Below, piece by piece: positions 1-38,324 of a DNA stretch of 38,324 nucleotides. The notes under the pieces were generated by a model. That model saw nothing but the letters and a program-made list of their open reading frames with translations. It was not told the origin of the DNA and did not search any database. Position 1 is the stretch's first letter. Each line of letters begins with the position of its first letter. The position numbers were made by a program, and so were the translations under genes. Source of the stretch: Vicingaceae bacterium. GTDB taxonomy: Bacteria; Bacteroidota; Bacteroidia; Flavobacteriales_E; Vicingaceae. The stretch lies in assembly GCA_029210015.1 (NCBI GenBank), contig JARGOE010000002.1, forward strand, positions 31,360-69,683, in the 5' to 3' direction.

Positions 1-1820
1 TCTTCTGTTGGTAACCCTATTGTTGGCGATGGGTCAGGGAATAATTCAGTAATAACAACCTCATATTTTAAAGGAGCTTTGCCTATCCCAAAATTAATAG
101 TGTTTGGGTTTAATGAGTTTCCAGAACAATCATTCCCGCCTGTAATTGTGAGGGTATAAACTGTTGAAGAATCTAGAGCTGGACTGACTGTTAAACCAAC
201 CTCTTGATTGTTGGGGTTAATTACTGAACCTGTAACAGAGATTCCGTTATTAATAGCATAAGTAGCATTTGCCAAACTAGCACTATCCATAATCTCATTA
301 AATACAACATTTAATTGTGTAGCAGATATAATATCTACATTACTAATAATTGGGTTTTGAGTGTCTGGCAATGTATCAAAAACAGAGTTTTGTGTTCCTG
401 GAGTTCCTCCAGCAACATCAGCAGAAGCAATCCAGTTTACTGAACTTGTGCAAGGGTGTTTAGGATTAATTAACTCTAAAGTATACCCCCCATCATCTTT
501 TGAAGGGTCATTATACCAAGAAATATCATAAGCAACTATATCAATTACATTGCTATTGTCATCCATTAACGTTAAACTGTCTCCACCATTGGTTAAAGCT
601 GTAAAAGAACTAATACCTATTACATCTCCATAAGAGCTATAAAGATTTGTATCATTAACATCACAAAGTATAACATAGCTATTTGGAAGTAATGCAAAGT
701 TAGGTAATGTTTTAGGTGTTGTTGTATTAACAAATTGCCAGTTATTTAGAATATATGCATTGTTTGATTTGTTGTATAGTTCCACAAACTCTTCTCCTGG
801 CAAACCAACTTGAGGTGATGGATCAGCAAATATTTCATTGATTAAAACATCTCCAGCATTAGGAACAATAATTACCACATAAATAAATGGCTCAACAATG
901 CTTGTTATGGCATTACTTGCTGTGTCTTCAACATTGGTAATGGTTAAATTATAAGGTTGGCTATTAGTAAAAGCTGTTGCAAAAGTTAGGTGTACAATTG
1001 ATGAGTCTAATACATCTCGTTGAGCATTGGTTGGATTTCCTAATCCACCATCTGCAGTATAGTTGGTTAGTGTTTGAGAAGTTGTTAAGTCAACTCCCTC
1101 ATTGAAATAGACATCTAAATTAGTTGTGTTAACTACCACTAATGAATCAACAACAGGAGCTGAAGTATCTCCAACAATAGCCCCAACACTTATGTTGTCA
1201 AAAAAATGGTTGTTAATTGGGCTTGCTGCTGCTGACTGTGTAATTGAAATTCCAAAAAAAGCAGAGGTAGAAAAAGAATTATCTACAATACTCCCCACGT
1301 TTGTATAAGGCCCTAAAACACCATCATCATATTCTAAAGTCCAATTATTAGCAATATCTCTAGTAACCCTAACATTAAATGGATTGTTTGAGGTACTATT
1401 TATTACCCCATCTGGCCCATCAATTAATATAGTTGGTGTTCCTCCAACCATTTTGTATAAAGAAACTTCATCTGGTGTTCCGCCAATTCTTACAAAATAT
1501 CCATTGTTAGGGTTGGTAACATCTGATACATCAGAAGTTAAATAAACATCAACATAGTTTACTCCTGATGTTCCAAACATCATATTAAAATAAAAATCCC
1601 ATTGAGCATTTAATGACATTGTTGAAGGTGTGCTTAAATAGTAGTTGTTAGCTCCAGTGTTTTGAGAATTTAATACGCCTGTGGCAGCAGTAAATAAAGC
1701 ATTATCTCCACTCCAAGTTGGATTGTTTGTAAAATCTCCATCGGTAAAATCATCAGTAAACTGAGAAAAACCAACACTTCCTAAGCATAAACAAGTTATA
1801 AATAGCAGTTTGTGTAACAT
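1..1820 (-). CDS. Secreted lamin-tail-domain / Ig-like surface protein, 3' part cut by the window edge
   Basis: Minus frame is open from ATG at 1820 (MLHKLLFITCLCLGSVGFSQFTDDFTDGDF...) to the left edge. It has a signal peptide, a lamin-tail-like motif (VLINEIFADPSPQVGLPGEEFVELYNKSNN) repeated near the edge (VVITELFPDPSPTIGLPTE), and SbsA/Big_5-like Ig motifs. Absent from the ORF track because it is truncated. Confidence 0.8.
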   Translation of the reverse strand, partial: MLHKLLFITCLCLGSVGFSQFTDDFTDGDFTNNPTWSGDNALFTAATGVLNSQNTGANNYYLSTPSTMSLNAQWDFYFNMMFGTSGVNYVDVYLTSDVSDVTNPNNGYFVRIGGTPDEVSLYKMVGGTPTILIDGPDGVINSTSNNPFNVRVTRDIANNWTLEYDDGVLGPYTNVGSIVDNSFSTSAFFGISITQSAAASPINNHFFDNISVGAIVGDTSAPVVDSLVVVNTTNLDVYFNEGVDLTTSQTLTNYTADGGLGNPTNAQRDVLDSSIVHLTFATAFTNSQPYNLTITNVEDTASNAITSIVEPFIYVVIIVPNAGDVLINEIFADPSPQVGLPGEEFVELYNKSNNAYILNNWQFVNTTTPKTLPNFALLPNSYVILCDVNDTNLYSSYGDVIGISSFTALTNGGDSLTLMDDNSNVIDIVAYDISWYNDPSKDDGGYTLELINPKHPCTSSVNWIASADVAGGTPGTQNSVFDTLPDTQNPIISNVDIISATQLNVVFNEIMDSASLANATYAINNGISVTGSVINPNNQEVGLTVSPALDSSTVYTLTITGGNDCSGNSLNPNTINFGIGKAPLKYEVVITELFPDPSPTIGLPTE

Positions 1821-1936
1821 GGAATAAAAGTAGCCAAAATGTTTCTTTTTGTAACCCGGAATAACAAATTAGTTAAAATAAGATAACATTGCTTTAATTC
1901 ATGATAAGAGGTTTTAATAAGCTCTATTTTTTATTC

Positions 1937-1944
1937 TACTTTTG
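1937..1944 (+). promoter_or_regulatory. Bacteroidota -7 box (TACTTTTG) upstream of asd
   Basis: Exact TAnnTTTG match about 29 nt before ATG 1973. The -33 element is only TTTA-like. Confidence 0.45.
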
Positions 1945-1972
1945 TTTTTTAATCAACCTTAAAATAAAACAA

Positions 1973-2983
1973 ATGAAAATTGCCGTTGTAGGAGCTACCG
2001 GAATGGTAGGAAATGTAATGCTAAAGGTGTTAGCTGAAAGAAATTTTCCAGTAACAGAATTAATCCCTGTTGCTTCAGAAAAATCAGTAGGAAAAGAAAT
2101 TGAATATAATGGCAAGAAGTTTAAGGTGGTTGGGTTACAAACAGCTGTTGAGATGGCCCCTGATATTGCTATTTTTTCTGCTGGGGGAAGCACTTCAACA
2201 GAATGGGCGCCAAAATTTGCGGAAGCAGGAATAACCGTTATTGATAACTCATCAGCATGGAGAATGAATCCTAACAACAAATTAGTTGTTCCAGAAATTA
2301 ATGCAGATGTTCTTACTGCTGAGGATAAAATTATTGCCAACCCTAATTGTTCTACCATACAAATGGTATTGGTAATGAATCCGTTGCACAAAAAATACAA
2401 GATTAAAAGAGCTGTTATATCAACTTACCAATCTATTACTGGAACTGGAGTAAAAGCGGTTGAACAATTAGAAAATGAAAGAAATGGTGTTGATGGAGAA
2501 AAAGCCTATCATTACCCTATTGACAAAAATTGTATTCCTCATTGTGATGTTTTTGAAGAAAACGGCTACACTAAAGAAGAAATGAAATTAGTAAATGAGC
2601 CAAGGAAAATATTGAGAGACAACAGCCTTAAACTAACAGCAACTGCTGTAAGAGTACCAGTTGTTGGAGGACATTCTGAGGCTGTAAATATTGAATTTGA
2701 AAACGATTTTGATTTAGCTGAGGTTCGTAAAATTTTACATGAAACTGATGGAATAACCCTACAGGACAATACAGACACCAATACTTACCCAATGCCTTTA
2801 TATGCTGAAGATAAAGATGATGTTTTTGTAGGAAGAATTAGGAGAGATGAATCTCAATCCAACACTATAAATATGTGGATTGTTACAGATAATTTAAGAA
2901 AAGGAGCTGCCACAAATGCAGTTCAGATAGCAGAATATTTAATTGAAAATAAATTGGTTAATATAGAAACATTAATATCCTAA
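1973..2983 (+). CDS. asd: Aspartate-semialdehyde dehydrogenase
   Basis: MKIAVVGATGMVGNVMLKVL Rossmann start, IANPNCSTIQMV active-site Cys motif, VPVVGGHSEAVNIEFE. Start moved from 1901 to ATG 1973 based on the conserved N-terminus. Confidence 0.95.
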   Translation: MKIAVVGATGMVGNVMLKVLAERNFPVTELIPVASEKSVGKEIEYNGKKFKVVGLQTAVEMAPDIAIFSAGGSTSTEWAPKFAEAGITVIDNSSAWRMNPNNKLVVPEINADVLTAEDKIIANPNCSTIQMVLVMNPLHKKYKIKRAVISTYQSITGTGVKAVEQLENERNGVDGEKAYHYPIDKNCIPHCDVFEENGYTKEEMKLVNEPRKILRDNSLKLTATAVRVPVVGGHSEAVNIEFENDFDLAEVRKILHETDGITLQDNTDTNTYPMPLYAEDKDDVFVGRIRRDESQSNTINMWIVTDNLRKGAATNAVQIAEYLIENKLVNIETLIS

Positions 2984-3033
2984 ACCATTGGCATTATTTT
3001 TGCAAATTTATGGATAACCTAAAAAATAATAAA

Positions 3034-3354
3034 ATGAAATTAAAAACAATTTTTCTGGGATTAACTATGGTTGCCTTTTTTGCTGCTGGTTTTTCTCAAA
3101 CCACAAAAAAGCAAGTTAATAAGCGCCAGGTAGTTCAAAATAAAAAAATTAACCAAGGTGTTAAATCTGGAGAGCTTACAAAAAAAGAAGCAGTAAAGTT
3201 AAAGGCTCAACAACGCAACATAAATCAAACAAAAAAAGCTGCAAAAGCAGACGGTGTTGTTACTCCAAAAGAAAAAGCAATAATCAAACACAAGCAAAAT
3301 AAAGCTGCTAAGAATATTGCTAAAAAGAAACATAATAAAGTTGATAGAAAATAA
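3034..3354 (+). CDS. Small, Lys-rich, highly basic secreted protein of unknown function
   Basis: Signal peptide MKLKTIFLGLTMVAFFAAGFSQ followed by a very basic mature region (VKSGELTKKEAVKLKAQQ..DGVVTPKEKAIIKHKQNKAAKNI). The ORF track start is 3010; ATG 3034 fits the signal peptide better. Confidence 0.7.
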   Translation: MKLKTIFLGLTMVAFFAAGFSQTTKKQVNKRQVVQNKKINQGVKSGELTKKEAVKLKAQQRNINQTKKAAKADGVVTPKEKAIIKHKQNKAAKNIAKKKHNKVDRK

Positions 3355-3365
3355 GACTTTAGCTT

Positions 3366-3400
3366 AAAAGTCCCTGTTTAAATAAACAGGGACTTTTTTT
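3366..3400. terminator. Intrinsic terminator between convergent genes
   Basis: Perfect inverted repeat AAAAGTCCCTGTTTA (3366-3380) / TAAACAGGGACTTTT (3383-3397) followed by a T tract. Confidence 0.85.
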
Positions 3401-3405
3401 ATCTT

Positions 3406-6048
3406 CTATCTAATTAAACTAAACGATCCTTTTAGTAAATGCTTTTCATCATCTAATCCAACTGCATTTATCAAGTAAAAGTATGTTCCATCAGGGGCAA
3501 TTTTTCCAGAAACCTTTCCATCCCAAGAACCATTTAATCCGTTCCAAGTATATAATTTCTGCCCCCAACGGTTATAAATTTCACCTTCAACAGTTTTTAA
3601 ATTTAATTCGATTAATTTAAATACATCATTGCTTCCATCGCCATTTGGAGTAAATACATTTGGCACTACAATTAATGATTCTTTTACTGCATCTATTGTT
3701 ACATAAGCAGTGTCATAACAGAAGCCGTCCGTTACAATTAACATAACTGTATAAGTACCATCATCATTATAAATATATGTTGGTTGAAAAAGGTTGCTTG
3801 TATCTCCTGTTCCAAAATCCCACCAGTAGTTAATTCCCGGGCCTGTTGTACTTCCATTACCAAAAATAACATTCAATGGTACTAATCCAGAAGTAGGGTT
3901 ACCATTAATAATGGCATTAACTCCTTTTACTACAATTACAACTGAATCTAAGTTGGTTGCACAACCACCAACTTCATTTACATAAAATACATATGTTCCT
4001 GTAGCATTAACTGTTGGGTAAAATGGCGTTCCTGTTCCTATAACATTTGTACCATTAGGATCATCATACCAAGTTATTGTCCCTAAACCACTATTAGCTG
4101 CAGTTAAAACAATTGAGTCTCCTAAACATATTAAACTACCTGGGCCTGCCACTAAATTATTAGGGTTAACAGTTATCGTAAATGTAACAGGTAAGCCCTC
4201 GCAACCATTAACCGTTGGAGTAACTGTTATTGTAGAAGTGATAGCTACCGAACCTGGATTGGTTCCAACAAAAACAGGTGTTCCTCCAGTTCCAGAAGCA
4301 CCTAAGCCTGTTGCTGTATTCGAATTTGTCCAAGTAAACGTCCCTCCAGTAGGGTTAGTAGTAAAAATAATAGCAGGAATTGTATCTCCACTACAATAGT
4401 TTAAGTTTGTTGGCACAATCGCTACCGGTGTTGGATTAACCATTATTGTATAGGTTACTGGCAACCCTTCACATCCATTTGCTGTAGGAGTAACAGTAAC
4501 CGTACTTGTTATAGCTGCATTCGTTGTATTCGTTGCAACAAAAACAGGTGTATTTCCAGTACCTGAAGCAGCTAAACCAATAGCAGTATTTGAATTTGTC
4601 CACACATAAGTTGCTCCTGCAGGTATACTCACAAAATTACTTGCAGGAACAGTATCGCCACTACAAACAGTAATATTTGAAGGAGTAATTGTTGGTAAAG
4701 CATTTACTATAATATTTATCGTATCCTTTAAAGAACAAGAGCCTGTGTCTGTATAAATAATTTGATGAGTTCCTCCACCAGCAGCATTTGGGTCAAATGT
4801 CCCATTTATTGTATCAGTAATTCCTGAACCAGACCATGATCCACCAGGAATTGTTACAATTAAATTTAATGCGGTATCGTTTGCACAAAATGACCCTGCA
4901 GGAGTAATAACAGGTGCAGGTGGAGCGTTTTGTAAAACAATAATAACAGTATCCATTACTGTTTCACAATTAACATCTTTGGCTGTAACAATATATGTTC
5001 CTGGACATAAATTATTAGCTGTTTGTCCTGTTTGAACTGGGGTTGTGTTCCAAGTATAGGTAAAAGGTCCTATTCCTCCTGTAATATTTGCAGTTGCTGT
5101 ACCATCACAATTTCCACAAGTAGCATCTGTTGTTGAAGAAGAAGCTGCTAAAGATGATGGTGGAGTTGTACAAACATTACAAGTTGTTGTTTGATAATAA
5201 ACTCCCATCATGACCCATAGGTAACAATCTCCTCCCGTTGGAGTTACTGTAAATGGGGCTGTTGTTTGCCCTGTAGTATATGGGGTGTTGGTAACATCAA
5301 AATTCCAAAAAGAATTAGGAAATGATGCAGTTACTCCATTTAAAGTACAAGAATGGTTTGCAGCAATATTGTTTTGCATATCACTATTAATAACAAATGC
5401 ATTCCCCGCTGTTGAATTTGCACAAACATTTAGTCCTGTCATTGTCATACTAGTTGGTGTTGTGGCAGCAGAAATAGCTCCATCATTAATTTGAATTGTT
5501 CCTTCATAATTTACTGTTGGATCTGTATATATTATCATAAGGGTTACTCCATCCATATCATTACCAAGGGGTGATGAAAATGTATAGTTTCCGTTTCCAG
5601 TAACTGCTGCCGTTACATCAGCTCTATATGATTCTGTTCCACCTGAAGACCAACATTTTTGTCCATGGTTACCAACTCTTGTTCCTACTAATGGATTTCC
5701 ATTAAATGTAAAGTTGGCATTATTAGCAGTTCCTCCTCCAGCCCACCATAAAAAGGCTTTTTCTATAACTCCACAAAAAGGAATTCCTGCAATAGTTAAA
5801 GTTGTAGGATATCCTGTTCCTGGCGAAGGGGTATATCTTGTGGTTGTCATAACAGATGCTTGCACATAATTTAACCCACAAGCTGTATTAGTGTAGCTCA
5901 TACCAAGTGTTCCACTTCCATCTTCTGGTTGGTTTTCATTATAATAACAAGCCCCACCCATAATTGGATTATCACAATCTAAAGGTTCTTGTGAAAAAGT
6001 GGAAGTAATTAATAGTAGTGATAAAAATGTGGTAAATAATAATTTCAT
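3406..6048 (-). CDS. T9SS type B sorting-domain surface protein with Ig/PKD-like repeats (880 aa)
   Basis: Signal peptide MKLLFTTFLSLLLITSTFSQ, tandem CSGDT..WTNSNT repeats, PKD domain (YWWDFGTGDTSN), and gliding motility-associated C-terminal domain (VPNVFTPNGDGSNDVFKL..IYNRWGQKLY..WDGK..GTYFYLI..KGSFSLIR). Confidence 0.9.
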   Translation of the reverse strand: MKLLFTTFLSLLLITSTFSQEPLDCDNPIMGGACYYNENQPEDGSGTLGMSYTNTACGLNYVQASVMTTTRYTPSPGTGYPTTLTIAGIPFCGVIEKAFLWWAGGGTANNANFTFNGNPLVGTRVGNHGQKCWSSGGTESYRADVTAAVTGNGNYTFSSPLGNDMDGVTLMIIYTDPTVNYEGTIQINDGAISAATTPTSMTMTGLNVCANSTAGNAFVINSDMQNNIAANHSCTLNGVTASFPNSFWNFDVTNTPYTTGQTTAPFTVTPTGGDCYLWVMMGVYYQTTTCNVCTTPPSSLAASSSTTDATCGNCDGTATANITGGIGPFTYTWNTTPVQTGQTANNLCPGTYIVTAKDVNCETVMDTVIIVLQNAPPAPVITPAGSFCANDTALNLIVTIPGGSWSGSGITDTINGTFDPNAAGGGTHQIIYTDTGSCSLKDTINIIVNALPTITPSNITVCSGDTVPASNFVSIPAGATYVWTNSNTAIGLAASGTGNTPVFVATNTTNAAITSTVTVTPTANGCEGLPVTYTIMVNPTPVAIVPTNLNYCSGDTIPAIIFTTNPTGGTFTWTNSNTATGLGASGTGGTPVFVGTNPGSVAITSTITVTPTVNGCEGLPVTFTITVNPNNLVAGPGSLICLGDSIVLTAANSGLGTITWYDDPNGTNVIGTGTPFYPTVNATGTYVFYVNEVGGCATNLDSVVIVVKGVNAIINGNPTSGLVPLNVIFGNGSTTGPGINYWWDFGTGDTSNLFQPTYIYNDDGTYTVMLIVTDGFCYDTAYVTIDAVKESLIVVPNVFTPNGDGSNDVFKLIELNLKTVEGEIYNRWGQKLYTWNGLNGSWDGKVSGKIAPDGTYFYLINAVGLDDEKHLLKGSFSLIR

Positions 6049-6197
6049 GTTTCTATTAATTTTATAAAACTTGTTAAATGTAAGCTATTCTTAATAAAAA
6101 TGAAAACTTATATAGGAGTAGATAAAACCATAATTTTCTATAACAATAGGGCCCTAAATCCTTAGAGTCCTATTATTTATTTTTCTTATATTTTTAT

Positions 6198-8297
6198 TTA
6201 TCTCATTAAACTAAAGGAACCTTTCTTTAAATACTCAACCCCATCTTCTCCTGTTGCTTTTATTAAATAGAAATACGTTCCAGCTGGAGCAGGATCTCCT
6301 GAAGATGTATTTCCGTCCCAAGAACCATTTAACTCATTCCACGAGTATAGCTTTTGCCCCCAGCGGTTATAAATTTCACCGTCTATTGTTTTTAAGTTTA
6401 ACTCTATTAACTTAAAAACATCATTACTACCATCTCCATTTGGTGTAAAAACATTCGGAATTATAATTATCGATTCTTTAATAGCCTCTATTGTTACATA
6501 GGCGGTATCAAAGCAAAACCCGTCCGTAACAATTAGAGTTACTGTATAAGTACCATCAGCATTATAAGTATAAGTTGGTTCAAAAACATTACTTGTATCT
6601 CCTGTACCAAAGTCCCACAAATAACTAATCCCTGGGCCTGTTGTGCTTCCATTACCAAAAAAGACATCTAATGGGATTAAACCTGTTATTGGTGTTGCAT
6701 TAATAAAAGCATTTACTCCTTTTACGACAACTACAATTGAATCTAAATTAGTTGCACAGCCTCCTACCTCATTCACATAAAACACATAAGTTCCTGTATC
6801 TTGTACTGTAGGATAAAATGGCGTTCCTGTTCCAATAACATTTGTACCATTAGGATCATCATACCAAGTTATTGTCCCTAAGCCACTATTAGCTGCTGTT
6901 AAAATAATTGAATCTCCCAGGCAAATTAAACTTCCAGGGCCAGCAACCAAATTATTAGGATTCACGGTTATCGTAAATGTAACAGGTATACCTAAGCAAC
7001 CATTTGCAGAAGGTGTTACTGTTATAGTAGATGTAACTGCTGTAGATCCTGTATTAGTTGCAATAAAAAGAGGGATATTTCCTGTATCTCCAACTGCTAA
7101 ACCAATAGTTGTGTCAGAATTAGTCCATGAGTATGTGTTAGTTGTATTTCCCGAAAAAATAATTGAAGGCACAGTATCTCCAGCACAAAAAATTAGATTA
7201 GTTAGAGGGTTCATTACTGGGGTGGGATTAACTATTATCATATATGTATAGGGATTCCCTTCACAGCCTGATAAGGTTGGGACTACAGTAACAACACTTG
7301 TGTCTGGAGAGCTTGTTGTGTTTGTAGCAATAAAAGCAGGTGTATTTCCTATTCCAGAGGCTGCTAATCCAATAGTTGTATTAGAATTTGTCCAAGCATA
7401 AGTTGCTCCTACAGGATTACTAAGATAATTACTCGTTGGAATAGTATCTCCAGCACAAACTGTTATGTTTGTTGGAGCCATAAGTGGAGCTGGGTTAACA
7501 TTTACATTAATACAAATGGGAGGGCTTGCTGTACATGAATCTGTCCATGTAGCACAAACTTGTCCACCAGTACCAGAGTTCCAAAAAATAGTTGCTGATG
7601 GTGTTCCTTGTCCTGAGAGCACAAAAGCTCCTGGAGGAACCGACCAAGTATAAGTAACTGCACCCGCTTGAGGAGGAACTGTATAAGTCGTAGTATCCTT
7701 TTGACAAACAACGGTATCTCCTACTAAAGAAGGTAACGCTGTGGGTGCTAAACAACAATTAGTATACATGGTTACCCTACCAATGCTACCATTATTTTCA
7801 CTCCAAATATCGTGCATTCCTGGGCCTGCAGCTAAGTCAAACTGCATTCCACTTCTAAATGTTGTTGTTGGTATACTTTGAATGTTTATAACACATTGTG
7901 CAGGACCATAACTATTTACTGAGTTTGCTCCCCTTGAACCATAAATACCAATTACATCACCAGCATTAATTTGAATATTTGGTACAGAAATCATATTATT
8001 TGGGGCATAATTTAGGTTTTGCCACAGTGTAACAAAATTATTAGTAACTGCAGCATATGCAGGAGGTGGGCCAGATGTAAACCTTACAATTGCAGCGCTT
8101 TGAAACAGTGTTGAAGCATCATCCTCAACATAAATTCCACATATAGTAAAATTTGCAGGAGCTGTAAAATAATAACCCCTTGTCATTCCTGTAAATGTTG
8201 TATTTTGAGGACAAACAGTAATCGGTGTTTGAGAGTAAGCCTCAACAAGTGAGGTTAACATTATTAAAAAAGCAAGTGTGTATTTTTGAATTCTCAT
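6198..8297 (-). CDS. T9SS type B sorting-domain surface protein, tandem paralogue of 3406-6048
   Basis: Start moved from 8390 to ATG 8297 (MRIQKYTLAFLIMLTSLVEAYSQ signal peptide). C-terminal about 300 aa closely matches the neighbour: IPNVFTPNGDGSNDVFKLIELNLKTIDGEIYNRWGQKLY... Confidence 0.9.
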   Translation of the reverse strand: MRIQKYTLAFLIMLTSLVEAYSQTPITVCPQNTTFTGMTRGYYFTAPANFTICGIYVEDDASTLFQSAAIVRFTSGPPPAYAAVTNNFVTLWQNLNYAPNNMISVPNIQINAGDVIGIYGSRGANSVNSYGPAQCVINIQSIPTTTFRSGMQFDLAAGPGMHDIWSENNGSIGRVTMYTNCCLAPTALPSLVGDTVVCQKDTTTYTVPPQAGAVTYTWSVPPGAFVLSGQGTPSATIFWNSGTGGQVCATWTDSCTASPPICINVNVNPAPLMAPTNITVCAGDTIPTSNYLSNPVGATYAWTNSNTTIGLAASGIGNTPAFIATNTTSSPDTSVVTVVPTLSGCEGNPYTYMIIVNPTPVMNPLTNLIFCAGDTVPSIIFSGNTTNTYSWTNSDTTIGLAVGDTGNIPLFIATNTGSTAVTSTITVTPSANGCLGIPVTFTITVNPNNLVAGPGSLICLGDSIILTAANSGLGTITWYDDPNGTNVIGTGTPFYPTVQDTGTYVFYVNEVGGCATNLDSIVVVVKGVNAFINATPITGLIPLDVFFGNGSTTGPGISYLWDFGTGDTSNVFEPTYTYNADGTYTVTLIVTDGFCFDTAYVTIEAIKESIIIIPNVFTPNGDGSNDVFKLIELNLKTIDGEIYNRWGQKLYSWNELNGSWDGNTSSGDPAPAGTYFYLIKATGEDGVEYLKKGSFSLMR

Positions 8298-8313
8298 TGT
8301 TTTTTTATTAAAA

Positions 8314-8664
8314 TTAGAAAGGTCTTTTACCATAAATTTGATCATGAGCTTTTTTTCGTTCAATCCTAACTTTATCAATAACTGAAACATTTTTCTTAAA
8401 CCATGTATCTATAGCTCCTTTTAATTCTTCAGTAGACTGAAATTCCGTTTTTTTAGGAAACCCTGGCAAGTTTATAAACCTTTTTGCAAACTCATTATAC
8501 TTTGTTGGTGCCTCAATAGCATCCAAACAAAGAACTGTTGCTTCTAATCTTTTACCATCTTCAGTTATTTCTAACTCTAGCTTGTTTTGATTATTATCAG
8601 ACTGAGCGTCTAATACTAAATGTAATAACAAAATTGCAGATATAAATAATAGTGTTTTTTTCAT
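8314..8664 (-). CDS. Small secreted protein of unknown function
   Basis: Signal peptide MKKTLLFISAILLLHLVLDAQ and about 95 aa mature region. The ORF track start is 8673 (MERMKK). Confidence 0.65.
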   Translation of the reverse strand: MKKTLLFISAILLLHLVLDAQSDNNQNKLELEITEDGKRLEATVLCLDAIEAPTKYNEFAKRFINLPGFPKKTEFQSTEELKGAIDTWFKKNVSVIDKVRIERKKAHDQIYGKRPF

Positions 8665-8769
8665 CCTTTCCAACTTTATATAAATCGATTTATTTTTTAA
8701 ACTTTAGAGAAAATTACAATAAACCCAAAGCAATACAATTTTAAAAACTCTATAAAAACATAAGCTTTA

Positions 8770-8821
8770 AACTACGAAATTAATAGATTTTATTTAATCT
8801 ACTATTACTATATTCGTAGTT
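8770..8821. promoter_or_regulatory. 52-nt nested inverted repeat in a divergent intergenic region
   Basis: Outer arms AACTACGAA (8770-8778) / TTCGTAGTT (8813-8821); inner arms TAGATT (8784-8789) / AATCTA (8796-8801). Confidence 0.5.
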
Positions 8822-8839
8822 CTAATAATATTTTATACT

Positions 8840-9847
8840 ATGAGTAATTACAAAACACTTCAAGAATTAATAGCAATAGATTCGCCAACTGGCTATACAA
8901 CTAATGCTAGTAAGTATATTTTTGATTTACTAACCAGTTATGGTTATGCACCAGAATATACCAACAAAGGGGCAGTAAAATGTGCTTTAGGGGCAAACCC
9001 GAAAGCAGCTATTGCTGGGCATGTAGATACTTTGGGTGCTATTGTTTCTAAAATTAAATCTAACGGCACATTGGCTTTTTCTTTGTTGGGTGGATTATCG
9101 TTAACAGGAGCAGAAGGAGAATATGTTAAAATTATTACTCACTCAGGGAAAACTTATACGGGAACTATTTTATTAGACAACCCATCTGTACATGCTAATA
9201 ATGAAAAAGAGAAAACACAACGAAGCATAAAAAGTATGCACATCAGAATTGATGAAGAAGTTTATACTGCTGAAGATGTAGAGAAATTAGGAATAAATGC
9301 TGGAGACATTATTTGTGTTGATGTAAAATACCAAGAACTAGAAAGTGGCTACATTAAATCTCGTTTTTTAGATAATAAAGCTGGATGTTATGTATTGTTT
9401 GAATTGGCTCGAAGATTAAAAGAAGAAGGAAAAGAAGCTCCAATAGAAATTTTCTTTTCTAATTATGAAGAAGTTGGACATGGAGGAACTGTTGGTTACT
9501 CTAGTGGAATAGAAGAACTATTGGTAATAGATATGGGAGTATTAGGAGATGATTGCGAAGGCAATGAAGTAAGTTGCTCTATATGTGCTAAAGACTCTAG
9601 CGGACCTTACGATTATGAGTTTAGAAAAAAGTTGGTAGACTTAGCCGAGAAAAACAACATCCCCTACAAAGTAGATGTTTACCCTTTTTATGGTTCAGAT
9701 GGTTCTGCTGCTTTACGTGCAGGTAACGATTTTAGAGTAGGTTTAATTGGTATGGGTGTAGCTGCATCACACGGAACAGAACGAACACACATTAAGGGTA
9801 TAGAAGCTACTATAGATTTATGTTTGGCTTACATTAACCAATTGTAG
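8840..9847 (+). CDS. M42 family metallopeptidase (deblocking/glutamyl aminopeptidase-like)
   Basis: AIAGHVDTLGAIV, SRFLDNKAGCYV, FFSNYEEVGHGG, ASHGTERTHIKGIEATI. Confidence 0.85.
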   Translation: MSNYKTLQELIAIDSPTGYTTNASKYIFDLLTSYGYAPEYTNKGAVKCALGANPKAAIAGHVDTLGAIVSKIKSNGTLAFSLLGGLSLTGAEGEYVKIITHSGKTYTGTILLDNPSVHANNEKEKTQRSIKSMHIRIDEEVYTAEDVEKLGINAGDIICVDVKYQELESGYIKSRFLDNKAGCYVLFELARRLKEEGKEAPIEIFFSNYEEVGHGGTVGYSSGIEELLVIDMGVLGDDCEGNEVSCSICAKDSSGPYDYEFRKKLVDLAEKNNIPYKVDVYPFYGSDGSAALRAGNDFRVGLIGMGVAASHGTERTHIKGIEATIDLCLAYINQL

Positions 9848-9858
9848 TTTTTAAACCC

Positions 9859-11352
9859 TTGAAAAAACTACTTTACATATTGTTGTTTTTATTGCCATTA
9901 GTTGGGGTTTCTCAAAACTTCAGTGAAGAACAGCAGTATCAAGTTGACAGTTTAAATAGCTATCTAGTAAAAGCAAAAGAAGATTCCAATTATGTAAAAT
10001 CTTTAATTGGGTTGGCTGGTTTTTATTACATAGCCAATCCTGATACCACAATATTAATATGTGAAAAAGCTAAAGGTATCGCTGAAAAAATCGATTTTAT
10101 AAATGGTCAAAGCACTGTATATGGCTGGTTGGCTTATATAGAGGGTGAAAAGGGAAACACAACAAAAGCTCTTAAATATTACGAGAAAAGTATTGCTTTA
10201 AACGAAAGGGTAGGTGATATGAACGTCCTTCCAACACTTTTAAATAATGTTGGAATGATTTATAATTCTTTAGGAAAGATAGAGGAATGTTTATCATATT
10301 ACAAAAGAGGATTAAAGATTCAGGAAGAATTAAATAATGAGCAAGGTATAGCCATTGCTTTAATCAATATAGGGGCCGTTCATCAAGAACAAGGAGAGTC
10401 TGATGTCGCTATTTCCTATTATGAAAGAAGCGTTGAAATTCAAGAAAAAATAGGCTATAAAAATGGTTTGTTATATTCATTAAATAATCTTGGAAAAATA
10501 TATCATGATTTATCAGAACATGAAAAAGCTAGAGAATTTTTCAATAAAAGTCTTGAGATAGCTTTAGAGATAGATGACAAAAGCAGGGAGGCCTTGTGTT
10601 ATAATAATATAGGCGGATCATTTCAAAAACAAGAAAACTATACAAAAGCAGAAGAATATTATTTAAAAGGCCTTGCAATACGAGAAGAGTTAGGTGATCG
10701 AAAAGGTCTTGCTAATAGCCTGAGTAATTTGGGAAGAATGTATAATCGCCAGGGGAAATTAAAGGAAGCTGAAAAACTCACTAAAAGAAGTTTATTGATA
10801 GCTCAAGAGTTAGGATTCCCTTTAAATATTAGAAACGCAGCCGAAACACTAAGCATATTATATGAAGATATTAACAAGCCTATGGAAGCCCTAGAAATGT
10901 ATAAGTTGTATATACAAATGCGAGACAGTATTAATAATGAAGAAACCCTAAAAGCATCTATTCGCCAACAAACACAATACGAATTCGAAAAAGAGCAAAT
11001 AAAAAAAGAAAACGAGGCTAAAGAAAAAGCTCGTTCAGAAGCAGAAGAAACTAGCCGTAGAAATAACCTTCAATATTCTTTAATATTTTTAGGAATACTT
11101 TTATTATTTGGTCTGGTTTTATCATTAGGCTTTATCAAGGTGTCTAATAATGTTGCTGAAGGACTTATCTTTTTTGCCTTTTTAATACTTTTTGAGTTTG
11201 TTTTAGTTTTCGCTGAACCTTATCTAGAAAATTATACTGATGGCGAGCCAATGTATAATTTATTAGCTAACTCCATAATTGCATTATTGATTTTTCCTTT
11301 ACATGATAAGCTAGAAGATCTACTAAAAAAGAGAATCGTAAAAAAACAATAA
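9859..11352 (+). CDS. Secretory TPR-repeat protein with C-terminal transmembrane segments, TTG start
   Basis: N-terminal signal sequence MKKLLYILLFLLPLVGVSQ, at least six TPR units (e.g. ALINIGAVHQEQGESDVAISYYERSVEIQEKIG), a coiled region, then hydrophobic helices and a short basic tail. Confidence 0.85.
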   Translation: MKKLLYILLFLLPLVGVSQNFSEEQQYQVDSLNSYLVKAKEDSNYVKSLIGLAGFYYIANPDTTILICEKAKGIAEKIDFINGQSTVYGWLAYIEGEKGNTTKALKYYEKSIALNERVGDMNVLPTLLNNVGMIYNSLGKIEECLSYYKRGLKIQEELNNEQGIAIALINIGAVHQEQGESDVAISYYERSVEIQEKIGYKNGLLYSLNNLGKIYHDLSEHEKAREFFNKSLEIALEIDDKSREALCYNNIGGSFQKQENYTKAEEYYLKGLAIREELGDRKGLANSLSNLGRMYNRQGKLKEAEKLTKRSLLIAQELGFPLNIRNAAETLSILYEDINKPMEALEMYKLYIQMRDSINNEETLKASIRQQTQYEFEKEQIKKENEAKEKARSEAEETSRRNNLQYSLIFLGILLLFGLVLSLGFIKVSNNVAEGLIFFAFLILFEFVLVFAEPYLENYTDGEPMYNLLANSIIALLIFPLHDKLEDLLKKRIVKKQ

Positions 11353-11355
11353 ACT

Positions 11356-11766
11356 ATGATTTCACCTTTTCATTTAGCCATACCCGTTAATAACCTAGAA
11401 AAATGTAGAACATTTTATAGAGAAATTATGGGTTGCCAAGAAGGTAGAAGTAGTGACAAATGGGTTGATTTTAACTTTTACGGACATCAATTGGTTATTC
11501 ATGAGGCTCCTGTAACTAAAAAAGAAAGCAACCCTGTAGATGGCCAAGATGTTCCTGTTCCGCACTTTGGAGTAGTCTTACCCATGCATGATTGGGAAAG
11601 TTTAGCAAAAAAGTTAAAAGAAAATAATGTTGTTTTTTTAATTGAACCTTATATTCGATTTAAGGGAGAGGTTGGGGAACAAGCCACAATGTTTTTTTTA
11701 GACCCTTCAGGAAATGCATTAGAATTCAAATCTTTTAAAGATCAAAGTCAATTATTTGCAAAATAA
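11356..11766 (+). CDS. VOC superfamily (glyoxalase/dioxygenase-like) protein
   Basis: [27 protein letters not shown] ... [15 protein letters not shown]. Confidence 0.85.
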
Positions 11767-11850
11767 ATTCACACTATTTTTTATATTAGAATAAACCTTT
11801 TCATATTTTTAACGTCTAATAAGCACAGAATCAATTTATAAAAATATATT

Positions 11851-12141
11851 ATGAAAAATATTGTATTAAAAACAACAGCATGTCTTGCTTTATTTACATT
11901 AACTATTAATGTAAATGCTCAGGATACAAAAGGAGAAAGACTGTCTCAGCAATTTACTAAATTAGACACAAACAACGATAGCTTTCTTGATAAAACAGAA
12001 GCTGCAAAGTTTAAAGATGGTAAAATGACAAAAAATTTTGTTAGAATTGATACTAATAAAGATGATAAAATCACTTTAGAAGAATTAAAAGCTTACCGTG
12101 TAAAGAGAAAGCAAGCTAAAAAAGCTGCTGCGGCAAAGTAA
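11851..12141 (+). CDS. Secreted EF-hand calcium-binding protein
   Basis: Signal peptide ending NVNAQ and two EF-hand loops: DTNNDSFLDKTE and DTNKDDKITLEE. Confidence 0.85.
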   Translation: MKNIVLKTTACLALFTLTINVNAQDTKGERLSQQFTKLDTNNDSFLDKTEAAKFKDGKMTKNFVRIDTNKDDKITLEELKAYRVKRKQAKKAAAAK

Positions 12142-12154
12142 TAAAGTTAAAAAC

Positions 12155-12189
12155 AAAAAGCCCGATTGATATACAATCGGGCTTTTTTT
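12155..12189. terminator. Bidirectional intrinsic terminator between the EF-hand gene and lepA
   Basis: Perfect 14-bp stem AAAAAGCCCGATTG (12155-12168) / CAATCGGGCTTTTT (12174-12187), loop ATATA, T tract on + and A tract (T on -) on the other side. Confidence 0.9.
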
Positions 12190-13981
12190 AATCGTTTAAT
12201 TTTAAAACTGCTAAGAAGGCTTTTGGTGGTATTTCAACAGACCCTATTTGCTTCATCTTTTTCTTTCCTTCTTTTTGTTTCTCCAATAATTTACGTTTAC
12301 GAGAGATATCTCCTCCATAACATTTTGCTGTTACATCTTTACGTAAAGCAGAAAGAGATTCTCTAGAAATAATTTTAGCTCCAATAGCTGCTTGTATTGC
12401 AATAGCAAATTGTTGTCTTGGAATTAATTCTCTTAACTTTTTACAAATCTTTTTACCTAAATCATATGCGTTATCCTTATGAACTAATGCAGATAAAGCG
12501 TCTACCATATCTCCATTTAACAATATGTCCATCTTAACCAATTGAGATTCTCTGAACCCTATCGGATGGTAATCAAAAGAAGCATAACCCCTTGAAATAG
12601 ATTTTAATCTATCATAAAAGTCAAATACAATTTCTGCTAAAGGAACATTAAAGTTTAATTCTACTCTATCTGTAGTTAAATATACTTGATTGGTTAATTC
12701 CCCTCTTTTCTCAATAGCCAAAGTCATAATCGCGCCAACATAATCAGATTTAGTTATAATTGATGCTTTAATATAAGGCTCCTCCATCCTGTGAATCATA
12801 CTCGGATCTGGAAAATCAATAGGGTTATTTACTATTATCGGTGTTTCTTTATCTCTAGTTAAATATGCATGGTAAGACACATTGGGAACAGTCGTAATAA
12901 CAGTCATGTTAAACTCACGCTCTAAACGTTCTTGAATTATTTCCATATGTAACATTCCTAAGAATCCACATCGAAAACCAAAACCTAAAGCAGCAGAAGA
13001 TTCTGGCTCAAAGGTTAGTGAAGCATCGTTTAACTGCAACTTTTCCATTGCATCTCTCAACTCTTCATATTCATCTGTATCAACAGGATAAATACCTGCA
13101 AACACCATAGGCTTTACATCCTCAAAACCTTGAATTGCCTCAGCAGGGTTGTCAACTGTTGTAATTGTATCTCCAACTTTAACCTCTTTAGCAACCTTAA
13201 TTCCTGAAATAATATACCCAACATCTCCCGTTTTAATTACTTGTTTAGGAACTTGCTTCATTTTCAATGTTCCAATTTCATCAGCGTAATACTCTTTATT
13301 TGTATTGATAAATTTAACTTTTTGTCCTTTTTTAATCTCTCCGTTTAACACTTTGAAATATGCATTAATCCCTCTATACGAATCAAAAACAGAATCAAAA
13401 ATTAATGCTTGAAAAGGTCCGTTAGGATCTCCAACAGGGGCCGGAACTCTTTCTACAACAGCTCTTAAGACATCTTCTACTCCTAGCCCCGTTTTACCAC
13501 TAGCTGCTAAAATATCCTCTCTATCACATCCTATCAAATCTACAATTTGATCTTTAACCTCCTCTGGCATGGCACTTTGCAAATCCATTTTATTTAAAAC
13601 AGGTATAATTTCTAAATCATTTTCTATTGCCAAATAAAGATTAGAAATTGTTTGTGCTTGTATTCCTTGGGTGGCATCAACAATTAATAATGCTCCTTCA
13701 CAAGATGCTATAGAACGAGAAACTTCATAAGAAAAATCAACATGCCCAGGAGTATCAATTAAATTCAAAACATAAGTTTCTCCATCCTGCGTATAGTCCA
13801 TTTGTATAGCATGGCTTTTAATGGTAATACCTCTTTCACGCTCAATATCCATATCATCAAGAGTCTGTTCCTGCATATCCCTATCTGAAACAGTGCCTGT
13901 TGTTTGTAATAATCTATCTGCCAAGGTGCTTTTACCATGGTCAATGTGCGCGATAATACAAAAGTTTCTAATGTTTTTCAT
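12188..13981 (-). CDS. lepA: Elongation factor 4 (LepA)
   Basis: [46 protein letters not shown], and characteristic C-terminus ([61 protein letters not shown]). Confidence 0.98.
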
Positions 13982-13999
13982 CTTCTAGTAATAAGTTCA

Positions 14000-14007
14000 C
14001 AAATTTA
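14000..14007 (-). promoter_or_regulatory. Candidate -7 box (TAAATTTG on minus) for lepA
   Basis: CAAATTTA on +, exact TAnnTTTG on -. No well-spaced -33 element. Confidence 0.35.
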
Positions 14008-14084
14008 ACTTTTAAACCTGAAAGGAATAACAATCAGTTGGGGTTTTTATTTTAGCTTTAAACCCAATAAATATAAAATTTAGT

Positions 14085-14114
14085 TTTGTTTTAAATGATT
14101 GTGGCTTACATTTG
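14085..14114 (+). promoter_or_regulatory. Bacteroidota housekeeping promoter for metF
   Basis: TTTG (14085-14088), 18-nt spacer, TACATTTG (14107-14114), fitting the TTG/TTTG - TAnnTTTG consensus. Confidence 0.65.
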
Positions 14115-14142
14115 CCAAACTTTATTTTAAAATTGCTTCAAA

Positions 14143-15099
14143 TTGAAAGTAACAGAACATTTAAAAAAGGCTAAAAAGCCTCTTTTTTCATTAGAAATAC
14201 TCCCCCCTTTAAAAGGGAAAGGAATACAATCTATTTATGATGGTATCGACCCTCTTATAGAGTTTGGCCCATCATTTATTAATGTTACGTACCATCGTGA
14301 AGAATTTGTTTACAAAAAACGTGAAAAAGGATATTTAGAAAAAATAGCCATAAAAAAACGTCCTGGTACAGTTGGTATTTGTGCTGCAATAGTAAACAAA
14401 TATAAAATTGATGCTGTTCCTCACATTATCTGTGGTGGGTTTACTAAAGAAGAAACTGAAAACGCTTTAATTGACCTCAACTTTTTAGGAATTGACAATG
14501 TTTTAGCTTTAAGAGGAGACCCAATAAAAACAGAGCCAGGTTTTGTAGCTGAAGAGTTAGGTCATTCTTATGCGGGTCAATTAGTTAACCAAATTGTTGG
14601 TTTAAATAAAGGAGATTATATGGATGAGGATTTACAAAACGCCACTCCAACTGATTTTTGCATTGGTGTTGCAGGTTATCCTGAAAAACATTTTGAGGCT
14701 CCTAATTTAAAAACTGATATGAAGTTTTTAAAACAAAAAATTGAATTAGGCGCAGAATATATTGTTACTCAACTATTTTACGATAATAATAAGTTTAAAG
14801 ATTTTGTAAATCTTTGTAGAGCTGAGGGGATTACAGTTCCGATAATACCTGGTCTTAAACCAATTTCTACTAAAAAACAAATTCTATCATTACCTAAATT
14901 TTTTCACATCGATTTACCTGATGATTTGGTAGATGCTGTTGAGAAATGTAAAGACAATGATGAGGTAAAACAAGTTGGTATTGAATGGGCGATACAACAA
15001 TCTAAAGATTTAATTGATTTTGGTGTGCCTTGTATCCATTATTACACTATGGGGAAATCAGTAGCTACTAGAGAAGTGGTTAAAGCTGTTTTTGGTTAA
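14143..15099 (+). CDS. metF: Methylenetetrahydrofolate reductase, TTG start
   Basis: KPLFSLEILPPLKGKGIQSIYDGI, FINVTYHREE, NVLALRGDP, YIVTQLFYDNNKF, VPIIPGLKPI. Confidence 0.95.
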   Translation: MKVTEHLKKAKKPLFSLEILPPLKGKGIQSIYDGIDPLIEFGPSFINVTYHREEFVYKKREKGYLEKIAIKKRPGTVGICAAIVNKYKIDAVPHIICGGFTKEETENALIDLNFLGIDNVLALRGDPIKTEPGFVAEELGHSYAGQLVNQIVGLNKGDYMDEDLQNATPTDFCIGVAGYPEKHFEAPNLKTDMKFLKQKIELGAEYIVTQLFYDNNKFKDFVNLCRAEGITVPIIPGLKPISTKKQILSLPKFFHIDLPDDLVDAVEKCKDNDEVKQVGIEWAIQQSKDLIDFGVPCIHYYTMGKSVATREVVKAVFG

Positions 15100-15680
15100 T
15101 TTTTCCTTAAAAGCCTAGCCACATATTTTCCAACAATATCAAACTCTAAGTTTACCTTATCCCCTATTTGTAACGTGTTAAAAGTAGTATGCTCTTTAGT
15201 GTAAGGAATAATACAGGCTGAAAATTGATTTTCTTTAGAGTTAACAACCGTTAGACTAACACCATTTATAGTTATAGAGCCCTTTTCTACTGTAACATTC
15301 CCACTTGTTTCGTATTCAAAAGTATACACCCAACTTCCATCTTCTTCTTTCAAGTTAACACAGTTTGCAGTTTGATCAACATGCCCTTGAACCACATGCC
15401 CGTCAAACCTTCCATTAGCTAACATAGCACGTTCCAAATTTACCTTATTGCCAATATTTAATTCTCCTAAATTAGATTTGTCTAGTGTTTCTTTAATTGC
15501 AGTAACCGTGTAAATATCGCCATCAATAACTACAACAGTTAAGCAAACTCCATTGTGAGCTAAACTTTGATCAATTTTTAACTCATTTGTAATGGTGCTT
15601 TTTAACGAAAAATGAGTGTTTTCTCCTTCTTTTTGAATAGATACAACCTCTCCTAATCCTTCTATAATTCCTGTAAACAT
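15096..15680 (-). CDS. ribE: Riboflavin synthase, alpha subunit type
   Basis: MFTGIIEGLGEV start, duplicated lumazine-binding domains, NGVCLTVV and INGVSLTVV, GHVVQGHVDQ. Confidence 0.95.
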   Translation of the reverse strand: MFTGIIEGLGEVVSIQKEGENTHFSLKSTITNELKIDQSLAHNGVCLTVVVIDGDIYTVTAIKETLDKSNLGELNIGNKVNLERAMLANGRFDGHVVQGHVDQTANCVNLKEEDGSWVYTFEYETSGNVTVEKGSITINGVSLTVVNSKENQFSACIIPYTKEHTTFNTLQIGDKVNLEFDIVGKYVARLLRKN

Positions 15681-15681
15681 A

Positions 15682-18333
15682 TTATGGTTTTGAACTCCCT
15701 TTATTACTGATTAAACTAACATAACCTTTTAATATCCTTGGTTGAATTCCATTCAAACAATACTCATTAACAGTACAAATATAATAGTAAGTTCCATCTG
15801 TACATTGCATGTTATTTTCCTGGTTTGTTCCATCCCATAAGATATCAGGATTTGTTGTTTGAAACACCAGATTACCCCACCTATTAAATATTTCAATATT
15901 GATTGATTCTATAAAGTTATAAGGGAAAGGTTGAAATAAATCATTGTGCCCATCAGTTCCAGGGGTAAAAACATTAGGCAATTCATAGCTTAAACAAGCC
16001 CCTTGTTCGTTTTCATCTACGTTGGATATACATCCGCTATTCCCCTCACAAGCACCATTAGGGTTGTCTATACAAACCGAGTCACTGTATAAACTTTCGT
16101 TACCAACAGAATCAACTCCAGTTATTACGTAACATCCAACTATTGATAACAAGTCACTATGTAGATATGATGAATCTGTTCCATTAGGAATATTGGCTAT
16201 CAATACATAATCACCATTAATTGAATCCTTTTTATAAATATTAAACTGTAATACATCGTCTCCACATCCCGGATTAAAATTTTTCCAGAGTAATAAATTG
16301 CTTTGTTGTTCACAATCTACCTCAACACAAAGTTCTGGTGGGCAAGGGGCAATATTGTCTTCTGGTTGATCACAAGTTTCTTGAGAATAATTAATAATTG
16401 GGTCTATCGTTCCAGGTGCAGAGTAACCTCCAATGCTTTTAACTTTATAACAATATGTTTGTAAGTTAACTAAACCAGTATCAGTATAACTAGTATTTGT
16501 TGTGATATCTAATGAATCATAATTTGATGTCATCGTATTTAATCGATAGATTACATGCTCAGTATTTGTCCAAGGCACAGACTCATTCCAAACCAAGGTA
16601 ATTTGATTGTCTGAGGGCACAAGGTTTAAATAAACAGAAGATGCAACAGTTGAGCTTCCCATATAATCTCTTGAAGTTCCGGGCACACTATATATATCAA
16701 CTCTATAGAAAAATTGATCATCCTGAGTGTTTAACAACGTGTCTATATAAGTAGTATCATTAATACTCATTGTTGAATCAATTAACTGAAAATTAATTGG
16801 AGCTTGAGCACTTCTATAAATTAAATATCTATAAGGTGAAGGAAATTGTGTGGTATCATGTTCTGTTGGTTTACTCCACGCAACATACATTGACCCTAAA
16901 GTTTGTGAGGTATTATTAACACTAACGTTTGTGATTATTGGGACATCTTTTTTTAGTCTATTACATGATTCGTCTGAAGCAATACTTTCAGCCCCGTCAG
17001 GATAACATGCAACTACTCTGTAACAATAATCTTCTCCTGGTGTAAGGCCAATACCTTTATTATTGTCACTAAAAGTGGTGTCATTAATAGATGTTGTTGT
17101 AGCAATTAATTGATATCCTGCAACAGCTGGTATTCCCGTCTCACAAGTTGATGGGCTCCAACCAGAAGGGCCTAGCCTCCTGTATATTTTATACCCTATT
17201 ACTTGTCCACACCTTGTCTTGTTCCATGACAAATTAATAAAATTGGTCTGCACATTTGTAGTTAAGTTTTCTGGTTTAGGACCTATCACCTTAATAGTCG
17301 TAGTGTGAAAATCCGCCAAATTAAGAGGGCTATCATCAATCGCTTTTATTGAAATAAAGTAAGGTGTTTTTCTAACATGGTTACATCTGCTTTCCCAATA
17401 AAAGTTACCTGTTGTAATAATTGATGGAGCAGTAGTTTGATTAAAAAATGCAGGATTACTTAAATTGTATGGTTGACCTGAAGAAGTAACCGTAACAGCA
17501 TGACTTCCTGTAACAGCATAATCAATATCCAACGTGTCGCCTGCAATAATACATGTGTCTGTAATTCCCATAATATTTGGTGGTGGATCACAAATAGGAA
17601 CAACCGTAATTTGCATATCCCTTAATACGCTCCCTATTTTAAATCCATCTCTAAACTCCTCAATTAAAATCGCCACATTATACTCTCCTTGTAATGTTGG
17701 AGAATCCCATATTAAATCTCCAGTAAAATTATCAATGGTAATAAAGTTTGATGCTGCAGGAAATTGATAGTTAGGTATTGGTTGCCCCCCCTCTTTTAAG
17801 CTTTGAGCAAGAGTGTAATATAAGCTATCTCCATCACTATCAACAGCTCCTGGATTATGAATGTAAACTGTTCCAACACAAGCATTATCTATTGGTGGAT
17901 TTAACAATACAGGGGAGTCGTTTGCCCCAAAAAACGGATTAATATAAAGCTCAGTTTGCAAATAAAAAACTACGTTTACTGAGTTTGGAATATTTAAAAT
18001 CCCCTGATTTCTATTAGGGTCTTCAACCCTTATCACATATGGGGATGGGCTAGCTACTGGGTAGGTATGCTGCTCCACATAAACATTCTTTTTAATGTCA
18101 TTACCCAATAAAACATCACTAACTCTATCAATAGAGTCTAACGGTGTGTTGTCCCCCCAATAAATTTCTAATTTAGGTCTATCAGCTGGGCTAGAATCTT
18201 TTGTGTAAGTGGTTACTGTAATTTCATATGTTAATCCAGCAATATGCTTAAATGAGACTTCTCCAGCTCTATTGTGTGTAGCAAATGCTTGAACAGAAAA
18301 CAATATAAATGTTATGTAAATAAGTCTTTTCAC
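15682..18333 (-). CDS. Large FN3-containing T9SS type B sorting-domain surface protein
   Basis: Signal peptide MKRLIYITFILFSVQAFATHNRAGEVSF, FN3-like repeats (NLSWNKTRCGQVIGYKIYRR...), C-terminal PNVFTPGTDGHNDLFQPF...IEIFNRWGNLVF..WDG..GTYYYICTV. Confidence 0.9.
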   Translation of the reverse strand: MKRLIYITFILFSVQAFATHNRAGEVSFKHIAGLTYEITVTTYTKDSSPADRPKLEIYWGDNTPLDSIDRVSDVLLGNDIKKNVYVEQHTYPVASPSPYVIRVEDPNRNQGILNIPNSVNVVFYLQTELYINPFFGANDSPVLLNPPIDNACVGTVYIHNPGAVDSDGDSLYYTLAQSLKEGGQPIPNYQFPAASNFITIDNFTGDLIWDSPTLQGEYNVAILIEEFRDGFKIGSVLRDMQITVVPICDPPPNIMGITDTCIIAGDTLDIDYAVTGSHAVTVTSSGQPYNLSNPAFFNQTTAPSIITTGNFYWESRCNHVRKTPYFISIKAIDDSPLNLADFHTTTIKVIGPKPENLTTNVQTNFINLSWNKTRCGQVIGYKIYRRLGPSGWSPSTCETGIPAVAGYQLIATTTSINDTTFSDNNKGIGLTPGEDYCYRVVACYPDGAESIASDESCNRLKKDVPIITNVSVNNTSQTLGSMYVAWSKPTEHDTTQFPSPYRYLIYRSAQAPINFQLIDSTMSINDTTYIDTLLNTQDDQFFYRVDIYSVPGTSRDYMGSSTVASSVYLNLVPSDNQITLVWNESVPWTNTEHVIYRLNTMTSNYDSLDITTNTSYTDTGLVNLQTYCYKVKSIGGYSAPGTIDPIINYSQETCDQPEDNIAPCPPELCVEVDCEQQSNLLLWKNFNPGCGDDVLQFNIYKKDSINGDYVLIANIPNGTDSSYLHSDLLSIVGCYVITGVDSVGNESLYSDSVCIDNPNGACEGNSGCISNVDENEQGACLSYELPNVFTPGTDGHNDLFQPFPYNFIESINIEIFNRWGNLVFQTTNPDILWDGTNQENNMQCTDGTYYYICTVNEYCLNGIQPRILKGYVSLISNKGSSKP

Positions 18334-18397
18334 GATTGTAACCCATAAAGATACGACTTTTTAACCCAATTGATTGATGCCGATAATGAAATGATAA

Positions 18398-19522
18398 CTA
18401 ATAATTAATGACCTGCTCTTCCATATCAATAGGTAGGGCTCGATCTTCATACTCTTGAGTTCTTAGTTGTGGTTCAAAACCAGCATCTTTTATCGCCTCT
18501 TGAATACCATTAGCTGTAAATCGGTGTGGGGCTCCAGCAGCAGAAACAACATTTTCTTCAATCATAATTGAACCAAAGTCATTAGCTCCAGCATGCAAAC
18601 AGGCTTGTGCAGTTTTTTTACCTACTGTTAACCAAGAAGCCTGAATATTTTCAACGTTTGGCAACATAATTCTACTTAAGGCAATCATTCTAATATATTC
18701 ATCATCAGTAATAGTATTAGAAACCCCTTTTACCCGTTTTAGCAATGTTCCGTCATCCATAAATGGCCATGGAATAAAGGCAATAAAACCTTTTGACCCA
18801 GCCGGTTTTTCACTCTGAACTTCTCTTAACCAAACCAAATGTTCAAAGCGCTCTGAAACAGTTTCTATATGGCCAAACATCATTGTTGCAGATGTTGTAA
18901 TATTTAATTGGTGTGCGGCACGCATTACGTCTAACCATTCTTTTCCTGAACATTTCCCTTTAGAAATTAACCTTCTTACCCTATCATTTAAAATTTCTGC
19001 TCCAGCTCCTGGTAAAGAGTCTAATCCAGCTTCTTTAAGCGCTATCAATACTTCAGTATGTGATATTCCTTCTAATTTAGCAATATGCGCAATTTCGGGA
19101 GGGCCTAAAGAGTGGAGTTTTATATCCGGGAACATTTCTTTTATTCCCTTAAAGGTGTCAACATAAAACTGAAGACCTAATTCAGGGTGATGCCCGCCTT
19201 GTAATAATAATTGATTCCCTCCATACTTAATGGTTTCTTCAATTTTAGTGCGGTATTCTTCCATGGAAGTAATGTAAGATTCTTCATGACCAGGAACTCT
19301 AAAAAAATTACAAAACTTACAGTTTGCAATACAAACATTGGTTGTGTTTAGGTTTCTATCTATAATCCAAGTAACCTTATTGTGTTTCTTTTTGTGCTTT
19401 TTTAATTCGTTTGCAACAAACAATAATTCTGCTGTAGCAGCATTGTGAAACAAAAACTCTCCTTCTTCAGCACTTAAAAACTCATTTTTTAAGGCTCTTG
19501 CTAATAAATTACTTACTTCCAT
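18398..19522 (-). CDS. mqnC: Cyclic dehypoxanthinyl futalosine synthase (radical SAM, futalosine menaquinone pathway)
   Basis: IDRNLNTTNVCIANCKFCNFFR (CxxxCxxC), LPGAGAEILNDRVRRLIS, ATMMFGHIET, IQASWLTVG, GANDFGSIMIEENVVSAAG. ATG 19522 preferred over 19531. Confidence 0.88.
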   Translation of the reverse strand: MEVSNLLARALKNEFLSAEEGEFLFHNAATAELLFVANELKKHKKKHNKVTWIIDRNLNTTNVCIANCKFCNFFRVPGHEESYITSMEEYRTKIEETIKYGGNQLLLQGGHHPELGLQFYVDTFKGIKEMFPDIKLHSLGPPEIAHIAKLEGISHTEVLIALKEAGLDSLPGAGAEILNDRVRRLISKGKCSGKEWLDVMRAAHQLNITTSATMMFGHIETVSERFEHLVWLREVQSEKPAGSKGFIAFIPWPFMDDGTLLKRVKGVSNTITDDEYIRMIALSRIMLPNVENIQASWLTVGKKTAQACLHAGANDFGSIMIEENVVSAAGAPHRFTANGIQEAIKDAGFEPQLRTQEYEDRALPIDMEEQVINY

Positions 19523-19584
19523 ATCGCACAAAAATCTGCTAATTATTGTTAATTTCGTTGTTCAAATTTACTACAAATTCAGCC

Positions 19585-20997
19585 ATGGAAATAAAAAAAA
19601 CAAGCAAAATAGGAGCAAAAGATAATGTTGCCTATTTAATACACGCAGAGAAAGACCTTAATGCTAAAGATTTTAGTAAAGAAGAGCTAGCTTTTATTAA
19701 AAAAGAAATTAAAGCTGAATCGAAGCTAATTACATTAAATCGTTTTGTAAAAACAGTTTATATCGCTGTTTTGGAAAAAGGAAGTGATTATAAAGCAGCA
19801 GAAAAAGCAAGAATTGCAGGAAGTGGTTTAATTGGAGATTTAAACAAGTCTAAACTTAAATCGATTGTTGTTTCTGGCGAAAGTGAAAACACTTATTCTT
19901 TTATCGAAGGGATGGCTTATGCCAACTACCAATTTTTAAAATACTTTTCTGATAAAAAGACTAATACCTGTCAGGATATTAAGGTTGTAGGAAAAATTAC
20001 TCCTAAAGAGTTATCTGATTTAAATGGAATGATTAACGCAATATACCACACTCGTGATTTAGTTAATGAGCCACAGTCTTTTTTAGATGCTGTTCAAATA
20101 TCTAAAGAAATTAAAAAATTAGGAAAAGAAGCTGGTTTTAAGGTTGAAGTGATGGGTAAAACCAAAATTGAAAGTTTAAAAATGGGTGGTTTACTAGCTG
20201 TAAATAAGGGTAGTATCACTCCCCCAACATTTTCTGTAATGGAGTGGAAACCAAAAAATGCAAAAAATAAAAAACCAATTATTTTAGTTGGTAAAGGTGT
20301 AGTATACGATACGGGTGGTTTAAGTTTAAAACCAACTGCTAACTCAATGGATTTTATGAAGTGTGATATGGGTGGTGCAGCTTCAGTAATAGGAGCTTTG
20401 TATGCTATATCAAAAAACAAACTTCCTTTTTATGTGGTAGGCTTAATTCCTGCAACTGATAACCGCCCAAGTGGAAATGCATATGCTCCAGGTGATGTAA
20501 TTACAATGCATAACAAAAAAACTGTTGAGGTATTAAATACTGATGCTGAAGGACGGATGATTTTAGCTGACGCTTTAAGTTATGCAAACAAATACAAGCC
20601 TGAAATTGTTTTAGATTGTGCTACTCTAACAGGTGCAGCAGCAATGGCAATTGGCCACTATGGAGTTGTAGCAATGGGTAACGCTGAAGAAAAACAAATG
20701 AGCAAGTTAAAAGAAAGTGGCAATAATGTTTACGAACGTATTGTTGAGTTTCCTTTTTGGGACGAATATAATGAACAGTTAAAATCAAGTATTGCAGATA
20801 TGACCAACCTAGGGCAAGGCTCTGGGGGATCCATTACTGCAGGTAAATTCTTAGAAAATTTTACTGATTATCCATATATCCACTTAGATATTGCTGGCCC
20901 AGCCTTTTTAAAGAAACCTATCAATTATTTAACACAAGGTGGAACTGCTGTAGGGGTTCGTTTATTTTATGATTTTGTGAAAAACTATTCTGCTTAA
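19585..20997 (+). CDS. M17 family leucyl aminopeptidase
   Basis: VGKGVVYDTGGLSLKP, MKCDMGGAASVIGAL, NTDAEGRMILADALSYA. Start moved from TTG 19546 to ATG 19585. Confidence 0.93.
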   Translation: MEIKKTSKIGAKDNVAYLIHAEKDLNAKDFSKEELAFIKKEIKAESKLITLNRFVKTVYIAVLEKGSDYKAAEKARIAGSGLIGDLNKSKLKSIVVSGESENTYSFIEGMAYANYQFLKYFSDKKTNTCQDIKVVGKITPKELSDLNGMINAIYHTRDLVNEPQSFLDAVQISKEIKKLGKEAGFKVEVMGKTKIESLKMGGLLAVNKGSITPPTFSVMEWKPKNAKNKKPIILVGKGVVYDTGGLSLKPTANSMDFMKCDMGGAASVIGALYAISKNKLPFYVVGLIPATDNRPSGNAYAPGDVITMHNKKTVEVLNTDAEGRMILADALSYANKYKPEIVLDCATLTGAAAMAIGHYGVVAMGNAEEKQMSKLKESGNNVYERIVEFPFWDEYNEQLKSSIADMTNLGQGSGGSITAGKFLENFTDYPYIHLDIAGPAFLKKPINYLTQGGTAVGVRLFYDFVKNYSA

Positions 20998-21000
20998 AAG

Positions 21001-22044
21001 ATGTCTAAAAAAATTAAACTTGGAATTAGTGTTGGCGATATTAATGGTATCGGATTAGAAGTTATTATCAAAACATTTCATGATAGTAGAATGATGGAAA
21101 TCTGTACACCTATTGTTTATGGATCATCAAAAGCTTCTACATTTCACCGAAAAGCTTTAGGGATTAATGATTTTAGTTTTAACTACATTAAATCACTCAG
21201 CGAAATAAACCACAAAAAACCTAACTTGTTAGAGTGTTGGAAAGATGATGTTGAAATAAAACTAGGGGAATCTAATGAAGATGGGGGTAAATATGCCTTT
21301 TTATCATTAGAAGCAGCAACAAAAGATTTGGCAGAAGGTAAAATTGATGCATTAGTAACCGCCCCAATAAATAAAGATAACATCCAGTCTGAAGAGTTCA
21401 ATTTTCCTGGTCACACAGAATATTTGAGTGAAAAGTTTGAAGGAGAATCATTAATGTTGATGGTTAACGACAACATTAAAATAGGTGTTGCAACTAATCA
21501 TATTCCTGTTAGTGCTATTGCAAACACATTAACATCCGACACTATTTTTTCTAAGCTTAAAATTTTAAATAAAAGTTTAGTTCAAGATTTTTCTTTGAAT
21601 GGACCAAGAATAGCTGTGTTAGGTTTAAATCCTCATGCTGGTGACAATGGGCTAATTGGAAAAGAAGAAAGTGAAATTATTATCCCTGCAATTAATAACG
21701 CCAAAAGTGTAGGTGTAAATGCATTTGGGCCTTACCCTGCTGATGGGTTTTTTGGTTCAGGTAATTACAAAAAATTTGATGCTATATTGGCTATGTATCA
21801 TGATCAAGGATTAATTCCTTTTAAATCACTTTCGTTTGGTGAGGGAGTTAATTTTACGGCTGGATTATCAATAATAAGAACCTCTCCAGACCATGGTGTG
21901 GCTTATGAAATTGCTGGACAAAATAAAGCAGAAGAAAATTCGTTTAGAAAAGCAGTTTACATGGCTTGTGATATTTTTAAAAGCAGAACATTAGCTACTG
22001 AAATTAACGAGAAACCACTAGCCATAAAGAAGCAACAACACTAA
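21001..22044 (+). CDS. pdxA: 4-hydroxythreonine-4-phosphate dehydrogenase
   Basis: LGISVGDINGIGLEVIIKTF, VTAPINKDNI, FPGHTEYLSE, GLNPHAGDNGLIGKEE, MYHDQGLIPFK, RTSPDHGVAYEIAG. Confidence 0.96.
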   Translation: MSKKIKLGISVGDINGIGLEVIIKTFHDSRMMEICTPIVYGSSKASTFHRKALGINDFSFNYIKSLSEINHKKPNLLECWKDDVEIKLGESNEDGGKYAFLSLEAATKDLAEGKIDALVTAPINKDNIQSEEFNFPGHTEYLSEKFEGESLMLMVNDNIKIGVATNHIPVSAIANTLTSDTIFSKLKILNKSLVQDFSLNGPRIAVLGLNPHAGDNGLIGKEESEIIIPAINNAKSVGVNAFGPYPADGFFGSGNYKKFDAILAMYHDQGLIPFKSLSFGEGVNFTAGLSIIRTSPDHGVAYEIAGQNKAEENSFRKAVYMACDIFKSRTLATEINEKPLAIKKQQH

Positions 22045-22062
22045 CAACAAGGCACTTTTATA

Positions 22063-25000
22063 ATGAATAAGCTCACTCTTAACCATTGGAGGTTATTTTT
22101 TTCTTTAACTCTCCCTATTTTACTATGGGTGTCTTGTGGAGATGCTATTAAAAAGAACGAGGCTCAAGCTACACCTAATGAAGTAAAAGAATATTATATC
22201 AGCTGTGACACTGCTGAACTTTCAAAAATTTATGCCAACTTTAGAAAAAACACTTATATTCCTATAAAAATTACTTTTAAAGGAGAAACAGTTGTTGCCC
22301 GAATGAGAATTAGAGGAGACACATCACGTGAAGACCCTAAAAAATCTTTAAAAATAAAATTTGATTCTTTGTTTGTAGAGGGTTTACCCAAGGTTATTAA
22401 TCTCAATGCTGAATACGCAGACAAAACCTATATTAGACAATATGCTTCAACAATATTAATGAAAAGTGCAGGACAAACCTGTTACCAAACAGAGCATGTT
22501 AAAGTGTTTGTAAACAATCAGTTTTATGGCCTATTTTTACAGGTAGAGAATATGGATTCTGATTTTCTAAAAAGAAACGATTTAGATAAAAAAGGGAACC
22601 TATATAAGGCAACAAAAGATGGTGCATGCTTAAGTATTTTTGATGATTTTAATAAAAAGTGGGAGAAGAAAACTAACAAAAAGTCTGACCACAATGACTT
22701 GACAGAGTTAATATACAACATCAACAATACACCAGATGATCAATTTGAAGGTTTTATTAAATCTGCTTTTGAGTATGATAAACTGATCAATATCTTAGCT
22801 CTAAATATGTTCTTATCAAACAATAGTACTTACTACCACAACTATTATTTGTACCATGATTTGTATAACACGGGCAAGTGGCAAATGCTTCCATGGGATA
22901 TGGACAAAACCCTTTCTTATTATAATTGGATGCCATACACTTATCATCGAACTTCAAGCGAATGGGAATCTGACAACCCTTTAGTAGAGAGAGCTATTTT
23001 GTGTCCCCCAATTTTTAATGATATAAAAAACCGTATTGACGAACTACATAAAACACAATTAAATAATAAAGTTTTTACTCCTGTTATTGATAGTCTTACT
23101 CAAACCTTAGAAGACATTATCCCATTAGATATTACTGATAAAATAAAAGATATTAAGGAGTGGAGAGGACAACTTAATAAAGAAAAAGATTATTTTGATA
23201 ACCACTATAAGTTACTTCAAAAACAATTCTCCCAACAACCTTTAAGTTTTTATGTGCACCGATTTAAACAAGACCAAACGGGGTTAATCACATTTAAATG
23301 GAATAAATCAAAACACCCTGCCAACAAAAGCATTTCTTATATTTTAACTTATGGCTCAGATTTTTTATTGAAGGATAGCTCTAAAACAAAATATATTACC
23401 AACATAACAGACACCTTTTTCTCTTTAAAAAAATTATTGCCTGAAGGCACTTATTATTGGAAGGTTACGGCTTTTGATGGAGAATATTATACTAATGGAT
23501 TTAATACTAAAAACATTATGGAGGTGGTAAAAGGCAGCCCTCTCCCAGCCACAATTTCTAAAAACCTAACCTTAACTATAGATAAATCGCCATACATTGC
23601 AAAAACAAAAACCCTAATTAAAGAGGGTGCAACTCTTACCATTGATCCTGGAGTAGAGATACATCTTCCTCACCTAGCTACTATTGATTGTAATGGGAGT
23701 TTTATTGCAAATGGAACGGCCAAAAAACCCATAATATTTATGCCTCAAAACGGAGTGGTTGAATGGGATTATATTTACTTTCAAGATCCTTGCAAAAAGG
23801 CATACCTTAAAAATGTAACACTACTTGAAGGCACACTAAACTGTAAAGCTGAAGAGCTAATTATTGATAGTTGTAACATGATTATTGATAAAAAAGATAT
23901 TGGACAAAGTGGAGGAAGTAGAAAGGTATTATTATACACCAACAAGGGAAGAGTTGTTGTTAAAAACAGCAACTTTAAAAGTAATGGTTTTGGAGAAGGA
24001 ATGGTTTTGTTTTATAGCGACATTACAACAGAAAACTGTTTTTATGATAATGTGCCAGATGCCATTGAATACATTAGCTCAAACAAAGGAGTAATAAGAA
24101 ACAATTATGTTATTAATTCTCCCGATGATGCCATAGACTTAAATAATTGTAACAACATCTTAATTGAAGGAAACTTTTTATTTAACAATACCGATAAAGC
24201 TATATCTATTGGTACAGAACAATACGGAGCCTCTTTAAAAAACATTCAAATAAGAAATAATTTAATAGTAAAAAACAAAACAGGAATATCAATTAAAGAT
24301 AGTTCTGTTGCCCATATTAGTAACAACACTTTATTTAAAAACAAACAAGCTATTTATGCCTATAAAAAACGTGAAGATTATAAAGTTGGTGGTTTTGGTT
24401 TTGTAAAAAATACCATTTTTGAAAAAAACGAAAAGATTAATGTATATTCGGATGAATTCTCTAAAATAACTGTGACTAACTCAAGCGTTAACAATAAAAT
24501 TTTACCTGGAAAAACCAACTTTAAAGCAGACCCAAAATTTATTGATGCTGGCGGTAATAATTATCATATAAGAAAAGATTCTCCTTGTAGAAATAAAGGT
24601 GATGATGGAAAAGATATTGGAGCCTTTGGCTTTAATCAAAGCTTAATTTCTCTAGCTCAAATACATGTTAAATCACCCCAAGACAAAAATTGTGGAGACT
24701 ATATTGAGATCACCAACAATTATAACTTACCATTAGATATTTCTCTTTATAAAATTATTATCACACAAGAAGATAAAGAAAAAACATTTGTTTTCCCTAT
24801 AGGAACAAAGCTAGCCCGAATGGGACGTTTGTATGTGTCTAATAAATATTTAGACTTTACAAAAACCTATGACTTTAAACACGTAATTGGCGGACTACCT
24901 AAATTAAATGGAAAAAAGACAACAATTAAGTTGGTTAATGCTGGTGGCGATATTATGGATGAATACCAATATAATGCATCTAGCTCAAAAAGTGAAGATG

Positions 25001-25065
25001 TTACCTTTAAATCTAACGGTGTTAATGATCGCACCCTTAAAAAATGGGTTTTAACCACCAATTAA
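22063..25065 (+). CDS. CotH-kinase-family lipoprotein with FN3-like, parallel beta-helix and lamin-tail-like domains
   Basis: Lipobox LPILLWVSCGD; CotH motifs (RMRIRGDTSREDPKKSLKIKF, VKVFVNNQFYGLFLQVENMD, WQMLPWDMDKTLSYYNW); right-handed beta-helix repeats (DDAIDLNNCNNILIEGNFLFNNTDKAISIG); C-terminal DYIEITNNYNLPLDISLYKI resembling LTD. Confidence 0.85.
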   Translation: MNKLTLNHWRLFFSLTLPILLWVSCGDAIKKNEAQATPNEVKEYYISCDTAELSKIYANFRKNTYIPIKITFKGETVVARMRIRGDTSREDPKKSLKIKFDSLFVEGLPKVINLNAEYADKTYIRQYASTILMKSAGQTCYQTEHVKVFVNNQFYGLFLQVENMDSDFLKRNDLDKKGNLYKATKDGACLSIFDDFNKKWEKKTNKKSDHNDLTELIYNINNTPDDQFEGFIKSAFEYDKLINILALNMFLSNNSTYYHNYYLYHDLYNTGKWQMLPWDMDKTLSYYNWMPYTYHRTSSEWESDNPLVERAILCPPIFNDIKNRIDELHKTQLNNKVFTPVIDSLTQTLEDIIPLDITDKIKDIKEWRGQLNKEKDYFDNHYKLLQKQFSQQPLSFYVHRFKQDQTGLITFKWNKSKHPANKSISYILTYGSDFLLKDSSKTKYITNITDTFFSLKKLLPEGTYYWKVTAFDGEYYTNGFNTKNIMEVVKGSPLPATISKNLTLTIDKSPYIAKTKTLIKEGATLTIDPGVEIHLPHLATIDCNGSFIANGTAKKPIIFMPQNGVVEWDYIYFQDPCKKAYLKNVTLLEGTLNCKAEELIIDSCNMIIDKKDIGQSGGSRKVLLYTNKGRVVVKNSNFKSNGFGEGMVLFYSDITTENCFYDNVPDAIEYISSNKGVIRNNYVINSPDDAIDLNNCNNILIEGNFLFNNTDKAISIGTEQYGASLKNIQIRNNLIVKNKTGISIKDSSVAHISNNTLFKNKQAIYAYKKREDYKVGGFGFVKNTIFEKNEKINVYSDEFSKITVTNSSVNNKILPGKTNFKADPKFIDAGGNNYHIRKDSPCRNKGDDGKDIGAFGFNQSLISLAQIHVKSPQDKNCGDYIEITNNYNLPLDISLYKIIITQEDKEKTFVFPIGTKLARMGRLYVSNKYLDFTKTYDFKHVIGGLPKLNGKKTTIKLVNAGGDIMDEYQYNASSSKSEDVTFKSNGVNDRTLKKWVLTTN

Positions 25066-26873
25066 TGTCTGGTAAGGTAAAAAAATACATCGTTCTTTTT
25101 TTGGCTATCTTTTTGGTGTTTGCTGGGTATTGGTATTTCTTTTCTGAAAAATGGAAGTTAGCAGTTAATCAAGAACATTTTTGGCACTACAGTTTTGAAA
25201 AAAAAAACTTAACCAATCTTAAAAATATAAAGTTTGAACTAAACAAAAATGAACTTATAATTGATGAGGAATTAAAGAATAAAAACCTAGTTCTTCAAAC
25301 AACAATCAACATTGAAGATGTTACATTAATAAATAAAGGCCATTTAGCTTTTAATTATAAATACTCTGCAAAAATCTATATAAACAACCATTTTTGTATT
25401 GATGTAAACAAAGATTTAATTACCCCCCCTTTAGAAGGCGTAACTCCTAAAGAAATTACCATTACAGAATATTGGAAAAATAGAGAGGTTTTAATTCCTC
25501 AAAACCTATTAAAAGATGGACCAAACACTATTTCTGTTGTTGTGTATAATGTTGCTAACTTTAAAACTATTAAAACAAACAATAACCCACTAGCATTTTT
25601 AGTAAAAGGGAATAAAAATGGGTTTGACACTAATTATAAAATAGAGAAACCTAAAACAAGCTTTTCATCCTCAACGCTGCCGATATTTAAAATTAACACC
25701 TTTAATAAGGTTATTCCTGATGAACCCAAAACAAACGCACACTTAACCATAGCACAAAAAAATAATGGAACAAACTTATTGTCAGATTCAACAATTGGTT
25801 ATAAAATTGAGATTGAAAGAAGGGGAAACACCTCTCAGTCATTTGCTAAGAAATCTTATAGCTTTAAACTGGAAAAAAAAGATAGCCTGATTGGTTTGTC
25901 TAAATCAAAAAAATGGGTGTTGTATGGGCCATATGCTGACAAATCATTAGTTAGAAATGCTTTAGCATATTCTCTATATCGCCAAATGGGAAACTACACC
26001 CCTGAAACTAAATTTATTGAGTTAGTTATTAATAACAATTACCAGGGTATTTACTTGCTAACAGAAAAAATTCAAATTGGAAAAGAACACTTAAACATTA
26101 CTAAACTTAAAGTTGATAAAAAAGATGAAACCAAAATGAGTGGTGGTTATGTGTTAGAGATAGACAGAAACACTATACAGGCTTCTTTTCCGAACGATAC
26201 AACAGCTCACAACCTTTATTATGGAGTGTATTCCCCAAAACAAAAAAAGCTTAGCACAAATGTTTTAAATACAATAAAAGAACAATACTCATTGTTTGAG
26301 CAGCATTTATATGAAAAAGACAACTATTTAGAATATTTAGACATTAATAGTTTTGTTGACTACTTAATTATAACAGAGGTGAGTAGAAACATTGATGGAT
26401 ACCGTTTGAGTACTTTTATGTACAATCCTGATATAAATGCTGAAACACCTAAATTTTATATTGGTCCAATATGGGACTATAACTTTTCTTTTGGATTAGC
26501 CAATTATCATGATGGTTACAAGACCGAAGGTTATGTGTACATTTTAGATAAGTTTGTTCCTTTTTATTGGCACACACTACTAAAGGATAGCACGTTTAAC
26601 AATACCTTAAAAAAGCGTTATTCAGCCTTACGAAAAACAAGTCTTTCTGATAAAAACATAATCAATACTATTGATGAATTAAATAATTTATGTGAACCTT
26701 CTTTAGCTAACAATTTTGCGAAATGGACTGTTTTAGAATCAGAAGATTTTTGGCCCAACTACTTTTTAGGAAAAACCCATAAAGACGAAATTGACTACTT
26801 AAAAAACTGGATAAAAAAACGACTGCAATTTTTGGATGACGAACTTTTAGTTAAATATGATAACAAAAAATAA
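25065..26873 (+). CDS. Second CotH-kinase-family protein, membrane anchored
   Basis: N-terminal TM segment YIVLFLAIFLVFAGYWYFF; IEIERRGNTSQSFAKKSYSFKL, FIELVINNNYQGIYLLTEKIQIG, GGYVLEIDR, IGPIWDYNFSFGLA. ATG 25065 overlaps the upstream TAA (TAATG). Confidence 0.88.
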   Translation: MSGKVKKYIVLFLAIFLVFAGYWYFFSEKWKLAVNQEHFWHYSFEKKNLTNLKNIKFELNKNELIIDEELKNKNLVLQTTINIEDVTLINKGHLAFNYKYSAKIYINNHFCIDVNKDLITPPLEGVTPKEITITEYWKNREVLIPQNLLKDGPNTISVVVYNVANFKTIKTNNNPLAFLVKGNKNGFDTNYKIEKPKTSFSSSTLPIFKINTFNKVIPDEPKTNAHLTIAQKNNGTNLLSDSTIGYKIEIERRGNTSQSFAKKSYSFKLEKKDSLIGLSKSKKWVLYGPYADKSLVRNALAYSLYRQMGNYTPETKFIELVINNNYQGIYLLTEKIQIGKEHLNITKLKVDKKDETKMSGGYVLEIDRNTIQASFPNDTTAHNLYYGVYSPKQKKLSTNVLNTIKEQYSLFEQHLYEKDNYLEYLDINSFVDYLIITEVSRNIDGYRLSTFMYNPDINAETPKFYIGPIWDYNFSFGLANYHDGYKTEGYVYILDKFVPFYWHTLLKDSTFNNTLKKRYSALRKTSLSDKNIINTIDELNNLCEPSLANNFAKWTVLESEDFWPNYFLGKTHKDEIDYLKNWIKKRLQFLDDELLVKYDNKK

Positions 26874-28473
26874 AATACTCTTTTTTTATATCTCCCTAAT
26901 CACTTTATTCTCTGCTTGTAGAGAGGGTTATTCTCCTAAAATAAACATTGATAACGAAGGAAAGTTTTTAAACTATATATCAATGGATGGTAAAAAGTTT
27001 AAAGATGGCGAGTCTGATTTTTACCCAATGATAATGAATTACTCTATTCATACACGCAAATTATTTGAAAACAATACTAACGGAGTATACATAACTCCAA
27101 GGGCAGAATATCACCCTAAATATGATGGAGAATTTTTTAAAACCCTTTACCCTTGGGGGAGTGATTCAGCTGTAACTCATTCAATAATTAAATCACACTT
27201 TAAGACAATTAAAGAAATGGGGTTTAACACTATAAGAATAACAGGTTTTGCAGCAACTGATTTTTTTAAAGACGAAGTGGGTTTTCATTCTTGGTCAAAA
27301 ATCAATATGTCTAACTCTACTGAAGGAAACAAAAACATTGTTAATGGAATAATCCCTTTAATAAAAACAGTTCTAAGTTATGCTGAAGAAAGTGGGCTAA
27401 GAGTTGTTTTGCTAATAAGCGCTATAGAAGATCAACCCGATAATCAACTTAATTTATATAGCAAACTAGCACAAGGTCTTAAAAATGAAAAAGCACTGAT
27501 GGCATATGACATTTATAATGAACCGCTCTATTTTGATAGAGGAAATTATACAAAAAAACAAACCAAAGCGTTTGTTGAGAGCTATAGTAGCACCATTAAA
27601 AAAGAGGCTCCTAATCACCTTACCACAATTGGGTTAAGCCATTACAAGATAGTTCATGAATGGGACCCTGAATTAATGGCTGTTGACTTTTTATCATTTC
27701 ATATTTACCCATATGGGTCAAAAAACTTAAATAACCTTGAGCGTTTCGACTCAAAACTTTATTGGATTAATAAAAACATAACCAAGCCATGGATAATAGG
27801 TGAAACAGGCTTAAATACTGCGGAAAATTGTGTCCCACTTAATTTGTCTTGCGGAAACTATTCTGACCAATTGTTCTTTATGTCTTATTCTCTTAACAAG
27901 TCCCGTTCTGCAGGTAGTAGTGGTTATTCTTGGTGGTGTTTTCAAGATTTAAAGTTCCCTCCCAAAAAAATAGAAGGAACCTGTAGTGTTAGCGATTATG
28001 GATTATTAAATAGAAAAGACACATTTTTTTTAACCTCAAATGGGGATACTATTTTAGGTGAGCTCAAACATAACATTAAAACGCTTCCTTTCGAAAAGTT
28101 TGTGAATGATCACCCTTATAAGTCAAAGTATTGGGATGATATTGCTAAACCTAATGATTCAATCTATTATAATATTGATTATTTGCCTAATCATAAAAAA
28201 GCTGTTGGAAAAATAATTAATGAAAAAAGAGCCCCTGTTCAAGGCGCAATAATCACGCTTCACAATCCGGCAAGTAATTCAACCTACTCAACATTTACAA
28301 AGCCTGATGGCTCTTTCGAATTAAAAACAGGTTGGACAAACATTTTTACAAAACTTGATTTTAAATTAAAAGTCACAGCTGTTAAAATGGAAACGCTTGA
28401 AATTCCTTTAAAAGAAATTTATGAAGGAGAAGGAAATATCTTTAAAGATATTGTATTAAAACGCTTTAACTGA
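26857..28473 (+). CDS. Clan-A glycoside hydrolase-like lipoprotein with C-terminal carboxypeptidase-regulatory-like domain
   Basis: Lipobox LITLFSACRE; YDIYNEPLYF (NEP acid/base), PWIIGETGLNT (nucleophile Glu motif); C-terminal AVGKIINEKRAPVQGAIITLHNP..TKPDGSFELKTG. Confidence 0.8.
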   Translation: MITKNKILFFYISLITLFSACREGYSPKINIDNEGKFLNYISMDGKKFKDGESDFYPMIMNYSIHTRKLFENNTNGVYITPRAEYHPKYDGEFFKTLYPWGSDSAVTHSIIKSHFKTIKEMGFNTIRITGFAATDFFKDEVGFHSWSKINMSNSTEGNKNIVNGIIPLIKTVLSYAEESGLRVVLLISAIEDQPDNQLNLYSKLAQGLKNEKALMAYDIYNEPLYFDRGNYTKKQTKAFVESYSSTIKKEAPNHLTTIGLSHYKIVHEWDPELMAVDFLSFHIYPYGSKNLNNLERFDSKLYWINKNITKPWIIGETGLNTAENCVPLNLSCGNYSDQLFFMSYSLNKSRSAGSSGYSWWCFQDLKFPPKKIEGTCSVSDYGLLNRKDTFFLTSNGDTILGELKHNIKTLPFEKFVNDHPYKSKYWDDIAKPNDSIYYNIDYLPNHKKAVGKIINEKRAPVQGAIITLHNPASNSTYSTFTKPDGSFELKTGWTNIFTKLDFKLKVTAVKMETLEIPLKEIYEGEGNIFKDIVLKRFN

Positions 28474-30300
28474 AAATTCTATATCTGACAATGATATAGG
28501 ATATTTATTTATGTTCCAAAAATATACTCGAAACTCAGCATTTTGAAAACAAGATGAATTAGAAATAAATTGAAAATCTAACAACCCTCCACCGTCTTTT
28601 ATTTCAACATTTTTAGAATCATAAAAGACCCCTTCACCTAAAGTTTCCCATGTATAAACTAATTTTAGTTTTTTATTTTCATATTCTGCGGGAAGCCTAA
28701 TTTTGCAACTAAAATCATATTGTAAAACAACACCTCTGTGAGATGTTTTATTATCAACGTGAAACAATCCAAGAAATTCATCTGAATTATTTTCTACTCT
28801 AAGAGTTTTCAACACAGATTTTATACTCTTATTAAACTCATTTACAAAAGAATTCTTAACCTCAACCTTTTTGTTAACCTTTTTAAAAATTCGCACGGAA
28901 TAGGGATGTCCATAAAAAGTAATATTCTCTTTAGGATAAAAACTACTCACGCACAATAAGTTGTCATCTTTTAAGCAGTCTTCTAACGAAATTTGTCCTT
29001 CAACCCTAGAATATTGGCCATCCCAAAGCAATAATTCTCCCTCTTTCATATTGCGTGAAGGCTTGTCTTTATCACCAAAATATTTCATATTATCTCTGGT
29101 GCCTTCTTCTGTAAAAGGATTAATGCGAGCTTGGTATGAAAAAGATGGTGGTAAATAATATATTTTCTTATTTTCTCCTTGGCTCTTGTACCAATTGGCC
29201 GCTTTTATTAAAACATCTTGTTCTATCATTAACCTATTATCTATTTGTAAGTTAAATAGGCCGCCAAAAACTATTAAAGCTGAAATAATTAGTGTTAGAA
29301 TATTTATATAGGTTTTATTTATTCTTTTTTCGAGCCATGTAAACATGGTGTTCAACCCTAAAAAAGAAATAAGAGCAAACAAGGGGATTACCGTTGACAA
29401 AACCCTAAAATAGCCAGCAGATGTATACAAGCTTGTCCACCACAAGAAAGAGTGAACCAAAAGAACTGAAATTGCTGGAAAAAGAACTAAAAGAAATAGA
29501 GCGACCTTCTTTTCCTCATATTGTTTTTTTATAAATAAAGAAATCATGCCTAAAACAAATAAAAATGTGGCAACCAAACCAAGAATTTGTTTATATCCTA
29601 ATATAAAATGAAAAAAACTGCCTGTGCCATATGTTCCTTTACTAAAGTAAGGTCTTTCTGTAATAATCCAGAAAAAATTATCATAATAAAAATACCCTGC
29701 AAAGCTAAAGATGATAAAACCTGAAAGGATAAATGGCAAAGCAATAAATTGCTTCTTATAAAGCAAATAAAGCATAAAAAATGGAATAACAATATTACTC
29801 TCGGGTCTAGCAAGTAGTGAGAATGACAATATTAAGGTTCCTAATATAAAATTCTCTTTTAAATAACAATAAAGACTAAGTACAAGAATAGTGCACATTA
29901 ATATTTCTGTCATGCCAGATAACACTGACCAAAAAAATATAGGAGCACCAAAACAAATAAGAATAAGCATCCAACCCTTTTTTATCTTTAAAAGAGTTGT
30001 TATTCTTAATAAAAAAATACTTGAAACAACAAAAAGAAAAATATTAAAGACAACCATTCCTTTAAAGCCTAGTTGGGCAAAAGGTGATGACAAAAAAGTA
30101 AAAAGCGGTTTTCCCCAATGATTTAAAAACAAACGAGGCATTGTCCACGAATATTTTGCCATTTGATAATGAAGTATTCCGTCTCCAGGATCAAGAACTT
30201 TTTCTCCAAAATCTATTAAAAAATAGAAAAAGATTGCAGTACAAAAAAAAATAATTATACTATTAAGGTATTTATAAAGCCTATAAAATATACCTCTCAC
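28456..30300 (-). CDS. Polytopic GT-C-like glycosyltransferase with C-terminal soluble domain
   Basis: Multiple TM helices, first-loop acidic motif (DFGEKVLDPGDGILHYQMAKYSW), soluble tail. Lies 2 nt after the GT2 gene in the same operon. Confidence 0.6.
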   Translation of the reverse strand: MRGIFYRLYKYLNSIIIFFCTAIFFYFLIDFGEKVLDPGDGILHYQMAKYSWTMPRLFLNHWGKPLFTFLSSPFAQLGFKGMVVFNIFLFVVSSIFLLRITTLLKIKKGWMLILICFGAPIFFWSVLSGMTEILMCTILVLSLYCYLKENFILGTLILSFSLLARPESNIVIPFFMLYLLYKKQFIALPFILSGFIIFSFAGYFYYDNFFWIITERPYFSKGTYGTGSFFHFILGYKQILGLVATFLFVLGMISLFIKKQYEEKKVALFLLVLFPAISVLLVHSFLWWTSLYTSAGYFRVLSTVIPLFALISFLGLNTMFTWLEKRINKTYINILTLIISALIVFGGLFNLQIDNRLMIEQDVLIKAANWYKSQGENKKIYYLPPSFSYQARINPFTEEGTRDNMKYFGDKDKPSRNMKEGELLLWDGQYSRVEGQISLEDCLKDDNLLCVSSFYPKENITFYGHPYSVRIFKKVNKKVEVKNSFVNEFNKSIKSVLKTLRVENNSDEFLGLFHVDNKTSHRGVVLQYDFSCKIRLPAEYENKKLKLVYTWETLGEGVFYDSKNVEIKDGGGLLDFQFISNSSCFQNAEFRVYFWNINKYPISLSDIEFSVKAF

Positions 30301-30302
30301 AA

Positions 30303-31016
30303 TTATTTGCTAAAAAGATTATATTTTATGATACAATAAATTGCTCTAAAACCATCTTTCCAGCCAATTTTCTTGCCCTCCTCAAAAGTTCTTCCGTAGT
30401 AAGAAATACCTACTTCATAAATTCTAATTTTAGGCACACGAGAAAGTTTTGCTGTTAACTCAGGTTCGAAGCCAAAGCGCTGTTCTTTAAGTTTTAATCC
30501 TTTTGCAATGTCAGATCTTATTAGCTTATAACACGTTTCCATATCTGTAAGGTTAAGGTTGGTAAACATGTTAGATAAAGAAGTTAAAAACTTATTTCCT
30601 ATGGAATGCCAATAGAATAAAATTCGATGCGGATTACCGCCTAAAAACCTTGAGCCATAAACAACATCTGCAAAGCCAGATAAGATAGGTTTAAGTAGTA
30701 AGTTATATTCTTCTGGATCATATTCTAAATCAGCATCCTGTACAATTAAATAATCCCCGGTAGCTAATTCAATAGCCTTATGAATTGCCGCACCTTTACC
30801 TTTATTTTTTTCTTGTGAAAAAATTTGAATTGGCATATCTGGATTTTTAGCCATATACTCTTTAACTTTTTTTACCGTATCATCAGTAGAAAAATCATTA
30901 ACAATAATTAATTCCTTGACAACACCTCCATCTAAAACAACATCCCTTACTTTGTCTAGTATCAAATGAATTGTTCTTGCTTCGTTATATGCTGGTATTA
31001 AAATCGATAATTTCAT
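30303..31016 (-). CDS. Family 2 glycosyltransferase, polyprenyl-phosphate sugar synthase-like
   Basis: [79 protein letters not shown]. Confidence 0.9.
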
Positions 31017-31066
31017 TCTTGCATTTTATTAATGTCACAAAATAACACAATTTAGGGGTCTTTTTA

Positions 31067-32503
31067 TCATTGTTTGATTTCTTCTGTATAAATCAGCGTA
31101 TATGGAAGCTTAAAAAACCCGTTATACCCTTGGTTTGTCCAATAATTAGGGTCTGCACTAATGTCCATAACAAACAAGGTTTTAGGCATAAACACAATAG
31201 GCTTCAAAACAATTTCTTTTGGAGGGTTTTCTTGATTATTGATTAAAATAGCATGTCTATTTTTCATTTGTTTGTCAAAATTATTCGCGTCTCCAGAAAA
31301 TATATCTGACAGGCCATTAAAGCCGTTTCCAGTAAATAATAAACTAGCAACCAGAAGAATAAAACACACTTTTTTAGGTAATTTAAAATTAAGCTTAATC
31401 CCTTTTTTCTCTAAGAAACCAAACCAAACAGCAACATTTAAAAACCAAACAATAATAAAAAAGAAATAGGCAATGTTTAGTGTTCTATGCTGTCCAAGAA
31501 TACCCGTATACCAATATGGTGGAATAACACACAATAAAATAATTATTGGCAACAAACTTAATATTAGCCACTTATTAACTTGTAAAAGACTAATTAACCA
31601 ACTTGGTTTATGCTTTAATTTACCTATAAACCTATAAAAAAGAACGCTCGCAGCAATTAATGGTAAAGAGAAAGTCCATAAAAACCCAAAACGACACAAC
31701 TGTAAAAAAGACATTAAAAAAGTATGACCTAAATCTCCTTTTAAAGGGTACATTCCTTCTCTATATGAATTTCCTGGGGCAAAAATCATAAAGGAAGCAA
31801 ACACAATAGAAAACAAAAAAAGAAATAGCGCTGTGTTCTTTCCTTTATTCCTTAGCAAAAACATTACTAAGCAAAAAACCATAAGAAAGAAAACCAAAAG
31901 CAAAGTTAAAACCTCATTAAAACCACAAGACAAAAAAAGTAAAAGAGTAGATAAAACAAAGTTTATATGCCTATATGGATAGGTAAAAAGTTTAAGAATT
32001 GACCACAAAAAAAACAAGGAGAAAATAAGCCCTAACACATATATTGACGATCCTGTATGCCAATATATTCCTTCCGAAATAATAGGCATATTGTTTAAAA
32101 AGAGCAACGTTAAAACACTAGATAAAACCAAAACACCTGATTTACCATTACATATTTTTAAAGCTTGAACAAAAATAAAGTTGCCTATTAATAACAGTAA
32201 AATTAAAACAAATGGAAAAACCTTATAACCTACAAAACTATTAAAAGCTATAGGGCTAGCATACATAAAAATATTAGAAACATACCTACCATTCATTGTG
32301 AGGTAAGAATTTTTTAACAGCTCATAAAAGCTTTCATTTTCTTGAAACTGAAAAGCAAAACCAAAATCTTCAGCAATAGGATTAGAAAAAAAAGCTAAAT
32401 AACAATATGGCAGAAAAAGAAGAAGAAGAAAAAAAAGACCCGATTTTAGCTTAAAACTTTTAGACACCTGAAGATTTTTAGTTTTGTAAATGTAATAAAT
32501 CAT
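31067..32503 (-). CDS. Polytopic membrane protein, DUF6056-like
   Basis: At least 10 hydrophobic segments; N-terminal loop NPIAEDFGFAFQFQENESFYELLKNSYLTMNGRYVSN resembles the acidic-loop region of DUF6056 / GT-C-like proteins. Confidence 0.55.
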   Translation of the reverse strand: MIYYIYKTKNLQVSKSFKLKSGLFFLLLLFLPYCYLAFFSNPIAEDFGFAFQFQENESFYELLKNSYLTMNGRYVSNIFMYASPIAFNSFVGYKVFPFVLILLLLIGNFIFVQALKICNGKSGVLVLSSVLTLLFLNNMPIISEGIYWHTGSSIYVLGLIFSLFFLWSILKLFTYPYRHINFVLSTLLLFLSCGFNEVLTLLLVFFLMVFCLVMFLLRNKGKNTALFLFLFSIVFASFMIFAPGNSYREGMYPLKGDLGHTFLMSFLQLCRFGFLWTFSLPLIAASVLFYRFIGKLKHKPSWLISLLQVNKWLILSLLPIIILLCVIPPYWYTGILGQHRTLNIAYFFFIIVWFLNVAVWFGFLEKKGIKLNFKLPKKVCFILLVASLLFTGNGFNGLSDIFSGDANNFDKQMKNRHAILINNQENPPKEIVLKPIVFMPKTLFVMDISADPNYWTNQGYNGFFKLPYTLIYTEEIKQ

Positions 32504-32700
32504 TGCTTACACACAAAGCCTTGATAATCAATGTTTTAAAAACATTTCGATATTTCGGTTTTCTTTGAAAATTAGGGCTAACATACCGCAGCAGCACATT
32601 AAGCTCTTAAATCGCTTAAAAATGGCTTATTTAGTATAAAACAACACCCTTTCAAGAACAACATGTAAAAGTCATTATAGAAAACAAAAATTTAGCATAT

Positions 32701-32716
32701 TGTTTCACGTGGAACA
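32701..32716. promoter_or_regulatory. parS: parS-like ParB binding site, 3' side of mnmG
   Basis: TGTTTCACGTGGAACA; reverse complement TGTTCCACGTGAAACA exactly fits TGTTNCACGTGAAACA. Confidence 0.85.
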
Positions 32717-32721
32717 AAAAC

Positions 32722-34584
32722 CTATCTACCCATAAAAACCATTAAGACAGAAATGTCTGATGGTGATATCCCGCTTATACGAGAAGCTTGTCCAACTGTT
32801 TTAGGCTTAACATGAGTAAGCTTTTCAACAGCTTCAGCAGAAAGTGAGCTCAATTTAGAATAATCTATATCGTCATAAATTTTAATGTTTTCTAGGCGCA
32901 TAATCTTCTCAGCAACATCTTTTTCGCGCTTGATATACCCATCATATTTCATTAAAATTTCTGCACTTTCAATTTCTTCTTCTGTGTGTTCTTTTATACT
33001 TTCTCCTAATTTTTGATTAACCAAACTCAAGTCATTTATATTAATATTTGGTCTTGTTATAACAGATACTGCTTTAACTTTTTGCTTAATAGGCGAAGAG
33101 TTTTGCTTAGATAAATAGGTGTTTACTTCATCTGGAACTAGGCTAGTTTTTTCAAAGTCTTTTATGATTTTGTTAATGTTTTTTCGCTTCAACTCTACTT
33201 GCCTCATTCTTGTTTCATCCGCTAATCCTAATTCAAAAGCAAGAGGAGTTAGTCTGACATCAGCATTGTCTTGGCGTAATAAAATTCTATATTCAGCCCT
33301 CGATGTAAACATTCTATAAGGTTCTGTAGTCCCCTTGGTAATTAAATCATCTATTAACACACCTATGTAGGCTTGATCTCTTTTTAAGACAAATGGTACC
33401 TTATTATTGATTTTTAAATGAGCATTAACACCTGCCATTAAACCTTGCCCTGCAGCTTCTTCATATCCTGTCGTTCCATTTATTTGCCCAGCAAAATATA
33501 GGCCCTGAACTAATTTTGTTTCCAAAGTATTTTTTAATTGAGTAGGTTGAAAAAAGTCATACTCTATAGCATAACCAGGCCTAAACATTTTAGCATTCTC
33601 AAAGCCTGGAATTAATTGCATTGCTTCATATTGAACTTCTTCAGGTAAAGATGTAGAAAAACCATTTAAATAAATCTCACAAGTAGTCCACCCTTCTGGC
33701 TCAATAAATAATTGATGTCTTTCTCTTTCAGAAAAACGTACAATTTTATCTTCAATAGAAGGACAATACCTTGGTCCTAACCCTTGAATTCTGCCTGCAA
33801 ACATAGGTGATTTTTCAAAGCCAGTTTGTAGAACATCATGAACATTTTGGTTGGTATATGAAATAAAACAACTTCTTTGGTTTTCTAATTTTGGCATGTC
33901 TTTATAAGAAAAACATCCTGGTTTTTCATCTCCTGGTTGCTCTTCCATTTTAGAATAATCTAAACTTCTCCCATCAACTCTAGGTGGTGTACCAGTCTTC
34001 ATTCTGCCGCTTTTAAAACCTAAGTTTATAAGCTTATCTGTAAGGCCAACAGATGGTCTTGCGCCTGCTCTTCCGCCTCCAAATTGCTTCTCTCCTATAT
34101 GTATTAAACCATTTAAAAATGTTCCGTTTGTAAGTATAACAGATTTAGACCTAAACTCAACTCCTATCTGTGTTTTAACACCCAAACACATCCCGTTTTC
34201 AACAATTAAATCAACAACCATATCTTGCCAAAAATCTACTCCTTTAGTATCTTCTAGGGCTTGTCTCCACTCTTTTGAAAAGAGCATTCTGTCGTTCTGT
34301 GTTCTTGGGCTCCACATTGCAGGCCCTTTTGAACGATTTAACATCTTAAATTGAATAGCACTTTTATCACTAATAATTCCTGAATAACCACCTAAAGCAT
34401 CAATCTCTCTAACAATTTGCCCCTTAGCAACACCCCCCATAGCAGGGTTGCAGCTCATTTGAGCAATAGTATCCATATTCATAGTAATCAACAAGGCGTT
34501 AGACCCCATATTGGCAGCAGCAGCCACTGCTTCACAACCAGCATGACCACCACCAACAACTATTACATCGTACTCTTTCTTCAT
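32722..34584 (-). CDS. mnmG: tRNA uridine-5-carboxymethylaminomethyl(34) synthesis enzyme MnmG (GidA)
   Basis: [91 protein letters not shown]. Confidence 0.98.
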
Positions 34585-34592
34585 TTTAAAAA

Positions 34593-34608
34593 TGTTTCAC
34601 GTGGAACA
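34593..34608. promoter_or_regulatory. parS: parS-like ParB binding site, 5' side of mnmG
   Basis: Second identical copy of TGTTTCACGTGGAACA, in the 29-nt gap between ybeY and mnmG. Confidence 0.85.
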
Positions 34609-34613
34609 ATTAA

Positions 34614-35045
34614 TTAATTTTTAAGCAAAGATAAATAAAAATCTTCCTTAGCAGTCATCTCTTCCTGCTGTTCATCTGTCTTATCATTATACCCTACAAG
34701 ATGCAAAACCCCATGAACAATAACACGATGAAGCTCATTGATAAAATCTACATTATAAGTTTTGGCGTTTTCTTTCACACGGTCGATACTAATAAAAATA
34801 TCGGAATTCAAAATGTCTTTTTCACAATAATTAAATGTAATTATATCAGTATAAGTATCATGATCTAAATGTTCTAAATTTATTTTATGGAGAAAATCAT
34901 CAGAACAAAAGATATAAGAAATCTCTCCCAAAACCTTGTTTTCTGAAAGAATAGTTTTGTGTATCCAATCAATTGTCGGTGCAGTATTTTTTAACTCAAA
35001 AGAAGTGTCTTCCGAATAAAAAGAAATGCTAGAAGATAAAGACAT
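34614..35045 (-). CDS. ybeY: Endoribonuclease YbeY (rRNA maturation RNase)
   Basis: DTYTDIITFNY, ELHRVIVHGVLHLVGYNDKTDEQQEEM (HGxLHxxGYDH-like metal motif). Confidence 0.92.
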   Translation of the reverse strand: MSLSSSISFYSEDTSFELKNTAPTIDWIHKTILSENKVLGEISYIFCSDDFLHKINLEHLDHDTYTDIITFNYCEKDILNSDIFISIDRVKENAKTYNVDFINELHRVIVHGVLHLVGYNDKTDEQQEEMTAKEDFYLSLLKN

Positions 35046-35464
35046 TAATTGGCTGATATAGAGAATTTTAACTTGATTTTTCTACCCTCATTTTCAAAAG
35101 AAATATCATCGGCTAAAGTGCGCATTAAGAATATGCCTCGCCCACTTAATTTTTCTAAATTTTCAGGCATGGTAGGGTCAGGCACCTTTGTGTAGTCAAA
35201 ACCAGCACCCTCATCTTCAACAACAAACTCTATTGTGTCTGGGTTGCCAACAATGTCTAAACATACCTTTTTTGATGAGTCTAAATGATTGCCATGTGTA
35301 ATGGCGTTGTTTACAGCCTCAGTAATTGCGATTAAAATGTTTCCATAATCGTCTTCACAAATAGCAAATTGATCACACAAATCATCGACATAATTTTCGA
35401 TTTTTGTTAAACTTTCTAGTTGAGATATTAATTCAAATCTCTGAACGATTCCTTCCTGGGTCAT
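35045..35464 (-). CDS. RsbW/SpoIIAB-like HATPase_c protein (anti-sigma-type serine kinase fold)
   Basis: ILIAITEAVNNAITHGNH (N box), VEDEGAGFDYTKVPDP (G1), SGRGIFLMRTLADDISF (G2). Confidence 0.88.
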   Translation of the reverse strand: MTQEGIVQRFELISQLESLTKIENYVDDLCDQFAICEDDYGNILIAITEAVNNAITHGNHLDSSKKVCLDIVGNPDTIEFVVEDEGAGFDYTKVPDPTMPENLEKLSGRGIFLMRTLADDISFENEGRKIKLKFSISAN

Positions 35465-38324
35465 TTATTGATGTTTTGAAAATATTGTGTTACTTTTTTC
35501 TTATAAAAATTATTCAAATTAGGAGGTGTTGTTTTAATTAAATCCACCTCTTGATCTTTTTCTTTTGTATAGTCAAAATAAAACTCGGGGTTGCTTTTTT
35601 CATTATCTCTTCCTTCTTTAGACTCTCTTCTGTCGTCCCACTCACGTTCGCGCTCAGCTTTTTCAGACTCTAATAACCTTGTTAAAATTTCTTGTTGTCT
35701 GTTAATTGTTTCTTGGGTAATACGTTTATTTACAATATCTGTTTCGTTTTCTTCCATTAATTTCGACATTCCATTTAAACCAGCGCCCCCCCCTTCTTTT
35801 CTTAACTCATTTATAGCCTCTCTAATTTTTGCTTGTTCTGCTGCCATTTTAGCTAAAGATTCGCTCATTCCGCCTTTGCCTTGACCCGTTCCTTGACCCT
35901 CACCCTTCTTTTCTCCAGGTTTTTTCCCTTTACCTGGTTTATTTCCTTCTTCCATCATTTTTTTCATCTGCTCTAATTGCTCACTCAACTTTTGTTGCAT
36001 TTTTTTTATTCCAGCCATGCCTGGTTTTGGTTTCCCATTGCCGCCTGGTTTATTACAACTGCCCTCTCCTGGTTTTTGTTGAGCCTGCTTCTGCATTTGT
36101 TGTAATGCTTCATCAAATAATAAAGCTAAATTATTAATTGATGTCATTACAAACTGTTGGCTTGATGCTGCCATGGCTGTTTGTCTCTCAGCCATAAAAC
36201 CTAAAGTTTTATCCATATAATTATTAATCAAACCTATTTCTTTATTTATTGTAGATTCTAACTGAACAACCCTCTTACTTAATGCAAACAAAGAATCTTC
36301 AATCATTTTAGCATCATCTTTTAATTTTTTCTGTTTTTGAGTAATGGCTACATACTCTGGACTTTTCCTGTTCATTCCTTTATATGTTTCCATTAAACCT
36401 TCTTGTTCAAAAGAAAGATGAATTAAGTTATCTAAGAGTTGTCTTAAAGCATCCATATCTTCCCCTTGGTTTTGAGCGTCTTGTTGCATTGATGCCATTT
36501 GTTGCGACATTTCTTTCATTTTTCCAGCTGCACTTTTTTGAGATTCAGATGATTTTTTGTTTTTATTTTTTTCAAGCTGATCAGAACTGTTTTTCATGTC
36601 CTCAGAAACACTTTCTTGTTGCTCTTTAGTATCCTCCATTCCGTTCGGACGTTCTAGATCTTTATCCATTTTATTTAGCTCATCAAGCTCTTCTTTAACT
36701 TTATCAAACTCTTTATTTAATTCCTCTTGTTTTTTGTTCAGTTCTTCGTTGCTTTCTTTTTTGTCTTTGGTATCCTCAGAAAGCTGCTCTTGTTTGTCCG
36801 CCAAATCATCTAGTTTGTTTTTAACTTCATCCAGCTTTTGTTCAAACTCCATTTGTTTAAACAACTCTAAAGACCTGTCAAGCTCTTTTTCTAAATCTTC
36901 ATTAGACATTTCCATTTTATCTAACTCATTTTCCAGCATATTCTTGTCTAGTTTTTCCATCATCTCTTGTAGTTTCTCCATCATCTCTTTCATCTCATCA
37001 GTCATCAACTCATCAAAGAGTTTTTGTAATTGGTCTTGTTTTTCTAAAACTTCTTGGCTGTACTTTTTGTATTCGTTTTGTTGTTGGTTGTTCTGTTGAT
37101 TTTCATTTCGTATCTCGTTTACTTTCTTCTCCAGCTCTTTTTGTTTTTCCAACAAGTCTTTAAGTTTTTGCTTCTCTTCCCAGCCAATTTCTTTTTTTTC
37201 AGCTAATTTTTTCTTTAGTTCTTCTAAATCTTTTTGTATTTGTTTTGCTTCAGTGATGCTTTCTGAAAAATTCTTTTTAATGTCTTTATTGCTTTTTGAT
37301 GTTTGTGCATTTCGTTCGTCTATGGATTTAGATTTAAAAGTTTTTAAGTTTGTTTTTGCAGACTTTCGACCATTTACACCATCATTGTCCCAAACCTCGA
37401 AATAATAACTTATTTCATCTCCTGGCAAAATGTTTAATTCTTCTAAATTCCAAAAATGGAAAAACTCATCAATAGTTGTTGATGTGTTAAACGGAACCCC
37501 AACTGTTTTTAATTGGTTTCGATTAGGTAATGAATCGATTTTTGTGGTTATTCTGTAGTTAAACTTTAAAGCTGTAAAACCATAGTCATCGCCTATTTCC
37601 CCCCTAAAATATAAACGATTGTTATTGGTTGAGTCTCTTTTTTCGGTTACATCAATTGTTGGGAACTTATCGGGAATTACTTGAAGCGAATACAAGACAG
37701 TATCTCCATTTTTTACATATTGATTAGACGGAACAAAAGCATAACCTAAGTTTTGGGCCGCTTTTTTAGTAAAAGAAACTTGTTGGTTGGCAGGTTTTAA
37801 TTGATACAGGCTATCCCCCAATATAAAGTTTAAATAATCCGCATCTTCTGTTTTGATGTTCCACTTTATTAGAGCTCCCTCAGGCAAAACTAAATCGCCA
37901 GTATTTTGAAGGGTTTCTGTTGGCTTGTTTAAATATTTAGGATAATTAATATTAACAGAAAAGCTAGTTAAAATTGGGTTAGGTATTACTTTAAGCTCAC
38001 GCTCTTGAGAATAAAACCCCGAAGCATAAAGCTTAAAAGTGTTGTTTTTTTGAACATTTTTAAAGGTGTATGAATAGCTTCGCTTGTCTGATTTACTTAA
38101 TGAATATTTGTTTCCATTGCTTTCTATATATATTTTATCTGGTAATTGATTCCCAGAAACCTCTACTTCTAAATTAAAATCTTTGTTTTTTAAAACCACC
38201 AAATTGCTGTTAGCTATTTCCATTTTAAATGGAGCCATTGGTGCAATATAGGTGTTGTGATTTACCAGCCTATCTGTTCCTTCGGTAAAAACTTTTGGGG
38301 CAGTAATAGAAATCCCAACAATTA
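35461..38324 (-). CDS. DUF4175-like coiled-coil protein, N-terminus beyond the window
   Basis: Frame stays open upstream of the listed ATG (38238) to the window edge (...IVGISITAPKVFTEGTDRLVNHNTYIAPMAPFKM). Long Q/K/E/M-rich coiled coil and EYVAITQKQKKLKDDAKMIEDSLFALSKRV segment. Confidence 0.75.
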   Translation of the reverse strand, partial: IVGISITAPKVFTEGTDRLVNHNTYIAPMAPFKMEIANSNLVVLKNKDFNLEVEVSGNQLPDKIYIESNGNKYSLSKSDKRSYSYTFKNVQKNNTFKLYASGFYSQERELKVIPNPILTSFSVNINYPKYLNKPTETLQNTGDLVLPEGALIKWNIKTEDADYLNFILGDSLYQLKPANQQVSFTKKAAQNLGYAFVPSNQYVKNGDTVLYSLQVIPDKFPTIDVTEKRDSTNNNRLYFRGEIGDDYGFTALKFNYRITTKIDSLPNRNQLKTVGVPFNTSTTIDEFFHFWNLEELNILPGDEISYYFEVWDNDGVNGRKSAKTNLKTFKSKSIDERNAQTSKSNKDIKKNFSESITEAKQIQKDLEELKKKLAEKKEIGWEEKQKLKDLLEKQKELEKKVNEIRNENQQNNQQQNEYKKYSQEVLEKQDQLQKLFDELMTDEMKEMMEKLQEMMEKLDKNMLENELDKMEMSNEDLEKELDRSLELFKQMEFEQKLDEVKNKLDDLADKQEQLSEDTKDKKESNEELNKKQEELNKEFDKVKEELDELNKMDKDLERPNGMEDTKEQQESVSEDMKNSSDQLEKNKNKKSSESQKSAAGKMKEMSQQMASMQQDAQNQGEDMDALRQLLDNLIHLSFEQEGLMETYKGMNRKSPEYVAITQKQKKLKDDAKMIEDSLFALSKRVVQLESTINKEIGLINNYMDKTLGFMAERQTAMAASSQQFVMTSINNLALLFDEALQQMQKQAQQKPGEGSCNKPGGNGKPKPGMAGIKKMQQKLSEQLEQMKKMMEEGNKPGKGKKPGEKKGEGQGTGQGKGGMSESLAKMAAEQAKIREAINELRKEGGGAGLNGMSKLMEENETDIVNKRITQETINRQQEILTRLLESEKAEREREWDDRRESKEGRDNEKSNPEFYFDYTKEKDQEVDLIKTTPPNLNNFYKKKVTQYFQNINK

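Follow-up and report, generated by a model that had tools for sequence, protein, structure and literature searches.

Two identical 16-mers bracketing mnmG in a Vicingaceae bacterium are very probably chromosomal parS sites

A 16-letter DNA tag, parS, gives bacteria the hold by which they pull apart the freshly replicated copies of their chromosomes. In a Vicingaceae bacterium, two words resembling this tag stand one at each end of the tRNA-modification gene mnmG, which raises the question of whether they are genuine chromosomal parS sites and, if so, why they frame this gene. We addressed it in a stretch of 38,324 nucleotides (the window), the features of which are collected in Table 1. Both sites read TGTTTCACGTGGAACA on the forward strand; they are identical, share the same orientation, and lie 1.9 kb apart, exactly where the initial annotation had placed them, with site 2 falling inside the 29-bp gap between ybeY and mnmG. 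Their reverse complement, TGTTCCACGTGAAACA, had been said to fit the ParB consensus, and it does agree with TGTTNCACGTGAAACA at all fixed positions in both copies. It departs from the perfect palindrome TGTTTCACGTGAAACA by a single mismatch, at variable column 5, which the consensus leaves free. Site 2 also creates a chance reading frame on the opposite strand, an example of the spurious small ORFs that parS can generate.

Table 1. Coordinates of the features discussed in the text
Feature	Sequence	Position	Strand	Remarks
parS-like site 1	window	32701..32716	-	TGTTCCACGTGAAACA when read along mnmG; 5 bp past the mnmG stop codon
mnmG (gidA)	window	32722..34584	-	enclosed gene; 620 aa; TIGR00136, 846 bits
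parS-like site 2	window	34593..34608	-	TGTTCCACGTGAAACA when read along mnmG; 8 bp before the ATG of mnmG
Chance reading frame	window	34592-34624	+	starts ATGTTTCACGTGGAACAA; soon meets a stop
ybeY	window	34614..35045	-	directly upstream of mnmG, same strand
DUF4175 coiled-coil protein	window	35461-38238		925 aa; upstream of ybeY
Dense DnaA-box cluster	L113	14765-15270
Dense DnaA-box cluster	L105	14491-14880
Dense DnaA-box cluster	L067	15683-16126
Dense DnaA-box clusters	L073/L108/L110	about 14470-14820

Such a repeat had been judged unlikely to arise by chance, and the counts bear this out. Allowing up to three mismatches, the window yields five match records, where shuffled sequences give an expectation of 0.27; the records comprise the two sites, each counted on both strands, and one further site with three mismatches. 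Copies of the 16-mer are not scattered: across the assembly that holds the window (2.43 Mb in 121 contigs, 82% complete), the two mnmG-flanking sites are the sole matches with zero to two mismatches, a few-copy, clustered arrangement such as chromosomal parS shows. Matches with three mismatches are no commoner there than those of a reversed control pattern. On the shuffle expectation and the assembly-wide copy number, we rejected chance occurrence of the two sites.

The association with mnmG extends well beyond this genome, as a check for conservation in relatives reveals. Sites are present at mnmG in all 14 genus genomes, both being exact in 11 of them; a twelfth (G004) has an upstream site with two mismatches. 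Among 149 sampled class relatives, TGTTNCACGTGAAACA is matched exactly one or more times in 99, and the reversed control has almost none. The matches listed for Bacteroidia include 110 distinct exact sites: 99 no more than 1 kb from mnmG, nine farther off or on another contig, and two in a genome in which no mnmG was found. Across 80 named mnmG loci, the density of parS-like words (up to two mismatches) is 140 times higher at up to 300 bp from mnmG than in the rest of the same loci. Two absences count against a parS reading, given that nearly every genome of the class sample has a ParB: about one-third of the 149 sampled genomes lack an exact site, and no site with two or fewer mismatches lies within 300 bp of mnmG in 15 of the 80 named loci. 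No parS-like word stands beside mnmG in Hymenobacter, Dyadobacter, and Fibrella, though DnaA-box clusters remain there (L113, L057, L073, L086, L108, L110, and L112 combine these two states); in these loci, parS may have moved or diverged.

How the sites vary also bears on what they are. Of 125 sites from the 80 named loci, 119 have an intact CACGTG core, and mismatches are almost confined to columns 1, 5, 12, and 16, as expected of a protein-binding site. Inverted repeats adjoining a start and a stop codon could alternatively work as RNA hairpins: the upstream one would be an attenuator of mnmG and the downstream one its terminator. However, columns 5 and 12 form a C-A pair on the mnmG strand, which breaks the stem, and this C5/A12 combination is common (33 of the 125 sites). 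The would-be loop is the CACGTG core, the most conserved part of the word, where a loop should vary freely. Both regions fold no better than shuffled sequences, and no terminator was found at either. We therefore rejected the terminator and attenuator, which call for a stable hairpin (followed, for a terminator, by a U run), and regard a hairpin role as extremely improbable.

If the sites are parS, the genome should encode the proteins that act on them. The initial annotation had found no parA or parB in the window and had named the absence of parB from the genome as an outcome that would speak against its proposal. A single ParB is in fact encoded on another contig, C72 (176 bits; the gene is cut by the contig end), where parA overlaps the start of parB in a single parAB operon, so that both a cognate ParB and a ParA partner are at hand. 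The DNA-binding core of this ParB aligns with solved ParB and Noc proteins, and the protein carries the GERR motif. In its stretch VGKKRSTVAN...SMGHAR, an R aligns with Caulobacter R173 and a G with Caulobacter G201, an equivalence that is our own reading of the alignment numbering. R173 and G201 are absolutely conserved in ParB, with Q and R in their place in Noc (PMC7383237). Judged from the sequence, the recognition residues are of the parS type rather than the Noc-site type. A Noc-type site (NBS) was likewise rejected, the protein having R and G rather than Q173 and R201 and the site word being that of parS.

That parB is unlinked to the sites weighs against the parS reading. In near-complete relatives, parAB is 0.67 Mb (G125), 0.73 Mb (G079), and 2.2 Mb (G101) from mnmG. 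As a side observation, dnaA and parB often share a contig, about 3 to 65 kb apart, with mnmG and parS on a different one (G004:C15, G023:C10, G032:C14, G046:C73, G068:C300, and G106:C8), as if an ancestral origin cluster had split, with dnaA and parAB moving together. The sites might instead serve some transcription factor, not ParB, as operators, since an E-box-like CACGTG palindrome beside a gene start would suit a dimeric regulator. Yet the word is canonical parS in a genome that has parB, its occurrences go with mnmG and the origin and do not trace out a regulon, and there are two copies genome-wide, which makes this role very improbable.

We are highly confident that both 16-mers are chromosomal parS, where the ParB of C72 would load, and form the centromere of an ordinary ParABS system. 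Observed features underlie this reading: the sequence of the sites, their copy number, conservation, and position, the presence of parA and parB, the recognition residues, and the proximity to the origin in relatives. In the model that we favor, ParB dimers would recognize each site with a helix-turn-helix domain, turn into closed clamps that depend on CTP, and slide across mnmG and the neighboring DNA; ParA would then move the ParB-parS complex, delivering the newly copied origin region to each daughter cell. A CTP-clamp and sliding mechanism has been described for ParB (PMC7333895). ParB binding, spreading, and partition in this organism are what we infer from these features.

Why mnmG? The initial annotation had suggested an origin-proximal zone, and relatives support this part of the proposal. 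With GC skew sampled in 18 to 20 segments per genome, the minus-to-plus switch falls at or adjoining the mnmG segment in four near-complete chromosomes (G125, G149, G101, and G079). In G125, the cumulative skew minimum lies about 7 kb from mnmG, and the distance to dnaA is about 309 kb; for Hymenobacter BT18 (G149), the corresponding values are within about 3 kb and about 1.0 Mb. The switch of G101 is at or next to mnmG, again with dnaA about 1.0 Mb away, but the signal is weak and not clearly visible in the third-position skew; that of G079 occurs between 1.28 and 1.34 Mb, with mnmG at 1.348 Mb and dnaA about 427 kb away. Closer to our organism, two contigs of the same family show a sign change of third-position skew within about 25 kb of mnmG; the change is gradual in the same-genus contig of G004 and the signal noisy in G019.

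Clusters of DnaA boxes (at least four boxes, each with at most one mismatch, within 400 bp) point the same way. They occur in 38 of the 80 named loci, versus zero to one locus for six scrambled boxes, mostly 2.5 to 6 kb downstream of mnmG; that of Hymenobacter BT18 falls on the skew minimum. Two further clusters, at L299 and L237, were discarded: one lies inside an ORF, and the other is a tandem repeat, one word occurring five times at intervals of mostly 125 bp. The dense clusters of Cytophagales and Weeksellaceae loci, usually in the same downstream interval, are likely oriC, and if so would provide a simple origin-finding rule for these orders. Two published reports also place oriC at mnmG by Ori-Finder, in Mariniflexile (PMC11278836) and Algorimicrobium (PMC12843772); a figure legend in the former swaps the ori and ter labels.

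The contig of the window itself, which ends 3.7 kb past site 2, does not show this signature, and this counts against the parS reading: its third-position skew is negative almost throughout, with no switch, and a DnaA-box cluster is absent from the window, from the contig, and from the vicinity of mnmG in the sampled same-family segments. No exact TTATCCACA cluster was found anywhere in the assembly. Origin proximity of the sites in this organism is for this reason argued by analogy with relatives. On that analogy, the sites would lie in the gaps flanking mnmG because in Bacteroidota this gene lies at the replication origin or close to it. The observation of the initial annotation is confirmed, and its interpretation as origin-proximal parS is supported, the origin part through relatives.

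The bracket itself is not the only layout. A bracket occurs in 29 of the 80 named loci (Chryseobacterium near-copies make up many of these); 33 others have upstream sites only, at least two of them in 22 cases, three have downstream sites only, and 15 have none. On a 61-row mnmG tree, the bracket state requires 4 changes versus 12 in shuffles: it is present in the group of the window, in Acidiluteibacter, and in a clade with Weeksellaceae and Flavobacteriaceae. In Crocinitomicaceae and Cytophagales, upstream clusters prevail. Because it is clustered on the tree in this way, the bracket is one lineage-stable layout within a wider parS-mnmG association. This stability could also reflect a local role, in which ParB controls mnmG expression or the bracket confines the ParB domain over mnmG, linking tRNA modification to replication or segregation; the distances from site to gene end, kept at about 0 to 60 bp in most genus and family genomes, would fit it. 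However, a bracket is not required, since 33 of the 61 tree loci, of other Bacteroidota, have upstream sites only (many with two to five), and confinement of parS to the short gaps next to a gene linked to the origin is enough to account for where the sites lie, with no regulation involved. We consider an added local role unlikely.

The usual second role of parS is the loading of Smc-ScpAB. Neither Smc nor ScpA exceeded the cutoff in any of 10 genus genomes, including one that is 100% complete, and a DUF4194 (MksE-type) protein was not found in the genus genomes searched; all three were detected in G046, from another family. Smc-ScpAB loading therefore probably does not apply here. More widely, canonical Smc, ScpA, and the MksE-type protein were not detected in G001 to G009 and in most class members sampled. 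An OMM12 Hi-C study likewise found no condensin in its two Bacteroidetes species (PMC10197239). The DUF4175 coiled-coil protein of the window has a weak SMC match (23 bits) limited to the middle stretch of the profile, and G003, G004, G005, and G006 also encode a similar long protein near mnmG. One could speculate that, in a lineage with no recognizable Smc-ScpAB or MksE-type condensin, the parS pair about 1.9 kb apart is the whole centromere and that ParB clamps over mnmG replace the work of condensin loading and may tie mnmG expression to segregation, an idea that we hold to be quite unlikely.

Compared with known systems, the locus is very probably a well-conserved centromere of a known kind and not a new kind of system. 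Like the chromosomal ParABS systems of the Bacillus and Caulobacter type, it has the 16-bp consensus, a single parAB with matching ParB residues, and few clustered sites, origin-proximal in relatives; unlike them, its sites bracket mnmG with parAB elsewhere, on another contig, and no Smc or ScpA was found in the 10 genus genomes. Noc/NBS is a paralogous ParB-family binding system, also with a 16-bp palindrome, from which the present one differs by the residues and site word given above. In Escherichia coli, oriC adjoins gidA (PMC4446571), and, as in Mariniflexile and Algorimicrobium, mnmG marks the origin region with dnaA elsewhere. The consulted excerpts on the latter two (PMC11278836 and PMC12843772) do not describe parS at mnmG, whereas here it is present at both gene ends. 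The OMM12 Bacteroidetes (PMC10197239) also have ParABS, a parS cluster marking an ori that is not always at dnaA, and no condensin; they differ in being gut Bacteroidales, and the part of the study consulted gives no gene-level account of the parS sites. Our literature search found no description of parS at mnmG in Bacteroidota, nor of the bracket form in a lineage without detectable Smc-ScpAB.

What is noteworthy is that parS is tied to mnmG rather than to parAB or dnaA, the bracket form, and the lack of detectable Smc-ScpAB. The presence of parS at mnmG, not dnaA, offers a simple origin and centromere marker for many Bacteroidota genomes and metagenome bins, and dnaA-based origin calls mislead in many members of this phylum. 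As a probable compact natural two-site centromere in a group with no detectable Smc-ScpAB, the locus makes the role of ParB-parS testable apart from condensin loading.
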